A DNA stretch of 64,000 nucleotides, taken from NCBI GenBank assembly GCA_019166125.1, contig JAHTBO010000001.1, positions 349,066 to 413,065 of the forward strand, given 5' to 3'. The notes beneath the pieces are model-generated. The model was not told the origin of the DNA and did no database searches. It saw nothing but the letters and a program-made list of their open reading frames with translations. The position numbers were made by a program, and so were the translations under genes. This DNA comes from Alcaligenaceae bacterium CGII-47. GTDB lineage: Bacteria > Pseudomonadota > Gammaproteobacteria > Burkholderiales > Burkholderiaceae_B. Position 1 is the first letter of the stretch. Every line of letters starts with the position of its first letter. Below, in pieces: positions 1 through 64,000 of this stretch.

Positions 1-1
1 A

Positions 2-292
<291 letters not shown>

Positions 293-315
293 ACTTATTA
301 CACTAGGAGGAAGAT

Positions 316-1485
316 ATGCAATTGATCAAAACTCTGGCGGCATGCGCATTAGCCGCTGCAACGGCAGGTGGCGCACAAGCCGCCGATCTGAAGGTAGGGC
401 TGGTTCTGCCGCTGTCCGGGCCGTTCGCAGCCTATGGCGCCCAAATCGAGCGGGGTGCCCGTCTTTATATCCAGGAGCATGGCGATACGGTAGCGGGTCG
501 TAAGGTCGTGCTGATCTCCAAGGACGATACGGGGGTCGCACCGGCGGTGAGCAAACGGCAAGCACAAAACCTGCTGATCCAGGACAAGGTTGATATTCTG
601 GCCGGGTTTGGCCTGACGCCTTCGGCCTTTGCCGTGGCGCCGCTGGCAACCGAGACCAAAACCCCTATGGTGGTGATGAATGCGGCAACGTCCTCAATTA
701 CCACTAAATCACCCTATATTCTGCGTACCTCCATGACCCTACCGCAGGTCACGGCGCCGATTGCTACCTGGGCGCTCGCCAACGGCATCAAGACCGTCTA
801 TACCGTCGTGGCAGATTACGGCCCGGGTCATGATTCTGAGGCGCAGTTCAAAAAGACCTTTACAGCGGGCGGTGGCAAGATCGTCGGCGAGTCGCGCTCA
901 CCGGTCAGTAGCCCCGATTTCGCGCCTTTTCTACAAAGAGCCAAGGATGCCAAACCTGATGCGGTGTTTTTGTTCATTCCAGCCGGTGAGCAAGGCGTCG
1001 CGTTTGCCAAGGGCTTCAAGGAGCGGGGCCTAGATAAGGCAGGCGTCAAACTTATCGCTACGGGTGATCTGACCGATGAGGATGTGCTCAACGCCATGGG
1101 CGATTCGGCTCTGGGCGTCTACACATCATTCCATTATTCGCAGGCGCATGATTCACCTGAAAATAAGGCGTATACCGCAGCCTACACCAAAGCCTATCCT
1201 GACGGTAATCATCGCCCGAACTTCATGTCTGTGGCAGGCTACGATGGCATGCGCTTGATCTACGATACCCTTAAAAAGACCAACGGAGACGCGAGCGGTG
1301 ACGTCTTTCTCGCTGCGGCCAAGGGCATGAGCTGGGTCAGCCCACGTGGCCCGGTGTCAATTGACCCAGAGACCCGAGACATCATTCAGAACGTGTATGT
1401 TCGTAAGGTTGAACGCGTAGATGGTGTGCTGCAGAACGTAGAGTTCGATAAGATCCCTAACGTTAAGGATCCAGGCAAGGAATAA
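316..1485 (+). CDS. ABC transporter substrate-binding protein, Leu/Ile/Val-type, copy 1
   Basis: This is a periplasmic ligand-binding protein of the branched-chain amino acid/aromatic acid family, 389 residues. A signal peptide covers about residues 1-22 (cut after AQA, before ADLK). The mature part is a type I periplasmic binding fold with the segments KDDTG, TSSITTKSPYI and ADYGPGHD. AGGAGG at 304-309 fixes the start. It lies directly behind pobA with no permease or ATPase genes alongside, and it is clearly paralogous to the SBPs at 5288 and 17237. The last of these is encoded with a full importer, so this copy probably feeds that importer. Context suggests 4-hydroxybenzoate or a related aromatic acid as ligand, but that is inference. 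Confidence 0.9.
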   Translation: MQLIKTLAACALAAATAGGAQAADLKVGLVLPLSGPFAAYGAQIERGARLYIQEHGDTVAGRKVVLISKDDTGVAPAVSKRQAQNLLIQDKVDILAGFGLTPSAFAVAPLATETKTPMVVMNAATSSITTKSPYILRTSMTLPQVTAPIATWALANGIKTVYTVVADYGPGHDSEAQFKKTFTAGGGKIVGESRSPVSSPDFAPFLQRAKDAKPDAVFLFIPAGEQGVAFAKGFKERGLDKAGVKLIATGDLTDEDVLNAMGDSALGVYTSFHYSQAHDSPENKAYTAAYTKAYPDGNHRPNFMSVAGYDGMRLIYDTLKKTNGDASGDVFLAAAKGMSWVSPRGPVSIDPETRDIIQNVYVRKVERVDGVLQNVEFDKIPNVKDPGKE

Positions 1486-1507
1486 AGAGTTCCTGATCAT
1501 GCGGTAC

Positions 1508-1535
1508 AAAAGGTGTAGCACGGCTACACCTTTTT
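1508..1535. terminator. Bidirectional intrinsic terminator
   Basis: A perfect 12-bp stem (AAAAGGTGTAGC, loop ACG, GCTACACCTTTT) is flanked by A-rich and T-rich runs, so it can terminate from both sides. It lies between the first SBP gene and the convergent pobR, whose stop codon begins at the next base. Confidence 0.9.
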
Positions 1536-2465
1536 CTATGAGTCGGCTGCGCGGTGACTACCCATCTGCTGGCGAAACGTCTTGGGCGATACGCCTGCTA
1601 CACGCTTGAAGAACCGGGTGAAATACCCCGGATCAGCAAAACCAAGTGAATACGATATTGTGTTGATTGTCCGTGTCGTATAAATGAGCTCTCGCCTCGC
1701 CTCTAGCAACAAGCGTTCGTGGATAAGTCGCAAGGCAGACTTATCGGCATGCATTTTGGTGATGACGTTCAGGTGTGCTGGCGTGATGCCAATCCGACTT
1801 GCATAGTAGGCGACCTGATGATGTTCGGTGTAGTGCGCCTCTATTAATTGCGTAAACAGTCCCAAGTGCTTGCTGCTGTGTTCCTTGCCTCGAATCTGTG
1901 GGCCTGCGCTGTGGGCGCTGCATCGGTAGCTCCAGATAAGAATGCACGATAGAAGCGACTCCAGCAATACACCACGATGCGGCGATGGGAGGTTGTGATA
2001 TTCCCGGTTCAGGCAATCAAAGCTTAATTGGGTATGCCGACTCTCTGCATCGGCACCCAGACTTAGAAATACCGGCGTATGAGCGCTGGTCAGCGCCAGC
2101 CCCGTTTGCGCGCTAATCTGGGTCATCAGCGCATAGGTGATGGTAAGGATATACCCGATGCAGCCAGGGTCAAACTGAAAGCCGTGCACAACCATTTGAG
2201 GGATCAAAACCATCTGTCCGGCGTTCATCGCCTGGCTTGAGCCGTCCAGGTGAACCTCGGCGTGTCCGGATTTTAGATAGAGGATCTGGAATAAATCCAT
2301 GTGCTTATGAAGCTTGACATGCCAATTGTGCAATTTTTCCTGGGCGGCGATCGTCTCGCAATACATCAGATCTGTGGCTGTCCAGATATTTCCGTAGCCG
2401 TAAAGTTTAAAGACTGGGATAGGCGTAGGGTCTTTGCTGGGCGAGGTCACGATATTAGTTTCCAT
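1536..2465 (-). CDS. pobR: AraC-family transcriptional regulator, PobR type
   Basis: This is a probable activator of 4-hydroxybenzoate catabolism, about 309 residues. The N-terminal cupin-like ligand domain begins VFKLYGYG and contains LHKHMDLFQILYL, resembling AraC-type PobR proteins. The C-terminal AraC double helix-turn-helix covers roughly the last 100 residues and ends with SYSLGFADPGYFTRFFKR. An ATG at 2465 is preferred; a TTG eight codons upstream (2489) is also open, and neither has a convincing Shine-Dalgarno site. It is convergent with pobA and the first SBP gene and divergent from the second LigAB-type dioxygenase genes, so either could be a target. The AraC call is secure; the PobR role rests on similarity and neighbourhood. 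Confidence 0.85.
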   Translation of the reverse strand: METNIVTSPSKDPTPIPVFKLYGYGNIWTATDLMYCETIAAQEKLHNWHVKLHKHMDLFQILYLKSGHAEVHLDGSSQAMNAGQMVLIPQMVVHGFQFDPGCIGYILTITYALMTQISAQTGLALTSAHTPVFLSLGADAESRHTQLSFDCLNREYHNLPSPHRGVLLESLLSCILIWSYRCSAHSAGPQIRGKEHSSKHLGLFTQLIEAHYTEHHQVAYYASRIGITPAHLNVITKMHADKSALRLIHERLLLEARRELIYTTRTINTISYSLGFADPGYFTRFFKRVAGVSPKTFRQQMGSHRAADS

Positions 2466-2495
2466 CAAGCAATTACGATGCACAGGCAATACGCG

Positions 2496-2507
2496 AAATG
2501 TACATTT
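2496..2507. promoter_or_regulatory. 12-bp palindrome in the pobR/dioxygenase intergenic region
   Basis: AAATGTACATTT is a perfect palindrome in the 135-bp gap between the divergent pobR and LigA-like genes. It is a candidate operator for a dimeric regulator. AraC proteins usually bind direct repeats, so PobR is not an obvious owner of the site. Confidence 0.35.
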
Positions 2508-2600
2508 TTAAAAGTTGAAAGTCCATTCCTCTAATGCCTGTTTAACGCGAACATATTAATGAACGCCAGCCGGCGGGCTATTTTTAGTGGAGATCGACCT

Positions 2601-2954
2601 ATGAACGCCCCATCACGTAAGCGCGCCATCCCGGGCACCGTTATTTTTGACGGTGACCAGGCCCGGATTGGGTACGCCCTCAATAAAATGTGCTTCAGTT
2701 TTAATTCAGCAGACTGTCGCGAGGCATTTCAGCGCGACGAGGAGGCCTATATGGATAAGTATGGCCTCAATGATGCCCAGCGTCAGGGTATTCGCAATCG
2801 TAACGTGCTCGAGCTTATCGCCGCTGGTGGCCATCCTTATTACCTGGCGAAATTCGCCGGTATCTTCAAACTGGACATGCAGGATATCGGCGCACAGCAG
2901 ACCGGCATGACCAAGGAAGCCTTTCAGGCAAAACTCATCGCAGCAGGGGAATAA
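2601..2954 (+). CDS. LigA-like small (alpha) subunit of a class III extradiol dioxygenase, paralogue 1
   Basis: This is the small helical subunit of a LigAB-type ring-cleavage enzyme, 117 residues. The family core is visible in PGTVIFDGDQARIGYALNK near the start, then AGGHPYYLAKFAG and a TGMTKEAF ending. The ATG at 2601 has GTGGAGA eight bases upstream; an in-frame codon at 2559 would add 14 residues but has no ribosome site. The gene is followed after 2 bp by the catalytic subunit gene. It is clearly divergent from the pmdA copy at 14968, which has the usual GGNIYFLAKL motif. This pair may therefore act on a different catechol, such as gallate or a methylgallate, but I cannot tell which. Confidence 0.85.
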   Translation: MNAPSRKRAIPGTVIFDGDQARIGYALNKMCFSFNSADCREAFQRDEEAYMDKYGLNDAQRQGIRNRNVLELIAAGGHPYYLAKFAGIFKLDMQDIGAQQTGMTKEAFQAKLIAAGE

Positions 2955-2956
2955 TC

Positions 2957-3805
2957 ATGGCACGTATCGTTGGCAGTATCAGCACTTCTCATATTCCAGC
3001 CATCGGTGGGGCGATTGCTCGCAAGGCACAGCAGGAACCATACTGGAAGCCATTTTTTGATGGTTATCCACCTGTTCAGGAATGGTTGGAGAGCGCACGC
3101 CCTGATGTGGTGGTCATTATCCATAACGATCATGGATTGAATTTCTTTCTCGATAAAATGCCGACCTTCGCTGTAGGCACCGCAGCTGAATATCAGACTG
3201 CGGACGAAGGCTGGGGCATCCCTGCACTCGCGCCCGCACCGGGCAATCAGGATCTGGCCTGGCATATGGTCGAGTCGCTGGTGGCTGATGAGTTTGATAT
3301 CACCACCTGCCAAGAGGCATTGATCGATCATGCCGTCTCTCTGCCCCTCGCGCTGCTCTGGCCCGAGCACAATGCTCGAGGCGAATGGCCGGTGCAAATC
3401 GTGCCTGTATGCATCAATACGGTGCAGGCGCCTTATCCATCGGCAGCGCGCTGCTATCAACTCGGCCAGGCGATCCGCCGTGCTGTTGAATCCTGGGAGA
3501 GTGATGCACGCGTGCTCATCATCGGCAGTGGTGGCCTATCGCACCAGCTCGATGGCGAGCGTGCGGGGTTTATAAACAAGGCCTTCGATACGCAATTCAT
3601 GCAGAGCATGGTTGATGATCCAGAATGGGTGACGCAGTATTCCAATGATGAGTTAGTCGAGTTGACTGGGACACAGGGGATTGAATTGCTGATGTGGGTG
3701 GCAGCGCGTGGCGCCATGCCTGAGGCGGTTCACCAGTTACACGCAAATTACCATGTGCCGATATCAAATACGGCGACAGGGCTGCTGGTGCTGGCGCCGC
3801 GCTAG
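2957..3805 (+). CDS. LigB-like catalytic subunit of a class III extradiol dioxygenase, paralogue 1
   Basis: This is the catalytic large subunit of a non-haem Fe(II) ring-cleavage dioxygenase, 282 residues. All expected active-site residues are present by comparison with LigB: iron ligands His12 (TSHIP), His59 (HNDH) and Glu243 (QGIELLMW), plus His125 and the general base His196 (GGLSHQ). The region around His196 (GSGGLSHQLDGERAGF) looks closer to gallate dioxygenases of the DesB/GalA type than to the canonical copy at 15356, which has GTGGMSHQLQGPRAGL. Gallate dioxygenases are normally single fused chains, however, while this one keeps a separate alpha subunit. Protocatechuate, gallate or 3-O-methylgallate are all possible substrates. 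The enzyme class is secure; the substrate is not. Confidence 0.87.
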   Translation: MARIVGSISTSHIPAIGGAIARKAQQEPYWKPFFDGYPPVQEWLESARPDVVVIIHNDHGLNFFLDKMPTFAVGTAAEYQTADEGWGIPALAPAPGNQDLAWHMVESLVADEFDITTCQEALIDHAVSLPLALLWPEHNARGEWPVQIVPVCINTVQAPYPSAARCYQLGQAIRRAVESWESDARVLIIGSGGLSHQLDGERAGFINKAFDTQFMQSMVDDPEWVTQYSNDELVELTGTQGIELLMWVAARGAMPEAVHQLHANYHVPISNTATGLLVLAPR

Positions 3806-3821
3806 GAACCGGTTCACAGTC

Positions 3822-4157
3822 TTATGGTTGGGCGTCAGGGGCGGGTGTCGCCCACCCCTGGCGTGTCAACCAACCCAGGATCGCAGCAGTGCAGGCCTCG
3901 GGCTGCTCGAAAGGCGCCATATGGGCGGCATGAGGTATCGCCACGACCTCGGCCAGACCTTGATATCCAGTGTTCATGAGGACGAGGCCTGTGCAACGTT
4001 GCGCCGCCTGCGGGATCGAGCTGATGCCGCCCAAGCGTGGTATCAGTACAGTACCCAGACGTGTCAGGGGACCTGTGAGGTGACACCAGGTATCGCCATC
4101 GCACAACAGACCGTGCAGGAGAATAAATGTGACTTCAGGGCGGGATGATTTGTGCAT
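3822..4157 (-). pseudogene. Decayed alpha/beta hydrolase remnant
   Basis: An open frame of about 111 residues carries only pieces of an alpha/beta hydrolase of normal length (about 250). The first strand and oxyanion loop are present (FILLHGLLCDGDTW), as are a middle strand (GLVLMNTG) and the C-terminal catalytic-histidine region (PHAAHMAPFEQP). The nucleophile elbow GxSxG, the cap domain and the acidic residue are missing, as if two in-frame deletions had removed them. The frame is still open, so it may be expressed, but it cannot be a normal serine hydrolase. Together with flanking sequence it fills the 481-bp gap between the first dioxygenase pair and the reductase gene, on the opposite strand. 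Confidence 0.6.
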
Positions 4158-4286
4158 GATGCAAATTTTAGGTTTGTTCGAATTAAATATGAACCACCCC
4201 ATGTGCAGCCGGGACATTTATCGCGCCATGCGCGGGTGCAGTATCATGTAACGGGTCAAGAACGCCTTTGTAAGGATCCTAATTCT

Positions 4287-5246
4287 ATGCTTCAGCTGTC
4301 TGTAAAGGTCGCCAAAAAACGCGTCGAGGCGATTGATGTTGTCAGCCTGGAGCTCGCCAGCGTTGATGGCCAAGCCTTGCCTGCGTTTACTGCGGGTGCG
4401 CATATTGATGTCTTTGTGCCAGGTGGTCTGATCCGTCAGTATTCCTTACTTAATGATTGCACCGAGTCCTCACGCTATTTGATTGGCGTACTGCGCGAAC
4501 AGAATTCGCGGGGTGGCTCGGTAGCCCTGCATGACCGCACCCAAGAGGGTGACCTTATTCAGATCAGCGCGCCGCGCAATCGCTTTGCCTTGATGCCAGC
4601 ACGACGCAGCATCTTGTTTGCGGGCGGAATCGGGGTGACACCGATTCTCTGTATGGCTAAGCGTCTGCAGGCTGCACAGTCGGATTTCGAGTTTCACTAT
4701 TGCAGCCGCACCTTGGATCGGACCGCATTTCATGATGAGATTGTCAGCTCTGATTTTGCTGGGCGCACGCAGTTTCATTTTGATGACCAGGCCTCGACCC
4801 GTATGGATCTGGATGCCATTCTGTCAACGCCGCACGAGCAGACGCACTTGTACGTGTGTGGGCCTGCCGGTTTTATTGATTGCGTGGTTGCACACGCCCA
4901 GGCGGTGGGCTGGCCGGTGTCGCAAATTCATTTCGAGCGTTTCGCTGCTGCCGAGCACATCGAGCCGCTTGCCAGTGATCAGACTTTTCAGGTCAAGCTT
5001 GCCAGCACGGGTGAGATATTCGATATTCCGCCCGGCGAGCCGATTACCCGGGTACTGGATCGGCACGGCGTGTTCATTCCGGTCTCGTGCGAGGAGGGCA
5101 TCTGCGGCACATGCCTCACCGGCGTGGTCGAAGGTGTGCCGGATCATCGGGACAGTTACCTGACGGATCAGGAACATGCTGTCAACGATCAGTTCACGCC
5201 GTGTTGCTCACGATCCAAGACCTCGTTGCTGGTGATCGATGCTTAG
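4287..5246 (+). CDS. Ferredoxin-type oxidoreductase of the phthalate dioxygenase reductase/VanB family
   Basis: This is an electron-transfer protein of 319 residues that passes electrons from NAD(P)H through a flavin to a 2Fe-2S centre. In order it has a flavin-binding barrel (RQYSL near residue 50), a nucleotide-binding domain (GGIGVTPI) and a C-terminal plant-type ferredoxin domain with CEEGICGTC and a later CC pair. The ATG at 4287 has AAGGAT upstream; a longer frame from 4152 lacks a site and does not match the family. Such proteins normally serve a Rieske oxygenase such as VanA, but no oxygenase gene occurs anywhere in the window. It lies 41 bp before the second SBP gene. Vanillate O-demethylation or another aromatic hydroxylation is a reasonable guess only. 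Confidence 0.85.
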   Translation: MLQLSVKVAKKRVEAIDVVSLELASVDGQALPAFTAGAHIDVFVPGGLIRQYSLLNDCTESSRYLIGVLREQNSRGGSVALHDRTQEGDLIQISAPRNRFALMPARRSILFAGGIGVTPILCMAKRLQAAQSDFEFHYCSRTLDRTAFHDEIVSSDFAGRTQFHFDDQASTRMDLDAILSTPHEQTHLYVCGPAGFIDCVVAHAQAVGWPVSQIHFERFAAAEHIEPLASDQTFQVKLASTGEIFDIPPGEPITRVLDRHGVFIPVSCEEGICGTCLTGVVEGVPDHRDSYLTDQEHAVNDQFTPCCSRSKTSLLVIDA

Positions 5247-5287
5247 TTGTTTTGAACACTCTCTCTATAAATAATCTGGAGACAACC

Positions 5288-6454
5288 ATGAGAAAAATGC
5301 TTAAGCATTTGGCGATATTTTCTGTGACCCTCGCAGCCTTGGGTGTTGCCCAGGCAGCCGATCTGAAGGTGGGTATGATTGTTCCCTCGACCGGGCCTTT
5401 CGCCTCGACCGGGCAGCAGATGATGAATGGTGCGCAACTCTACCTCAAGGTTAATGGTGACACCGTTGCGGGGCGCAAGGTCGTGTTGATCCCCAAGGAT
5501 GATACCGGCGTGTCCCCAGAGATCAGCAAGCGCCAGGCGCAGAATTTGCTGATTCAGGATCATGTGGATATTCTGGCCGGTTTTGGTCTGACCCCGGCTG
5601 CGTTTGCGGTCGCGCCGCTGGCAACCGAGGCGAAGGTGCCTATGGTTGTCATGAACGCAGCAACCTCGTCGATCACGACTAAATCACCCTATATCGTGCG
5701 CACCTCAATGACCCTGCCGCAGGTGGCTGCGCCGATGGCGACCTGGGCGGCCAATAATGGTGTCAAAAGAGTCTATACCATCACTGCGGACTATGGTCCT
5801 GGTCATGATGCGGCCGCCCAGTTCAAAAAGACCTTCACCGCTGCGGGCGGCGAGATCATTGGCGAACTGAACACCCCGCTCACCAATCCGGATTTCGCGC
5901 CGTTTCTGCAAAAAATCAAGGACTCCAAGCCCGATGCGCTATTTCTGTTTGTGCCGAATGGCGAGCAGGGCGTGGCCTTTGCCAAGGGGTATAACGAGCG
6001 CGGGCTGGCCGAAGCGGGGATCAAGCTGCTGGCCACGGGTGATGTGGTGACCGAGGATGTTCTCGATGCGATGGGTGATAACGCACTGGGCATGATCACG
6101 TCTTTTCATTACTCTCAGGCACACCCGTCGCCGGAGAACACCAAGTTTGTGGCGGCCTATGAGGCAGCCTACCCGGGTGTGCGTCCTAATATGGTGGCGG
6201 TGGCTTCCTACGACGGTATGCACTTGATCTACGAAGCACTCAAAAAGACCCAGGGTGATGCCAAGGGTGATGCATTCATGGCGGCGGTCAAGGCCATGAG
6301 CTGGACGAGCCCGCGTGGTCCGATCTCGATTGACCCGCAGACGCGCGACATTGTGCAGAACATGTACATCCGCAAGGTCGAGCGCGTGAATGGTGTGCTG
6401 CAGAATGTTGAGTTCGACCAGATCGAAAACTTCAAGGACCCTGGCAAGGAATAA
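5288..6454 (+). CDS. ABC transporter substrate-binding protein, Leu/Ile/Val-type, copy 2
   Basis: This is a periplasmic binding protein of 388 residues, closely similar along its whole length to the copies at 316 and 17237. A signal peptide covers residues 1-23 (cut after AQA, before ADLK). Conserved stretches shared with the other two include PKDDTG, NLLIQDHVDILAGFGLTP and SSITTKSPYIVRTSMTLPQ. GGAG at 5277-5281 supports the ATG at 5288. No permease or ATPase genes accompany it. It follows the orphan reductase, so it may bind the substrate of the nearby alternative dioxygenase pathway and deliver it to the importer at 18459-22478. The ligand is unknown. Confidence 0.9.
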   Translation: MRKMLKHLAIFSVTLAALGVAQAADLKVGMIVPSTGPFASTGQQMMNGAQLYLKVNGDTVAGRKVVLIPKDDTGVSPEISKRQAQNLLIQDHVDILAGFGLTPAAFAVAPLATEAKVPMVVMNAATSSITTKSPYIVRTSMTLPQVAAPMATWAANNGVKRVYTITADYGPGHDAAAQFKKTFTAAGGEIIGELNTPLTNPDFAPFLQKIKDSKPDALFLFVPNGEQGVAFAKGYNERGLAEAGIKLLATGDVVTEDVLDAMGDNALGMITSFHYSQAHPSPENTKFVAAYEAAYPGVRPNMVAVASYDGMHLIYEALKKTQGDAKGDAFMAAVKAMSWTSPRGPISIDPQTRDIVQNMYIRKVERVNGVLQNVEFDQIENFKDPGKE

Positions 6455-6531
6455 AGGATTACCCTCTCGCGCCGATGTCAAAACCGCAATGTTTTAGATA
6501 GCTATTCTCTACTTGGGCGTTCGCAATAAGA

Positions 6532-6559
6532 GGTATAGCTGCTTGGTATAGCTGATAGT
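6532..6559 (+). promoter_or_regulatory. Candidate LysR operator with repeated TATAGCTG element
   Basis: GGTATAGCTG occurs twice 13 bp apart (from 6532 and 6545). The second copy extends to TATAGCTGATAGT (6547-6559), which is identical to 11036-11048 upstream of pmdU. In both places the element sits 35-36 bp ahead of a CATAAT box. This suggests one regulator for both units, most simply the LysR protein encoded at 10072-10986. Confidence 0.5.
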
Positions 6560-6571
6560 TTTGCGGCGCGC

Positions 6572-6600
6572 TTAACAAGTACTTCGCTTACCTTCATAAT
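6572..6600 (+). promoter_or_regulatory. Predicted sigma-70 promoter, probably leaderless transcript
   Basis: TTAACA (6572-6577) and CATAAT (6595-6600) are 17 bp apart and each matches the consensus at five of six bases. Transcription would start about at 6607, next to the ATG at 6609. No ribosome-binding site precedes that ATG, consistent with a leaderless or almost leaderless mRNA. Confidence 0.55.
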
Positions 6601-6608
6601 GGCTTGAT

Positions 6609-7610
6609 ATGACTATGCGACGACAAATTGCCGGATTTGAGGTGTTCCCCATCGGCCTGGGCTGTATGAGCCTGAGTCACGGCTATGGCCCTCCTACAGA
6701 GCCCGCACAGGCCGAGGCGGTGCTGCTTGGGGCACTGGACGATGGGGTGACCTTATTCGATACCGCGGCGCTCTACGGCTTTGGTGCGAATGAGGAATTG
6801 CTTGGGCGTGTACTCTCGCCTTATCGCAGCCAATTCATGCTGGCGAGCAAATGCGGGATTTTCCGCGAGGATGGCCAACGGCGGATTGACGGACGCCCCG
6901 AGACTTTGCGCCGAACCTGTGAGGATAGTCTGCGGCGTCTGCGCACAGACGTTATCGATTTGTATTACCTGCATCGCTGGGATAAAGCGGTACCGATCGA
7001 AGAGAGCGTGGGCGCCTTGTCCGATCTGGTGGCGGCAGGGAAAATCCGCCATATCGGTCTATCTGAGGTGTCGGCGGGCACGTTGCGCCGAGCGCATGCC
7101 GTGCATCCGATTGCTGCCGTGCAAAGTGAGTATTCTTTATGGACACGAAATCCCGAGATCGCTGTGCTCCAGACTTGCCATGAGCTGGGCGCCGTCTTTG
7201 TGGCGTTTAGCCCATTGGCTCGGGGCTTTTTGGCCGACGGGGTGTCGGATGTGGCCGCCTTGCATGAGGGTGACTTACGCACTCGGATGCCACGCTTTCA
7301 GCCTGACGCGTATGCGCAGAACCTAAGGCTGCTTGAACCCTATAAGCAGATTGCCCGCGAGCAGGGGTGTTCGCCAGCGCAATTAGCGCTCGCTTGGCTC
7401 TTGGGGCGCGATGCGCGCATCATTCCTATACCAGGCACCACCTCGCTTACTCATCTGCGCGATAACATCGGTGCCGCCCAGGTTCACCTAAGTGCCACCA
7501 CGATCGCAGCACTGGATGCCTTGATCAATACCGATACGGTGGTCGGTGCGCGACATGGCGGCGCGTCGCTGACAGAGATCGATACCGAAGAATTTTCAGA
7601 GAGAACATAA
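6609..7610 (+). CDS. Aldo/keto reductase
   Basis: This is an NADPH-dependent aldehyde or ketone reductase of the AKR superfamily, 333 residues, cytoplasmic. The catalytic tetrad is visible: Asp51 and Tyr56 (FDTAALYG), Lys81 (ASKCGIF) and His122 (YYLHRWD). The C-terminal cofactor segment IPIPGTTS is also present. It lacks a Shine-Dalgarno site, and an in-frame ATG two codons later is equally possible. Its stop overlaps the start of the next dehydrogenase gene (TAATG), so the two are translated together. The promoter shares an element with the pmd operon promoter, which links it to aromatic catabolism, perhaps reducing an aldehyde side product. The true substrate is unknown. Confidence 0.87.
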   Translation: MTMRRQIAGFEVFPIGLGCMSLSHGYGPPTEPAQAEAVLLGALDDGVTLFDTAALYGFGANEELLGRVLSPYRSQFMLASKCGIFREDGQRRIDGRPETLRRTCEDSLRRLRTDVIDLYYLHRWDKAVPIEESVGALSDLVAAGKIRHIGLSEVSAGTLRRAHAVHPIAAVQSEYSLWTRNPEIAVLQTCHELGAVFVAFSPLARGFLADGVSDVAALHEGDLRTRMPRFQPDAYAQNLRLLEPYKQIAREQGCSPAQLALAWLLGRDARIIPIPGTTSLTHLRDNIGAAQVHLSATTIAALDALINTDTVVGARHGGASLTEIDTEEFSERT

Positions 7611-8518
7611 TGCATACGATCAATCTAGGCCTGATTGGATACGGAGAAGTCGGCAGAATATTCTGTGCTGGGCTCAAGGCGCAGGTCGCGAGTGTCCAGG
7701 CCTGGGATATCAAGTTGACCGCGGATCTCGCCGCTGCCGTCGCGGCGCCGCTGCGCGAGCGCGCTGGCCAGGATGGGGTCGTGTTATGTGAGTCGCCGGC
7801 AGCGTTGTGTGCGCGTTCAGATCTCATTATGTCTGCCGTGACGGCTTCTCACACCGTCGAGGTTGCGCGCGAGGCAGCGCGCCATATCCGCGCGGGATCA
7901 ATCTTCCTGGACTTGAATTCCGCTTCGCCTGGCGCCAAGCGCGAGGCCGCAGGTCTGATTGAGGGTGCTGGCGGCGTCTATGTTGAAGCCGGCGTCATGA
8001 CTTCTGTACCCCCTTATGGAATTCGCGTGCCGATGCTCTTGGGTGGGGCACATGCCCAATCCCTTGCACAGACCTTGTGTGCCTTGGGTATGGATGCCAA
8101 GCCGGTCTGTGCAGAGCTGGGTGTCGCTTCGGCGATCAAGATGTGCCGCAGTGTGATGATCAAAGGCCTCGAAGCCCTGGTGATCGAGAGCTATACGACA
8201 GCGCGTGCGTATGGCGTTGAGGACCATGTCTTACCTACCTTGCAGGAAACCTTTCCGTCGATTGACTGGTCCGAGCAGGGCGCGTATTTCTATCATCGCG
8301 TGGTGCAACACGGCCGCCGTCGGGCCGAAGAAATGCGTGAAGTTGCCAATACTGTGCATGAGGCGGGTTTTGAGCCCGTGATGGCGGGGGCAACAGCGTC
8401 CAAGCAAGACTGGGTCGCCTCGCTCGCCGCAGAAGGCCTATTTGATGGATTGGATAAAAATTCTGCGTGGCAGACCTACGCAGACCGTTTGATTGCGCAT
8501 TGCCCTAAAAAAACCTGA
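7610..8518 (+). CDS. NAD(P)-dependent dehydrogenase, 6-phosphogluconate/hydroxyisobutyrate-like with DUF1932 domain
   Basis: This is a 302-residue beta-hydroxyacid dehydrogenase-like protein. The N-terminal Rossmann domain carries GLIGYGEVG at residues 6-14, and the following segment (LDLNSASPGAKR) resembles the substrate-binding signature of this family. The C-terminal helical part (SAIKMCRSVMIKGLEAL) matches the DUF1932 group, whose members are poorly characterised. The start overlaps the stop of the aldo/keto reductase gene by one base, so the two form an operon. It could oxidise a hydroxyacid intermediate or by-product of aromatic breakdown, but no step of the pmd pathway needs it. The fold is secure; the reaction is unknown. 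Confidence 0.82.
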   Translation: MHTINLGLIGYGEVGRIFCAGLKAQVASVQAWDIKLTADLAAAVAAPLRERAGQDGVVLCESPAALCARSDLIMSAVTASHTVEVAREAARHIRAGSIFLDLNSASPGAKREAAGLIEGAGGVYVEAGVMTSVPPYGIRVPMLLGGAHAQSLAQTLCALGMDAKPVCAELGVASAIKMCRSVMIKGLEALVIESYTTARAYGVEDHVLPTLQETFPSIDWSEQGAYFYHRVVQHGRRRAEEMREVANTVHEAGFEPVMAGATASKQDWVASLAAEGLFDGLDKNSAWQTYADRLIAHCPKKT

Positions 8519-8543
8519 ATATAAACTGCCTGTGAGTCGAGCG

Positions 8544-10127
8544 ATGAGTGAGGATATTCCAGTTAGTGGTCGTGAGTACGTCTTAAACGATACCGATACG
8601 ATTGTGCTGGCTACCGACCTCGAGGGGCGGATAACTTATGTTAACGAAGACTTCATCAGAATCAGCGGGCATACCCGAGAAGAGTTGATTGGTTCCCAAC
8701 AAAGTATCCTGCGCTATCCGGGGATGCCGCGCGAGCCTTTTGCTGATTTGATGCGTACGGTCAGACAAGGCAAGGCTTGGACTGGTTTGCTTAAAAACCG
8801 CTGCAAGAATGGCGATCATTATTGGGTTGAGATCAACGCTGCGCCAATCTTTGGCCCGGATGGGATCAGGGGCTTCACCTCTGTGCGCACGCGGCCTAGC
8901 CGCGAACGTGTGGCGTATGCCGATGAGGCATATCAGGCGATGGCAAGGGGCAATAAGCGGATACGGATTGTTGAGGGTGGAATCGTCGAAGGGGGTAGGC
9001 TGAGGGCTTGCGCGCTGCGTGACGTATCCATACGCACCCGAACAATGGCTTACGCCGGCGTCATGGGCTTATGTTTTATTTTGCTTGGGTGGGAGGGCTG
9101 GTCTGCGGCGTCGCGCTTCACCTTGTCGGGTTTGAGCCTGGGATTGGCCATGCTAGGTGCCTGGGCTCTCTATCGTGGCATTATCGGACCGCTGCAGCGT
9201 ATGCGTGCGGATGTCGAACTCTTGAGTGCGAGCAACCTCTCTGGACATATTCAGGTCGCGAGTTGCGCTGAGCTGGCGGATCTAGCTCATGGCCTGCGTA
9301 TCTTGCAAATCAATACCAAGCTGCTGATTGTTCAGATCAAGGAATCGGCCCGCATTGTGGTACAGGGCGTGCGCGAGATTGCCGAGGGGAATAGTGATCT
9401 GTCGCAGCGCACCGATTCCCAGGCAAGTTCCCTAGAGCAGACAGCAGCTTCGATTGAGGAGCTGGCAAGCACGGTTAAACAAAACGCCGAGCATGCGGTG
9501 CAGGCGAGTGATCTGGCGGTCGATTCAGCTGCGCAGGTCTTGCAAAGCGAGGCCTCCATGCAGCGTGCGGTAGAGACCATGGGGACGATACAGGCCAGCT
9601 CGCACAGAATTGCAGATATTATTGGCGTTATCAATAGTATTGCGTTTCAGACGAATATTCTAGCGCTGAACGCGGCCGTTGAGGCAGCGCGTGCCGGCGA
9701 GGAGGGACGCGGCTTTGCGGTGGTTGCCGCCGAGGTACGCAGCCTCGCTCAGCGCACCACCGATGCTGCCAAGGAAATCGAAACCCTGGTTACGGAATCC
9801 GTCGAGCACATCAGCGCAGGCTCCGCGCTGGTTGATGAGGCAGGTCGGATATCTGGTTTAACACGAGAGTCGGTGCAGCATTTTGCCACCATCGTGCATG
9901 ATATCGCCGCAGCCAGTCGTGAACAGGGACAGGGGATTGATCAGGTGAATATTGCGATCACCGAGATTGATGGTGCAACACGTAGCAATGCTGCCGCCGT
10001 GGCCCAAGCTGCCGTCGCGGCAGGTAATATTCACCATCAGGCACAAAAGCTCAATAAGCTGGTCGATTCCTTTAGACTTCTTGAATCATCGGCGCAGGAT
10101 AGACTTGGCGAACCGTCTCTCGGATAA
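8544..10127 (+). CDS. Aer-like methyl-accepting chemotaxis protein with N-terminal PAS domain
   Basis: This is an energy/redox-type chemoreceptor of 527 residues. A cytoplasmic PAS domain (about residues 12-120) contains the Aer-like stretch RYPGMPREPFADL and KNGDHYW. Two membrane spans with a very short loop lie around 168-215, followed by a HAMP-like segment. The long coiled-coil signalling domain has the hairpin tip FQTNILALNAAVEAARAGEEG. There is no periplasmic sensor and no C-terminal methyltransferase-tether pentapeptide. The ATG at 8544 is chosen over an upstream TTG that would overlap the previous gene; neither has a strong ribosome site. It is encoded between two aromatic-catabolism units, which fits behavioural responses to metabolism of these substrates. 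Its last 56 bp overlap the convergent LysR gene. Confidence 0.87.
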   Translation: MSEDIPVSGREYVLNDTDTIVLATDLEGRITYVNEDFIRISGHTREELIGSQQSILRYPGMPREPFADLMRTVRQGKAWTGLLKNRCKNGDHYWVEINAAPIFGPDGIRGFTSVRTRPSRERVAYADEAYQAMARGNKRIRIVEGGIVEGGRLRACALRDVSIRTRTMAYAGVMGLCFILLGWEGWSAASRFTLSGLSLGLAMLGAWALYRGIIGPLQRMRADVELLSASNLSGHIQVASCAELADLAHGLRILQINTKLLIVQIKESARIVVQGVREIAEGNSDLSQRTDSQASSLEQTAASIEELASTVKQNAEHAVQASDLAVDSAAQVLQSEASMQRAVETMGTIQASSHRIADIIGVINSIAFQTNILALNAAVEAARAGEEGRGFAVVAAEVRSLAQRTTDAAKEIETLVTESVEHISAGSALVDEAGRISGLTRESVQHFATIVHDIAAASREQGQGIDQVNIAITEIDGATRSNAAAVAQAAVAAGNIHHQAQKLNKLVDSFRLLESSAQDRLGEPSLG

Positions 10128-10986
10128 GTCCGACCATGGCATTTTGTGTCAGAGTACTGATGCGCGCTGATGCGGTCGCTAGGCACAGACGACTCAATAG
10201 CTCGGGTTGCACAATAGGCTGGATTTGGTAGGCCGCAGGGCGCGATGACGTGATGACGGCATGGCGGGTCAGTACAGCGTATCCTGCGCCATCGGCAACC
10301 AGATCAAGGATCGCAGGCACACTATCAATTTCCAGGCTGATACGGGGCTTGCAGCCGATCAGCGACATCTTGGATTCGAGCAGCATGCGTACAGTGTGTG
10401 GACGGTTCGGGATAATCAATGGAATCGTCGCGAGTGCACTTAGCATCACAGGTGCGGTGATCGGGTTTTCGGTGCGTGCGCCGATCAGGTAGAGACTTTC
10501 AGAGGTGAGTGGGCTGAAGTCCAGTTCGGGTGAGGGCATCGGGTTATAGAGCAGTGCGATATCCAGACGACCCGCCAACAACCATTCCTGCATGACAAAA
10601 GACAAGCCTTCGCTGATTGACAGTGTCGCGCTGGGTAAGCGTTTGCGGAAGGCACGGGTCAGTTCAACCGTCATCATCTTGGAGGGGCTCGGAGCGATTC
10701 CGACGGCGACACGGCCCGCCAGAGCACCGCGCACCCGGCCTAGGTCTTCTTTGGCGCGTTCGACTTGGTGCAGGATCCCTCGGCAGTGCTCTAGCAGCAG
10801 CTTACCCGCCTCGGTCGTGGTCACGCCTCGTCCATTGCGATTCAGTAGGGTCTGGCGCAATTCCACCTCTAACATCCGTACCTGACGACTGAGCGCAGGT
10901 TGAGCGATGTTCAGGACACGGGAAGCATGCGTAAAACTACCGAGTTCAGCGACCCGTAAAAAGTATTCTAATTGCTTGAGGTCCAT
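10072..10986 (-). CDS. LysR-family transcriptional regulator, probable regulator of the pmd operon
   Basis: This is a 304-residue LysR-type regulator. The N-terminal winged helix-turn-helix covers residues 1-60 (LEYFLRVAELGSFTHASRVL, then QPALSRQVRMLE) and is followed by a linker helix and a periplasmic-binding-like effector domain. It is transcribed divergently from pmdU with a 109-bp gap, the standard arrangement for a LysR activator of the neighbouring operon. That gap holds an ATATCA-TTT-TGATAT inverted repeat and a 13-bp element also found upstream of the aldo/keto reductase gene. The effector may be protocatechuate, 4-hydroxybenzoate or a pathway intermediate. Its 3' end overlaps the chemoreceptor gene by 56 bp. 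The family is certain; the regulon is inferred. Confidence 0.88.
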   Translation of the reverse strand: MDLKQLEYFLRVAELGSFTHASRVLNIAQPALSRQVRMLEVELRQTLLNRNGRGVTTTEAGKLLLEHCRGILHQVERAKEDLGRVRGALAGRVAVGIAPSPSKMMTVELTRAFRKRLPSATLSISEGLSFVMQEWLLAGRLDIALLYNPMPSPELDFSPLTSESLYLIGARTENPITAPVMLSALATIPLIIPNRPHTVRMLLESKMSLIGCKPRISLEIDSVPAILDLVADGAGYAVLTRHAVITSSRPAAYQIQPIVQPELLSRLCLATASARISTLTQNAMVGLIRETVRQVYPAPMIQEV

Positions 10987-11023
10987 ACCTTCTCATCATT
11001 ATCGGCATGTTAACCAATCAATC

Positions 11024-11048
11024 ATATCATTTTGATATAGCTGATAGT
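11024..11048. promoter_or_regulatory. Candidate LysR operator between the regulator gene and pmdU
   Basis: ATATCA-TTT-TGATAT (11024-11038) is an interrupted palindrome. It runs into TATAGCTGATAGT (11036-11048), the 13-bp element repeated at 6547-6559. Its position about 50 bp upstream of the predicted transcription start fits a LysR activator site. Confidence 0.5.
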
Positions 11049-11061
11049 CTATGATAAGTCT

Positions 11062-11090
11062 TTTATTGTGCGTCGCTTCTATCCATAATG
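11062..11090 (+). promoter_or_regulatory. Predicted pmd operon promoter, probably leaderless
   Basis: A weak -35 (TTTATT, 11062-11067) lies 17 bp before CATAAT (11085-11090). The predicted start of transcription coincides with the pmdU ATG at 11096, which has no ribosome-binding site. The poor -35 fits a promoter needing an activator. Confidence 0.5.
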
Positions 11091-11095
11091 ACAGA

Positions 11096-12232
11096 ATGCA
11101 AACAGCCATCCCAACTTCATTCATGCGCGGCGGTACGTCGCGTGGCCCGTTTTTTCTGGAAACGGATTTACCCGCCGATGTAGCGGTGCGTGACCGCGTA
11201 TTGCTTGCGGTGATGGGTTCACCCGATAAACGGCAGATCGACGGCTTGGGCGGTGCCCATCCCTTGACCAGCAAGGTCGGGATCGTACGCCGCAGCACGA
11301 CAGCGGGTGTTGATGTGGACTTCTTGTTCGCTCAGTTACAGCCCGAGCAGGATACCGTCGATACCACACCAAATTGCGGAAATATGCTCGCAGCGGTTGT
11401 GCCCTTTGCGCTAGAGCGCGGCTTGATCGAGGCCTCTGGCGACGAGACCACGGTGCGGGTGCTTACGCTCAATACGGGCATGCAGTGTGATATTACGGTG
11501 CAAACACCAATGACGCCCCAGGGGCGCGAAGTACGCTATGACGGTGAGGCACGCATAGACGGTGTGCCGGGTGCCTCGGCCCCCATCACAATCAACTTTC
11601 TGGATACAGCGGGTTCGGTGTGTGCTGGTCTGTTGCCGACAGGACAAGTGTGCGACAAGGTGCATATCGAGCCCTTGGCGGGGCAGGAGGAATTCGAGCC
11701 CTTTGATATTGCGGTGACGTGTATCGACAATGGTATGCCAATGGTGCTGTTTCGGGCGGCAGATATGGGGTGCACTGGCTACGAGACCCCGGCGCAGTTG
11801 AACGCCAATATAGCGCTTAAGGCGCGTATAGAGGCCTTGCGTTTGCACACGGGGAAATTGATGGGGCTAGGCGATGTGAGCAAATTGAACTACCCCAAGA
11901 TGACCTTGATTGCCGCACCGCAGGCGGGCGGCAGCGTGAGCACGCGCTGCTTTATTCCTCACGTGTGTCATGAGGCGGTCGGCGTGCTGGGTGCCGTGAC
12001 GATTGGTACGGCCTGCGTACTCGATGGCTCGATCACTCAGGGGATTGCTGTGGTGCCCGAGGGCCTGCGTAAAACCCTCTCCATTGAACACCCTAGCGGT
12101 GAGTTCAGTGTGGAATTGGGGCTTGACCCCTCAGATACCCAAAAGGTCACCCGAGCGGCGTTGCTGCGCACGGCACGCTTGATCATGCGTGGCGAGGTCA
12201 TGATTCCCTCGACTATTTGGACTAATCTCTAG
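11096..12232 (+). CDS. pmdU: 4-oxalomesaconate tautomerase (GalD/PmdU, PrpF family)
   Basis: This is a cofactor-free isomerase of 378 residues that interconverts the keto and enol forms of 4-oxalomesaconate before hydration. The PrpF/GalD family pattern is clear: SFMRGGTSRGPFF near the start, VMGSPDKRQIDGLGGAHPLTSK, a central NCGNMLAAV, and the C-terminal SFIPH-type region (CFIPHVCHEAVGVLGAV) and EHPSGEF. These blocks align well with Pseudomonas GalD. The ATG at 11096 is chosen because the family starts a few residues before the RGGTS motif; the longer frame from 11051 would overlap the promoter. It is the first gene of a 12-gene operon in the order pmdU-E-F-D-A-B-C, as in Comamonas but without the pmdK permease. 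Confidence 0.9.
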   Translation: MQTAIPTSFMRGGTSRGPFFLETDLPADVAVRDRVLLAVMGSPDKRQIDGLGGAHPLTSKVGIVRRSTTAGVDVDFLFAQLQPEQDTVDTTPNCGNMLAAVVPFALERGLIEASGDETTVRVLTLNTGMQCDITVQTPMTPQGREVRYDGEARIDGVPGASAPITINFLDTAGSVCAGLLPTGQVCDKVHIEPLAGQEEFEPFDIAVTCIDNGMPMVLFRAADMGCTGYETPAQLNANIALKARIEALRLHTGKLMGLGDVSKLNYPKMTLIAAPQAGGSVSTRCFIPHVCHEAVGVLGAVTIGTACVLDGSITQGIAVVPEGLRKTLSIEHPSGEFSVELGLDPSDTQKVTRAALLRTARLIMRGEVMIPSTIWTNL

Positions 12233-12252
12233 ACTGACAGGATGTGTTTGAT

Positions 12253-13296
12253 ATGAGCAGAGAACCTTTGATTATCGATTGCCACGGTCATTACACCACG
12301 GCACCTGAAGCACTGGCGCACTGGCGTGAGCGTCAGATTGCAGGGATCAAGAATCCATCCGAGATGCCCGCCGCCTCCGAGCTGCGTATTAGCGATGATG
12401 AGTTACGCGAATCGATCGAGAAAAATCAGCTCCGGCTGATGCGTGAGCGCGGCTCGGATTTGACGATTTTTTCGCCTCGAGCGAGCTTCATGGCACACCA
12501 CATCGGCGATTTTCAGGTATCGAGCACTTGGTCTGCCATTTGTAATGAGCTATGCCATCGGGTCGCCGAACTGTACCCCGAGCACTTTGCAACGGCAGCC
12601 ATGCTGCCGCAGTCGCCCGGAGTTGATCCGGCGACCTGCATCCCAGAGCTCGAAAAGTGTGTCAAGGAATATGGCGCAGTCGGCATCAATCTGAATCCTG
12701 ATCCATCGGGCGGTCACTGGACCTCGCCACCACTCTCGGATCGCTCTTGGTACCCGATTTATGAAAAAATGATCGAGTACGACATCCCTGCGATGGTTCA
12801 TGTCTCGACAAGCTGCAATGCCTGCTTCCATACGACTGGTGCACATTATCTGAACGCGGATACGACGGCATTTATGCAGTGCCTGACCTCGGATCTATTC
12901 AAAGATTTCCCGACACTGCGATTTATCGTCCCGCATGGTGGCGGCGCGGTGCCTTATCACTGGGGCCGTTTCCGTGGTCTCGCGCAGGCGCTGGGTAAGC
13001 CTTTGCTCGATGAGCATCTGCTAAACAACATCTATTTTGATACCTGCGTGTATCACCAGCCCGGCATTGATCTGCTTACCAAGGTCATTCCGGTCAAAAA
13101 CGTCCTGTTCGCCTCCGAGATGATTGGTGCGGTGCGCGGCATCGATCCAGAGACCGGGCATTATTTCGATGACACCAAACGCTATATAGAGGCTGCCACG
13201 ACGCTGACTGAAGAGGATCGCTTCCAGATCTACGAAGGCAATGCGCGGCGCGTGTTTCCTCGACTGGATGTCGCCCTGAGCGCCCGTGGTCGATAG
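12253..13296 (+). CDS. pmdE: 4-oxalomesaconate hydratase (LigJ/PmdE)
   Basis: This is a metal-dependent hydratase of the amidohydrolase superfamily, 347 residues, converting 4-oxalomesaconate to 4-carboxy-4-hydroxy-2-oxoadipate. The metal motif DCHGHY lies at the N-terminus, with the conserved histidine in [14 protein letters not shown] and the late acidic region [12 protein letters not shown]. The ATG at 12253 is preferred; a GTG nine bases upstream is also in frame, and AGGA at 12238-12241 could serve either. It sits between the tautomerase and the aldolase genes, matching its place in the pathway. Length and motifs agree with LigJ proteins, so the assignment is strong. Confidence 0.92.
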
Positions 13297-13327
13297 TCGA
13301 CCGAATGCTTTGAATGAGGAGTTGATA

Positions 13328-14023
13328 ATGACGATATCGTTGAATAATCTGGGGATTGTCCATCGGACGATTCAGCGCGCTGATCCGGCTGCGGTAGCGC
13401 TTCTGTCCAAGTTCGGTGTGGCGACGCTGCATGAGGCCATGGGTCGTGTTGGACTGATGAAGACTTATATGCGCCCAATCTATAAGGGTGCACGCATGTG
13501 CGGTACGGCCGTGACGGTCCTTCTGCAGCCTGGGGATAACTGGATGTTGCATGTGGCGGCCGAGCAGATCAAGCCGGGTGATGTCGTCGTGGCAGCATGC
13601 ACCACGGACAATATGGATGGGTTCTTTGGTGATTTGTTGGCGACTTCGTTCAAGGCGCGCGGTGCGCATGGCCTGATCATCGATGGCGGTGTGCGTGATG
13701 TGGACACGCTAGAGGAGATGGATTTTCCCGTTTTCAGTCGAGCGATCAACGCTAAGGGCACGGTTAAGGGCACTTTGGGCTCCGTGAATATTCCGATCGT
13801 CTGTGCGGGTGCCCAAGTGATGCCAGGTGACGTGGTGGTGGCAGATGTGGATGGCGTTGTGATTATTCCGGCAGCGGTGGCAGGTGAGGTGGCAGCTCGT
13901 GCTCAGGCGCGTGAGGACAATGAGGGCGCTAAACGTGACGTATTTGCGTCGGGTGTGCTAGGTCTGGATTACTACAAGATGCGCGAAGGCCTCGAAAAAG
14001 CCGGCCTGAAGTACATAGACTAA
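13328..14023 (+). CDS. pmdF: 4-carboxy-4-hydroxy-2-oxoadipate aldolase (LigK/PmdF)
   Basis: This is a class II-type pyruvate aldolase with an RraA-like fold, 231 residues, catalysing the last step that yields pyruvate and oxaloacetate. Signature segments are [11 protein letters not shown] near the start, [12 protein letters not shown] and [10 protein letters not shown], the last containing the conserved Arg-Asp used for substrate and metal binding. A GAGGAG site at 13316-13321 supports the ATG at 13328; the frame opening at 13286 would overlap pmdE and is rejected. It lies 31 bp after pmdE and 11 bp before pmdD. Relatives also cleave 4-hydroxy-4-methyl-2-oxoglutarate, a likely side activity. 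Confidence 0.92.
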
Positions 14024-14034
14024 GGATGCTATAG

Positions 14035-14964
14035 ATGAGCAACGCGACACACGCCAAGGAAATATTTACCAAGACCCCCGGCTGGCTGGACTTCTATGAT
14101 GGTCCCAGTACACCGCGTTTCAAGGTGCCTGCAGGGGCGGTGGATGCACATTGTCATGTGTTCGGGCCTGGTGCGGTTTTTCCTTACGCACCACAGCGCA
14201 AGTACACGCCTTGTGATGCCCCCAAGGAAATGCTGTTTGCCTTGCGTGATCACTTGGGTTTCGATAAAAACGTCATTGTGCAGGCAACTTGCCATGGCAC
14301 GGATAACCGGGCCCTGGTGGATGCATTGCGTGCCTCGGATGGGCGTGCACGTGGAGTAGCCACCGTTTCGCGTGATGTGAGCGATGCTGAACTGTTGGCC
14401 ATGCATGAGGCGGGTGTGCGCGCGACGCGTTTTAATTTCGTCAAGCGCCTGGCGGATTTTACGCCGCGTGAGGTTCTGGCTGACATTGCAGGGCGGATCG
14501 CTCCGCTTGGCTGGCACGTCGTGGTGTATTTTGAGGCGCAGGATTTGCCTGAGCTATATGATTTTTTTACAGCACTACCCACCCAGGTCGTGGTCGATCA
14601 CATGGGTCGCCCGGATGTTACCAAGCCTGTAGATGGCCCTGAATTTGAATTATTTGTGCGTATGATGCGCGAACATGAAAATATCTGGAGCAAGGTCAGT
14701 TGCCCAGAGCGTCTGAGCCAATCGGGGCCCCCGGCGCTAAATGGCGAACAGCAGGCCTATCGCGACGTGGTACCGTTTGCGAGACATCTGGTCGAGGCCT
14801 TCCCTGATCGTGTTTTATGGGGGACGGATTGGCCCCATCCTAATCTGAAATCACACATGCCCGATGATGGTCTACTGGTCGACCATATCCCGCATATCGC
14901 CCCGACTGCAGCTTTGCAGCAAAAACTGCTGGTCGATAATCCGACCCGTTTGTATTGGAGGTGA
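14035..14964 (+). CDS. pmdD: 2-pyrone-4,6-dicarboxylate lactonase (LigI/PmdD)
   Basis: This is an amidohydrolase-superfamily lactonase of 309 residues that opens 2-pyrone-4,6-dicarboxylate to 4-oxalomesaconate. The HxH motif is seen in VDAHCHVFGPG (about residues 36-46), VVDHMGRPD supplies a conserved histidine, and VLWGTDWPHPN carries the catalytic aspartate. All match LigI. Unlike most amidohydrolases, LigI works without a required metal, which I take from knowledge of the family. It lies between the aldolase and the dioxygenase subunit genes with very short gaps (11 and 3 bp), so it is part of the same polycistronic unit. Confidence 0.93.
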   Translation: MSNATHAKEIFTKTPGWLDFYDGPSTPRFKVPAGAVDAHCHVFGPGAVFPYAPQRKYTPCDAPKEMLFALRDHLGFDKNVIVQATCHGTDNRALVDALRASDGRARGVATVSRDVSDAELLAMHEAGVRATRFNFVKRLADFTPREVLADIAGRIAPLGWHVVVYFEAQDLPELYDFFTALPTQVVVDHMGRPDVTKPVDGPEFELFVRMMREHENIWSKVSCPERLSQSGPPALNGEQQAYRDVVPFARHLVEAFPDRVLWGTDWPHPNLKSHMPDDGLLVDHIPHIAPTAALQQKLLVDNPTRLYWR

Positions 14965-14967
14965 ATT

Positions 14968-15363
14968 ATGTCACTGAATAAACCCTATACCGATATTCCA
15001 GGCACGATCATATTTGATGCCGAGCAGTCGCGTCTGGGCTATCACTTGAATCAGTTCTGCATGTCGCTCATGAAGGCAGAGAATCGCGAGCGCTTTAAGG
15101 CTGATGAACGCGCCTATCTGGACGAGTGGCCCATGACCGAAGAGCAAAAGCAGGGCGTGCTCACTCGTGACCTGAACCGCTGCCTGGCCGCTGGGGGAAA
15201 TATTTACTTTCTCGCCAAACTCGGTGCGACCGATGGACGTTCGTTCCAGTATATGGCTGCGAGCATGACGGGGATGACGCAAGAGGCGTACGCTGCCATG
15301 ATGAAGGCGGGCGGGCGCAGCGTCGAAGGTAATCGCAGAATTGGAGAGCACAAGAATGGCTAA
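14968..15363 (+). CDS. pmdA: Protocatechuate 4,5-dioxygenase alpha subunit
   Basis: This is the small subunit of the ring-cleavage enzyme, 131 residues. It has the canonical LigA features: DIPGTIIFDAEQSRLGYHLN, then AGGNIYFLAKLGATDGRSFQ and MTGMTQEAY. It packs over the active-site entrance of the beta subunit and is needed for full activity in characterised LigAB enzymes. TGGAGG immediately upstream overlaps the end of pmdD. Its last codons overlap the pmdB start by 8 bp, so the two subunits are translationally coupled. Compared with the paralogue at 2601 this copy is the standard one, and it is the expected protocatechuate enzyme of the pathway. Confidence 0.93.
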   Translation: MSLNKPYTDIPGTIIFDAEQSRLGYHLNQFCMSLMKAENRERFKADERAYLDEWPMTEEQKQGVLTRDLNRCLAAGGNIYFLAKLGATDGRSFQYMAASMTGMTQEAYAAMMKAGGRSVEGNRRIGEHKNG

Positions 15364-16225
15364 GCAACATGCGCGAATCAGCGCCAGTGTGTATACCTCC
15401 CACGTACCCGCTATCGGGGCAGCACTCGATCTGGGTAAGGCCGCCGAGCCATACTGGGCGCCGTTGTTTGCAGGGTATGAAACGTCCAAACAATGGTTAC
15501 GTGATAACACGCCAGATGTGATTTTTCTGGTCTTTAATGATCACGCCACAGCATTCAGCCTGGATATGATCCCCACCTTTGCTATTGGCTGCGCCGAGTC
15601 CTATGAGCCCGCTGATGAAGGCTGGGGGCGGCGCCCTGTGCCGACGGTGATCGGCCATCCAGAGCTCGCTGCCCATATTGCTCAATCGGTGATTCAGCAG
15701 GATTTTGACCTGACTATTGTCAATAAGATGGATGTGGATCATGGTTTGACCGTGCCCTTATCCTTAATGTGCGGACAGCCAGAGGCTTGGCCGTGTCCGG
15801 TGATTCCCTTTGCGGTTAACGTGGTGCAGTATCCGGTGCCATCTGGACGCCGCTGTTTTGAGCTAGGTCGTGCTATCCGGCGTGCGGTCGAGGCCTATGA
15901 TCGGCCACTGAATGTGCAGATATGGGGTACGGGTGGCATGAGCCACCAGTTGCAAGGTCCGCGTGCTGGCCTGATCAATAGCGCCTTCGATCAGGCCTTT
16001 TTGGATCGTATGATTGCCGATCCGCAGGCACAGGCGGATGTGCCGCACATCGAATATGTGCGTGAGGCCGGATCCGAGGGGATTGAATTAGTGATGTGGC
16101 TGGTGGCGCGCGGTGCCATGGCCGATGCGGCTGGTGGGCCTGCGCCGCATGTTTTTCATCGCTTTTATCATGTGCCCGCCTCGAACACGGCGGTTGGACA
16201 TCTGATCTTGGAGGAACAAAAATAA
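15356..16225 (+). CDS. pmdB: Protocatechuate 4,5-dioxygenase beta subunit
   Basis: This is the catalytic Fe(II) subunit, 289 residues, cleaving protocatechuate between C4 and C5 to 4-carboxy-2-hydroxymuconate-6-semialdehyde. Iron ligands correspond to His16 (TSHVPAIG), His63 (FNDHATAF) and Glu244 (SEGIELVMWL); His129 (DVDHG) and His197 (GGMSHQLQGPRAG) are the other conserved active-site histidines. The sequence follows Sphingobium LigB closely (PTFAIGCAE, PADEGWG). GGAGA at 15343-15347 supports the ATG at 15356, inside the end of pmdA; an in-frame codon at 15341 is less likely. Its stop overlaps the pmdC start (TAATG). Confidence 0.95.
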   Translation: MAKQHARISASVYTSHVPAIGAALDLGKAAEPYWAPLFAGYETSKQWLRDNTPDVIFLVFNDHATAFSLDMIPTFAIGCAESYEPADEGWGRRPVPTVIGHPELAAHIAQSVIQQDFDLTIVNKMDVDHGLTVPLSLMCGQPEAWPCPVIPFAVNVVQYPVPSGRRCFELGRAIRRAVEAYDRPLNVQIWGTGGMSHQLQGPRAGLINSAFDQAFLDRMIADPQAQADVPHIEYVREAGSEGIELVMWLVARGAMADAAGGPAPHVFHRFYHVPASNTAVGHLILEEQK

Positions 16226-17181
16226 TGGCACGTACAATTAAGGTCGCTTTGGCGGGCGCGGGCGCATTTGGTATCAAGCATCTGGATGGCATCACCAAGA
16301 TCGATGGCGTAGAGGTCGTCTCCTTAGTAAGCCGTGATCTGGACAAAACCCGTAAAGTTGCCGATAAGTATGGCATTGCCCATGTCACGACGGATCTGAG
16401 TGCGTCCTTGGCGTTGCCCGAGGTCGAAGCGGTCATCCTGTGCACTCCGACACAGATGCATGCCGCGCAGGCCATGGCCTGTTTGCGTGCTGGTAAGCAC
16501 GTTCAAGTCGAGATCCCCATGGCCGACAAGCTGGCCGATGCGCAGGCGCTGGTCGCCTTGGCACAGCAGACCGGCAAAATTGCGATGTGCGGGCATACCC
16601 GACGCTTCAACCCCAGCCATCAGTATGTTCATCAACGCGTCATGAGGCGAGAGTTCAACATTCAGCAGATGGATGTGCAGACGTATTTCTTTCGGCGTAC
16701 CAATATGAACGCCTTGGGCGAGCCGCGTAGCTGGACGGATCACTTACTTTGGCATCACGCCGCACATACAGTGGATTTGTTTGCCTATCAGGCGAATAGC
16801 CCTGTCGTAGAGGCCCATGCCATGCAGGGGCCGATCCATCCGACCTTAGGTATCGCCATGGATATGTCGATCCAACTGAAGGCGGCGAATGGTGCAATCT
16901 GCACGCTCTCGCTTAGTTTCAATAACGATGGTCCCTTTGGTACGTACTTCCGCTATATCGGCGATACCGCGACCTACCTCGCTCGCTATGATGATCTATT
17001 CAATGGTAAGGATGAGCCCATCGACGTCAGCAAAGTGGATGTGTCCATGAACGGAATCGAATTGCAGGATCGTGAGTTTTTTGCTGCGATACGTGAGGGC
17101 CGTGAGCCTAACGCGAGCGTGGCACAAGTCTTGCCGTGTTATCAGGTACTGCATCAGCTCGAGCAACAGCTCAAAAAATAA
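16225..17181 (+). CDS. pmdC: 4-carboxy-2-hydroxymuconate-6-semialdehyde dehydrogenase (LigC/PmdC)
   Basis: This is an NADP-dependent dehydrogenase of the Gfo/Idh/MocA type, 318 residues, oxidising the cyclised ring-cleavage product to 2-pyrone-4,6-dicarboxylate. The Rossmann motif AGAGAFGIKH lies near residues 9-18, the EIPMADKLADA segment follows at about 95, and the family C-terminal domain contains LLWHHAAHTVDLF. The preceding GGAGG at 16210-16214 and a one-base overlap with the pmdB stop fix the ATG at 16225; an in-frame codon at 16096 lies inside pmdB and is rejected. It completes the enzymatic part of the operon, and the third SBP gene follows after 55 bp. Confidence 0.93.
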   Translation: MARTIKVALAGAGAFGIKHLDGITKIDGVEVVSLVSRDLDKTRKVADKYGIAHVTTDLSASLALPEVEAVILCTPTQMHAAQAMACLRAGKHVQVEIPMADKLADAQALVALAQQTGKIAMCGHTRRFNPSHQYVHQRVMRREFNIQQMDVQTYFFRRTNMNALGEPRSWTDHLLWHHAAHTVDLFAYQANSPVVEAHAMQGPIHPTLGIAMDMSIQLKAANGAICTLSLSFNNDGPFGTYFRYIGDTATYLARYDDLFNGKDEPIDVSKVDVSMNGIELQDREFFAAIREGREPNASVAQVLPCYQVLHQLEQQLKK

Positions 17182-17236
17182 GCCACATCGGGGCGCTTCC
17201 CCTCGTTATCTTTATAATAATTTCCGGAGAAACAAT

Positions 17237-18400
17237 ATGAGTTTTATCAAAAAGCTAGGCGTACTGGCTGTGGCGCTCGGTGCCATGACCAGTGTGCAGG
17301 CTGAGGACATCAAGATCGGTCTGGTTGTGCCGATGTCTGGTCCCTTTGCATCCCATGGCAAGCAGTTGAATAATGGCATTAAGCTTTTTATGGCCGAACA
17401 CGGGGATACCGTCGCCGGTAAAAAAATCCAGATTATCCTCAAGGATGACACCGGCATTTCCCCCGAGGTTGCCAAACGCCAGGCCCAAGAGCTTCTGATC
17501 AAGGATAAGGTCAATATCCTGGCCGGGTTCAGCTTGACACCTAACGCCTTTGCGGTCGCACCGTTGGCCACCCAGGCCAAGGTGCCAATGGTGGTGCTCA
17601 ATGCAGCGACCTCTTCGATTACCGAGAAGTCGCCCAATATCGTGCGCGTGTCGATGACCTTGCCGCAGGATACGGCGCCGATGGCTAAGTGGGCCTTTGA
17701 TAACGGGATCAAGAACGTCTATACCCTCGTCGCTGATTACGGCCCAGGGCATGATGCCGAGGCACAGTTCAAAAAGACCTTTACAGAGCTGGGCGGCAAG
17801 ATCATCGGTGATGTACGCACACCGGTCAAGAACCCTGACTTTGCTCCCTATCTACAGAAGATCAAGGATATCAAGCCCGATGCGGTGTTTTTCTTTGTAC
17901 CGAACGGCGAGCAGGGTGTGGCGTTGGCCAAGGGGTACACGGAACGCGGCTTAGCCGAAGCCGGCATCAAAGCTTTGGCGACCGGTGACGTGACCGACGA
18001 GGACGTGCTGGACGCAATGGGTGATAATGCGCTGGGCATGATCACATCCTTCCATTATTCCCAGGTCCATCCGTCCCCCGAGAACAAGGCCTTTGTTGCT
18101 GCATACACCAAGGCTTATCCCAGCGATCGTCCGAATTTCATGGCAGTCGCCGCCTATGATGGCATGCACATGATTTATCAGGCCCTGGAGCAGACCAAGG
18201 GCGACACAAGCGCTGCCGCATTTATGGCAGCGGTTAAGGGCATGAAGTGGGAGAGCCCGCGCGGCCCGGTCGAAATCGATGCGCAAACACGCGATATTAT
18301 CCAGAACGTGTATATCCGCAAGGTGGAGCGCGTGGATGGTGTCTTGCAGAATGTCGAGTTCGATAAAATCGAAGCAGTCAAAGATCCTGGTAAGCAGTAA
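17237..18400 (+). CDS. ABC transporter substrate-binding protein, Leu/Ile/Val-type, copy 3 (encoded with the importer)
   Basis: This is a periplasmic binding protein of 387 residues with a signal peptide over residues 1-22 (cut after VQA, before EDIK). It shares nearly all conserved blocks with the copies at 316 and 5288 (KDDTG, TSSIT, ADYGPGHDAEAQFKKTFT, TSFHYSQ), with small changes such as ITEKSPNIVRVSMTLPQ. CCGGAGA upstream supports the ATG at 17237. It is followed by two permease and two ATPase genes, so this is the cognate binding protein of the importer. The pmd neighbours suggest protocatechuate or 4-hydroxybenzoate as ligand. A hairpin follows the gene. Confidence 0.92.
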   Translation: MSFIKKLGVLAVALGAMTSVQAEDIKIGLVVPMSGPFASHGKQLNNGIKLFMAEHGDTVAGKKIQIILKDDTGISPEVAKRQAQELLIKDKVNILAGFSLTPNAFAVAPLATQAKVPMVVLNAATSSITEKSPNIVRVSMTLPQDTAPMAKWAFDNGIKNVYTLVADYGPGHDAEAQFKKTFTELGGKIIGDVRTPVKNPDFAPYLQKIKDIKPDAVFFFVPNGEQGVALAKGYTERGLAEAGIKALATGDVTDEDVLDAMGDNALGMITSFHYSQVHPSPENKAFVAAYTKAYPSDRPNFMAVAAYDGMHMIYQALEQTKGDTSAAAFMAAVKGMKWESPRGPVEIDAQTRDIIQNVYIRKVERVDGVLQNVEFDKIEAVKDPGKQ

Positions 18401-18410
18401 GCGTATTGTG

Positions 18411-18431
18411 CTGCGGGTGTCATGCCCGCAG
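18411..18431 (+). promoter_or_regulatory. Intercistronic hairpin after SBP copy 3
   Basis: CTGCGGG and CCCGCAG form a perfect 7-bp stem around a 7-base loop. No strong T-run follows, so it is more likely an mRNA-stabilising or partial attenuation element that keeps SBP expression above permease expression, as in other binding-protein operons. Confidence 0.5.
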
Positions 18432-18458
18432 TATTTCATTCGCACATAGGGACGATCC

Positions 18459-19313
18459 ATGACGATATTTTTTGATGGCATCGCCTCAGGCATGCTTCTG
18501 TTTCTCATCAGTGTTGGTCTCTCCGTGACCTTGGGGCTGATGAACTTTGTGAATCTGGCGCATGGTGCCTTTGCCATGCTTGGCGGCTATGTCTGTGTGG
18601 TGTTGCTTAATAATTACGGCGTGCCGTTCCTCGCCACACTGCCCGTGGCGATCATCGTCCCCGCCTTAGCCGGGATGGTGCTCGAGCGCACACTGTACCG
18701 GCGCCTGTATGAGGCCTCCGAGTTGGATCAGGTGCTGTTCTCGATCGGTCTGGTATTTATGGCGGTGGCCGCAGCACATTATTTTTTTGGTGCACAACAG
18801 CAGCCGCTACATTTGCCTGAATTCCTGATGGGACAGATTAATCTGCCTGGTTTGGATGTCGGGATTTATCGTCTGTTCTTGATTGTGATCGGGCTGCTCA
18901 TTGCTGTTTTGTTGCAGTGGTCGGTCGTGAACACGTCCTTTGGTGCGCGCCTGCGTGCATCGGTAGACAACCAGCGCGTCGCACGTGGCATGGGTATCGA
19001 TGTAAATCGCGTATTCAGCCTGACCTTTGCACTGGGCTCGGCGCTGGCTGGCTTAGGCGGGGCGTTGGGTGTCGAGATGCTTGGCTTGGATCCGGAGTTT
19101 CCTGTGAAGTACCTGGTGTATTTCCTGATCGTGGTGGCAGTAGGCGGTAGCGGCAACATCAAGGGCTCGCTCTACGCAGCACTGATTCTCGGTATTGCAG
19201 ATGTGGCTGGCAAATATTATGTCCCGCAGATTGGTGCATTCATTATTTATGCCGTGATGGTGGGGACGCTGATCTTCCGACCCCAAGGCTTGTTTGGTCG
19301 TCATACTAAATAG
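18459..19313 (+). CDS. Branched-chain-type ABC transporter permease, LivH family
   Basis: This is an inner-membrane permease of 284 residues, hydrophobic throughout with about eight predicted spans. The family pattern at the N-terminus (SVGLSVTLGLMNFVNLAHGAF) is the standard LivH signature, and the C-terminal VVAVGGSGNIKGSLYAA forms the cytoplasmic coupling loop that contacts the ATPase. It is preceded by AGGGACG at a suitable distance. With the LivM-like protein it forms the translocation pore for the SBP ligand. The operon position behind the pmd genes points to an aromatic acid rather than an amino acid. Confidence 0.92.
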   Translation: MTIFFDGIASGMLLFLISVGLSVTLGLMNFVNLAHGAFAMLGGYVCVVLLNNYGVPFLATLPVAIIVPALAGMVLERTLYRRLYEASELDQVLFSIGLVFMAVAAAHYFFGAQQQPLHLPEFLMGQINLPGLDVGIYRLFLIVIGLLIAVLLQWSVVNTSFGARLRASVDNQRVARGMGIDVNRVFSLTFALGSALAGLGGALGVEMLGLDPEFPVKYLVYFLIVVAVGGSGNIKGSLYAALILGIADVAGKYYVPQIGAFIIYAVMVGTLIFRPQGLFGRHTK

Positions 19314-19328
19314 GGCAAGAGGCATTTT

Positions 19329-20384
19329 ATGCAAACGATAACAACTGTCTCGACGCCTCAGGCTGCCGATCGCCCCGATCGGTTTGTACGGTTTCGTAAT
19401 ACAGCACGCTGGCACCCGCTGGAATACCTATTCTGGTGCCTACCCGTTGCAGCGTACTTTGTCTTTGGTGATAACTACTTGCTGCTCAGCCAGATTGCGA
19501 TCACGGCCTTGTTTGCCTTGTCGCTTGATCTAATCTTTGGCTATGCCGGGGTCATCTCGCTTGGCCACGCGGCGTTTTTTGGTGTCGGTGCTTACACTGC
19601 AGGCATGTTGGGGGTCAATGGCTTGGGTGACCCTATCTTGGGGCTGGTAGTGGCTGCCATTTTCGCCGGCTTTATTGGCTTTCTAAGTAGCTTTTTACTC
19701 TTGCGTGGTAATGATCTCTCGCGTCTCATGGTGACACTGGGCGTCGCCCTTATGCTCTATGAGTTAGCCAATAAATTCACGAGCTTTACGGGTGGTGTGG
19801 ACGGCTTGCCCGGTATCGAGGTCAAACCCGTGCTGGGCTTGTTCGAGTTCGATATGTTTGGGCGTGTCGGCTATATCTACGCGATGGTTGTGTTGTTTGT
19901 GATGTTTTGGTTTGCGCGGCGTTTGGTGCATTCACCGTTCGGGCAGAGTCTGCGCGGCATCAATATGAATGTGCTGCGTATGCCTGCCCTGGGCGTGCCT
20001 GTAACCCGCAGGCTCGTGATGGTCTACACCATAGGTGCCGCCTATGCAGGCGTGGCGGGGGCCTTGCTCACGCAGACGAATCAGTTCGTATCCATCGATG
20101 TACTGAGTTTTCAGCGTTCTGCGGATTTATTGCTGATCCTGATCCTGGGTGGCGCAGGCAGTCTGTACGGTGCAATATTTGGGTCGATTGTCTATGTCGT
20201 GGCTAATTATCTGCTCTCTGATCTGAATCCTGAGTACTGGCAGTTCTGGCTAGGTTTGATTCTGGTGCTCGTGGTGCTGTTTGCACGAGGCGGGATTATG
20301 GGAACCGCCCAATCATGGCTGCGTGATTCACGCCGCCGCACCCGTCTGGCGGATGCAGCGGATCAGCGGGAGACTCGGTCATGA
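19329..20384 (+). CDS. Branched-chain-type ABC transporter permease, LivM family
   Basis: This is the second inner-membrane permease, 351 residues. An N-terminal extension of about 35 polar residues precedes the first span, and the LivM signature (SLDLIFGYAGVISLGHAAFFG) follows near residue 70. The coupling loop is LILGGAGSLYGAIFG near residue 270. The final TGA overlaps the next ATG (ATGA), so translation of the ATPase gene is coupled. It pairs with the LivH-like permease 15 bp upstream. The family is clear; substrate specificity is inferred from the operon. Confidence 0.92.
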   Translation: MQTITTVSTPQAADRPDRFVRFRNTARWHPLEYLFWCLPVAAYFVFGDNYLLLSQIAITALFALSLDLIFGYAGVISLGHAAFFGVGAYTAGMLGVNGLGDPILGLVVAAIFAGFIGFLSSFLLLRGNDLSRLMVTLGVALMLYELANKFTSFTGGVDGLPGIEVKPVLGLFEFDMFGRVGYIYAMVVLFVMFWFARRLVHSPFGQSLRGINMNVLRMPALGVPVTRRLVMVYTIGAAYAGVAGALLTQTNQFVSIDVLSFQRSADLLLILILGGAGSLYGAIFGSIVYVVANYLLSDLNPEYWQFWLGLILVLVVLFARGGIMGTAQSWLRDSRRRTRLADAADQRETRS

Positions 20385-21133
20385 GCGCTGTATTGGAAAC
20401 GCAGGGTCTGATCAAGAAATTCGGTGGTTTTGTTGTCACTGATGATGTGAACTTATCCATTGAGCAGGGCGCACGGCATGCATTGATCGGGCCGAACGGT
20501 GCGGGTAAGACCACGCTGATCAACCTGTTGACGGGCTTTCTTGCTCCCAGTGCGGGAACAGTTCTGCTACAAGGTCAGGATGTGACATCCATGGCGCAGC
20601 ATGAGCGCTGTCGCAGAGGTCTGGTGCGAACCTTTCAGATCAATCAGTTGTTTGCCGATATGACGGTAATGGAATCCGTAACGATGGCAGTGTGTGAACG
20701 CATGGGGCTGGGCACACGCTGGTGGGCACCAGTCGGATCATTTAAAGAGGCTGTCGATGAGGCCGCCGAGATCTTGTCTCGTCTGCATTTGCTGGAGGAC
20801 GCCTACGAGATCACGCGCAATCTCGCCTATGGTCGTCAGCGCCTGATCGAGATTGCGCTGGCGCTCGCCTTACAGCCCAAGGTGCTGCTGCTCGATGAAC
20901 CTGCGGCTGGGGTGCCGACCAGTGAGAGCCAGGAGCTGTTCGAGACCATTGCGCAGTTGCCCAGAGACGTGACCATATTACTGATCGAGCATGATATGAA
21001 CCTGGTATTCAGATTTGCTGAACGTATTTCCGTTCTGGTGAGTGGTGCGATCCTGTTGGAGGATACACCGGAGGTGATCGCACACCACCCGCGTGTCAAG
21101 GAAGTCTATCTTGGGGAGGAAGCCCATGGCTGA
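20381..21133 (+). CDS. ABC transporter ATP-binding protein, LivG family
   Basis: This is a cytoplasmic ATPase subunit of 250 residues. Walker A is GPNGAGKTT at about residues 37-45, the signature region reads LAYGRQR instead of the textbook LSGGQ but matches the LivG family, Walker B is VLLLDEPAAGV, and the switch histidine lies in LLIEHDM. It overlaps both neighbours: ATGA with the LivM gene upstream and 8 bp with the LivF-hemerythrin gene downstream. Together with that protein it should form the heterodimeric motor of the importer. Confidence 0.93.
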   Translation: MSAVLETQGLIKKFGGFVVTDDVNLSIEQGARHALIGPNGAGKTTLINLLTGFLAPSAGTVLLQGQDVTSMAQHERCRRGLVRTFQINQLFADMTVMESVTMAVCERMGLGTRWWAPVGSFKEAVDEAAEILSRLHLLEDAYEITRNLAYGRQRLIEIALALALQPKVLLLDEPAAGVPTSESQELFETIAQLPRDVTILLIEHDMNLVFRFAERISVLVSGAILLEDTPEVIAHHPRVKEVYLGEEAHG

Positions 21134-22478
21134 GTTATTACGGCTGGAGGGTGTCTGGGCGGGTTATGGTGATTCCACTGTTTTGGAGGACATCTCATTA
21201 TCGCTGGAGGAAGGCGGCAGCCTGGCCTTGCTCGGGCGTAACGGCATGGGTAAAACCACGTTGCTCGCGACGCTAATGGGCGTGACACGCATGCGCCGTG
21301 GTCATATTTTTTATCGAGGTGAGGATATCATCCATGTGTCCAGCCATAAGCGTGCGCGCGCAGGATTCGGCTGGGTGCCCCAAGAGCGTGATGTGTTTCG
21401 TTCTCTTACTGTCGAGGAAAATCTAACCGTCGTGGCCCAACCCGGCGAGTGGACCCTAAGGCGGGTCTACGAGACGTTCCCGCGTCTGGAAGAGCGTCAG
21501 CATAATCTGGGCAGTCAGCTCTCTGGAGGAGAGCAGCAGATGCTGGCAATGAGCCGTGCCTTGATGCTTAACCCCAAGCTCTTATTGCTTGACGAGCCCC
21601 TAGAGGGGTTGGCGCCACTGATCGCCCAGGAATTGCTGCATATTATCGACCAGATGGTCTCCCAGGGAAGTATGGCTGTGATTTTGGTCGAGCAACATGC
21701 CAAACAGATCCTGCCCATTACTCAGCAAGCCATTATCCTGGAGCGTGGGCGGATTGTGCATCAAGGCCCAAGCGCCGAGTTGGCACGAGACCAGCAGACG
21801 ATGGATCGTTGGCTAGGTGTGGTGTCTGTACAGCCTGAAATGCCCGAAGCAGACGTGTCAGTACCATCAATCCAGAGCGATCTGGGTACGGACGCCATTG
21901 CAATCATACGTAATGAGCACCGTGCGCTGGCAGCGATCCTGCACTGTCTGAGCAGTGTCATTGATGATATCGAGGCGGGCCGGCTAGAGGCGGACCTTAA
22001 GCTGCTCGCCGCGATGGTGGAATATATCTCTGAGGTAACTGACAAGGTTCATCATCCTAAGGAAAATCAGTTATTCGCCCTACTGCGTCGCCACACCAGT
22101 GAGGTGGACGCGATGCTGGATGAACTGGAGCTCGAGCATCGAGATGGCCCGATCCTCACTGCAAGCATGGATCGTGCGCTGGTGCATTTTATGCAAGCGG
22201 GAGATGAAGGCTTTGCGGTATTTCGAGATGCAGCGCGGGCGTATATTGCGGATGAATGGGTGCATATGGGCAAGGAGGAAGACCATGTTCTTCCCGCCGC
22301 ACGTAAGTACCTGAGCGCCCAGGACTGGGCGGTCATTAATCTGGAGTTCTCTCGTAATGGCGACCCCTGGTCAGGTCCGAATAATCAATACGCTGAGCTC
22401 TTCAAGCGTATCGCCACCCTGGCTCCGGCGCCGATCGGGTTTGGGCGACCAGCCAGAACCGAGGAGGATAAAACCTGA
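21126..22478 (+). CDS. LivF-family ABC ATPase fused to a C-terminal hemerythrin-like (HHE) domain
   Basis: This protein of 450 residues is roughly double the usual LivF length. Residues 1-235 are a complete ATPase: Walker A GRNGMGKTT (37-45), signature LSGGEQQ (132-138), Walker B LLLLDEP (152-158) and switch His191. After a linker (236-255), residues 256-410 form a helical domain with the hemerythrin-type metal pattern: His265 (IRNEH), HHPKE (309-313), His338 (LEHRDG), His354 (LVHFM), and EWVHMGKEEDHVLP with His380, Glu384 and His387. Such domains bind di-iron and sense or carry O2, iron or nitric oxide. There is no stop or frameshift at the junction. GGGGAGGA precedes the ATG. A regulatory link between an O2-using pathway and uptake is my inference. 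Confidence 0.88.
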   Translation: MAELLRLEGVWAGYGDSTVLEDISLSLEEGGSLALLGRNGMGKTTLLATLMGVTRMRRGHIFYRGEDIIHVSSHKRARAGFGWVPQERDVFRSLTVEENLTVVAQPGEWTLRRVYETFPRLEERQHNLGSQLSGGEQQMLAMSRALMLNPKLLLLDEPLEGLAPLIAQELLHIIDQMVSQGSMAVILVEQHAKQILPITQQAIILERGRIVHQGPSAELARDQQTMDRWLGVVSVQPEMPEADVSVPSIQSDLGTDAIAIIRNEHRALAAILHCLSSVIDDIEAGRLEADLKLLAAMVEYISEVTDKVHHPKENQLFALLRRHTSEVDAMLDELELEHRDGPILTASMDRALVHFMQAGDEGFAVFRDAARAYIADEWVHMGKEEDHVLPAARKYLSAQDWAVINLEFSRNGDPWSGPNNQYAELFKRIATLAPAPIGFGRPARTEEDKT

Positions 22479-22491
22479 CGCGTTTGGGGGT

Positions 22492-23679
22492 TCACGTGCC
22501 GCGTCTGTCTATACGCATCAATACATGGCATAGACTGCCGAGCAGCAGCCCCCAAAATGCGCTGCCTATACCCATTAGGGTCATGCCCGACGCGGTGGTA
22601 AGAAACGTCACTAAGGCAGCTTCGCGTCCTGCGCTGTCCTGCAAGGCATCAACCAGGCTATTGCCCAACGTGCTCAGCAAGGCGAGACCAGCTATGGCTG
22701 CAACGAGTTCATATGGGAAAGCGGCAAATAGCCCAACTACAGTGGCACCGAATATGCCTGTCAATAGATAGAAGGTGCCAGCCCAGATGGATGCCTTATA
22801 GCGCTGTGTGGCGTCTGAATCGGCGTCTGGGCTCATGCAGATTGCAGCGGTTATCGCTGCCAGGTTAAACGAAAACCCACCCATAGGCGCCAAAATCAAT
22901 CCGGTCAGGCCCGTCCAGCTGATCAATGGAGAGGCAGGTGTCTGGTAGCCATTAGCGCGTAGTACCGCCAGACCAGGTATGTTTTGTGAGGTCATGGTGA
23001 CAATGAACAGCGGGACGCCGACTCCGATCAGGGCCGACCATGAAAACACCGGCCACATCAGGAGCGGCTGCGCAGGCGTCCAGTCGAGCTCATCGAGGTG
23101 CAGGGGTGCCTGCAAGCTCGCACAAAGGACGCCCACCAGTAGCGATAGAGGCACACTGTAGCGCGGCAGGAATTTGCGTGCCAGGATGAATGTCCCAAAC
23201 ATCAAGGTGACTAACAGCAGTTCAGACTGCATGGCGCCAAATAGATCCATACCGAATTTCAGCAAGATGCCCGCCAGCATGGCGGCGGCGAGGCTGCGTG
23301 GCACAGTGTGCATGATTCTTTCAAACCAGCCTGTGACCCCGCACAGAGTAATCAAGGTCGAGCTGAATAAAAATACACCGATGGCCTCGTTCATCGTGAG
23401 GCTGTCCAGGCTGGTGACAAGTAGTGCTGCACCGGGTGTGGACCAGGCGGTCAAAATCGGCGTGCGGTAGACGAGGGATAAGCTAATACAGGTAAGCCCC
23501 ATACCAATCCCCAGGGCCCACATCCATGAGTTGAGCTGCTCAGTGGTCGCGCCCGCGGCACTGGCAGCCTGAAAGACAATGGCGACTGAGCTGGTATAGC
23601 CTACCAGCACGGCAATTAAGCCTGCAGAGATGTGCGAGATCTTGAGCCATCGCGAGGCGAGAGACAGAGGTGAGCGCAT
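22492..23679 (-). CDS. benE: Benzoate/H+ symporter, BenE family
   Basis: This is an inner-membrane transporter of 395 residues with about eleven or twelve hydrophobic spans. It has BenE features: an N-terminal SAGLIAVLVGYTSS, then SLVYRTPILTAWSTPGAALL and, in the second half, MGGFSFNLAAITAAICMSPDAD. It is oriented convergently to the ABC importer operon with only 13 bp between stops and no visible terminator. It lies 17 bp downstream of the HDOD gene on the same strand, so it may be transcribed from that gene's promoter. It probably imports benzoate or another aromatic acid by proton symport. Confidence 0.9.
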   Translation of the reverse strand: MRSPLSLASRWLKISHISAGLIAVLVGYTSSVAIVFQAASAAGATTEQLNSWMWALGIGMGLTCISLSLVYRTPILTAWSTPGAALLVTSLDSLTMNEAIGVFLFSSTLITLCGVTGWFERIMHTVPRSLAAAMLAGILLKFGMDLFGAMQSELLLVTLMFGTFILARKFLPRYSVPLSLLVGVLCASLQAPLHLDELDWTPAQPLLMWPVFSWSALIGVGVPLFIVTMTSQNIPGLAVLRANGYQTPASPLISWTGLTGLILAPMGGFSFNLAAITAAICMSPDADSDATQRYKASIWAGTFYLLTGIFGATVVGLFAAFPYELVAAIAGLALLSTLGNSLVDALQDSAGREAALVTFLTTASGMTLMGIGSAFWGLLLGSLCHVLMRIDRRGT

Positions 23680-23696
23680 GCGCTAGCGGCTGGAGG

Positions 23697-24971
23697 TCAT
23701 TGTGCGGACTGCGTGATAGAGTGGCCCCACTCAAAGGCGTTTTGCACCATATCGTTGATTTGTTGTGTATTACGTGTCCCGAGTAGGGGGGCAGTGTCGT
23801 GGGACTGCAAGCTAGAAGTTGGAAACAGACATTCCGCAAGCTTCAGATCATCGCCGAACGGGCCGCTATAAGTGAGCAAAGCTGAGCGTACCGGGATGTC
23901 TACCGTGATTTGATCAAGAAGATCCTGTAAGGACCCACCAAAGAGCTGGTCCATGACCGAAAGTGCGCCGACGCTAAAGGCGGTCTCAGAGCGAATCGTT
24001 TGATCCGGGTACTCATGTTCGGCGAGTTGTTCGAGCAGACGGCCTCGCGCGGTCGCCAGAACCAACATGGGCGAGAGCGCGCCCTTGATACCGCCAGACT
24101 GGGTATACATCAGCACCTGAATCCAACGTTGGAGCTGGCGCCGCCCAAGCAGCAGGATGGCTTGGTTCAGAGAGTTGACCTCTTGGCTTAGTCCGAATGC
24201 AGGGGTATTGACCATGCGCAGCAAGGTTTGCACGAGATCGGGGTCCTGCTCCATGCAGGCTTTGATGGACTGGCCGTCACCGTCGCCCAGGATCAATGAA
24301 ATCAGTTTGAGCAAAATCGCTTGCTTTTTTGTGAGAGTGGTCGTGCCGATATTCGGTGTGGCCTGAGGCCAGGGCCCCTGGAAGTGAGTGAATCCCAGCA
24401 GTTTGCAGGTATCCAGCGTGTCCGGGTCAGGAACATGGGCGGCGGTGAGTACGCGTCCAGCCTGCTTATGGAGAAAACTTTCACGAAAGAGCTCGGCCTT
24501 AGTGCTGCGTCGTAGATCGAAGCAGATGCCTTTGCACAGCGGTACAAAGGGTGCGTAGGCCTCGTTTGCGGCCAAGTCTGCGCGTATGGTGAATCGATAG
24601 CCTGCGACAGACATTGCGCTGATGTTCTGGAGCAATTCCGGTTCTGGTTTGCTGCCCTCGGGGATATCGAGCTGTGCGCGTGCCATCGGTAGCGATCGCC
24701 TGTAGGCATTTTGCAGTAACGCCGGGCTCGCCGTAATGGTGTGCATAAGTCGGCCCATCAGGCGCTCGGGACTGTGGATACCACATTGCTCGATCAGAGC
24801 GGGCGCGGGGTCATGCGCGATACCATCGGGCCAGAGTACCTTCAAGGTGTAGCCGACCAGACTTCTTTCCTTGTCCAGAACTGGCTCGCGACGGATCAGG
24901 TAATCAGGCGTGAGTAGATCTGTGCCGTCATCAGGGCTTGAATTCGCCAGGGATTCCGTTTGTTCATCCAT
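23697..24971 (-). CDS. EAL/HDOD-domain signalling protein (YuxH-like)
   Basis: This is a cytoplasmic protein of 424 residues. The N-terminal half (about 20-190) resembles a degenerate EAL domain of the YuxH group: RREPVLDKERSLVGYTLK corresponds to the usual start, but no EAL catalytic triplet or metal site is evident, so cyclic-di-GMP hydrolysis is unlikely. The C-terminal half (about 200-400) is an HDOD domain (KLISLILGD, VNTPAFGLSQEVNSLNQAILLLGRR). A nearly perfect AAGGAGGAG just before the ATG at 24971 decides the start over the upstream ATG at 24992. It lies between tRNA-Ile2 and benE on the same strand. HDOD proteins act in signalling and motility control; no specific role can be given. 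Confidence 0.85.
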   Translation of the reverse strand: MDEQTESLANSSPDDGTDLLTPDYLIRREPVLDKERSLVGYTLKVLWPDGIAHDPAPALIEQCGIHSPERLMGRLMHTITASPALLQNAYRRSLPMARAQLDIPEGSKPEPELLQNISAMSVAGYRFTIRADLAANEAYAPFVPLCKGICFDLRRSTKAELFRESFLHKQAGRVLTAAHVPDPDTLDTCKLLGFTHFQGPWPQATPNIGTTTLTKKQAILLKLISLILGDGDGQSIKACMEQDPDLVQTLLRMVNTPAFGLSQEVNSLNQAILLLGRRQLQRWIQVLMYTQSGGIKGALSPMLVLATARGRLLEQLAEHEYPDQTIRSETAFSVGALSVMDQLFGGSLQDLLDQITVDIPVRSALLTYSGPFGDDLKLAECLFPTSSLQSHDTAPLLGTRNTQQINDMVQNAFEWGHSITQSAQ

Positions 24972-25045
24972 GGTCTCCTCCTTGGTGGCCATATTATCGA
25001 CGCGACGCAGTGACTTATGTCCAAGTGTATCGCGTCCAGGAGGAG

Positions 25046-25122
25046 TGGTGGGCCCAGCAGGACTTGAACCTGCGACCAATCGATTATGAGTCGACTGCTC
25101 TGACCAACTGAGCTATAGGCCC
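25046..25122 (-). tRNA. ileX: tRNA-Ile2 with CAT anticodon (lysidine-modified type)
   Basis: On the minus strand a 77-nt cloverleaf starts GGGCCTATAGCTCAG and ends GGGCCCACCA with the CCA encoded. The acceptor stem pairs GGGCCTA with TGGGCCC, and the T-arm GCAGGTTCAAGTCCTGC is regular. The anticodon loop CTCATAA gives CAT. The body (GACTCATAATC anticodon arm) resembles E. coli ileX rather than elongator or initiator tRNA-Met, so this should be the isoleucine tRNA that reads AUA after lysidine modification. Automatic annotation often calls such genes tRNA-Met. Confidence 0.85.
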
Positions 25123-25246
25123 ATCATGAAAGCCTGCAATTATTGCATAAGTCTAATGCTCCGTGGCGTAGATTGGCTTGAAACGTCAATTTATGAGGGC
25201 CATGACGAATCGAATGGTAAGCTGTTCAAAAATTTATCTTAGGGCC

Positions 25247-28200
25247 ATGATGAAGCAAATCGCACTCGGTGTATTGGCGCTGGTGGTAGGCATGTCTTGT
25301 GCAGGAGCAGCGCGTGTCACGACCTTTACCCCTCAAGGCGTTGTAGCCCGCATTCAGGCCGTTCAGGTTGAATTTGATCAGGCAGTTGTTGCATTGGGGG
25401 ACGCGCAGGCGCAGGCGCCCTTCGAGCTTGGTTGCGATGACGATCAACTGCAAGGAGCTGGGCGCTGGATCGATGGACGACATTGGGTCTATGAATTTGT
25501 GCGTCAGCCTGGTGTGGGGGTGAGCTGCTGGGCAACGCCAGCGGCAGCGTTCCGTGATCTGGACGGACAGGCCATTGTGGACGCGCAGCGTTACGAATTT
25601 TCTACTGGTGGGCCTCGCGTTTCGTCACGTACGCCTTGGGCGGGCAATATTGACGAGGATCAGATATTTATTCTGAAGTTTAATGCCCAGATCCAGGCGG
25701 CATCATTGAGTGCGCATGCGCTGTGCCGTGTCCAGGGTATCGGCGAGACGGTACCCGTACGGCTTATCGAAGGCGAGGTGCGCCGCCAAATCCTCGAAGC
25801 CAATTACATGAAGGATCAGATGAATGATCAGTCTGTCCACCTGCTTCAGTGCAAGCGCGTCTTACCGCCCGGCGCTGACGTTGAGCTCTGGGTTCAGCAA
25901 GGAGTACAGACGATAGCCATGGCAGGCCGTGCCTCACTCGCAAGCGCACGTGGGGACCTCTTTAAGTACAAGGTGCGTGAACCCTTCACAGCATTGATGC
26001 GTTGCACCCGCGAGAACGCCAACGCGCCTTGCTCGCCCATAGGAAGGATAAGTCTCGATTTTTCCGCGCCGGTATCCTCGGATGCACTCAGAATGATCGT
26101 GCTCGATACGCCGTCGGGGTCCAGATCTCCAGATGATGGGGATAAGATGTTCTCGGGTGCGCTCGAATCAGTAACATTCACTGGCCCTTTTCCTGAAAAA
26201 AGTACCTTGACCCTACTCCTGCCTGATGGGCTGCAGGATGATGCTGGGCGTACGCTGCGTAATGCTGCGAGCTATCCGCTGGCTCTGCAGACAGCGGATT
26301 TCCCCCCCTTGCTTAAGTTCTCCTCGGGCACGTTTGGCATCGTCGAGCGGTTTGGTTCCGAGGCAGAGAAAAGCGGCAAGGAACCCGCCATGGTGCCGTT
26401 GACCTTGAGGCGTATTGGAACCGATCCGCTTGTCAAGGCGTTGGAGATCTCTGCTGGTACCGTGCGTGATCATGTGACGGCTGATGATGTACGTGCACTC
26501 CAGTGGTATGCCCGTGTTCAGCGCCTCGAACAGACGAGCCTCACAGCAATGCAGATCGAAGATGTGCGCGCCTCGCGGGCGTTGAGCGATGCTGGGGACA
26601 AGCCGAACTATCTGGATACGCGCTCCGTACGGATGCTCAATGGACACCAAGCCGCCCAGACGCTTCAACTCCCTGGATTGGACCCAGCACGCGAACAGGA
26701 GGTGATTGGCTTGCCATTGCGTGAGCCAGGGCTGCACATAATCGAAGTCGAATCGGCAAGCCTGGGTAGCGCACTGCTCGCGCAGGCTACACCCATGTAT
26801 GTACGGACGGCTGTCCTGCTTACGAATCTGGCGGTACATATCAAGACCGGCAGGGATGATCTGATGGTGTGGGTCACGACGCTTGAGGATGGTCTGCCCG
26901 TCCCGGATGCCCAGCTCGCTATCCTGAGCTGTAGCGGCCAGCTGATCGCCAATGGTCGTACGGATGCCAGCGGGGTATGGCATCAGATCGAACGCGCTGA
27001 TGCGCCGGAATATTGCCCAGAAACTGATATGCGCGGCTTGTTTGTGACAGCGCGCATTTCTGCTGATCACCCTCAGGCGGGCGGTCAGGCGGATTTCTCA
27101 TTTGCCATGTCAAGCTGGGATCGAGGGATTGAGCCCTGGCGCTTTAATGTGCGTACAGACGCGTCGCACAATCCGGATATGGCGGTGCACACGGTATTTG
27201 ACCGGACACTGTTTCATGCTGGTGAGACGGTATCGATGAAGTTTTTTGCACGCGATCTCACCCGCCATGGCCTCGAGAACCCGCCCGCCGCGCGTCTGCC
27301 CGTGCGGGCGAGCATTGCCCATATGGGCACTGAGGATAGTTATGATATCGATCTGCAGTGGCAGCTGAGCCCGTCTGGCGGACAGTCTGCCCAGGCAAGC
27401 TTTGTCCTGCCGCCTGCCGCCAAACTTGGGGAATATAACGTTACGTTGGTGGGGAAAAAATTACCAAACGACGAGGCGTGGCGCGGGGACCCCTCGTATG
27501 AGGCCGGTTCATTTCGCGTCGAGGCGTTTAAGCTGCCCCTGCTCACTGGCACGCTCAAGCTCTCTGATGCGACGGGCTCGGGAGCCCTGGTGGCACCGCA
27601 GGACGCCAGAGTGGATATTCAGCTGGAGTATGTGTCGGGTGGCGCAGCCGGTCAGTTGCCCGTGAGTCTGTCAGCCGTTGCGAGCGAGCGTGATGTGGCG
27701 TTTGAGGCCTATGATGATTACCGCTTTGGTGTGGCTCAATGGATGCGCGATGGCTTGGCCGAGCAAACCGATGGCGAGGCGTCGGAGGGGGTGCGTAGTC
27801 TGATACTGGATAAGCAGCGAGTGGTCCTTGACCGCCTTGGCGGCGCTCAGCTTGTGCTCGAGGATCTCTCGCCCGTCACCACGCCGCAGTCATGGCTGCT
27901 TGAGGCGAGCTTTGCAGATCCGAATGGCGAGATCCGCACGATTGCCCAGACGGTACCCGTGTGGCCTGCCGAGGTGATTGCGGGGGTGCGTGCAGGGGAC
28001 TGGTTGCCGGCCGGACGCCAGACCTCCTTAAGCCTGTTGGCGCTGGACCTTCGTGGCAAACCTGTCGCAGGGGTTGCAATGAGTCTCGAGGGTAAATTGC
28101 GCAAATCCTACTCAACGCGCAAGCGCCTGGTTGGCGGATTTTATAGTTATGATTCCTTTGAAAAGTTGACTGAGCTGGGGTCCTTATGTCACGGAGAAAC

Positions 28201-31189
28201 CGACGCTAACGGCGTGCTGTCCTGTGAGGTCACGCTCGATCACAGTGGCAGTATTGAGCTATACGCCCAGGCCAGGGATCAATCGGGGCGCGTATCGCGT
28301 GCGGCCACGACCGTCTGGGTGGCAGGTGGGGAGTCCTGGTTTGGTGGCCAGGATGATGATCGTATCGACGTTATTCCAGCCAAAAAAACCTGGGCACCAG
28401 GAGAGACTGCCGAATTTCAGGTTCGTATGCCATTTCGTCAGGCGCATGCGCTGGTCGCCGTCGAGCGTGAAGGGGTGCTAGAGACGCATGTTGTTGAGCT
28501 GGGTGGCGACAACCCTGTTTTCCGCCTTCCTGTGCAGGCAAGCTGGGGGCCGAATGTTTATATCTCCGTGTTGGCTGTACGCGGCCGGATCCGACAGATT
28601 CCCTGGTCCTCGTTCTTTTCCTGGGGCTGGAAGCAGCCGATAGACTGGTATCGCGTCTGGTCGGCTCAGGCTGATGAAGTTCCTGTGCCCACCGCTTTGG
28701 TGGACCTGGCCAAACCATCGTTTAGATTTGGTCTGACAGAGATTCGTGTGTCCGACGAGCAGGATCGCCTCAATGTCCAAGTGAGTACTGATCGTCAGAC
28801 GTATCAGATACGTGACACTGCACAGGTAGAGATTACGGTGCAATTGCCTGATGGTCAGCCAGCATCCCACGGCATGGTGGCGTTTGCTGCTGTTGATGAG
28901 GCGTTGCTGGCACTTTGGGGTAATCAGAGCTGGGATGTGCTCAATGCGATGCGTGTTCTTCGTAGCTATGGGGTGGCGACAGCTACCGGCCAAAGTGAGG
29001 TTGTCGGGCGGCGGCATTATGGCCGTAAGGCAATGCCAGCCGGAGGGGGGGGTGGATTTAGCCCTACCCGTGAATTGCTCGAATCCTTGCTGTTCTGGCA
29101 GGCGGATGTGGTGCTGGATGAGCAGGGCCGCGCACGTATTGAGTTGCCGCTCAATGATGCCTTGACGCAGTTCCGTCTGGTAGCTATTGCCGATTTTGGC
29201 GCCGACCGTTTTGGTTCTGGATTCACGGATATCATCAGCTCTCAGGATCTACAGATGATTCCAGGTCTGCCCAGGGTTGTACGCAGCGGTGACACCTACC
29301 AGGCGCTCGCGACTGTGCGTAACCGGACGGCGCGCGCGATGAAGGTGCGCGTCCATGCTCAGGTTCAAGGAGGAGAGGGCGAGGCTCCAGAGCTACCGGA
29401 GCAGGATGTGTCAATTGGGGCGGGCCAGGCGACCCAATTGAGTTGGGCAGTGACGGCTCCTGACGGGTCGGATGGGGGGGGTGGAATGGCGCTGGATTGG
29501 ACCTTTAGCGTGATTGAACAGCCTGCCTCGGCATCAGAAGCTGCGGCCAGCGACCGGGTGGTGATGTATCAACGTCTGGTGCCAGCGTTCCCTCTCGAGG
29601 TGCAGCAGGCGACCTTCGGTCCGTTTAACGCTGCAGAGCCGATAAAATTACCCGTAAGTCCGCCTGCTTTGGCGCTTACAGACCGTCATGGCAAGGTGCG
29701 TGGCGGCTTGAGCGTCACCGTGCAGTCGAGCCTGGCCGCCGGCCTGCCAGGTGTGATGGATTGGTTTGAGGCCTATCCGTATACCTGCCTGGAGCAGTTA
29801 AGCTCACGCTCGATGGGACGACGCAATCAAGCGGATTGGGATGCGCTGATGCAGCGCCTGTTGACCTATCTTGATGAAGATGGGTTGGCTGCCTATTTCC
29901 CAGGTGGCACGGGTAGCGTCACATTGACGGCGTATCTTCTGTCCATCAGCGAGCAGGCTCGCGATCTGGGATGGTTGTTCGAGATTCCGGCCGAGGCGCG
30001 CCAGCGAATGAGCGATAGCCTGCTGGCGTTTGTGCAGGGGCGCCTGGAGCGTGATGAGTGGTCTCCCTATCCTGATGAAGCCTGGCGCAAAATCATTGCC
30101 ATGGAAGCACTCTCGCGTCTGGGGTTGTTTCAGCCTGAAATGTTCGATAGCGTAGTGATTGATCCGAATCAGTGGCCTAGTGCGGTGCTGGTGGATTGGA
30201 CAATGATTCTCACGCGCAACCCGGATATGCCCTCGCAGGCGACCTATCTAGAACAGGCCAAGAAAATCTTGCGAGGACGGTTGGCACGCCAAGGTACGCT
30301 GTTGGTATTGGCAGACGAAACCGCTGATGCGGGTTGGTGGCTAATGAGCAGCCGTGAGACTGTTCAGGCGAAGTTGCTGATTGCCATGATGGATCAGAGC
30401 GACTGGCGTCGTGATCTGCCCTTGCTGGCGATGGGCCTATTGAGCCACCAAAGTGGGGGGGCGTGGAGCACGACAACAGCCAATTTATACGGCAGTCTAG
30501 CAATCAATCTATTCTCCCAAAAGTTCGAGACTGTTGGCGTGGACGGCCAGGTGCGTTTGGGCTTATCCGATTCGACACGAACGGTGCAGGCAGCATGGGC
30601 ATCGATGCCACAATCCGCTGGCGTGCGCAGGCAGGCTTTTTTCCTACCTTGGGCGCATACAGGAGACGATGTGCTAACCATTGCGCAGCAGGGTGCAGGC
30701 AATGCCTGGGCGACGGTGCAGGCGCGTAGTGCCCAGGTTCCCAGTGTGCCCGTGGCGGCTGGCATGGCCTTGACGCGGACGGTCATCCCGGTGACTCAGG
30801 CACACCCCGGTGTCTGGGCGCGTGGCGATATTTATCGCGTGCATCTGCGTATCGAATCCAGAACAGATACGGTCTGGGCGGTGCTGAGCGATCCGATACC
30901 GGCTGGGGCGACCATCCTGGGCAGCGGCTTAGGGGGTGACTCTGTACTTGCGACCCTAGGAGAACCTCAGCAATACTGGTTTGAGCGACCGACTTTTGTC
31001 GAGCGTCACGCTGAGGTGTTCCGTGCATACTACAACGTGCTGCCTAAGGGGATCACCGATGTTGTCTACACAGTACGTCTGAATACACCGGGGACCTTTC
31101 AGCTCTCTCCCACGCGTATTGAGGCGATGTACCAGCCTGATGTGTTCGGTAGTTTGCCTAATCAGCCCTTCGAGGTGCGACGCCAATGA
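25247..31189 (+). CDS. Bacterial alpha-2-macroglobulin family protein with thioester motif (YfhM-like)
   Basis: This is a large envelope protein of about 1,980 residues thought to trap proteases that breach the outer membrane. A signal peptide covers about the first 22 residues (LGVLALVVGMSCAGAA), with no lipobox, unlike E. coli YfhM. Many beta-sheet macroglobulin domains follow, and the thioester motif CLEQ is intact at about residues 1514-1517 (YPYTCLEQLSSRS). The helical thioester domain and a C-terminal receptor-like domain come after it. AGGG precedes the paired ATGs at 25247 and 25250; longer frames from 25178 lack a proper signal peptide. It overlaps pbpC (ATGA), the classic partner that repairs the peptidoglycan damage. 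Confidence 0.92.
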   Translation: MMKQIALGVLALVVGMSCAGAARVTTFTPQGVVARIQAVQVEFDQAVVALGDAQAQAPFELGCDDDQLQGAGRWIDGRHWVYEFVRQPGVGVSCWATPAAAFRDLDGQAIVDAQRYEFSTGGPRVSSRTPWAGNIDEDQIFILKFNAQIQAASLSAHALCRVQGIGETVPVRLIEGEVRRQILEANYMKDQMNDQSVHLLQCKRVLPPGADVELWVQQGVQTIAMAGRASLASARGDLFKYKVREPFTALMRCTRENANAPCSPIGRISLDFSAPVSSDALRMIVLDTPSGSRSPDDGDKMFSGALESVTFTGPFPEKSTLTLLLPDGLQDDAGRTLRNAASYPLALQTADFPPLLKFSSGTFGIVERFGSEAEKSGKEPAMVPLTLRRIGTDPLVKALEISAGTVRDHVTADDVRALQWYARVQRLEQTSLTAMQIEDVRASRALSDAGDKPNYLDTRSVRMLNGHQAAQTLQLPGLDPAREQEVIGLPLREPGLHIIEVESASLGSALLAQATPMYVRTAVLLTNLAVHIKTGRDDLMVWVTTLEDGLPVPDAQLAILSCSGQLIANGRTDASGVWHQIERADAPEYCPETDMRGLFVTARISADHPQAGGQADFSFAMSSWDRGIEPWRFNVRTDASHNPDMAVHTVFDRTLFHAGETVSMKFFARDLTRHGLENPPAARLPVRASIAHMGTEDSYDIDLQWQLSPSGGQSAQASFVLPPAAKLGEYNVTLVGKKLPNDEAWRGDPSYEAGSFRVEAFKLPLLTGTLKLSDATGSGALVAPQDARVDIQLEYVSGGAAGQLPVSLSAVASERDVAFEAYDDYRFGVAQWMRDGLAEQTDGEASEGVRSLILDKQRVVLDRLGGAQLVLEDLSPVTTPQSWLLEASFADPNGEIRTIAQTVPVWPAEVIAGVRAGDWLPAGRQTSLSLLALDLRGKPVAGVAMSLEGKLRKSYSTRKRLVGGFYSYDSFEKLTELGSLCHGETDANGVLSCEVTLDHSGSIELYAQARDQSGRVSRAATTVWVAGGESWFGGQDDDRIDVIPAKKTWAPGETAEFQVRMPFRQAHALVAVEREGVLETHVVELGGDNPVFRLPVQASWGPNVYISVLAVRGRIRQIPWSSFFSWGWKQPIDWYRVWSAQADEVPVPTALVDLAKPSFRFGLTEIRVSDEQDRLNVQVSTDRQTYQIRDTAQVEITVQLPDGQPASHGMVAFAAVDEALLALWGNQSWDVLNAMRVLRSYGVATATGQSEVVGRRHYGRKAMPAGGGGGFSPTRELLESLLFWQADVVLDEQGRARIELPLNDALTQFRLVAIADFGADRFGSGFTDIISSQDLQMIPGLPRVVRSGDTYQALATVRNRTARAMKVRVHAQVQGGEGEAPELPEQDVSIGAGQATQLSWAVTAPDGSDGGGGMALDWTFSVIEQPASASEAAASDRVVMYQRLVPAFPLEVQQATFGPFNAAEPIKLPVSPPALALTDRHGKVRGGLSVTVQSSLAAGLPGVMDWFEAYPYTCLEQLSSRSMGRRNQADWDALMQRLLTYLDEDGLAAYFPGGTGSVTLTAYLLSISEQARDLGWLFEIPAEARQRMSDSLLAFVQGRLERDEWSPYPDEAWRKIIAMEALSRLGLFQPEMFDSVVIDPNQWPSAVLVDWTMILTRNPDMPSQATYLEQAKKILRGRLARQGTLLVLADETADAGWWLMSSRETVQAKLLIAMMDQSDWRRDLPLLAMGLLSHQSGGAWSTTTANLYGSLAINLFSQKFETVGVDGQVRLGLSDSTRTVQAAWASMPQSAGVRRQAFFLPWAHTGDDVLTIAQQGAGNAWATVQARSAQVPSVPVAAGMALTRTVIPVTQAHPGVWARGDIYRVHLRIESRTDTVWAVLSDPIPAGATILGSGLGGDSVLATLGEPQQYWFERPTFVERHAEVFRAYYNVLPKGITDVVYTVRLNTPGTFQLSPTRIEAMYQPDVFGSLPNQPFEVRRQ

Positions 31190-33372
31190 GACTGGCAGTT
31201 TGGGTGAGTGTGAGGGCTGGGATATTCGTTGGGTTGTTCTCGCTCGGTGCGGCCCACGCGGCGATCTGGCCTGATTTTGATACCGTACGTGTGCAGCATC
31301 GCGCTTCGGAAGTGCGGGTGCTGGCGTACGATGGGCAGCTGGTTCAGCGTGTTCGTCATGATTACACGAAACGTCAGGGCGATTGGGTACCACTCGCCAG
31401 AATATCGATCGCCTTACAGCATGCGGTGATCCGCTCTGAGGATCAGCGTTTCTATGAACATGCGGGGGTGGACTGGCAAGCGATTGCCGCAGCGGCCTGG
31501 ATCACCTTGACTCGTCAGCCATCGCGTGGTGCGTCGACACTCAGCATGCAATTGGTCGCCTTGCTGGACGCCGATCTAAGGCGTAAGGCTTCGGGGCGTA
31601 GCCTGGCAGAAAAATTTGATCAGGCTATGGCAGCACGCGAGTTGGAGCAGACCTGGACTAAGGCGCAAATCCTCGAGGCCTATTTGAATAGGGTGGCGTT
31701 TCGCGGAGAACTTGTCGGTGTTGATGCCTTGGCACGCGTGATGTTTCAAAAGCAGCCTTCGGGTCTGAATGCTCGTGAGGCCGCGCTGGCTGCTGTGCTG
31801 CTGCGTGGTCCTAATGCCCCGGCGATGCTGCTCACACAGCGCAGTTGCGCTTTGCTCAGAGAGATGGGTCGAGCTCACGAATGTCGGGGCTTGCACGATT
31901 TCGTCATGGTTGCGCTGGGGCGTACGGCAGCGCCGCGCCATGGCGCGCCAGGCTTGGCGCCTCATTTTTCCAGACTGGTGCTAGCACAAGCCGGGGTGCA
32001 GGCGGGTGCCTCTCCTGACGGTGCGCTGCACACATCGCTGGATCGTGACTTGCAGAAATTTACCTTGCAGTCTGTTAATCAACATATACGATTGCTGGAT
32101 CGCTCAGGAGTGACGGACGCTGCCGTGCTTGTGCTGGATAATCGTAGCGGTGCTGTGCGCGCGTACGTCGGGTCCTCCGGTTTGCTATCTGCCGCGGCAG
32201 AGGTTGACCATGCCCGTGCGCTGCGCCAGGCCGGCTCGACTCTTAAGCCCTTTTTGTATGCCATGGCCTTGGGTGAGCAGCGTTTAACGGCAGCGTCACT
32301 CTTGAACGATAGCCCGCTGGGTCTGGAGGGTGGGGGCGGGCTGTATGTTCCGCAAAACTATGACAAGCGCTATTCCGGTTGGGTCAGCGTACGCACGGCA
32401 TTGGCCTCTTCGCTGAATATTCCTGCTATACGCACCTTGATGATGGTCCGGCCCGATGCATTGGCGCAACGTTTGATCCAGTCAGGCTTGCCGCTAGCTC
32501 ATAGCGGTGACTATTACGGCTTTAGCCTCGCCTTGGGTAGTGCTGATGTGACGCTGCTCTCGCTCACCAATGCCTATCGCACACTGGCTCGAGGGGGGCG
32601 TTATGCGACAGTGCGTTTTGGAGCACAGGATCAGGATGACCAGGCTGGTGAACAGATCTATACGCCGCAGGCCGCATGGGTTATTGGTGACATCCTTAGC
32701 GACCGGCAGGCGCGGGCCCGTACGTTTGGCTTGGACAGTCCGCTTTCGACGCCGTTCTGGAGTGCCGTGAAAACCGGTACGAGCAAGGACATGCGGGATA
32801 ACTGGAGTCTAGGTTGGTCGCAGGACTATACGGTGGGGGTGTGGGTGGGCAATAGCGCAGGAGCCAGCATGCGTGATGTTTCGGGTGTGTCAGGTGCGGG
32901 TCCGATCTGGCATGACGTGATGGTCTATCTGCATCGGACGCGACGCAGCGTTCAGATGCCCGAACCAGAAGGTTTGAGCTACGCCCGCGTTTCATATGCC
33001 AAAGGCCTGGAGCCTGCGCGTATGGAGGTTTTTATCGGCGATACGGCACAGGCGGATTTCTCGCCTTTTGACGCTGAGGGAGGACAAGGGGGGCTGCAGA
33101 TCGCAGAGCCGGTGGATGGAACGATCCTCGCACTGGATCCAGATATCCCTGTGAGTCATCAGCGTATGCGCTTGCGAGCGATTGATATTTCTGCTCGGAC
33201 CGCGGCGCTTGCGCACTGGTATTTAGATGGCGAGCCTTATGCCCAGGCGGGGCAAGTAGATTGGCAGCCGGTGGCCGGCCAGCATATCATTGAACTGCGT
33301 GATGAGAGTGGTATTGTATTGGATCGAGTAAAGATTCAGGTACGGGGGAGTCATGGATATGGTGCTGGGTAG
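31186..33372 (+). CDS. pbpC: Penicillin-binding protein 1C
   Basis: This is a bifunctional peptidoglycan synthase of 728 residues with an N-terminal signal/anchor segment. The glycosyltransferase domain (GT51) shows the catalytic glutamate in RSEDQRFYEHAG (Glu85) and the GASTLSMQL motif. The transpeptidase domain has the active-site STLK (Ser351-Lys354) and KTGT (529-532). A C-terminal BiPBP-type domain covers about the last 100 residues. Its ATG overlaps the alpha-2-macroglobulin stop, and the lipoprotein gene begins inside its last 20 bp, so three envelope genes are tightly coupled. Length and motifs agree with PBP1C. Confidence 0.94.
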   Translation: MRLAVWVSVRAGIFVGLFSLGAAHAAIWPDFDTVRVQHRASEVRVLAYDGQLVQRVRHDYTKRQGDWVPLARISIALQHAVIRSEDQRFYEHAGVDWQAIAAAAWITLTRQPSRGASTLSMQLVALLDADLRRKASGRSLAEKFDQAMAARELEQTWTKAQILEAYLNRVAFRGELVGVDALARVMFQKQPSGLNAREAALAAVLLRGPNAPAMLLTQRSCALLREMGRAHECRGLHDFVMVALGRTAAPRHGAPGLAPHFSRLVLAQAGVQAGASPDGALHTSLDRDLQKFTLQSVNQHIRLLDRSGVTDAAVLVLDNRSGAVRAYVGSSGLLSAAAEVDHARALRQAGSTLKPFLYAMALGEQRLTAASLLNDSPLGLEGGGGLYVPQNYDKRYSGWVSVRTALASSLNIPAIRTLMMVRPDALAQRLIQSGLPLAHSGDYYGFSLALGSADVTLLSLTNAYRTLARGGRYATVRFGAQDQDDQAGEQIYTPQAAWVIGDILSDRQARARTFGLDSPLSTPFWSAVKTGTSKDMRDNWSLGWSQDYTVGVWVGNSAGASMRDVSGVSGAGPIWHDVMVYLHRTRRSVQMPEPEGLSYARVSYAKGLEPARMEVFIGDTAQADFSPFDAEGGQGGLQIAEPVDGTILALDPDIPVSHQRMRLRAIDISARTAALAHWYLDGEPYAQAGQVDWQPVAGQHIIELRDESGIVLDRVKIQVRGSHGYGAG

Positions 33373-33928
33373 CGTATTGAGGATCGCGGGTGGTTTGGGT
33401 TTGGCTTTGGCGTTGGCAGCCTGTCAGCCCTTACCATTAAAAGGGGATCAACAGGTATCGACGAGCGAAGCCCCAGCAGCACCTGTATCGAAGGATCAAG
33501 CTGCGCTGGCGGTGCAGACTGATCGTCAGGCGCTGAATCTGCGGATATTTCTGGCAAGTGAGTCGCCCAGGCCCGGTTGGGTGCAGGTGAATTTGAATCC
33601 TCAGCAGGCGCTGTACGTTATGGCTGACCCGGTGATCACGCGTAGTGACCTGGTCGGCATCCGGTCGGCGGTGGACAACCAGAGCGGTGACGGCATTCTT
33701 GAGGTCGCCCTAAGCGATGCTGGGCTCGTCAAGATCCGGTCGGCGACCGCTTCGTACCCAGGCTTACGTTTGGCGCTGGTGGTGAACAAAACCATGTTGG
33801 CGGCGCCCGGCTATGCCGCACCAGTCACCGAAAAGCTGCTGGCGTTTCGCGTCGGATCGCGTGAGAACGCGGTTAAGGCCGCCCGAGGGGTAGCCGGTGT
33901 TGATGATCCAGCCACTAGTGGCTTATAG
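33353..33928 (+). CDS. Lipoprotein with SecD periplasmic-domain-like region
   Basis: This is a predicted lipoprotein of 191 residues. A signal peptide ends in a lipobox (LALAAC, lipidated Cys24), then a low-complexity linker rich in Ala/Ser/Pro, then a folded part from about residue 65. That part (DPVITRSDLVGIRSAVDNQ, then LEVALSDAGLVKI and NKTMLAAPG) resembles the first periplasmic domain of SecD, without any membrane pore segments. GGGGGAG precedes the ATG at 33353; a second in-frame ATG is two codons later. It overlaps the end of pbpC. I do not recognise a named family; a role in envelope maintenance with its two upstream neighbours is plausible. Confidence 0.75.
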   Translation: MDMVLGSVLRIAGGLGLALALAACQPLPLKGDQQVSTSEAPAAPVSKDQAALAVQTDRQALNLRIFLASESPRPGWVQVNLNPQQALYVMADPVITRSDLVGIRSAVDNQSGDGILEVALSDAGLVKIRSATASYPGLRLALVVNKTMLAAPGYAAPVTEKLLAFRVGSRENAVKAARGVAGVDDPATSGL

Positions 33929-33991
33929 ATAAGCGTTGTTTTTTTTCAATTTGGCAAATTTTCCTTGCCTGATGTGGGTGGATTGTTAAAA

Positions 33992-34010
33992 ATATACGCA
34001 TTGCGTATAT
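33992..34010. promoter_or_regulatory. 19-bp perfect palindrome upstream of the carbamoyltransferase gene
   Basis: ATATACGCA-T-TGCGTATAT is a perfect inverted repeat with 9-bp arms. It ends one base before the AGGAG ribosome site and 11 bp before the ATG, a position where a bound protein would block transcription, or where an RNA hairpin would affect translation. The downstream protein carries a helix-turn-helix-like N-terminus. Confidence 0.6.
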
Positions 34011-34021
34011 AGGAGTCCGCC

Positions 34022-35314
34022 ATGGCTGTTTCACAACAAGTTTTTCTGCGTGATGCAATGCGTCGTTTGAATCTGACGCGTGATATTTTTGCTGCCCGCA
34101 TTGGGGTCAAGCGTCGTGCCCTGGATACGTGGCTGTTGCCTGAGGGATCTCAGGAGGCACGTGCGATGCCCGAGGTGGTGAGCCGCTTCGTCACCGAGAT
34201 CGTCGAAAACGACACACTTATGCAAAAATATGCGCAAAGCGCACAGTCAGGGCCATTGCGTGATCGGATTGCGCTTGATAATAAGCATCAATTACTGTCG
34301 GTGGATCAGTTCAGCCGTGAGTCGGTTGAGGAGCTATTTCGGGTGGCGGATCTAATGCAACCCATTGCCCGACGGCAAAAAGTGACACGGGTGCTAGAGG
34401 GTGCGGTATTGGGGAATTTGTTTTTTGAGGCCAGCACGCGTACCCGTGTGAGCTTTGGTGCAGCGTTTTGCCGCCTGGGCGGCTCGGTATGCGACACCAC
34501 CGGCTTTACCTTTTCCTCCATGGCCAAAGGGGAGTCGATCTATGACACCAGCCGGGTGATGAGTGGTTATGTGGACGCCATGGTGATCCGGCACCCAGAG
34601 CAAGGCTCGGTAGCCGAGTTCGCGGCGGCGACCAATATCCCTGTCGTCAATGGCGGCGATGGTGCTGGGGAACATCCGAGCCAGGCCTTGCTCGATCTAT
34701 ACACCATACTCACTGAGTTTTCCCGTCTGGGTAAACTGCTTGATGGCGCGCACATCGCGCTGGCGGGCGATCTCAAGTATGGGCGTACCGTCCATTCGCT
34801 GATCAAGTTGCTCGCTTTGTACCGAGGAATGAGGTTCACACTGATCTCTCCCATCGGTCTGGAGATGCCCGATACGATCATTGATCAGGTCGGGCGTGCG
34901 GGGCACACGATCGAGCAGACTCATTCATTGCAAGCGGGCTTGAAGGGTGCAGATGTTATCTATGCCACACGCGTGCAAAAGGAACGCTTCTCTGGCGAAG
35001 AGCTAGAGGGCTATTCTGCGGACTTTCAGGTTAATCGGGCCCTCGTTGATACGTGTTGTGGGCCGGATGTGATTGTCATGCACCCCTTGCCGCGTGACAG
35101 TCGCGAAGGCGCGAATGATTTGAGTACGGATCTGAATCATGACCCGCGCCTGGCGATCTTTCGTCAGACCGATAATGGCATCCCCGTGCGCATGGCAATT
35201 TTTGCCGTGCTCATGGGCGTGGAGGGATTGGTGCAGCATTCACTACGCGATGTGACCTGGGCACCGCCCTCGCATATCGGCCCTGACGATAGCGTATTTC
35301 ATGGTATTGATTAG
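34022..35314 (+). CDS. pyrB: Aspartate carbamoyltransferase with N-terminal HTH-like extension
   Basis: This is a pyrimidine biosynthesis enzyme forming carbamoyl-aspartate, here 430 residues against about 310 for a plain catalytic chain. The catalytic part starts near residue 85. It has the carbamoyl-phosphate loop FFEASTRTRVSF (Ser138-Arg142), the active-site lysine loop SMAKGESIYD, EHPSQALLDLYT and HPLPRDS. Residues 1-65 are an extra domain in which LTRDIFAARIGVKRRALDTW reads like a Cro/XRE helix-turn-helix. AGGAG at 34011-34015 and the family start fix the ATG. No other pyr gene is nearby. Long forms occur in related betaproteobacteria; whether it is the main enzyme or a paralogue cannot be told. 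A palindrome precedes it. Confidence 0.88.
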   Translation: MAVSQQVFLRDAMRRLNLTRDIFAARIGVKRRALDTWLLPEGSQEARAMPEVVSRFVTEIVENDTLMQKYAQSAQSGPLRDRIALDNKHQLLSVDQFSRESVEELFRVADLMQPIARRQKVTRVLEGAVLGNLFFEASTRTRVSFGAAFCRLGGSVCDTTGFTFSSMAKGESIYDTSRVMSGYVDAMVIRHPEQGSVAEFAAATNIPVVNGGDGAGEHPSQALLDLYTILTEFSRLGKLLDGAHIALAGDLKYGRTVHSLIKLLALYRGMRFTLISPIGLEMPDTIIDQVGRAGHTIEQTHSLQAGLKGADVIYATRVQKERFSGEELEGYSADFQVNRALVDTCCGPDVIVMHPLPRDSREGANDLSTDLNHDPRLAIFRQTDNGIPVRMAIFAVLMGVEGLVQHSLRDVTWAPPSHIGPDDSVFHGID

Positions 35315-35343
35315 TGCGCTGGCGCGGCGCTGAGTGCGCATGA

Positions 35344-36246
35344 TCAAGCTTTAGCTTGTTCGCCGCCCAGCGCCTCAACCAAGTCAGCAAGCAGGCGTGC
35401 CAACTCGCCGCACATCAGGGTGATGTCGGAATCGAACTGCTCGGCTTCGTTGGCAGCCTGGAGACTCTGGTTTTCCTTGAGCACATCCAGCGGTGCAATA
35501 CGCTTGATGTCCAGATTTTCGGTGAGCACGAACGATATGCGATCAGCCCAGGTGAGGGCAAGGCGCGTGCATTGCTTGCCTGATTGCACGTGCTTGCGCA
35601 CTTCATCGATATCGATGCTTTGGCGCACGTAGCGCACCGTTGCCCGGCTCTCGCCCGTCGCGCGTAATTCTGTATCCTGATCGATAGTGAATCCGGCAGG
35701 CGCCTCGTCCTCAACCAACCATTGCGTCATCGCAGCGGCAGGTGAAGTGGCGACGTGCAGCGGGACGACAGGAAAAGGGGTCAAGGTCTTGGCGAGCAGG
35801 CCCATGACTTCATCGCTTTTGGCTGCGGCAGCGGCATCGATCACCAGCCAACGATTTGTAGTGTCAATCCAGATGGCGGTGTCATGCTCGATTACAAAGG
35901 CGCGCGGCAGCAGCTCCGTGGTGAGCTGCTCCTTGATTTCCTTCATCTGTTTGCGCCCGGGCTTATAGCCTTGTTGCTCTTCAATGTCGAGCGCGCGTGC
36001 GCGGCTCGCCTGGTTGATCACGGTTGATGGCAGGAGCTTTTTTTCCGTATGCAGGCGCAGCAGGATCTGCCCATTCAGCGCGTAGGCGAGCGCACTGTCT
36101 GCGCGTGGCGCCATCCAGCCCGAGCTCTGGCTGTCCTGGCTGCTGCCTGGTTGGAAGGCGTGTTTTTCGAGGGCGGCTTCTAGGTCAGGCAGTGAGAGAG
36201 AGGCCTTGTCAGATAAGCGATATATTTTTAGATTCTTAAACCACAT
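35344..36246 (-). CDS. rdgC: Recombination-associated protein RdgC
   Basis: This is a DNA-binding protein of 300 residues that forms a ring around duplex DNA and restrains RecA loading. It begins with the family signature MWFKNLKIYRLS and continues with GWMAPRADSALAYALNGQ and the LPSTVINQ segment; the length fits. It is convergent with the carbamoyltransferase gene (29-bp gap) and transcribed separately from the MFS operon upstream, which ends in a terminator. It lies about 4 kb from recA, whose activity it modulates, although they are not in one operon. Confidence 0.94.
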   Translation of the reverse strand: MWFKNLKIYRLSDKASLSLPDLEAALEKHAFQPGSSQDSQSSGWMAPRADSALAYALNGQILLRLHTEKKLLPSTVINQASRARALDIEEQQGYKPGRKQMKEIKEQLTTELLPRAFVIEHDTAIWIDTTNRWLVIDAAAAAKSDEVMGLLAKTLTPFPVVPLHVATSPAAAMTQWLVEDEAPAGFTIDQDTELRATGESRATVRYVRQSIDIDEVRKHVQSGKQCTRLALTWADRISFVLTENLDIKRIAPLDVLKENQSLQAANEAEQFDSDITLMCGELARLLADLVEALGGEQAKA

Positions 36247-36303
36247 AGATCATCATCGGTAGAGAGGAGGGGCCCGGCAGGGTAGGCCACCGATTGTACG
36301 CGC

Positions 36304-36337
36304 AAAAAAATGACCCGAGCGCGCGATGCGCCGGGCC
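36304..36337 (-). terminator. Intrinsic terminator of the two-component/MFS operon
   Basis: Read on the minus strand, GCCCGGCGC and GCGCGCTCGGGT form a GC-rich stem with a small bulge, followed by TCATTTTTTT. It lies in the 172-bp gap between the MFS gene stop and the rdgC start and ends the upstream operon. Confidence 0.7.
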
Positions 36338-36418
36338 ATTAGAACACCGGCCGCAACACAAAAAATCGCGGGGAGTGTGGCGGCAGTGGCAGGGTGGTCG
36401 ATGCGCTGCTGAGTCGAC

Positions 36419-38107
36419 CTAAGAATCGAGTTTATTTTGGTAGGTTTCCTTAACAAAAAATGTACCAATCACAAGCGTCATGGTGCAAATGATGATGGGG
36501 TACCAGAGACCATCATAGATATTTCCAGTGGCGGCGACCGTGGCAAAGGCAACGGGCGGCAGAAACCCGCCGAACCAGCCATTGCCGATGTGATAGGGCA
36601 AGCTCATCGAGGTATAACGGATACGTGTTGGGAACATCTCGACCAACATGGCGGCGATCGGTCCATACACCATGGTCACTTGAAAGACCAGAAAGAACAA
36701 GAGCAGCAACACCATGATGTAATTGATCTGCGAGGGATCCGCACGTTGCGGATAGCCATGTTCGTGTATGACGCGAGCGAGGTCTGCCTGGAGGATGCGG
36801 CTACGGGCGGCAAACTCGACTCGACTCAGTGTGCTGGCGTCAAATGAGTGGATGATCTGATCGCCCACGATCGCCTGAGCGATACTGCCCGGCTTGGCTG
36901 CCTGGTTGACGTAGTTCACTGAGTTATCGGCCATGAAGGTCTTGAGCAGATCGCACGAGCTCGTAAACGAGGCCGTGCCCATGGGGTTGAACTGCAGCGA
37001 GCACTCTGCGGGATCTGCAACAACAGAGACAGGTGCGGTGATCTGGGCACGTTCCAAGGCTGGATTGGCGTAGTGGGTTAACCCCTTAAATACTGGAAAA
37101 TAGGTCAAAATCGCAATTAAGCAGCCGGTCATGATGATGGGCTTGCGCCCTATTCGATCAGATAGGGCGCCAAATAGTATAAAAAATGGGCAGGCCAGGA
37201 GTAACGCTAGTGCCATCATGATGTTGGCAATATTGGACTCGACCCGAAGTGTCTGGGTGAGGAAGTAGAGTGCGTAGAACTGGCCGGTATACCAGACAAC
37301 GGCTTGTCCAGCAGTCAGGCCAAACAAGGCCAGAAGGACAAGTTTGAGGTTTTTCCATTGGCCGAAAGATTCCTTGATCGGTGCTTTGGAAATCGTGCCT
37401 TCGTCTTTCATTTTTTTAAACGCTGGCGATTCGTGCAAACGTAGACGTATCCATACAGAAATTCCGAGTAGCAGGACCGAAATCAGGAATGGCACCCGCC
37501 AGCCCCAATCCAAAAATGCCTCCTCGCCCAGCGTGACGCGTGTGCCCAGCACAACCAACAAGGACAGGAACATGCCGGTCGTCGCTGTCGTCTGAATCCA
37601 GCTTGTAAAGAAACCACGTCGATTATGGGGCGCATGTTCCGCAACATAGACGGCGGCGCCGCCGTATTCGCCGCCTAGCGCCAGACCTTGGAGCAGGCGC
37701 AGCACCAGTAGGATGATTGGGGCTGCCGAACCGATGGATGATGAAGAGGGCAGCACACCAACCAAAAAGGTCGACAAGCCCATGATCAGGATGGTGATGA
37801 CAAATGCGTATTTGCGTCCCACCATATCGCCTAAACGCCCAAAGACGAGTGCGCCAAATGGGCGGACTGCAAAGCCGGCAGCAAAGGTGAGCAGGGCAAA
37901 AATGAATCCCGCTGTGGAACTCCATCCAGAGAAAAAGTGGAGCGCGATGACTGAGGCAAGTGAGCCGTAGACGTAAAAATCGTACCATTCGAAAACGGTA
38001 CCCATGGATGACGCCAGGATGACATGTCGCTCCTCGTGGGTCATGGGGCGATCGGGATCCGGATCGTTGTACTCCCGGTCTGGCAGAGTGTGTACTGTTT
38101 GGTTCAA
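36419..38107 (-). CDS. MFS transporter of the metabolite:H+ symporter (MHS) family with a large soluble insert
   Basis: This is an inner-membrane transporter of 562 residues, longer than the usual 430-450. The family motifs are present: FEWYDFYVYGSLA after the N-terminus, GRLGDMVGRKYAF in the 2-3 loop, LRLLQGLALGGEYGG, and SDRIGRKP in the second half. Residues about 342-462 are a polar insert between late membrane spans, with two cysteines (369 and 385) that could form a disulfide if periplasmic. It is the last gene after a response regulator and sensor kinase, overlapping the kinase stop by 4 bp. Relatives carry dicarboxylates, shikimate, proline or alpha-ketoglutarate; the substrate here is unknown. 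Confidence 0.88.
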   Translation of the reverse strand: MNQTVHTLPDREYNDPDPDRPMTHEERHVILASSMGTVFEWYDFYVYGSLASVIALHFFSGWSSTAGFIFALLTFAAGFAVRPFGALVFGRLGDMVGRKYAFVITILIMGLSTFLVGVLPSSSSIGSAAPIILLVLRLLQGLALGGEYGGAAVYVAEHAPHNRRGFFTSWIQTTATTGMFLSLLVVLGTRVTLGEEAFLDWGWRVPFLISVLLLGISVWIRLRLHESPAFKKMKDEGTISKAPIKESFGQWKNLKLVLLALFGLTAGQAVVWYTGQFYALYFLTQTLRVESNIANIMMALALLLACPFFILFGALSDRIGRKPIIMTGCLIAILTYFPVFKGLTHYANPALERAQITAPVSVVADPAECSLQFNPMGTASFTSSCDLLKTFMADNSVNYVNQAAKPGSIAQAIVGDQIIHSFDASTLSRVEFAARSRILQADLARVIHEHGYPQRADPSQINYIMVLLLLFFLVFQVTMVYGPIAAMLVEMFPTRIRYTSMSLPYHIGNGWFGGFLPPVAFATVAATGNIYDGLWYPIIICTMTLVIGTFFVKETYQNKLDS

Positions 38108-39552
38108 GTCGTCTCTCGTCTGACGTTGTCGCGCGGAAAGGTGACGCGCAGGCGTGTACCTGGGGCGGCTTGTTGCCGGTTCTCGGGAATCAGGAACTGG
38201 ATGTGGGCATGGTGATGCTCGGCCACTTCCTGGACGATGGAAAGCCCCAATCCGCTGCCTTCGGCTTCGTTGCCCAGAATGCGAAAAAACCGGTCAAATA
38301 CCTTGGCCCGGCTCTCTAGGGGGATGCCAGGACCGGAGTCCTCTACCTCTAGATAGACACTGTCTTCGGTTTCGTCAGCGCGTACAGTGACCTGGCCGTG
38401 TCGTGGCGTGTAGAGCAGCGCATTTTCGATAAGGTTATTGAGGAGCTCATTGATCATAATGCGGTTGCCAAAAATCGGGAGGGCCGACTTCGCAGCATCG
38501 AACCCTAGGTCGATCTGACGCGCTATGGCCTTGTCTACCCAGCTCAGCGTACAGGATTCAGCCAGCTCGTTTAGGTCGAAGGCGGCGGAAGCGTAGGGGG
38601 CAGCATGGTCAAAGCTCTCGGCATGCGCGAGCACCAGCAATTGATTTACCAGGCGTGTGGCGCGTTGTGATCCCGTCAGCAACTGTTGCAGGATGTCGGT
38701 CATGTTTTCAGGGTCTTTTTCGCGCAGGGCTAATTCACATTGGGTGCGTATCCCAGCCAAGGGCGTTTTTAGCTGATGTGCGGCATTCGCCACAAAACGG
38801 TGCTGAGATTCAATCGAGGCAGCGTGTCGTCTGAGCACATTATTCATCGCTGCAATCAGCGGTACGATCTCGGCGGGCGCCAGGTCGTCGCGGATAGGCG
38901 AGAGGTCGCTGGGCTTGCGTCGACGCATGTGTTCCTGGAGCATGCTGAGGGGCTCGAGGCCTTGCGTCAGCCCCAGGCCCGCCAGCATGGCCGCCAGGGG
39001 CAGGATAATGAGTTGTGGCGTCAGCATTCCGGTCAGGATTTCCTGTTGCAGTGTGGCGCGCTCCTCGCCAGGTTCTGCTACGACCGTAAGAAAGCCCACC
39101 CCGTTGCGGTCGCGTCCTCCCCACTCGTAGGCGACGCGCACCGAACGATGATTCATTGTGGTGTTGCGATAGCGGATCTGGTCGATATCGTAAGTCCAGT
39201 TATCGGGGACGGAAATCTCGGTGTTGCCCGCCATAACGGTGCCATTAGCGTCGAGAATTTGCCAAATGGTGGCGGGCTGCTCGGTGTCTCCTTCGAGGAT
39301 GGTGTAGGCCGAGTCCGATAGCTTGATTTTGGTGTGAATTTGTTGCCGTTCGACCTCGTGGCGCAGCAGTCTTAAGTGGCTGGCGAGGGTGCGGTCGTAG
39401 GGGGCATTGGCAATATTTTGTGCAATGAAGTACGTAATGACGATGGCAACGGACCACATGATGAATAAGGGCACGATCATCCAGAACAGGATGCGGCTAA
39501 GCAAGGTGCGGTGGTGCTTTTTGTGTCGGCTATTGGGGGGGGCGGCGAACAT
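38104..39552 (-). CDS. Sensor histidine kinase, TctE/QseC-like
   Basis: This is an inner-membrane sensor kinase of 482 residues. Two membrane spans (about 20-42 and 178-196) bracket a periplasmic domain of about 135 residues resembling the N-terminal region of TctE-type kinases. A HAMP-like stretch follows, then the phospho-acceptor box VANAAHQLKTPLAG with His259, and a full ATPase domain (ELLNNLIENAL, then DSGPGIP and GSGLGLSIV). It starts 13 bp after the response regulator gene and overlaps the MFS gene. The layout resembles tctDE systems that control tricarboxylate transporters, so it probably senses the substrate of the adjacent MFS carrier. Confidence 0.92.
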   Translation of the reverse strand: MFAAPPNSRHKKHHRTLLSRILFWMIVPLFIMWSVAIVITYFIAQNIANAPYDRTLASHLRLLRHEVERQQIHTKIKLSDSAYTILEGDTEQPATIWQILDANGTVMAGNTEISVPDNWTYDIDQIRYRNTTMNHRSVRVAYEWGGRDRNGVGFLTVVAEPGEERATLQQEILTGMLTPQLIILPLAAMLAGLGLTQGLEPLSMLQEHMRRRKPSDLSPIRDDLAPAEIVPLIAAMNNVLRRHAASIESQHRFVANAAHQLKTPLAGIRTQCELALREKDPENMTDILQQLLTGSQRATRLVNQLLVLAHAESFDHAAPYASAAFDLNELAESCTLSWVDKAIARQIDLGFDAAKSALPIFGNRIMINELLNNLIENALLYTPRHGQVTVRADETEDSVYLEVEDSGPGIPLESRAKVFDRFFRILGNEAEGSGLGLSIVQEVAEHHHAHIQFLIPENRQQAAPGTRLRVTFPRDNVRRETT

Positions 39553-39565
39553 GCGTCCGGCGCCC

Positions 39566-40255
39566 TCAGGCAGGAAGGGTTTCGCTGCGGTTCTCGGGTT
39601 CCAGACAATAGCCCAGTCCGCGTACCGTCAGGATGCGCGCACCGCTGGGTTCGATTTTTTTGCGTAATCTGTGAATGTAGACCTCAATGGCATTGGTGGT
39701 GACTTCCTCGCCCCATTCGCACAACAGATCGACGAGTTGGTGTTTGCTGATCATGCGGCCGCTGCGTGAGAGGAATATCTCGAGCAGACTGGTCTCGCGT
39801 GCGGAGAGTTCGAGAGGCTGGTCATCAATCATCGCAATTCGTCCGTTTAGATCGAACGAGAGGTGCATGTGGCGAAGCACAGACGCCCGTGCCCCGGTAT
39901 TGCGCCGGACCAGGGCACGGACCCGGGCCTCTAGCTCGGTCAGCGCAAACGGTTTGGACATGAAGTCGTCAGCGCCTAGATCCAGGCCTTGGACGCGCTT
40001 ATCGACGGAGTCGGCCGCAGTCAGGATCAGAACGGGAAGGACGGAGCGCCGCTGGCGTAGCTTCTGTAGAACGGTAAAGCCGCTCATTTGTGGCAGCCCC
40101 AAATCCAGAATCAGGAGATCGAAGCTTTGTAATTGCAAAGCCGAGTCGGCGCTGGAGCCGTCGTGAACCATATCGACAGCATAGCCTTCGTAGCGAAGTG
40201 AACGGGAAAGTCCATCCGCAAGAATACTGTCGTCCTCGGCGATTAGGATGCGCAT
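39566..40255 (-). CDS. OmpR-family response regulator, TctD-like
   Basis: This is a two-component regulator of 229 residues. The receiver domain has acidic residues Asp8 and Asp9, phospho-acceptor Asp51 (LLILDLGLP) and the conserved lysine in MSKPFAL. The C-terminal winged helix ends with TNAIEVYIHRLRKKI and TVRGLGYCLE, typical of OmpR/TctD. The ATG at 40255 begins the receiver domain (MRILIAEDD); 21 further codons are open upstream without purpose. It is the first gene of a three-gene unit with the sensor kinase and the MFS transporter and is divergent from recA. Confidence 0.93.
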   Translation of the reverse strand: MRILIAEDDSILADGLSRSLRYEGYAVDMVHDGSSADSALQLQSFDLLILDLGLPQMSGFTVLQKLRQRRSVLPVLILTAADSVDKRVQGLDLGADDFMSKPFALTELEARVRALVRRNTGARASVLRHMHLSFDLNGRIAMIDDQPLELSARETSLLEIFLSRSGRMISKHQLVDLLCEWGEEVTTNAIEVYIHRLRKKIEPSGARILTVRGLGYCLEPENRSETLPA

Positions 40256-40355
40256 GTCTAGGTGGCGTGTATGGGTTGAAACAGAGGCGCTTACATTTTT
40301 ACATGAGCTGATCGTCAAGGCCAGTAAGGGTAAACGATGGGTGAAACCAATACAT

Positions 40356-40377
40356 CTGTGGTTTTATACAGTATAAT
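40356..40377 (+). promoter_or_regulatory. SOS (LexA) box and -10 element of recA
   Basis: CTGTGGTTTTATACAG (40356-40371) fits the CTGT-N8-ACAG LexA operator. It directly abuts a consensus TATAAT (40372-40377). LexA bound here would block the recA promoter. The transcript would have an untranslated leader of about 85 bases. Confidence 0.88.
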
Positions 40378-40467
40378 TTAGTGCAATAATCGGAGCATCC
40401 GAGGGAGTCGCAGACTTAACGCTGCACTGATCGCCCTGGCTTCAAACCTGACATCAGAGGAATACAC

Positions 40468-41571
40468 ATGGACGATAGTACCGCCAAGGTTGCCAACCCC
40501 GAGCGCGCCAAGGCGCTGGCTGCTGCCTTGTCCCAGATCGAAAAGCAATTCGGTAAAGGCTCCGTCATGCGCTACGGTGATAACCAGATCGAGCACGATA
40601 TCAAGGTTGTCTCGACCGGCTCGCTGGGTCTGGATATTGCCCTGGGGGTCGGTGGTCTGCCACGTGGCCGCGTGATCGAGATCTATGGGCCCGAATCCTC
40701 CGGCAAGACCACCCTGACCTTGCAGGTCATCGCCGAGATGCAAAAAATCGGTGGTACCTGCGCATTCATCGACGCCGAGCATGCGCTGGACGTGCAGTAC
40801 GCGCAGCGTGTAGGCGTGAATCTGGACGATTTGTTGATCTCGCAGCCCGATACCGGTGAGCAGGCCCTAGAGATCACCGATGCGCTGGTGCGCTCGGGCT
40901 CGGTGGATCTGATCGTGATCGACTCGGTCGCAGCCCTGGTCCCCAAGGCTGAAATCGAAGGTGATATGGGCGACTCACTGCCTGGCTTGCAGGCCCGCTT
41001 AATGAGTCAGGCGCTACGCAAGCTCACCGCTTCAATTAAGCGCGCCAATTGCATGGTGATCTTTGTTAATCAGATCCGCATGAAGATCGGCGTGATGTTT
41101 GGTAGCCCAGAGACAACGTCGGGGGGAAATGCACTTAAGTTCTACGCTTCGGTGCGTCTGGATATCCGCCGGATCGGGGCCATCAAAAAGGGGGACGAGG
41201 TGGTCGGTAACGAGACCCGTGTGAAAGTCGTCAAAAATAAGGTTGCACCGCCTTTCAAGCAAGTCGAGTTCGACATTATGTATGGCTTGGGTATTTCACG
41301 TGAAGGAGAAATCATCGACTTGGGCGTGCAGGCGGGCGTCGTCGACAAGGCTGGCGCATGGTATAGCTACAACGGCGAGCGCATTGGCCAGGGCAAGGAC
41401 AACGTACGTGAATACCTTAAAGAGCATCAGGATATGGCGTTCGAGATCGAGAACCGTGTGCGTGAGCTCTTGGGGGTGGTGAGTCGAGAGGTGCCGATGG
41501 TGCAGGCTGGTACAAAGGCGGGTGCCAAGGCTGACGCAAAGACCGACGCAAAGGCGAATGGAACCGAGTAG
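40468..41571 (+). CDS. recA: DNA recombinase RecA
   Basis: This is the central recombination and SOS-activating ATPase, 367 residues. Walker A GPESSGKT is at residues 74-81, followed by [23 protein letters not shown] and the DNA-binding loop region [14 protein letters not shown]. The C-terminus is acidic and rich in Ala/Lys/Asp, as usual, with a short [10 protein letters not shown] repeat. AGAGGAA precedes the ATG. It is regulated by the LexA box at 40356. recX starts inside its last codons, so the two are co-transcribed. Confidence 0.98.
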
Positions 41572-42022
41572 TCCGCCACGCGGTGGGCTAAGCCTCAAGG
41601 CCAGGGCGATCGCTTATCTATCACGGCGCGAGCATTCACGCGTAGAGTTGGCCCGTAAACTCTCCGCCTACTGCGATGATGCGGCAGAGATCGAGCAGTT
41701 GCTCGATATGTTACAGCGCGGCAACTGGCAGTCCGATGCGCGCTTCGCCGAGGCATTGGTGCAGCGTACCTCGGCCCGCCAGGGCACGATGCGCATTATG
41801 CAGACGCTGCGCCAGCATGGCCTGCCCGATGAGGCGCTCGACGATCTGCGCACACGACTACAGGATAGTGAGGGCGTACGCGTGCGCGCAGTCTGGCAGC
41901 GTAAGTTCGGCGCGCTGCCTGTTGACGCCCGAGACTACGCCCGGCAGTATCGGTTTCTTGCCTCGCGGGGGTTTTCATCCGACAGCGTGCGCCGATTGCT
42001 TGGGGCGCGGGATGAGGACTGA
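41558..42022 (+). CDS. recX: Regulatory protein RecX
   Basis: This is a modulator of RecA filaments, 154 residues. The three-helix repeats of the family are visible: [23 protein letters not shown], then the [18 protein letters not shown] segment and a final [16 protein letters not shown]. The ATG at 41558 overlaps the recA end by 14 bp, with AAGG seven bases upstream; a frame start at 41522 lies deeper inside recA and is less likely. Placement directly behind recA is the common arrangement and fits SOS co-regulation. The stop lies 12 bp from the convergent metR stop. Confidence 0.93.
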
Positions 42023-42034
42023 GTACGGAGGGAT

Positions 42035-42952
42035 TTAACGCGCTGCCTTGATGCCACTCAAGGTCCCAAAACACGTTTCTTTGGCCTGAGTCAGAAATGC
42101 CCGAATGTAGTCCGACTCGGCATCTTCGATGCGTACCGCAGCATAAAGCGTGCGCCATACGCCTTGCTCACCTAGATGACAGATATGCAGCCAGCCCTGA
42201 TCCAGGTATTCGCTTAGCGTCCAGTTGGGCAGCGCAGCGACACCACGCTGGCTGGCGACGAGCTGCACGATCATGGGGGTCAGCTCGGCTGTGCGCAGCG
42301 CTGCCGGTTCGATTCCTTCTTGGTCCAGGAAAGCAGTAAAAACATCCAGGCGTTGCCGCTCCACCGGATAGGTGATGAGAACCTGATCAGCTAATTGCTC
42401 AGGGGTGATGTGATGCAGGCCTGCAAGTGCGCTGTTTTTTGCGACAGCCAGGACCAACTCGTAACTAAATAAAGGGGCGTAGTGGATCATGTCCATGGGT
42501 TGCGGGTCAGAGGTAATCACCACATCCAGATCGCCGCGCACCAGCGCAGGCAACGGGGCAAATGAAAACGCCGCCGAAAGGTCCAGTGCGACATCAGGCC
42601 AATTCTGGCGAAAGGTATCCAAGGCAGGCATCAACCATTGAAAGCACGAGTGGCATTCAATCGCCAGATGCAGCCGACCGGTGCGCCCGGCCGCCAAGCG
42701 TTGTAGTTCGCGTTCAGTGGCTTTCATGCGCGGCAGGACGTCTTCGGCTAGCGCCACAATACGCAGGGCGGCAGTAGTCAGGCGTGCAGGACGAGTGCGG
42801 CGGTTTAGCAAAGGGGTCTTAAGACGGACTTCCAGGTCGCGTAGTTGGTGGGACAGCGCAGACTGCGTATAGTGCAGGCGCTCTGCTGCTTCTTGGAGGC
42901 TACCGGCATCGCGGATGGCCAGAAGCGTTTCGAGGTGTTTGATTTCAAGCAT
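42035..42952 (-). CDS. metR: LysR-family regulator MetR
   Basis: This is a homocysteine-responsive activator of methionine biosynthesis, 305 residues. The N-terminal winged helix-turn-helix (HLETLLAIRDAGSLQEAAE, then TQSALSHQLRDLE) and the effector domain follow MetR; CHSCFQWLMPAL is a typical family segment. It is divergent from metE across a 149-bp gap that contains a perfect TGAA-N5-TTCA MetR box, which strongly supports the name. It is convergent with recX. Confidence 0.94.
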   Translation of the reverse strand: MLEIKHLETLLAIRDAGSLQEAAERLHYTQSALSHQLRDLEVRLKTPLLNRRTRPARLTTAALRIVALAEDVLPRMKATERELQRLAAGRTGRLHLAIECHSCFQWLMPALDTFRQNWPDVALDLSAAFSFAPLPALVRGDLDVVITSDPQPMDMIHYAPLFSYELVLAVAKNSALAGLHHITPEQLADQVLITYPVERQRLDVFTAFLDQEGIEPAALRTAELTPMIVQLVASQRGVAALPNWTLSEYLDQGWLHICHLGEQGVWRTLYAAVRIEDAESDYIRAFLTQAKETCFGTLSGIKAAR

Positions 42953-42997
42953 GTTTCACCGAATGGGGTGCTTATGAGATAAGCAGCAGAATCAATA

Positions 42998-43010
42998 TGA
43001 AATATATTCA
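42998..43010. promoter_or_regulatory. MetR binding site 1
   Basis: TGAAATATATTCA matches the MetR consensus TGAA-N5-TTCA exactly, and lies 46 bp from the metR start. It probably serves autoregulation of metR and activation of metE. Confidence 0.8.
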
Positions 43011-43071
43011 TTCTATGCATGGTGTATTTGATTTCTATTCCCGTTATTAGCCATGCACAATAGCGTTATGT

Positions 43072-43084
43072 TGAATATATTTTA
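43072..43084. promoter_or_regulatory. MetR binding site 2 (imperfect)
   Basis: TGAATATATTTTA has one intact TGAA half-site and a TTTA in place of TTCA. It lies close to the metE start, consistent with the paired high- and low-affinity sites known at metE promoters. Confidence 0.5.
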
Positions 43085-43101
43085 TATTATCAGAGGATAG
43101 A

Positions 43102-45399
43102 ATGACAATTACTCATAATCTTGGCTTTCCCCGTATTGGCGCCCAGCGTGAACTAAAGCGAGCCCAAGAAGCCTATTGGGCAGGCGAGCTGGATGCTAAG
43201 GGTCTGGCCGAGGTGGGCCGTGATTTGCGTGCGCGTCATTGGGCGGTTCAGGCGCAGGCGGGCTTGGACTTTGTGCCGGTTGGGGATTTTGCCTGGTATG
43301 ACCAGATTCTGGAATGGACGACGCTGTTGGGGGCGGTGCCTGCGCGTTTTGCACAGCAGGATGATGCGCCGGTGAGTCTGGATACGTTGTTTCGCATGGC
43401 GCGTGGCCGTGCGCCCTCGGGTGTACCAGCCGCAGCCTGCGAGATGACCAAGTGGTTCGATACCAATTATCACTATATCGTGCCTGAGCTCAGTCTTGGT
43501 CAAGAATACCGCATTGCGCGTGAAGAACTATTCGAGCAGGTCGCCGAGGCGCAGGCGCTGGGTTATCGTGTCAAACCCGTTATTCCTGGGCCACTGACCT
43601 GGCTGTGGTTGGGTAAGGCGGATGCATTTAGTGGTGGCGTGGCTGATCCGGCTAAGCTCGTCTTGCTTGAGCGTCTGCTACCCGTCTATGAGCAGGTCTT
43701 GCAACGCTTTAAGGCTCAGGGCGTGGAATGGGTACAGATCGATGAGCCTGTTCTTGCGCTGGATCTGCCTGCCCAGTGGGATGCGGCATTTATCGAAACG
43801 TACCAGGCACTGGCTGGGCAGGGTGTGAACGTGCTCCTGGCCACGTACTTTGAAGGTCTGGAACAGCGTCTGGATACGGTTCGTGCATTGCCGGTGCAAG
43901 GCCTGCATATTGATTTGGTGCGCGCGCCTAGCCAGCTCGCCGGCGTGCTGGCAGGCGTTCGCGCAGATCAGGTGCTGTCGCTGGGTGTGATTGATGGGCA
44001 CAATGTCTGGCGTACTGATTTGGATCGGGTACGCGAGACGATTGTGCCTGCATTTGTCCACTTGGGTGAACGTCTGTGGTTGGCGCCGTCATGTTCTTTG
44101 TTGCATGTGCCTGTCAGCCTGAACGCCGAGACGCAATTAGACCAAGAGTTAAAAGGGTGGCTGTCCTTTGCCGAGCAAAAACTCGATGAACTGCATGTGT
44201 TGGCAGTGGCTCTGAATGGCACGGCAACGCCTGCCGATCAGGCCACACTCCAGGCACAGCGTGCCGCATTGGCTGCGCGGCGGGCGTCGCCCCGGATTCA
44301 TCAGGCAGCGGTCGGTAAGCGTCTGGAGCAGGTCCAGGATCTGAGTCGTCGGCGGACCGATTTTGCGCAGCGCATCCAAAGCCAACAGGCACGCCTAGCG
44401 CTACCCGCCTACCCGACCACGACAATTGGCTCGTTTCCGCAGACCAAAGAGATCCGGGCATTGCGTCGTGATTGGCGCGCTGGCGCATTGAGCGATGCTG
44501 CCTATGAAAAGGCAATCCGTGAGGAAATCGAACGTGTGATCCGTTTTCAGGAACAGATCGGTCTGGATGTGCTGGTGCATGGTGAGCCTGAGCGCAATGA
44601 TATGGTCGAATACTTTGGTGAGCTTTTGGCAGGCTTTGCCTTTACTCAGAACGGTTGGGTGCAAAGCTATGGTTCGCGCTGCGTTAAGCCGCCGCTGATC
44701 TATGGCGATGTGGCGCGCCCGGCGCCGATGACCGTAGGCTGGTCGGCGTATGCGCAGTCGCTAACGTCGCACCCGGTTAAAGGCATGCTCACCGGTCCGG
44801 TAACCATTTTGCAATGGTCGTTCGTGCGTGACGACCAACCGCGTGAGCTGACCTGCCGGCAGATCGCGCTGGCTTTGCGCGATGAGGTGCAGGATCTGGA
44901 GCAGGCGGGGATTACGGTCATACAGATTGACGAGCCAGCGTTTCGCGAAGGGCTGCCGCTGCGCCAGGCTGATTGGCAGACATATCTGGACTGGGCAGTG
45001 GATTGCTTTCGTTTGTCAACCTCGGGTGTGCGCGACGATACACAGATCCATACGCATATGTGCTATTCCGAGTTCAATGACATTATCGAGGCGATTGCAG
45101 CGATGGATGCAGATGTTATTACCATCGAGACCTCGCGCTCGAATATGGAGTTATTAGGCGCTTTTGAGGACTTTCATTATCCAAATGATATCGGGCCGGG
45201 CGTCTATGATATCCATTCACCGAATGTTCCTGAGATCAGCTGGATGGTCGATCTGATCCAGCGGGCGGCGGATCGCCTGCCTGCCGAGCGTTTATGGGTG
45301 AACCCTGATTGTGGGCTTAAAACGCGAGGCTGGCCAGAAACCCGAGTCGCATTGGCATCCATGGTAGAGGCGGCGCGGACCTTGCGACAGGCCGCCTGA
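43102..45399 (+). CDS. metE: Cobalamin-independent methionine synthase
   Basis: This enzyme transfers a methyl group from 5-methyltetrahydropteroyltri-glutamate to homocysteine, 765 residues, cytoplasmic. It starts with the usual [16 protein letters not shown] and has the duplicated barrel structure. The zinc site is seen in HMCYSEF (His652, Cys654) and NPDCGLKTR (Cys737). [15 protein letters not shown] and [12 protein letters not shown] are further family blocks. AGAGGA lies upstream of the ATG. MetR boxes in the shared intergenic region indicate activation by MetR with homocysteine. Confidence 0.97.
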
Positions 45400-45496
45400 G
45401 GTCACGCTGGGCAGGTTCTGGGTGGGCCCCCGCATTCCGTGGGGTGCCTGCGTTATACTTGGCAGGTTTACCGTTAAGCCTTCATTTATCCCGGTC

Positions 45497-46060
45497 ATGC
45501 CCCTACCCTTGCCTAAATATGCCCGCGAGCCCCTGCACACGCGCTCTATACGCGTGAATTCATTTGCACGGGAGGACGGTCAATGGGATATCGAAGCCGA
45601 ACTCATCGACACCAAATCCTATGATTTCCCGCTGCGTGGCGGTGAGCGCCATCCGGCGGGTGTGCCCGTGCATCACATGCATCTGCGTGTGACGATCGAT
45701 GCAAAGCTCACCATTACCGATGCGCTGGCCGTCTATGATGCCGCGCCGTATGGCGAATTCTGCAGTGCGATTGCGCCGCAATACAGCGATCTGATTGGTC
45801 TGAATTTGTTGCAGCAGTTCCGCAAACGCGTCCAAGAACGCTTCGCTCGCGCAGCGGGGTGTACGCATGTTACTGAGCTCACCAGTGTGTTGCCGACAGT
45901 GGCCATCCAGACGATGGCTGGACAGCGTAGCCAGGCGACTGCATCGCAGCGACCCTTCCAGCTCAATGGATGTCACGCTTTACGTGTGGATGGCCCGGTT
46001 GTACAGGCTTACTATCCTCAATGGTACGAATTGCCAGAGGTGGACTGCCGCGAAAAATAG
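45497..46060 (+). CDS. DUF2889-family protein
   Basis: This is a conserved protein of 187 residues and unknown function. It shows the family pattern: HTRSIRVNSFAREDGQWDIE, a DTKSYDFP segment, GVPVHHMHLRVTID, and late GCTHVTELTSVLPTVAIQT. No signal peptide or membrane span is seen. The ATG at 45497 is chosen because the family starts a few residues before this block; longer frames exist. It lies upstream of sucC with a hairpin between, an arrangement I recall from other Burkholderiales. A 97-bp gap separates it from metE. Confidence 0.82.
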   Translation: MPLPLPKYAREPLHTRSIRVNSFAREDGQWDIEAELIDTKSYDFPLRGGERHPAGVPVHHMHLRVTIDAKLTITDALAVYDAAPYGEFCSAIAPQYSDLIGLNLLQQFRKRVQERFARAAGCTHVTELTSVLPTVAIQTMAGQRSQATASQRPFQLNGCHALRVDGPVVQAYYPQWYELPEVDCREK

Positions 46061-46069
46061 CCTTATATG

Positions 46070-46126
46070 CTTGTCCCGGCGACATCGTGCGCTGGGGCAA
46101 GGATCACGATAATTTTTTCTTTTTCT
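46070..46126 (+). promoter_or_regulatory. Hairpin and T-rich tract upstream of sucC
   Basis: CTTGTCCCGGCG (46070-46081) pairs over 12 positions, two of them G-U, with CGCTGGGGCAAG (46090-46101). A TTTTTTCTTTTT tract follows 11 bases later, at 46113-46124. It could terminate DUF2889 transcription imperfectly or act in the sucC leader. The T-run is too far from the stem for a textbook terminator. Confidence 0.5.
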
Positions 46127-46138
46127 AACAGGTAAGCA

Positions 46139-47299
46139 ATGAAAATTCACGAATATCAAGGCAAGGAATTGCTGAAGAAATTTGGGGTGAACGTACCACG
46201 TGGCATACCCGCATTTTCGGTTGACGAGGCGGTTGCGGCTGCCCAGAGCCTGGGCGGACCTGTATGGGTCGTCAAAGCTCAGATCCATGCCGGGGGCCGG
46301 GGTAAGGGCGGGGGCGTCAAGCTTGCCCGCTCAATCGCCGAGGTGCGTGAGTTGTCCACCGAGATCCTGGGTATGCAGTTGGTGACGCATCAGACCGGCC
46401 CGCAGGGCCAAAAGGTCAAGCGCTTGCTGATTGAGGAAGGGGCCGACATCCAAAAGGAATACTACGTCGGTATCGTGACTGATCGTGGCTCACAGCGTGT
46501 TTGCGTGATGGCATCAAGCGAAGGCGGCATGGATATTGAGGTGGTGGCCGAGCAGAACCCCGATAAGATTCTCAAGGTTTTTGTCGACCCGGCCAGTGGT
46601 CTGACTGATGCCGATGCGTCTGAATTGGCACGAGGCATTGGCGTACCTGAGGCATCCGTCGCCAAGGCTGCGGCCGAGTTTCAAAAGCTCTACCAAGTCT
46701 ACTGGGAGACCGATGCATCATTGGCCGAGATCAACCCGCTGATCTTGGAAGGTAATGGCAACATCAAGGCGCTGGACGCCAAGTTCAATTTTGACTCGAA
46801 TGCCTTGTTCCGGCACCCGGAAATCGTGGCATATCGCGACCTGGACGAAGAAGATCCCGCCGAAGTCGAGGCGAGCAAGTTCGATCTGGCCTATATCCAG
46901 CTTGATGGCAATATCGGCTGTCTGGTCAATGGCGCAGGTCTGGCCATGGCAACCATGGACACGATCAAACTATTTGGTGGTGAGCCTGCCAACTTCCTGG
47001 ATGTGGGCGGTGGCGCGACAGCCGAAAAGGTCACCGAAGCCTTCAAAATCATGCTCAAGAACGATAGCGTCAAGGCTATTTTGGTGAATATCTTCGGCGG
47101 CATCATGCGCTGCGATGTGATTGCTGAAGGCGTGATTGCTGCCTGCAAGGCGGTGAATCTCAGCGTTCCATTAGTGGTTCGCATGAAGGGCACCAATGAA
47201 GAGCAGGGCAAGCGCATGCTGGCTAATTCGGGGCTGCCCATCATCAGCGCAGACACCATGGCAGAGGCCGCAACCCGCAGCGTCGCTGCCGTAAAATAA
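46139..47299 (+). CDS. sucC: Succinyl-CoA synthetase beta subunit
   Basis: This is the ATP-grasp subunit of the TCA-cycle enzyme that makes ATP from succinyl-CoA, 386 residues. It starts with the standard [17 protein letters not shown]. It has the nucleotide-binding segment [18 protein letters not shown], the substrate loop [11 protein letters not shown] and [13 protein letters not shown] near the end. It lies 19 bp before sucD. This TCA step, like the pyruvate and oxaloacetate produced by the pmd pathway, belongs to central metabolism, but there is no sign of joint regulation. Confidence 0.97.
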
Positions 47300-47318
47300 G
47301 CTATCTAAGGACGAACAC

Positions 47319-48200
47319 ATGTCGATTCTGATTAACAAGAACACCAAGGTTATCACCCAGGGGATTACGGGCAAGACCGGGCAGTTTCATACGCGTATGT
47401 GCCGGGAATACGGGAATGGCCAAGCAGCCTTTGTTGCAGGTGTACATCCCAAAAAGGCAGGCGAGAACTTTGAGGGTATTCCTATCTTTGGCTCGGTCAA
47501 GGATGCCAAGGCTGAAACAGGCGCAACGGTTTCGGTCATTTACGTGCCGCCCGCAGGCGCTGCAGCAGCGATCTGGGAGGCCGTTGACGCCGATCTGGAT
47601 CTGGTGATCTGCATTACCGAAGGCATCCCCGTGCGTGACCTGCTCGAGGTACGTAATCGCATGCGTGACCAAAATAAGAAAACCTTGCTGCTCGGACCAA
47701 ATTGCCCGGGTTTGATCACGCCTGACGAAATCAAGATTGGTATCATGCCAGGACACATTCACCGCAAGGGTCGTATCGGTGTCGTCAGCCGCTCTGGCAC
47801 CCTGACATATGAGGCTGTGGCACAAGTCACCGAACTAGGCCTGGGTCAATCCAGTGCAGTGGGTATCGGTGGTGATCCGATCAATGGCCTCAAGCACATT
47901 GATATTCTGCGGATGTTCAATGACGACCCAGAGACCGATGCAGTCATCATGATCGGTGAGATCGGTGGCCCGGACGAGGTCGAGGCAGCACGCTGGGCCA
48001 AGGACAATATGAAAAAGCCGATCGTAGGCTTCATCGCCGGTGTTACCGCGCCGGCAGGCAAGCGTATGGGCCACGCCGGAGCGCTGATTTCAGGTGGTGA
48101 GGATACGGCTGACGCCAAACTCAAAGTCATGGAAGCCTGCGGGATTCGTACGACACGTAACCCATCTGAAATGGGCAAACTGCTTAAGACCGTGTTGTAA
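47319..48200 (+). CDS. sucD: Succinyl-CoA synthetase alpha subunit
   Basis: This is the CoA-binding and phosphohistidine subunit, 293 residues. The N-terminal CoA-binding Rossmann region contains TQGITGKTGQFHT, and the middle carries GPNCPGLITP. The phosphorylated histidine is His252 in KRMGHAGALISGG. Sequence and length are standard. It pairs with sucC immediately upstream. The terC gene follows after 12 bp with its own AAGGAG, so it may belong to the same transcript. Confidence 0.97.
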   Translation: MSILINKNTKVITQGITGKTGQFHTRMCREYGNGQAAFVAGVHPKKAGENFEGIPIFGSVKDAKAETGATVSVIYVPPAGAAAAIWEAVDADLDLVICITEGIPVRDLLEVRNRMRDQNKKTLLLGPNCPGLITPDEIKIGIMPGHIHRKGRIGVVSRSGTLTYEAVAQVTELGLGQSSAVGIGGDPINGLKHIDILRMFNDDPETDAVIMIGEIGGPDEVEAARWAKDNMKKPIVGFIAGVTAPAGKRMGHAGALISGGEDTADAKLKVMEACGIRTTRNPSEMGKLLKTVL

Positions 48201-48212
48201 TCAAGGAGTGTT

Positions 48213-48938
48213 ATGACCGAGATGCTCGAGCTACTTGAGCAGTTGCATTGGGGGGCGGTCTTTCAGATCGTCCTGATCGATATATTGCTGGGTGGCGATA
48301 ATGCGGTGGTTATTGCATTAGCCTGCCGTAAACTTGATCACAAGCAACGGGTGCAGGGCATCTTGTGGGGCACGGCAGGCGCGATTGCGCTGCGCGTCAT
48401 ATTAATCGCTTTTGCTCTTACTTTGCTGGCGATTCCATTTCTCAAGATGGTTGGCGCGCTTCTGCTGCTGTGGATCGGCATCAAGCTGATGCTCCCTGAC
48501 GATGAGCATCACGAGAAGGTGGGTGGTGCGAGTTCGGTCTGGGCGGCTATTCGGACAATTATCATTGCCGATTTCGTCATGAGCCTGGATAACGTCATTG
48601 CAATTGCTGGCGCGGCACAAAACACGATTCCGGATCATCAGATTGGGTATGTAATTTTTGGCTTGCTCTTTAGCGTACCGATTATCGTATGGGGCAGCAC
48701 GATTGTGCTCAAGATGATTGATCGCTTCCCTGTTGTGGTGACGCTGGGTGCAGGGTTGCTGGGTTGGATTGCTGGCGGGATGCTAGTGACGGATGTGTTC
48801 ATTGTCGAGCAGATTGGGCCGATCGATCCGATGATCAAGATCGGAGCAGAGATCATCGGTGCCATCGTGGTGGTGATCCTGGGCAAATGGCTTGCCCAAC
48901 GCAAGTTGAATGTGGGGGTGAGGAATGGGCCTGTTTAA
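48213..48938 (+). CDS. TerC/YjbE-family integral membrane protein
   Basis: This is an inner-membrane protein of 241 residues with about seven spans. The family signature is clear: IVLIDILLGGDNAVVIALACR at the N-terminus and IIIADFVMSLDNVIAIAGAA in the middle, each with the conserved acidic residues in the membrane. TerC-family proteins are linked to tellurite resistance or to metal export (manganese in several bacteria). AAGGAG precedes the ATG. The last 14 bp overlap the next small gene. The family is certain; the ion handled is not. Confidence 0.9.
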   Translation: MTEMLELLEQLHWGAVFQIVLIDILLGGDNAVVIALACRKLDHKQRVQGILWGTAGAIALRVILIAFALTLLAIPFLKMVGALLLLWIGIKLMLPDDEHHEKVGGASSVWAAIRTIIIADFVMSLDNVIAIAGAAQNTIPDHQIGYVIFGLLFSVPIIVWGSTIVLKMIDRFPVVVTLGAGLLGWIAGGMLVTDVFIVEQIGPIDPMIKIGAEIIGAIVVVILGKWLAQRKLNVGVRNGPV

Positions 48939-49050
48939 ATCCAGTGATCCTAAGCATATCGAGCGCGGCTTGTCTTTATTACAAGCCCTGGCCATTCTGG
49001 CAGTGCTGGGAATTGTTGCCAGCCTGGTTTTATCGAGACTTATATCGTGA
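48925..49050 (+). CDS. Small membrane protein, 41 residues, between terC and hemC
   Basis: This short gene begins at ATG 48925 inside the end of terC, with GTGAGGA directly upstream, and ends with a TGA that overlaps the hemC GTG start (GTGA). The product has a polar N-terminus ([15 protein letters not shown]) and one membrane span ([20 protein letters not shown]). Both overlaps indicate translational coupling across terC, this gene and hemC, which argues that it is real. The RG/LSLLQ junction looks superficially like a type IV prepilin start but has Gln where pilins have Glu. No family is recognised. Confidence 0.65.
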
Positions 49051-49994
49051 GTAGTACGCCGCGGGTCCTGGTGATTGCCACGCGCGCGAGCCGTCTGGCC
49101 CTATGGCAGGCCGAGCACGTCCGGGATCGCTTGTTGCAGCTCTATCCAGATTGCCAGGTCGACTTGCTCAAGATGACTACGCGTGGTGATCAAATACTCG
49201 ATCGCACCCTATCCAAAGTAGGCGGTAAGGGCTTGTTCGTTAAAGAGCTCGAAACCGCGCTGCTCGACGGGCGGGCACATTTGGCGGTGCATTCACTTAA
49301 GGACGTACCTGTAGAGCTCGGATCTCCTTTTCAGCTCTCGGCCGTGCTGGAGCGTGATGATCCTTGTGATGCGATGGTGTCAAATGATTATGCAACGCTG
49401 CAGGACTTGCCTGCAGGGGCAGTGGTGGGAACCTCCAGTTTACGCCGTGAGTCGCAGATTCGTGAGCGCTTTCCGGAATTGATTGTGAGCCCGCTCCGAG
49501 GCAATCTGGACACCCGTCTCTCCAAGCTGGATCGGGGAGATTATGCCGCAATTATTCTGGCGGCGGCCGGATTGCGGCGTCTGGGTCTGGCTTCACGCAT
49601 CCGCACCCTATTGCCTATCGAGTTGAGTCTGCCCGCAGCAGGCCAGGGTGCGCTGGGCATCGAGACGATCGAGGCTCGCGAGGACGTGCATACCTGGCTC
49701 AGGCCTTTGATTTGTGCTGATACGACGGCTTGTGCCTTGGCCGAGCGTGCCGTGTCGCGCGCTTTGGGTGGCTCGTGCCAGGTCCCGCTCGCGGCATACG
49801 CCCAAGTGAGTCAGGGTGAGCTGATACTTCAGGCCCTGGTGGCAGAGCCAGACGGGACGCGGGTTTTGCGGGCTCAGCGTCGTGGTCCAGTGCTTCAGGC
49901 AGAGCGCTTGGGACATGAGGCCGCACGGGACTTGCTAAGTCAGGGGGCCGACGAAATTCTAGCGCGCCTCCATACCGAGTCCAGCCATGATTAA
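49047..49994 (+). CDS. hemC: Hydroxymethylbilane synthase (porphobilinogen deaminase)
   Basis: This is the haem and sirohaem pathway enzyme that polymerises four porphobilinogens, 315 residues. It shows [16 protein letters not shown] at the start, [15 protein letters not shown] and HSLKDVP, and the cofactor cysteine Cys244 in [13 protein letters not shown] that carries dipyrromethane. The start is a GTG at 49047 overlapping the small membrane gene, with no separate ribosome site, so its translation probably depends on upstream ribosomes. It is followed by hemD, hemX and hemY. Confidence 0.96.
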
Positions 49995-50003
49995 ACCCTA
50001 TCT

Positions 50004-50771
50004 ATGCTCGAGCCCGGATCGCCGCTGATCGTTCTGACGCGGCCAGCGGGGCGCAATGAGTCGATAGCGGCGGCTCTGGCGAACCAAGGCCTGCGGGTGA
50101 TGGTTTTGCCTGCGCTGACCTTGACCGTGCGGGACGATCAGGAGGCACCACGGGCCGATGCCTATGATCTGCTGGTTTTTGTCAGTCGAGCAGCGGTTAC
50201 TGCCTATTTTAATCAGCTTGAGCGCCCATGGCCCGAGGGCACGCGTGCGGCTGCTGTTGGGCAGGCGACTGCTCAGGCTCTGCGCGAGGTGGTGCCCGAC
50301 GCATGTATTCTTGCGCCTGCAGCATCCAGCAGACAGGATTCCGAGGCCTTGCTGGCGCTGATCGATCAGCAGCAACAAAGCTTTGACCGTGTGCTCATCT
50401 TGCGAGGCCAGCAAGGGCGCGAATGGTTGGCTCAGGCGTTCGAGGGCCGAGGCGCCACGGTCACTCGGCATGTGCTATATCGACGCTCACCAAGGCAGTG
50501 GACCCGAGAGCAGTACGAGGATGTATTCTCGGGCCAGCCAGGTGTGATGCTGCTCACCAGTATCGAGAGCCTGGAGGCTATTGATCGAGGGGTGCAGCAT
50601 CATGGTTTATCATGGCCAGGTGCATTGAGGTTTGTCGTGATCCATGTGCGTATCGCACAACGCTTGCAATCGATTTTGCGAAAGAGTGGAATGCAGGGCG
50701 AACCCTGGGTAAAAATTTGTGTACCCGATGAGTCAGCGATTTTTCAGGCTATATTGGCAGCATCTCGTTAG
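50004..50771 (+). CDS. hemD: Uroporphyrinogen-III synthase
   Basis: This enzyme of 255 residues closes hydroxymethylbilane to uroporphyrinogen III. HemD sequences vary greatly, but the start (VLTRPAGRNESIAAALANQG), the VFVSRAAVTAYF segment and the later GVMLLTSIESLEAI are characteristic. It begins 9 bp after hemC, in the common hemC-hemD order. There are no membrane segments. The assignment is strengthened by position, since sequence conservation in this family is low. Confidence 0.9.
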   Translation: MLEPGSPLIVLTRPAGRNESIAAALANQGLRVMVLPALTLTVRDDQEAPRADAYDLLVFVSRAAVTAYFNQLERPWPEGTRAAAVGQATAQALREVVPDACILAPAASSRQDSEALLALIDQQQQSFDRVLILRGQQGREWLAQAFEGRGATVTRHVLYRRSPRQWTREQYEDVFSGQPGVMLLTSIESLEAIDRGVQHHGLSWPGALRFVVIHVRIAQRLQSILRKSGMQGEPWVKICVPDESAIFQAILAASR

Positions 50772-50798
50772 TGTCGCTTCAAGGATTACAATTTCGCT

Positions 50799-52073
50799 AT
50801 GACAGATTCAGATCGCAGCACGCCGTCATCGAATGTGACCGAGGAACCCGCTACGACGTCCGCGAAGCCTAAGGCAGCGACGTCTGCGCCGGCCCCTAAG
50901 CCCCCCAAACCCAAGCGCTCTGCCTTGTGGCTTGGGGGATTGGTGCTGATCGTTCTAGTGGGCTTGCTCGGTGCTGGCCTGTGGGTGCAGCATCAGGACG
51001 TGGTGGCCCTGCGTGATGGTTTGGCCGGGCAGCGCGCCGATGCGTCGCGGCTGATGGATCAGACTGATGCGCGGGCGCAACAGGCGCTCAGCCTGGCGCA
51101 GCGTCAATCCGAGCAGATCACCCAGTTACAGGCCAAGCTCGATGCAACACAAGAGCAACTTCAGGATCTCGATGCCGCACTGCAACTGATGAGCGACAGC
51201 GGTTCAGATTTATTGCTGCTCAACGATATTGATCACCTGGTGACGATTGCACAGCAACAGCTCAAGCTTAGCGGCAATGTGGCCAATGCGATTATTTCCC
51301 TAGAAGTCGCCCAGTCACAATTGGCACGTGCCAACCGTCCCACGATGGCATCGCTTCAACAAACGATCAACGGTGATGTAGATCGCCTGCGCGCAGTGGC
51401 GGTAATCGACTTGCCTGGTTTATCTCAGCAGCTTGACCATTTAGCCTCGCTCGTGGGTGAGGCGCCTCTCCTTGTACCCGATGCGGCGGCGCCTACGATC
51501 AGGTCTAGTCGCACCGTTGCGACGGTTGTCGCCCAGGAGGACGCCAGTCTACCGGCTGATGCGCCATGGTGGCAGCAGGCTACACATCAAGCTTGGCAAT
51601 GGTCGCGCGTGGCAGGCACCGCGTTAATTCATGACGTGCGTGGGCTCTTTGATATCCGTCGAGTCGATGATGCAACGGCCTTACTGATCTCGCCCGATCA
51701 GGCCTTGCGGTTTCGCGAAGGACTGCGCCAACGTACGCTTACGGCGCAGTTGGCGCTAATGATGCATCAGCCCAAGATTTGGCGTAGTGAGCTGGAAGCG
51801 GTCGCCCAGGCTGTGGATCGGCGTTTTGATATGAAGGATGCGAGTGCGCGCGAGGCCGCCAGTCTTGCGCGCCGGCTCCAGGACACCCCTATTGAAACGC
51901 AGCTGCCAACCGTCGATAACAGCATCGAGGCGATCGCCGCCTTACGCGAGGCGGCGGCGAGCGAAGAGCGGGCGAATGGGGCTTCGGTCTATAAACCTGA
52001 CGAGAACGCTCCCTCTGATGTGCCTGCGGACGCACCGTCCGGCGAGCACGCCCCGAACCCTAACGTATTGTAG
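50799..52073 (+). CDS. hemX: HemX-family membrane protein
   Basis: This protein of 424 residues has a cytoplasmic N-terminus rich in Thr, Ala, Pro and Lys (about 1-42), one membrane span at about 43-63, and a large periplasmic part starting with a coiled coil (residues about 70-130, many Gln/Ala/Leu). It matches HemX, sometimes misannotated as a uroporphyrin methyltransferase, although no methyltransferase motif is present. The gene lies between hemD and hemY, its usual place. The exact function is unsettled; a scaffold role in haem synthesis is assumed. The C-terminal 40 residues are acidic and low in complexity. Confidence 0.87.
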   Translation: MTDSDRSTPSSNVTEEPATTSAKPKAATSAPAPKPPKPKRSALWLGGLVLIVLVGLLGAGLWVQHQDVVALRDGLAGQRADASRLMDQTDARAQQALSLAQRQSEQITQLQAKLDATQEQLQDLDAALQLMSDSGSDLLLLNDIDHLVTIAQQQLKLSGNVANAIISLEVAQSQLARANRPTMASLQQTINGDVDRLRAVAVIDLPGLSQQLDHLASLVGEAPLLVPDAAAPTIRSSRTVATVVAQEDASLPADAPWWQQATHQAWQWSRVAGTALIHDVRGLFDIRRVDDATALLISPDQALRFREGLRQRTLTAQLALMMHQPKIWRSELEAVAQAVDRRFDMKDASAREAASLARRLQDTPIETQLPTVDNSIEAIAALREAAASEERANGASVYKPDENAPSDVPADAPSGEHAPNPNVL

Positions 52074-52078
52074 GGGGG

Positions 52079-53578
52079 ATGATGCGTACCTGGTTTTGGA
52101 CCTTGTTTGTACTTGTTGTTGCGGTGGTGCTGGCGCTGTTGTTGCGTGAGCATGGCGGTAATGTGCTGATTGTGGCACAGCCTTGGCGTATTGAGCTTTC
52201 GCTGACACTGGCTGTTGTGCTGCTCATTTTTGGCTTTGTGTTGGCGTATTGGATTGTACGCAGTATGGGCTGGTTGGGAGGCAGCCGTGGACGTTTTTTA
52301 GCTTGGCGCGGTCGCCGTGCCCAGAAGCGTGACCTCGACTTGCTCGAGAGCGGCTGGATTAATGTCCTTGAAGGACGCTATGTCCAGGCTGAAAAGGAAC
52401 TCTCTGCTGTGCAGACTAAGTCCCGCTCCCCAAGTCGCCAGGTGCTGGCCGGTCTGAGTGCCGCCCGGGCGCTGCACCTGCTGGGTGAGTATCCGCGTCG
52501 CGACCGAGCGCTGGCCCTCGCCTTAGAGAGCGCGCGTGAGGATGCCCGTTTGCGTCAGGCGACCAATACGGTGACGGCAGAGATGTATCTGGATCAGGGG
52601 CGGGCACAGGAAGCACTGGGCCTGCTCGAACCCTTACAAGACGCTTCGTCACGTTATTTTCATGCAACGCGTCTACTCTTGCGTGCCTATCGATTGCTGA
52701 ATAACCATGCCCGGGTGTATGAGTTGACCCGCCTGCTGTTGCGCCGTAGCGCAATCGATAAGGCTCAGGCCCAGCGGTTCATTCGTGAGGCGACGATCGC
52801 ACGTCTGCATAACTGTAACGAAACTGATTTCAAAGCGATCTGGGGCGATTTGAATAGTGATGAACGCCTGGATCCGGGGATTGCATTGGCCGCAGCACAG
52901 GCCTTGAATCAACAGGGGCGTTACTCTGATGAGGCGCGTACCATTGAAGCGGTCTTGAATCGTGGCATGGATGAGGCGCTTCTGTGTGCCTATGCCCAGT
53001 GCGCCCCAGAACAGGCAGTGCAGCGTTTGGGCCATGCAGAACTGTGGCTTAAGTCCCACCCGGAACATCCCGCCTTGCTGGCGAGCCTGGGGCAGTTGTG
53101 CTTGGGTGCCCAATTGTGGGGACAGGGCGAGCATTATCTGGGTCGTAGCATGAATCTGCGCAGTGATATGCGGGTCCATGCCTTATTGGGCAATATGCAT
53201 GATTCGTTGGGGAACTCCGAGCGTGCCATCGAGCATTGGCGCCAGGCCTGCGCACAGGCAGGTGCTCGAACCAATCTGTCTATAGGCCGTTTGTTGCCTG
53301 CCGCAGATACCCGTGCCGACCCGCACTTTCTCGATGAAGATGTTGCGGCTCAGACCTCATCGGGCGTGACCATCCCCGAGGCGGCCAGCGTGATTTACGC
53401 AAGCGATGAACCCGATGTGCTTGCCACCGCCATCCCCGCAACGGAACCTATGCCCACTACCATTTCACCCGCTGATGCACCCTCCAATGCCGATGACTAC
53501 TTCGATTCTGCGCCTATTCCCGGCGTAGACATGTCGCAGACCTCGGACCGATCCCGTCATGGATCAGATCGTCGCTAA
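52079..53578 (+). CDS. hemY: HemY-family protein with TPR region
   Basis: This is an inner-membrane protein of 499 residues. Two N-terminal spans (about 5-22 and 38-62) are followed by a cytoplasmic or peripheral domain of helical repeats of TPR type (for example SGWINVLEGRYVQAEKEL and QEALGLLEPL). The first 60 residues match the HemY N-terminal family, including GNVLIVAQPWRIELSL. The last 100 residues are Pro/Ala/Asp-rich and probably disordered. It begins 5 bp after hemX. HemY is a haem-operon protein of uncertain function and differs from the Gram-positive oxidase of the same name. Confidence 0.9.
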   Translation: MMRTWFWTLFVLVVAVVLALLLREHGGNVLIVAQPWRIELSLTLAVVLLIFGFVLAYWIVRSMGWLGGSRGRFLAWRGRRAQKRDLDLLESGWINVLEGRYVQAEKELSAVQTKSRSPSRQVLAGLSAARALHLLGEYPRRDRALALALESAREDARLRQATNTVTAEMYLDQGRAQEALGLLEPLQDASSRYFHATRLLLRAYRLLNNHARVYELTRLLLRRSAIDKAQAQRFIREATIARLHNCNETDFKAIWGDLNSDERLDPGIALAAAQALNQQGRYSDEARTIEAVLNRGMDEALLCAYAQCAPEQAVQRLGHAELWLKSHPEHPALLASLGQLCLGAQLWGQGEHYLGRSMNLRSDMRVHALLGNMHDSLGNSERAIEHWRQACAQAGARTNLSIGRLLPAADTRADPHFLDEDVAAQTSSGVTIPEAASVIYASDEPDVLATAIPATEPMPTTISPADAPSNADDYFDSAPIPGVDMSQTSDRSRHGSDRR

Positions 53579-53608
53579 AATCCATTAATTGTTCAACAAG
53601 GTTAAATA

Positions 53609-54148
53609 ATGAGTTTAAATCGTGTTCCTGCTGGCGAAAAAATGCCTGAGGAATTTAACGTCATCATCGAAATCCCGATGAATTCCAATCCGGTTAAATA
53701 CGAAGTCGATAAGGCCTCCGGTGCCGTATTTGTTGATCGTTTTCTGTCTACTGCCATGCACTATCCGTGTAACTATGGGTATATTCCGCAGACCATCTCA
53801 GATGACGGTGATCCGGTGGACGTACTGGTGATGGCGCCGTTCCCCGTTCAGGTGGGGACGGTCATTCGTTGCCGGGCGCTTGGGGTGCTCAATATGGAGG
53901 ACGAAGCAGGCGGGGACGCAAAGGTGTTGGCGCGTCCAATCGATAAGCTCTACGCGGCTTATCGTAATATTCTATCGACCGACGATGTGTTGTCCGACGA
54001 CTTGATCCGTATCCAGCATTTCTTTGAGCACTACAAGGATCTTGAAAAGGGTAAATGGGCCAAGGTCACAGGCTGGTCAGGTCTGGACGCGGCCAAGCGC
54101 GAGATTATGGAATCGGCGGCGCGCTACCTTAAGGAACTGGCGGCATGA
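53609..54148 (+). CDS. ppa: Inorganic pyrophosphatase
   Basis: This is a family I soluble pyrophosphatase of 179 residues, splitting PPi to phosphate with magnesium. Motifs are KYEVDKASGAVFVDRFL, HYPCNYGYIP and the metal-binding DGDPVDVLV (residues 66-74). AAGGTTAAAT precedes the start. Its TGA overlaps the ATG of the following FAH-family gene (ATGA), an unusual coupling. It lies 30 bp behind hemY and is probably transcribed with it. Confidence 0.97.
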   Translation: MSLNRVPAGEKMPEEFNVIIEIPMNSNPVKYEVDKASGAVFVDRFLSTAMHYPCNYGYIPQTISDDGDPVDVLVMAPFPVQVGTVIRCRALGVLNMEDEAGGDAKVLARPIDKLYAAYRNILSTDDVLSDDLIRIQHFFEHYKDLEKGKWAKVTGWSGLDAAKREIMESAARYLKELAA

Positions 54149-54843
54149 GTATGCTTATCCCCCACCTACAGCATGCTACCCTCGCCGTCATGGGCTCTGA
54201 GGCGGCTTTCCCCGTGCGTCGCGTGTATTGTGTAGGTCGCAACTATGCTGACCATGCACGCGAGATGGGCGCTTCGGGGCGCGAGGATCCCTTCTTCTTT
54301 GCCAAGCCAGCCGATGCCATCATGAATGTGGCCGATGGGCAGACAGGTGTGATGCCCTATCCATCATGCACGAATAATCTGCATCATGAGGTCGAATTGG
54401 TGGTGGCTTTGGGCCAAGGAGGACGGGATCTGACCTCTGATGAAGCGGCTGCATGTGTCTGGGGCTACGCGATTGGCCTGGATATGACACGCAGGGACTT
54501 ACAGGGCGATGCAAAAAAGGCCGGACGCCCATGGGAAACCAGTAAAAGCTTTGATTATTCCGCGCCAATCGGCCCGCTCCATCCAGTTGCTCAAACCGGG
54601 GTGCTGTCGTCGGGTGCGATAAGCCTGAGTGTCAATGCTGCGCCGCGCCAGGATGGCGATCTGTCGGACATGATCTGGTCGGTGCCAGAGGCGCTGGCCT
54701 ACCTGTCTACGCTGTTTGAGCTCAAAGCGGGCGATCTGGTGTTTACAGGCACGCCTGCGGGAGTCGGTGCCGTCAAGCGAGGGGACCTGATGTCGGCATC
54801 GATTGCAGGGTTGGGGTCGTTGCAGGTCCGTATCAGCGACTGA
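54145..54843 (+). CDS. Fumarylacetoacetate hydrolase-family protein
   Basis: This is a metal-dependent C-C hydrolase or isomerase-like enzyme of 232 residues. The family motifs are CVGRNYADHAREMG, FFAKPADAI, the acidic metal ligands in NLHHEVELVVALG, the aspartate in IGLDMTRRDLQ, and GDLVFTGTPAGVG. Members close to this length include fumarylpyruvate hydrolases of gentisate breakdown and oxaloacetate decarboxylase/tautomerase-like proteins. The gene is translationally coupled to ppa, with no gentisate genes near, so a housekeeping metabolite-repair role is at least as likely. A strong terminator follows. Confidence 0.87.
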   Translation: MSMLIPHLQHATLAVMGSEAAFPVRRVYCVGRNYADHAREMGASGREDPFFFAKPADAIMNVADGQTGVMPYPSCTNNLHHEVELVVALGQGGRDLTSDEAAACVWGYAIGLDMTRRDLQGDAKKAGRPWETSKSFDYSAPIGPLHPVAQTGVLSSGAISLSVNAAPRQDGDLSDMIWSVPEALAYLSTLFELKAGDLVFTGTPAGVGAVKRGDLMSASIAGLGSLQVRISD

Positions 54844-54865
54844 TAGATAGCGTTATTTACCGTTT

Positions 54866-54910
54866 GGGGCGGCGTCAGGGTTATCCGGGCGCCGCCCCGT
54901 GTCATTTTTA
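54866..54910 (+). terminator. Intrinsic terminator
   Basis: GGGGCGGCG and CGCCGCCCC form a perfect 9-bp stem with a 15-base loop, followed by a weak T-run (CATTTTTA). It separates the haem/ppa unit from the Tad pilus operon. Confidence 0.75.
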
Positions 54911-54993
54911 GCTAAGCCGGTTTCTGCGAATTGTCCGTCCTCCACGCGCACTGCACACTATGTCCAGGGCGCTTTTTCGTGGAGAACAGAGCA

Positions 54994-55266
54994 ATGCAGA
55001 TCAAGCACAGACATATCCGTCAGGCTGGCCAGGGCATGGTGGAATACATCATCGTTGTCGCCCTGGTCGCTGTTGCCGCCATTGCGGTGTATCAATTATT
55101 TGGTCAGGTGATACGTTCGCAGACCGCCGCCATGGCCAAGGAAATCGCGGGCGAAGACGGATCTGAGCAATCTCGTATGGCGCAATCTGCGGCTGAGGCG
55201 GCCGCCGCACAGACTGCAGCCAAAACACTTAAATCCTTTACCGGCAATGCCGGCGCGGGACAGTGA
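54994..55266 (+). CDS. flp: Flp-type pilin
   Basis: This is the major Tad pilus subunit precursor, 90 residues. The class IVb prepilin pattern is present: a short charged leader, cleavage expected after Gly12 (QAG/QGMVEY), Glu at +5, Tyr at +6 and a hydrophobic helix (IIVVALVAVAAIAVYQLF). The mature part is longer and more Ala/Gln-rich (about 78 residues) than minimal Flp proteins. GGAG at 54981-54984 precedes the ATG; a longer frame from 54931 lacks this. It is the first gene of the pilus operon. Confidence 0.87.
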   Translation: MQIKHRHIRQAGQGMVEYIIVVALVAVAAIAVYQLFGQVIRSQTAAMAKEIAGEDGSEQSRMAQSAAEAAAAQTAAKTLKSFTGNAGAGQ

Positions 55267-55267
55267 T

Positions 55268-56569
55268 ATGTATGCGCGTCGTTCACAGGACGGTCAGGTA
55301 CTCGTGCTGGGTATGTTGGTGGCGGCTTTGCTATCGGTGGCCTTGTTGCGTTATTTTTCTGCTGCTCAGGTGCTCGCCGCCAAAAGTCGTCAGGTGCATG
55401 GATTGGACGCAGCCACCTATAGCGGGGCACTGATTCAGGCCAGAGCCTTGAATATGTTGGCGTATCTGAATCGTGCGCAGCTCGCACATCAGGTTGCCAT
55501 GGCGCATCTGACGACCTTGGGGAGCTGGGCCTTGTATGGGGGTGCCCAGGCAAGTCAGTTGGCGCGCGGTAATCCACCTGCTCATTTGATTGGCATGTTG
55601 TTTGGTGCAGATCATGGACGTGCTTATTTAGCGGCGTCACGTGCGTCAGGTTTGGGTGCTTGGGCATCCTCGTCAGGTGCACTCGGTGAGGCACATGCTG
55701 CCCATAATCGCTTTGTACATGATGTCTACGGCGAGGTGTCTGAATCTGTGGTGAATGGTCTGCCTGCCGCACGCCTGGCGGCCATCCAGACGGTGCTTGC
55801 TCGTCACTATCCGGAATCCGAGCCCTCGGATTTTAAGGTGACCGTCTCTGCGGATGATTGGCCTGGTTTCACACAGCGTATGACGCCTGTGTCGCAGTTG
55901 CATCCTCTGGTCGCTCGGATTGCCAGTCTGTATGCGTTTCTTGCGCCACGCAACCATACCGCTGCGAATAACTGGGTGGTAAGTGAGCGCTGCCCGACTC
56001 TTAGGCATCAATTGCGGCGCCGAGGCAGCACGCAGATGGATGCGGCGGGCCGTTGGCAGTCTTCGGATACACAGTCCTATCACGCGCTGCGTTCAAACCG
56101 CTGGATCGGCTGCTATTACCGTGAGTACGCCATGGGGTGGGCATGGGTTCCGGGTGCTGCGGCACAGCGCATCGACGGCGCCTATTCAGACGCCGTACCC
56201 GAGAATTTCGCCGAGCAGGATTTCTGGCGATGGGTCCAGGAGGCCACGCAGTGGAATCTGCTCGACGAGCGTGACAACCCAATGGCGAATTCTTATGCCA
56301 TGCGCTCACGCCCGATCTGGAACGCGGGCGGGCTCGCACCCTATTACGATGTGGCGGTAGTCGGGACGCAGGGCGTGGCCGGGTTCTCTGTGGGTCTTAC
56401 GCGTCCGGGGCCAGAGGACACTTTGGTGCATGCCCAGAGCGCCGCTCAGACTTATTTTGCACGTCCCGATCAACGGCTTGATGGTCAATATGAGGGCGCA
56501 CATCTATTTCACCCTTATTGGCATGCACGGCTGGCTTCGCCTGGGCGTGACAAAAGGGTGCCAAGATGA
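55268..56569 (+). CDS. TadG-like pilus assembly protein
   Basis: This is an envelope protein of 433 residues. The N-terminus DGQVLVLGMLVAALLSVALL matches the TadE/TadG-type anchor, with no Glu at the +5 position, as in TadG proteins. The rest is predicted periplasmic, rich in Ala, His and aromatic residues, with no von Willebrand domain that I can see. The ATG at 55268 lies 1 bp after the flp stop. The end overlaps the next gene (ATGA). Its role is probably pilus anchoring or biogenesis, inferred from the operon and N-terminus. Confidence 0.7.
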   Translation: MYARRSQDGQVLVLGMLVAALLSVALLRYFSAAQVLAAKSRQVHGLDAATYSGALIQARALNMLAYLNRAQLAHQVAMAHLTTLGSWALYGGAQASQLARGNPPAHLIGMLFGADHGRAYLAASRASGLGAWASSSGALGEAHAAHNRFVHDVYGEVSESVVNGLPAARLAAIQTVLARHYPESEPSDFKVTVSADDWPGFTQRMTPVSQLHPLVARIASLYAFLAPRNHTAANNWVVSERCPTLRHQLRRRGSTQMDAAGRWQSSDTQSYHALRSNRWIGCYYREYAMGWAWVPGAAAQRIDGAYSDAVPENFAEQDFWRWVQEATQWNLLDERDNPMANSYAMRSRPIWNAGGLAPYYDVAVVGTQGVAGFSVGLTRPGPEDTLVHAQSAAQTYFARPDQRLDGQYEGAHLFHPYWHARLASPGRDKRVPR

Positions 56570-57270
56570 AAACGCACAGGCAAGCCGGGCAGGCGGTCAT
56601 CGAGGGTCTGGTCGTGTTGGGTGTGCTCTCCAGCCTTTGGGTGGGTGCGACCTGGATCGGACGCTTGCAGGATGCGGCCTTACAGGCTGGGCATGCCAGC
56701 CGTCATCAGGCATTTGCCCTGGCGCATCAGGCGCAGCCCCTAGACGCTTCCCTTGACGGGAATTTGCCAGGCCAGTTTTGGCAGGCCCGTCGAGGCGGGG
56801 CATTGCTGGATGCACAGGCGACACAATCCTCGGTGATGCAGGATAAACGAGAACCAAGTATTGGGCTTGGGGGAACGGTACCTGCTGCCCTTGCCGCGCG
56901 ACAAGACTTGCAACTAGGGGAAAGCGGCGTCTGGATTGTGACTGCACACAGGCGAACGATGGGTGAAGTGTCACCAGGTAGCGGCTTACAGAACTTTGAC
57001 CAGCTTAGGCTGGGCATTGATCGCCATACCGCCATCATGCGAGGTACCGGAGCAGCGGTGAGTGATAGCGCTGCTCAGGCGCGCATTGCGCAGGCTGATA
57101 GCGTGTGGGCGCGCCAGGCAGGCCGTTCTATTGCCTTGGGCGACCACGTCTCTGGGCGGATGCAGGCAGTGGATGCTGCGTGGGGACGGGCGGCCTTTAC
57201 GCCGGATTGGTTGATGCCTTGGACGGGATGGGTACCGACGCAGCATCTGAGTGCCGGGGGGATACCATGA
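56566..57270 (+). CDS. TadE-like minor pilin/pseudopilin
   Basis: This protein of 234 residues has a prepilin-like start: RQAGQAVIEGLVVLGVLSSLWVG, in which cleavage after Gly gives QAVIE with Glu at +5. The remaining periplasmic part is low in cysteine and rich in Ala/Gln. It overlaps the TadG-like gene upstream and the unknown gene downstream by 4 bp each. It is likely a minor pilus component of the TadE group, although the soluble part has no recognised domain. Confidence 0.7.
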   Translation: MKTHRQAGQAVIEGLVVLGVLSSLWVGATWIGRLQDAALQAGHASRHQAFALAHQAQPLDASLDGNLPGQFWQARRGGALLDAQATQSSVMQDKREPSIGLGGTVPAALAARQDLQLGESGVWIVTAHRRTMGEVSPGSGLQNFDQLRLGIDRHTAIMRGTGAAVSDSAAQARIAQADSVWARQAGRSIALGDHVSGRMQAVDAAWGRAAFTPDWLMPWTGWVPTQHLSAGGIP

Positions 57271-57932
57271 TAAGCCGCTGGATATACGTAGTGTTGGTGA
57301 CGAGTTTCGTCAGCCTCTATGGCGGGGAGGCTGCGGGCATCATTCCCGACTGGCCTCAGGCAGGTTGGGCCTGGGCTGAGGAACAGAGCTCGGATCTCTC
57401 CGGACTGCGCTTGTTTCAGCGCGAATTATCCGCACCGCTGGCACCTGCCGAGGTCGCGCGCACTTTATCTGCGCGCTTGCCTCAGCTCAATCGTTTGGTC
57501 GTTCTGGATGGGCAGATTTTGCTCTCTGGCGTGGATGAGACACACCATTGGCTGGCCAGGGTAAGGCGTGATGCTGAAGGGACCCGGGCGGTGGTTTCAG
57601 CCCTGGCGCTGGAGGTGGCCGATCTGCAGTACGGGAAATTCGATGCAGCCCTTTACGTGCCCGCTGACTCGCGATTGCAGTTGAATCATGTGCAAGGCTC
57701 AGAGGGTCAGCGAATAGCTCAAACTGTATATGAATCTGATCGTAGCCCGTCAGCACTAATCCAGCAGGTCGGGCACGCCTTGTCACAGGCGGGTTGGCAT
57801 CGGCAGAACGCGATACAGAAAGACGGCGGACTGCTGTGGCGACGCGCTAACGAGCAGGTACACATTTACGTGTTTAAACGAATGGGTAGCAGTGTGTTGT
57901 GGCTACAGCACCGAGAGGCAGAAGACCAATGA
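57267..57932 (+). CDS. Unknown exported protein of the Tad operon
   Basis: This protein of 221 residues has an N-terminal hydrophobic segment (IYVVLVTSFVSLYGGEAAG) that is probably a signal peptide or anchor. The rest contains SDLSGLRLFQRELSAPLAP and HALSQAGWHRQN, and ends with HIYVFKRMGSSVLWLQH. I do not recognise a family. It sits between the TadE-like gene and cpaB with ATGA overlaps on both sides, so it is very probably a pilus assembly factor. CpaD is one formal possibility, but I see no similarity. The ATG at 57267 is chosen because of the coupling and signal sequence. Confidence 0.65.
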   Translation: MISRWIYVVLVTSFVSLYGGEAAGIIPDWPQAGWAWAEEQSSDLSGLRLFQRELSAPLAPAEVARTLSARLPQLNRLVVLDGQILLSGVDETHHWLARVRRDAEGTRAVVSALALEVADLQYGKFDAALYVPADSRLQLNHVQGSEGQRIAQTVYESDRSPSALIQQVGHALSQAGWHRQNAIQKDGGLLWRRANEQVHIYVFKRMGSSVLWLQHREAEDQ

Positions 57933-58864
57933 AAATTCGTCTGTCCCTACGTAGCATGGTGCTGATGGGCCTGGCACTGGTTTCGGGCGCGATGGCTGCC
58001 TGGTCAGTACATGATTACATTCAGGGCCGTGTCGACCAGATCGAGGCCCAGGCGCGAGTGCCGATGGTCGAACGGGTCGTCGCTGCCTATGATTTGCCTG
58101 CCGGGACGCGCCTTCAGACTGAGCACATGGCGCTGCGCAGCTTTCCACGAGAATGGGTGAGTAGCGCCAGTCTGTCTGCGGCCCGCTATGCCGAGCTTGA
58201 TGACAGTGTCCTGGTGAGTAGTCTACGAGCCGGTGATCCAATCCTGCTGGCGCACACCGTCGCCGTCCATCAGCAGTCGTTCTCCAGTCAGCTTGCTCAG
58301 GGTAGACGGGCCATTACTTTACCTGTGGATCAGATCAATTCTGTCTCTGGCCTGCTGCAACCAGGTGATCTGATCGATCTATACGTGTCGTTTGAATATC
58401 AGCGCCGCCAAGTGACGGCACCACTTCTACAAGGTGTACTGGTGTTAGCGACTGGCCGTACGACACGTCTGGGTGAGGATAGGGCAGAGGGTGGGTATTC
58501 GACCGTCACACTGGATACGGCGCCGGAGGATGCCGTTAAGCTGGTGGCTGCCAGGCAGAGTGGGCAGATTACGGCGATCTTGCGCCACCCAGATGATCTT
58601 AAAACTGATTTACGTGCGGTGCGCGGGGACTTGGCGGCCTTACTTGGCGTGCAGAACGCACCCCCTGTTCCAAAAAAAAGTCCTCAGGTGATTTATGGCA
58701 ATCAGTCCACTCGAACCATGCCGGGCTTACGGGCGCAGCCAAAGAACCCTGCCGCTAGCGGGCGGTCATCCGGGCTATTTGATTTGCCGCAGGCCCAGGA
58801 TCTGGTCAGTGCCTGGATGCGACGTACGGCGGCTGATACGCCCCTACATGATGAAGAACAATGA
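57929..58864 (+). CDS. cpaB: Flp pilus assembly protein CpaB/RcpC
   Basis: This periplasmic protein of 311 residues has an N-terminal membrane anchor (VLMGLALVSGAMAAWSV, about 10-26). A SAF-like domain follows with the signature AAYDLPAGTRLQTEHMALR, then the family C-terminal region (RAITLPVDQINSVSGLLQPGDLIDLYV). CpaB/RcpC associates with the secretin. It overlaps the unknown gene by 4 bp and lies 11 bp before the secretin gene. The final 70 residues are Pro/Ser-rich and variable. Confidence 0.9.
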   Translation: MKIRLSLRSMVLMGLALVSGAMAAWSVHDYIQGRVDQIEAQARVPMVERVVAAYDLPAGTRLQTEHMALRSFPREWVSSASLSAARYAELDDSVLVSSLRAGDPILLAHTVAVHQQSFSSQLAQGRRAITLPVDQINSVSGLLQPGDLIDLYVSFEYQRRQVTAPLLQGVLVLATGRTTRLGEDRAEGGYSTVTLDTAPEDAVKLVAARQSGQITAILRHPDDLKTDLRAVRGDLAALLGVQNAPPVPKKSPQVIYGNQSTRTMPGLRAQPKNPAASGRSSGLFDLPQAQDLVSAWMRRTAADTPLHDEEQ

Positions 58865-58875
58865 AGGGGTAGAGA

Positions 58876-60273
58876 ATGCTTATAAATAGACGATCAGCAG
58901 GGGTGGTGTTGCGTGGTGCCGTGGTGATGGTGCTGATGCTGGGTACAGGCGCCAGTTCGCAGGTCTGGGCGCGTACCGAGACGTTGCTTAGCATGCAAGT
59001 AGGTGAGGTTCGGGTTCTCGGTTTGCCTGATGTTGCGCGAGTTGCGGTGGGTGATGGGCATGTCATCAATGCGGTAACGACAGAAGACAAAGAGGTTATT
59101 GTTTTTGCGCGACACCAGGGCTCCAGTGCCCTGCATATCTGGTCAGAAGACGGTCGTAGCCATCGATATATGGTAGATATAGCGCCCGAAGGAGCGCGTC
59201 AAGAGCAAAGCGAGCTACGCAGCATGCTAGAGCGTATTCCGCAGGCTCGTGTGACGGCTGTCGGCGATAAGTTGTTGGTCGAAGGCGATAGTCTGTCTGA
59301 TGGGGATCGTGAGCGCGTCGCCGCCCTGGGCAAGCGCTACCCTCAACTGCTTGACTTTACCAGCCCTGTCGGTTGGGATCGCATGGTATTGCTGGATGTA
59401 CAGGTCGTGGAGGTACCGCGTTCTTTGGTTCGCGAGTTGGGCTTGCGTTGGACGGGACAATCAGACGGTGGATTAAATACGGCATTAGCTTGGGATGCAG
59501 GATCGCGTCGCTATGCTGATCGACCAGGTCAGACTGTGATACCGATGGTCTTCCCGGCCAGTCCAGTGGCGGGCTATTTTGGCATTAATGCCTTGTTTTC
59601 CGCCCAGATCAATGCGTTGGCTCAGGAAGGCTCGGCGGTCGTGCTGGCGCAACCGCAGATTCTTGCACGCAGTGGCGCCACCGCCGAGTTCCTCGCGGGG
59701 GGCGAGGTGCCCTACAGTACGGTGGACCGCAATGGCAATACCCAGACCGCATTTAAACCTTATGGTGTGTCTTTGCGCATTACGCCACATATTGAGCGTA
59801 ACGGTACAGTTCGCTCGAGTATCGAGGTTGAGGTGAGTTCGATCGATAGTGCCTTATCTGTGCCGACGGGCCCATCGCTCAAGACACGTCGGGCTTCGAC
59901 TGAGTTTAATGTTCAGTCAGGGCAGACGCTTGTACTGGCAGGGTTTTTATCGCGAGACACGTCACAGAACGTTGATAAGGTGCCAGGCCTGGGAGAGCTG
60001 CCAATACTTGGCGCGTTATTTCGCTCGACCCGCTTTCAGCGTAATGAAACGGAGCTAGCGATTCTAGTGACGCCGGTTCTCGCTGGAGAAGATCATTCCG
60101 ACTTAAGACGGCGAGTATCTAATGTAGATACATTATTAAGTGAAAATTTTCCAGATAGACCGGTACTCAATACGACTGTCAGGGCGGTAACTACTCAGCC
60201 CATAGCGTTGGAGGGGGGGGCGTCTTGGGATTTCCGTTTGGGCCAGGGTTCTCAGTGGACACAGAAGGAGTAG
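58876..60273 (+). CDS. cpaC: Tad pilus secretin CpaC/RcpA
   Basis: This is the outer-membrane channel subunit of the pilus, 465 residues with a signal peptide cut about residue 33 (SSQVWA). An N-terminal pilus-associated domain (LLSMQVGEVRVLGLPDVARV) precedes a BON-like segment. The secretin domain starts near residue 165 (VLLDVQVVEVPRSLVRELGL) and includes the VPGLGELPILGALFRS and NETELAILVTP signature at its end. GGGG precedes the ATG. It is the exit pore for the Flp pilus. Confidence 0.92.
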   Translation: MLINRRSAGVVLRGAVVMVLMLGTGASSQVWARTETLLSMQVGEVRVLGLPDVARVAVGDGHVINAVTTEDKEVIVFARHQGSSALHIWSEDGRSHRYMVDIAPEGARQEQSELRSMLERIPQARVTAVGDKLLVEGDSLSDGDRERVAALGKRYPQLLDFTSPVGWDRMVLLDVQVVEVPRSLVRELGLRWTGQSDGGLNTALAWDAGSRRYADRPGQTVIPMVFPASPVAGYFGINALFSAQINALAQEGSAVVLAQPQILARSGATAEFLAGGEVPYSTVDRNGNTQTAFKPYGVSLRITPHIERNGTVRSSIEVEVSSIDSALSVPTGPSLKTRRASTEFNVQSGQTLVLAGFLSRDTSQNVDKVPGLGELPILGALFRSTRFQRNETELAILVTPVLAGEDHSDLRRRVSNVDTLLSENFPDRPVLNTTVRAVTTQPIALEGGASWDFRLGQGSQWTQKE

Positions 60274-60276
60274 GCC

Positions 60277-61989
60277 ATGATGGAGTTAGCGCTGCAGTTT
60301 GAGGGAGGGCTTAAGGTCTTGCGTCGTTTTGATTTGCCCTTGCAAATCGGACGGTCGGCGCATTGTGGTTTGCCGATACGCGCGTGGCGAGTCGCCCGTC
60401 GACATGCCTGTTTGGAGTTACGCGACGGCGGTATCTGGCTGGAGGATTATGGTTCGCTAGGCGGCACAGAGGTCAATGGCCGACGAGTCGCCTTGTATGG
60501 CCCGCTACGTTGTGGTGATGAGATTGTAATTGGACCATGCCTGATACAGGTGCGGGCATTACCTGTCGACGATGTGCTGGGCAATGTGTCCGAGTTCGAT
60601 CGTTCATCCCAGGCAGAAGGCGCCGTTTCATTCGAGTTGTTAGCCGAGGTCAGTTCGTTACACGTGTCGGACATTGCCGACCCACACGAGATGGTGGTGC
60701 GCGATGGTGCGTTGCTAATGCACCGGCAGCGTTTGCACGAACGTCTGGTACAGGCCTTGCAACTGCGGCGCCGGGATATTGGCTCGATGAATGACGCGTC
60801 TTTGCGTGCTGAGGCGACGCGGGTGTTGGGTGGGTTGATCACCGAGGATGAAGGCTTGCCATTAGAAGAGGATCGGGAGGCGTTGATCCAGGCACTGGTC
60901 GATGAGGCAGTTGGCCTGGGCCCGTTAGAGCCTTTGTTGGCTGATCCGGATATCAGCGAGATCATGGTCAATCGGCATGACGAGATTTTTGTGGAGTCGC
61001 GCGGTAGGCTCCATCGGTACCCCTTGGTGTTCAGCAGCGAGGAGGCGGTTTTGGGCATCATCGAACGCATTGTCGCGCCTCTGGGCAGGCGGATTGATGA
61101 CAGCTCACCGATGGTAGATGCGCGCCTGCGGGATGGGTCTCGTGTGAATGCAGTCATTGCGCCCATTGCCCTGCGTGGGGCAAGCCTGACGATTCGTAAA
61201 TTTCCAAAAAAGCGCCTGCAAATGACTGATTTACTGCTTGTCGGCGCCTTGGATTCAGCTATCAGCACATTTCTGGCCTATTGCGTCCGATATAGAAAAA
61301 ACCTGATTATTTCCGGAGGTACCGGCTCAGGCAAAACGAGTCTGCTGAATATTCTCTCGAATTTTATCCCGGCTGGCGAGCGGGTTGTCACGATCGAGGA
61401 TGCAGCCGAATTGCGCCTGGATCATGCCCACCTGGTGTCATTAGAGGCACGGCCTGCCAATATCGAGGGTCGTGGGCGTGTCGATATCCGTGACCTTGTG
61501 CGCAACGCCTTGCGTATGCGCCCCGATCGGATTGTGGTCGGTGAGTGCCGGGGCGGTGAAGCCTTCGATATGTTGGCAGCCATGAACACGGGTCACGAAG
61601 GGTCGTTGACGACCCTGCATGCCAACAGCCCCAGAGACGCCCTGGCACGACTTGAAACCATGATACTGATGGCTGGGATGGATCTGCCACTGAGCGCTGT
61701 ACGCGAGCATATCGCCTCCAGCATCGATATTATTGTTCAACAGATGCGCGTACCTGACGGGCGTCGCATGATTACTTCAGTTGTTGAGGTGACCGGTATT
61801 GAGAGTGGTCGTATTCAACTTCAGGAACTGTTCACGGGCCAGGCTGGCCCCCCAGCGATCTATTGTGGCAGAGGAATTGTCCCAGATTGCTTTGCCAGAG
61901 ACGCTGATGTGGCACTGGATATGGATCTGTTCAATGCACGGTCGGTCTGTGAGGGCCGTGCCTGGATTGGTGACACGGAGCAGGCATGA
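60277..61989 (+). CDS. cpaF: FHA domain fused to CpaF/TadA-type secretion ATPase
   Basis: This is the cytoplasmic motor ATPase of the Tad pilus, 570 residues. Residues 1-95 form an FHA domain: Gly25-Arg26, ARRHA (40-44) and GTEVNG (63-68). The usual phosphopeptide-contacting Ser before RxHA is Ala40 here. The ATPase domain follows from about residue 160 with [14 protein letters not shown], Walker A GTGSGKT (348-354), an Asp-box ([12 protein letters not shown]) and [15 protein letters not shown]. It lies 3 bp after cpaC, and its stop overlaps tadB (ATGA). No cpaE gene is found between cpaC and cpaF, where one usually lies. Confidence 0.92.
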
Positions 61990-62831
61990 TGACAACGACC
62001 TTATTCCTTATCATGGGTTTGGTGGCCGGCTTGAGCTGGCTGGTGTTCGATGGCTTGATGCGTGCATATCGGGCGTACGAACTGCGCTTAAAGGATGAGG
62101 CACGCGTCCAGTTAGACGAGTTTTTTTTGTTTCTGGATCCTGCGCAGCTCTGGTTGGTGTTGACGCTGGCATGTGGCCTGGTCGGTACACTGGTGTTCTG
62201 GTTCAGTGGGCAATGGTGGTTAGCCATGGTGATTGCGCTGATGGTCCTGTTTGCACCTCGGCTAGTTTTGCGGCGGGTGCGCCAGCGACGTCGCGATCAC
62301 TTTGATCGGCAGTTGCCTGATTTGTTACAGGCGCTAGCGGGTGCCTTGCGGGCGGGATCAGGTGTGCAACGCGCGCTCCAACATATCATCAGCCAATCGC
62401 CAGCCCCGCTGTCACAAGAGTTTGGGCTTCTACTTCGAGAGCAGCGCATGGGTGTGAGCTTTGCACAGGCGCTCACCCATTTGTATCAGCGTATGCCCAC
62501 ATCGTCGTGCAGTCTGGTGGTGTCGGCCTTAAATATTGCGGCACAAAGCGGAGGAAGTCTGGCTGAGACGCTTGAGGGTATTGCTCAGACACTACGGGCG
62601 CGCCGCCACTGGATGGGTCGTATACAGGCGCTGACAGCGCAGGGCCGGATGCAGAGCTGGATCATGGCGAGCCTGCCTATGCTCTTGCTCGGTGTGCTCT
62701 ATCGTCTGGAGCCCGAGGTCATGTCCCTATTGTGGTCGAGTGTGTCGGGAGGGATGGTGCTGGGCCTGGTGCTGGTGCTCGAAGGCCTGGGCATCGTGTT
62801 GATACGTCGTATTGTGGCGATCGATGTGTAG
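61986..62831 (+). CDS. tadB: Tad pilus inner-membrane platform protein TadB
   Basis: This inner-membrane platform subunit of 281 residues has an N-terminal span (1-20), a pair of spans near 60-95, and a T2SSF domain with the family segments LPDLLQALAGALRAGSGVQRAL and SGGSLAETLEGIAQTLR. Two C-terminal spans follow. It works with TadC to transmit CpaF-driven force to pilin assembly. It overlaps cpaF by 4 bp, and the tadC gene starts 86 bp later. Confidence 0.9.
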   Translation: MMTTTLFLIMGLVAGLSWLVFDGLMRAYRAYELRLKDEARVQLDEFFLFLDPAQLWLVLTLACGLVGTLVFWFSGQWWLAMVIALMVLFAPRLVLRRVRQRRRDHFDRQLPDLLQALAGALRAGSGVQRALQHIISQSPAPLSQEFGLLLREQRMGVSFAQALTHLYQRMPTSSCSLVVSALNIAAQSGGSLAETLEGIAQTLRARRHWMGRIQALTAQGRMQSWIMASLPMLLLGVLYRLEPEVMSLLWSSVSGGMVLGLVLVLEGLGIVLIRRIVAIDV

Positions 62832-62917
62832 GGACGCACCGGTTCGCTGCACCTAATTGCTTGCGGGACGGCACGCGCCTTCATCAACTTGGCAATCAGG
62901 TCTTTAGGGGGATAGAA

Positions 62918-63790
62918 ATGCTCTGGATCGGTGTGCTGATGGCAGGGGTCGCGGTGGCGATCGGGGTCTGGTTTATTTGCCGTCCATGGGCAATGATGGC
63001 CAATGTAGCGGCCACGGTTCCGGTGGATAGATTGCGCTGGGTCTGGCCCTGGGTCATGGCATTAGAGCCCGTATGTGCGCCGCTATTGTCTTGGCGTATG
63101 CGCCGCAAATTTAGTGTGCTTGGGCAGCAGGCGGGTCTGAGTGATGCCTGGTCGCCCGAGCAATGGTTGACCTTACGTATCATGATGGGTGCCCTGGTTG
63201 CCGGGGTATGTGTGCTAGGCGTTTTACTGATATGGCCACAGCCCGGTAGTGGCCGACTCTTGTTTGCGATGTTATTTGGGGCTTTGCTGGGATTTTGGTG
63301 GCCAGATGCGTTACTGCGACGCCGCGCACGCGATCGTCGCACGGTAATGCTGCGAGAGTTTCCTTTTATGCTTGATCTGATGACCTTGTGTGTTGAGGCG
63401 GGACTAAGCCTGCATGGTGCGCTTGCGCAGGTCGCTCAGTACGCGCCTGAGGGGCCGTTGCGTTATTCATTGCGCCAGGCTTTGTCTGTCATGCGCGCGG
63501 GTGTGACGCGTAGTCATGCCTTGCATCAGTGGGCAGAGCACTGTGCCGTTCCGGCCGTGCGCGGTCTGGTACTGTCCTTAGAGCAGGCTGATCAGCTCGG
63601 TATGAACCTGGGGCCCTTGCTGCGTGCCCAGGCAGCCGAGCAGCGTAGCGAGCGCTTTTTACGTGCTGAAAAACTTGCCCTCGAGGCACCAGTCAAAATG
63701 CTGTTTCCCATGGTGGTGTGCATTTTCCCCTGCACCTTCTTGATCATCGGTTTTCCCGTCGCGATCAAGCTCCTCAATGCCGGATTTTAA
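62918..63790 (+). CDS. tadC: Tad pilus inner-membrane platform protein TadC
   Basis: This is the second platform subunit, 290 residues. It has an N-terminal span, then two spans near 90-130, the T2SSF domain (FPFMLDLMTLCVEAGLSLHGAL, then LSLEQADQLGMNLGPLLR) and a C-terminal span (LFPMVVCIFPCTFLIIGFPV). TAGGGGG at 62905-62911 supports the ATG at 62918; a longer frame from 62732 lies within tadB and is rejected. The stop overlaps the following DUF192 gene by 14 bp. Confidence 0.92.
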   Translation: MLWIGVLMAGVAVAIGVWFICRPWAMMANVAATVPVDRLRWVWPWVMALEPVCAPLLSWRMRRKFSVLGQQAGLSDAWSPEQWLTLRIMMGALVAGVCVLGVLLIWPQPGSGRLLFAMLFGALLGFWWPDALLRRRARDRRTVMLREFPFMLDLMTLCVEAGLSLHGALAQVAQYAPEGPLRYSLRQALSVMRAGVTRSHALHQWAEHCAVPAVRGLVLSLEQADQLGMNLGPLLRAQAAEQRSERFLRAEKLALEAPVKMLFPMVVCIFPCTFLIIGFPVAIKLLNAGF

Positions 63791-64000
63791 TCCCCGTGTC
63801 TCCGCACTGCGGTTGCGGGTGGCGCGTGGCTTTGTTGCTCGACTATTGGGCTTGCATGGATTGCCGTTTGGCACTGAGCAGGATGGCTTACTGATTGTGC
63901 CGTGCAGCGCAATCCACACATTTGGGCTGAAGGCCCCAATCGATGTGGTGTTCCTGGACCGGGATCTTAGGGTGCTTTGTTGTCTGCACAGCTTGCAAGC
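63777..64000 (+). CDS. DUF192-family protein, N-terminal part (cut by window edge)
   Basis: The first 74 codons of a gene run off the right edge. After a basic start (RVSALRLRVARGFVARLLGL), the family block appears: LPFGTEQDGLLIVPCSAIHTFG followed by APIDVVFLDRDLRVL, the usual DUF192 core that carries the IHT motif. The ATG at 63777 overlaps tadC by 14 bp, so it belongs to the pilus operon or its read-through. DUF192 proteins are small and of unknown function. Confidence 0.82.
   Translation, partial: MPDFNPRVSALRLRVARGFVARLLGLHGLPFGTEQDGLLIVPCSAIHTFGLKAPIDVVFLDRDLRVLCCLHSLQ

Follow-up and report, generated by a model that had tools for sequence, protein, structure and literature searches.

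A second LigAB-type gene pair beside a PobR-like regulator probably encodes a LigAB2-type isozyme of protocatechuate 4,5-dioxygenase

We analysed a stretch of 64,000 nucleotides from Alcaligenaceae bacterium CGII-47, hereafter the window, which contains a gene pair, ligA2 and ligB2, in addition to the canonical pmdAB genes. We conclude, with a probability of roughly 0.64, that ligA2B2 encodes a LigAB2-type isozyme of protocatechuate 4,5-dioxygenase whose pocket is relaxed around C5. The enzyme would be a class III extradiol dioxygenase with Fe(II) and two subunits, in which H12, H61 and E242 hold the iron while H195 serves as base and H127 as acid, as in LigAB. Acting beside PmdAB as its isozyme, it would in the main open the ring of protocatechuate at the 4,5 bond, with CHMS as the product. 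The PobR-like regulator probably controls the pair, and such control would tie it to 4-hydroxybenzoate. Since LigA2 carries Met instead of the Phe103 that touches C5, its pocket is predicted to take a hydroxyl or methoxyl group at C5; gallate or 3-O-methylgallate (3MGA) is thus a plausible further substrate, and gallate, if accepted, would yield 4-oxalomesaconate directly.

This analysis places an uncharacterised pair in the subfamily of LigAB2, which to our knowledge is the member of that subfamily that has been assayed. It suggests that the likely primary role of the subfamily is on protocatechuate, judging from species in which it supplies the sole such enzyme, and it names alpha-103 as one testable residue for the broader substrate range of the subfamily. 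Enzymes of the LigAB2 type are of interest where mixtures of lignin phenols are to be converted into single products.

The ligA2B2 gene pair

According to the open reading frames of the window, ligA2 (2601..2954, + strand; alpha subunit of the second LigAB-type extradiol dioxygenase, 117 aa) and ligB2 (2957..3805, + strand; catalytic beta subunit, protein P0002, 282 aa) are two separate genes in tandem, each with an ATG start. The original prediction of a second, divergent two-subunit pair at 2601-3805 is therefore exact in its coordinates, and the Pfam domains agree with it: LigA2 matches LigA (PF07746) with 119.7 bits and LigB2 matches LigB (PF02900) with 217.9 bits. The strong difference from the pmdAB genes of the same window, which had also been described, is borne out by identities of 44% between LigA2 and canonical PmdA and 45% between LigB2 and canonical PmdB.

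The NCBIfam models allow the pair to be assigned more narrowly. The top model for LigA2 is NF009918 (191.9 bits, cut-off 161; canonical PmdA reaches only 106.6), which is classed as an equivalog and bears the name 'protocatechuate 4,5-dioxygenase subunit alpha'. For LigB2 the top model is NF009901 (490.3 bits, cut-off 290), which canonical PmdB also passes with 326.4 bits. Thus it is the alpha model that separates LigA2 from PmdA, and the beta cut-off alone does not discriminate between LigB2 and PmdB. LigB2 passes the cut-off of NF009902 as well (349.9 bits, cut-off 299). The pair misses the cut-offs of TIGR02792 (88.6 of 108.6 bits) and, narrowly, of NF009903 (315 of 317); the PmdAB of the window scores best on NF009917 and TIGR02792 (PmdA) and on NF009903 (PmdB). 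The DesB/GalA model NF009904 (cut-off 412) is likewise missed, with 295.1 bits for LigB2 and 35 for LigA2, although one subunit cannot fill this fused model. Because the top scores fall on NF009918 and NF009901, the pair is of a kind already described: as judged by these models, ligA2B2 is a member of the LigAB2 subfamily, a known sister family of canonical PmdAB.

Relative to the copies in a relative of the same genus (locus L039), we find dN/dS values of 0.06 and 0.09 for the pair (0.09 being that of ligB2), and of 0.05 and 0.04 for PmdA and PmdB, with dS near saturation. Both ligA2 and ligB2 thus appear to be under purifying selection relative to the L039 copy, where dN/dS averages over the whole branch. 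In the organism's own genome there are three LigA matches, namely the canonical one, ligA2 and that of a third pair on contig C3, and all nine LigB-family matches have frames too short to encode a fused GalA.

Phylogeny of the beta subunits

In a maximum-likelihood tree of 79 beta sequences, those left of 174 distinct sequences after an 82% identity filter, 53 LigB2 rows form one clade with support 100/99, and 17 canonical LigB/PmdB rows form a separate clade with support 100/100. The pair therefore lies outside ordinary PmdAB, as expected of the divergent enzyme that had been predicted, and it lies apart from DesB/GalA as well. The DesB of Sphingobium SYK-6 and a GalA-type protein from the genus of the window are placed outside both clades, and we rejected a tree in which LigB2 and DesB/GalA are forced into one clade, at a cost of 54.7 log units (AU p 0.000475). 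Because of the identity filter, SYK-6 LigB stands in the tree as an 88% relative. DesZ was not identified among the seven SYK-6 matches.

One member of the 100/99 clade comes from SYK-6 itself; its beta subunit is 61% identical to LigB2 of the window, and its genes adjoin a 486-aa RPE65-family gene (locus L174). In SYK-6 the genes SLG_37520/37530 adjoin SLG_37540, which is the lignostilbene dioxygenase LSD1 (PMC8191317), and the clade pair is therefore very likely SLG_37520/37530. These genes are the SYK-6 homologue that was named for LigAB2 of Novosphingobium aromaticivorans (Saro_1233/1234) by its authors (PMC8091115). Both of these enzymes consist of two subunits, as does the window pair. 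N. aromaticivorans itself is absent among the best 80 of 571 named loci, and its LigAB2 is placed only through the SYK-6 homologue. Among those 80 loci the median identity of LigAB2-type subunits to SYK-6 LigAB is 40.5% for alpha (n=79) and 40.7% for beta (n=80), and the published alpha/beta values for N. aromaticivorans LigAB2 are 41/43% (PMC8091115). The likeness of these identities would tie the LigB2 clade to the N. aromaticivorans enzyme, but only indirectly.

Residues of the active site

We counted residues in 168 LigB and 166 LigA rows from 232 records, once duplicates, short rows and those of uncertain group had been removed. By alignment, the iron ligands H12, H61 and E242 and the acid/base residues H127 and H195 are present in LigB2, just as had been claimed, and they are kept in all LigB2 rows counted, along with S269 and N270. 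We take these last two to lie at the carboxylate end of the substrate. N270 is invariant in LigB2 as in PmdB, and it is missing from both gallate-type rows.

The original prediction also held that the surroundings of the active site are more like those of gallate dioxygenases, and here our results disagree with it. Over the active-site windows, LigB2 is 52% identical to PmdB and 48% to LigB, as against 41% to DesB and 43% to a GalA-type row. At those site columns that tell LigB/PmdB and DesB/GalA-type sequences apart, LigB2 matches the gallate side, represented by two gallate-type rows only, in 4 cases (Gln121, Ala162, Leu193 and Glu200) and the LigB side in 7. We thus rejected a beta active site closer to the gallate enzymes. 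Position 18 of the beta subunit was rejected as a specificity marker, since it is Gly in the window while the clade as a whole shows R, G, N, K, A, Q or I there.

The real active-site difference from the canonical enzyme lies, by these alignments, at position 103 of the alpha subunit and not in the beta surroundings. In the column of LigA Phe103, 100 of the 117 LigA2 rows have Val and the other 17, that of the window among them, have Met; of the 46 canonical rows, 42 have Phe (the other 4 being without it). Among the alpha subunits from loci where LigB2 is the sole enzyme (see below), 10 of 11 loci could be counted, with Met in 7 and Val in 3. Because Val or Met occupies this position in all 117 LigA2 rows counted, we propose that the C5 pocket is relaxed. 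Phe103 of LigA is reported to contact C5 of the substrate, and several LigAB variants with a substitution there are more active on gallate and 3MGA; the mutants F103A and F103S are inactive (PMC10094722), so that a change at this position can also do harm. Our literature search, which most subscription journals lay outside, returned no further paper beyond PMC8091115 and PMC10094722 that links the LigAB2 subfamily with position 103.

For DesB it is reported that Glu377' contacts the 5-OH of gallate and confers the specificity for this substrate, and that Thr13, Thr267 and Tyr391' lie at the carboxyl group (PMC3962378). In the window pair the columns of Glu377', Thr13, Thr267 and Tyr391' contain Ala, Ile, Thr and Gly, respectively. 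The Glu377 column is Ala in every LigA2 row, and the Thr at the Thr267 counterpart is common to all groups, PmdB included. According to the DesB authors, a Phe takes the position of Glu377 in the LigAB structure (PMC3962378), so that alignments by sequence and by structure may differ there.

The window pair is therefore like DesB/GalA in its iron and acid/base residues, in the Thr267 column, in Leu193 and in a few other residues, but unlike these enzymes it is not a single fused chain, it does not share Glu377, Thr13 and Tyr391, and it belongs to a different clade. With PmdAB/LigAB it shares the subunit make-up, the catalytic residues, S269/N270 and the pmd gene context, while differing in identity (44-45% to PmdAB), in clade, and in having Met instead of Phe at alpha-103.

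Lower-pathway genes in the window

Cleavage of protocatechuate at the 4,5 bond produces an aldehyde, CHMS, whose breakdown needs CHMS dehydrogenase (PmdC) and PDC hydrolase. Cleavage of gallate produces 4-oxalomesaconate directly, and neither PmdC nor PDC hydrolase is needed. The shared lower-pathway enzymes that had been predicted are indeed encoded, or have candidates, in the window, all on the + strand. These are a 4-oxalomesaconate tautomerase (11096..12232; NF033377, 522 bits, cut-off 440), an amidohydrolase that is likely the 4-oxalomesaconate hydratase (12244..13296; Amidohydro_2, without an NCBIfam match), and a candidate CHA aldolase (13328..14023; 58-64% identical to annotated 4-carboxy-4-hydroxy-2-oxoadipate aldolase genes in L097, L098 and L099). 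The hydratase function is our assumption from the position of the gene and from general knowledge of pmd clusters.

On the same strand lie a candidate 2-pyrone-4,6-dicarboxylate hydrolase (14035..14964; Amidohydro_2, named by context, with the 4-sulfomuconolactone hydrolase model below its cut-off), canonical PmdA (14968..15363; NF009917 and TIGR02792 over cut-off), canonical PmdB (15356..16225; NF009903, 565 bits, cut-off 317) and a Gfo/Idh/MocA dehydrogenase (16225..17181; GFO_IDH_MocA and OxRdtase_C). This last protein, whose relatives in L097 and L098 are annotated Gfo/Idh/MocA, we take to be the CHMS dehydrogenase PmdC, from general knowledge of LigC/PmdC. The same aromatic catabolism region contains three similar ABC-type substrate-binding proteins (316-1485, 5087-6454 and 17072-18400), the first of which is Peripla_BP_6, and only the third of which adjoins transporter genes.

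PmdC as a substrate test across genomes

Within the organism's own order, taken to be Burkholderiales, 23 of 399 genomes (its own included) contain LigB2 at 60-100% identity, with the next matches dropping to 48%, and in 21 of these 23 another LigB match, at 43-48%, is present. Since the pair is nearly always accompanied by a second LigB match, a specialised role is possible in this order. In a sample of the phylum, LigB2 (at least 53% identical to that of the window) occurs in 20 of 398 genomes, which carry several family codes and belong to the same class and the wider phylum. Named relatives are found in Azospirillum, in Novosphingobium, and on Photobacterium and Vibrio plasmids.

We searched the same 398 genomes for PmdC orthologues, defined as matches to the window PmdC at E<=1e-90, and found them in 31. 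Of these, 20 have LigB2, 10 have canonical LigB (62-82% to PmdB), and one (G603) has a split canonical LigB. PmdC is missing in all nine genomes whose best LigB-like match is of neither type (41-49% to PmdB). The LigB match of G603 (C1:562903-563734) consists of two overlapping pieces adjoining PmdC, which may reflect a frameshift in the gene or an error in the sequence.

In eight genomes LigB2 is the sole enzyme, that is, the only LigB-type match genome-wide at E<=1e-15. All eight loci, from six family codes, include genes for PmdC, PDC hydrolase, hydratase, tautomerase and aldolase. The same complete set is present at three loci on named plasmids (L097, L100 and L101), where the loci rather than whole genomes were read. 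PmdC and PDC hydrolase genes thus occur at 11 of the 11 loci that we take as sole-enzyme loci. Since the sole-LigB2 genomes possess a full protocatechuate cluster, the LigAB2 subfamily must be able to cleave protocatechuate in those hosts, whatever else it accepts. The same genes speak against gallate as the main substrate. The suggested extension of the pathway to gallate, on the other hand, is plausible in view of the reported in vitro preference of LigAB2 and of Val/Met at alpha-103, though the pair shares neither Glu377, nor a common clade, nor the beta site with the gallate enzymes.

Genes at the relatives' loci were called with a codon-usage caller. Of 22 relatives' loci from the own order, 16 include PmdC in the stretch read, the sixteenth being that of G388, counted through L049. 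No pmd gene is labelled in the stretch read at 6 of these 22, nor at 64 of 80 sphingomonad loci (the best 80 of 571, in stretches of about 12 kb or less), and this absence counts against the preferred reading. Many sphingomonad LigAB2 pairs have other neighbours, whereas the window pair sits with pobA, the PobR-like gene and the pmd cluster. A PobA-like gene directly adjoins ligA2B2 in L099, L105, L107 and L115.

Neighbourhood of the pair

Divergent from ligA2 is an AraC-family regulator gene (1536..2489, - strand; PF12833, PF02311), whose best NCBIfam match is HpaA, with 164.8 bits, below the cut-off. The pair had been described as lying beside pobR: the divergent AraC-family gene is there, but 'PobR' is a name by context only, given because of the PobA-like gene upstream. 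At 12 of the 22 own-order loci a divergent LysR gene adjoins ligA2; the window and L039 have the PobR-like gene in its place. The order in L039 is PobA-PobR-ligA2-ligB2-(hydrolase, opposite strand)-MarR-VanA-VanB, and the flanking order in the window is nearly identical. By Pfam the L039 hydrolase is Abhydrolase_6/1, and the protein beside the VanB-like reductase of L039 is a VanA_C/Rieske oxygenase; NCBIfam provides no specific name for either.

Compared with L039, the window has a scar at 3822-4286, between ligB2 and the VanB-like reductase, where the hydrolase is truncated, a possible MarR fragment remains and the VanA-type gene is missing. The alpha/beta-hydrolase remnant (3822..4217, - strand), located by tblastn of the L039 protein, matches it at 43% in its first part and 61% in its C-terminal part, and is without two internal stretches, one of which contains a GHSMG segment; the L039 copy is intact. 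A weak tblastn match (9 of 15 residues identical, E 8e-4 in a 701-base target) marks the possible MarR-family N-terminal fragment (4191..4235, + strand). The VanB-like flavin/2Fe-2S reductase (4287..5246, + strand; Fer2 and NAD-binding domains) is without a VanA-type partner, the best match to the L039 protein in the own genome being 30% over half its length.

Alternative readings

It is important to weigh the preferred reading, a protocatechuate isozyme, against what is published on the assayed enzyme. LigAB2 of N. aromaticivorans is reported to turn over protocatechuate, 3MGA and gallate, with gallate fastest in vitro; about 31% of gallate and about 14% of protocatechuate was degraded in 2 h (PMC8091115). 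When LigAB was deleted and LigAB2 left, the yield of PDC from vanillate was only about 12%, and the cells reportedly grew on neither vanillate nor syringate (PMC8091115). By analogy, this preference for gallate in vitro, and the weak replacement of LigAB in vivo, would count against the preferred reading. The VanA/VanB and hydrolase genes beside the L039 pair could also count against it, by pointing to syringate/3MGA.

These points lead to an alternative that we regard as unlikely, although it survives better than the others: the pair may be a dedicated gallate/3MGA dioxygenase that once belonged, in this genus, to a syringate/vanillate cassette of VanA/VanB, LigA2B2 and the hydrolase as CHMOD esterase, delivering 4-oxalomesaconate to the pmd lower pathway, with the VanA-type and hydrolase genes since lost here. 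The gene order in L039 would suit such a cassette, and an analogue is published in the syringate operon vanA1B1-mgaAB-mgaC-mgaD of Pseudomonas NGC7, whose 3MGA dioxygenase has two subunits and whose CHMOD hydrolase has a MenH domain (PMC12314914). MgaAB resembles the window pair in its two subunits, and it has VanAB and an alpha/beta hydrolase nearby, as in L039; among the relatives' loci, however, only L039 has such NGC7-like neighbours of ligA2B2, and a hydrolase lies beside the pair in only 3 of the 22 own-order loci. MgaA is reported to be closer to GalA (47%) than to LigA (21%), and MgaB equally near both (41%) (PMC12314914), whereas alpha and beta of the window are both nearer to LigA/PmdB than to DesB, Mga being compared here by its description.

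A dedicated gallate/3MGA enzyme would also accord with Val/Met103 taken together with the gallate preference of LigAB2 (PMC8091115, PMC10094722), with the lack of a single-chain GalA-type match in the own genome, and with locus L117, which joins a two-subunit LigAB-like enzyme to hydrolase, VanA_C and lower-pathway genes in a genome without PmdC. Yet Val/Met103 is found in all 10 counted of the 11 sole-enzyme loci, every one of which has PmdC and PDC hydrolase genes. Moreover, Ala replaces Glu377 of DesB, the AU test speaks against kinship with DesB/GalA, and the same-genus relative has a GalA-type gene as well. The presence of VanAB beside pobA, for its part, fits a route from vanillate to protocatechuate equally well.

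We also put forward, as a speculation that we would not expect to hold in full, that the LigAB2 subfamily might be the natural counterpart of the engineered LigAB F103 mutants. In this proposal, the change from Phe to Val/Met at alpha-103 would give a dual protocatechuate/gallate(3MGA) dioxygenase, which in several lineages could serve a protocatechuate pathway as its sole LigAB-type enzyme. Within this genus the dioxygenase would once have been coupled to a VanAB and hydrolase module like that of the NGC7 syringate operon, a module that would have decayed here while the dioxygenase was kept.

Another catechol as the substrate of the pair, such as one released by stilbene cleavage or a different carboxylated one, is improbable. 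The adjacency of SLG_37520/37530 to LSD1 in SYK-6 (PMC8191317) would suit such a role, as would the proposal of the LigAB2 authors that its main role is on other aromatics, outside the S, G and H phenolics (PMC8091115). No LSD1-like gene was found among the open reading frames around the window pair, however, and S269/N270 are invariant. Besides, the products of lignostilbene cleavage lead to vanillate and protocatechuate anyway. Finally, the broken hydrolase gene next door and the absent VanA-type gene might suggest a decaying, functionless relic, but with both genes intact, their catalytic residues in place and dN/dS at 0.06 and 0.09 against the same-genus copy (a whole-branch average with dS near saturation), we consider this very improbable indeed.

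Other LigAB-type and extradiol enzymes

The third LigAB pair of the own genome (G000:C3:61011-62113; L062, about 8930-10129) has a beta subunit 46% identical to LigB2 of the window. By eye, this subunit is without the S269/N270 pattern, and it may therefore act on a different substrate. After the pair come a PobA paralogue (51% to the PobA that lies upstream of ligA2B2) and a substrate-binding protein (81% to that at 316-1485), and an AraC-type regulator lies on its other side. Of the further class III extradiol enzymes in the own genome, at C37:33862, C3:29700 and C6:33400, one resembles HpaD and two resemble MhpB by eye. Papers on a second PmdAB were sought in the literature, and nothing on the question was listed; a genome paper on Comamonas testosteroni KF-1 reportedly mentions pmdAB.

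L117 (G410:C1:168000-187900) and L116 contain another two-subunit LigAB-like type, 45-46% identical to LigB2 of the window, with a hydrolase adjoining. At L117 the hydrolase is 43% related, aldolase, GalB-like and tautomerase genes are present, and the alpha-103 column by eye holds Met; we regard its pair as a candidate for the cleavage of gallate or 3MGA. The neighbour of ligA2B2 in several sphingomonads is a gene of about 485 aa that resembles lignostilbene dioxygenases, as recognised by sequence in L174 and L195 and by length only in L190, L191, L194, L196 and L198-L200.
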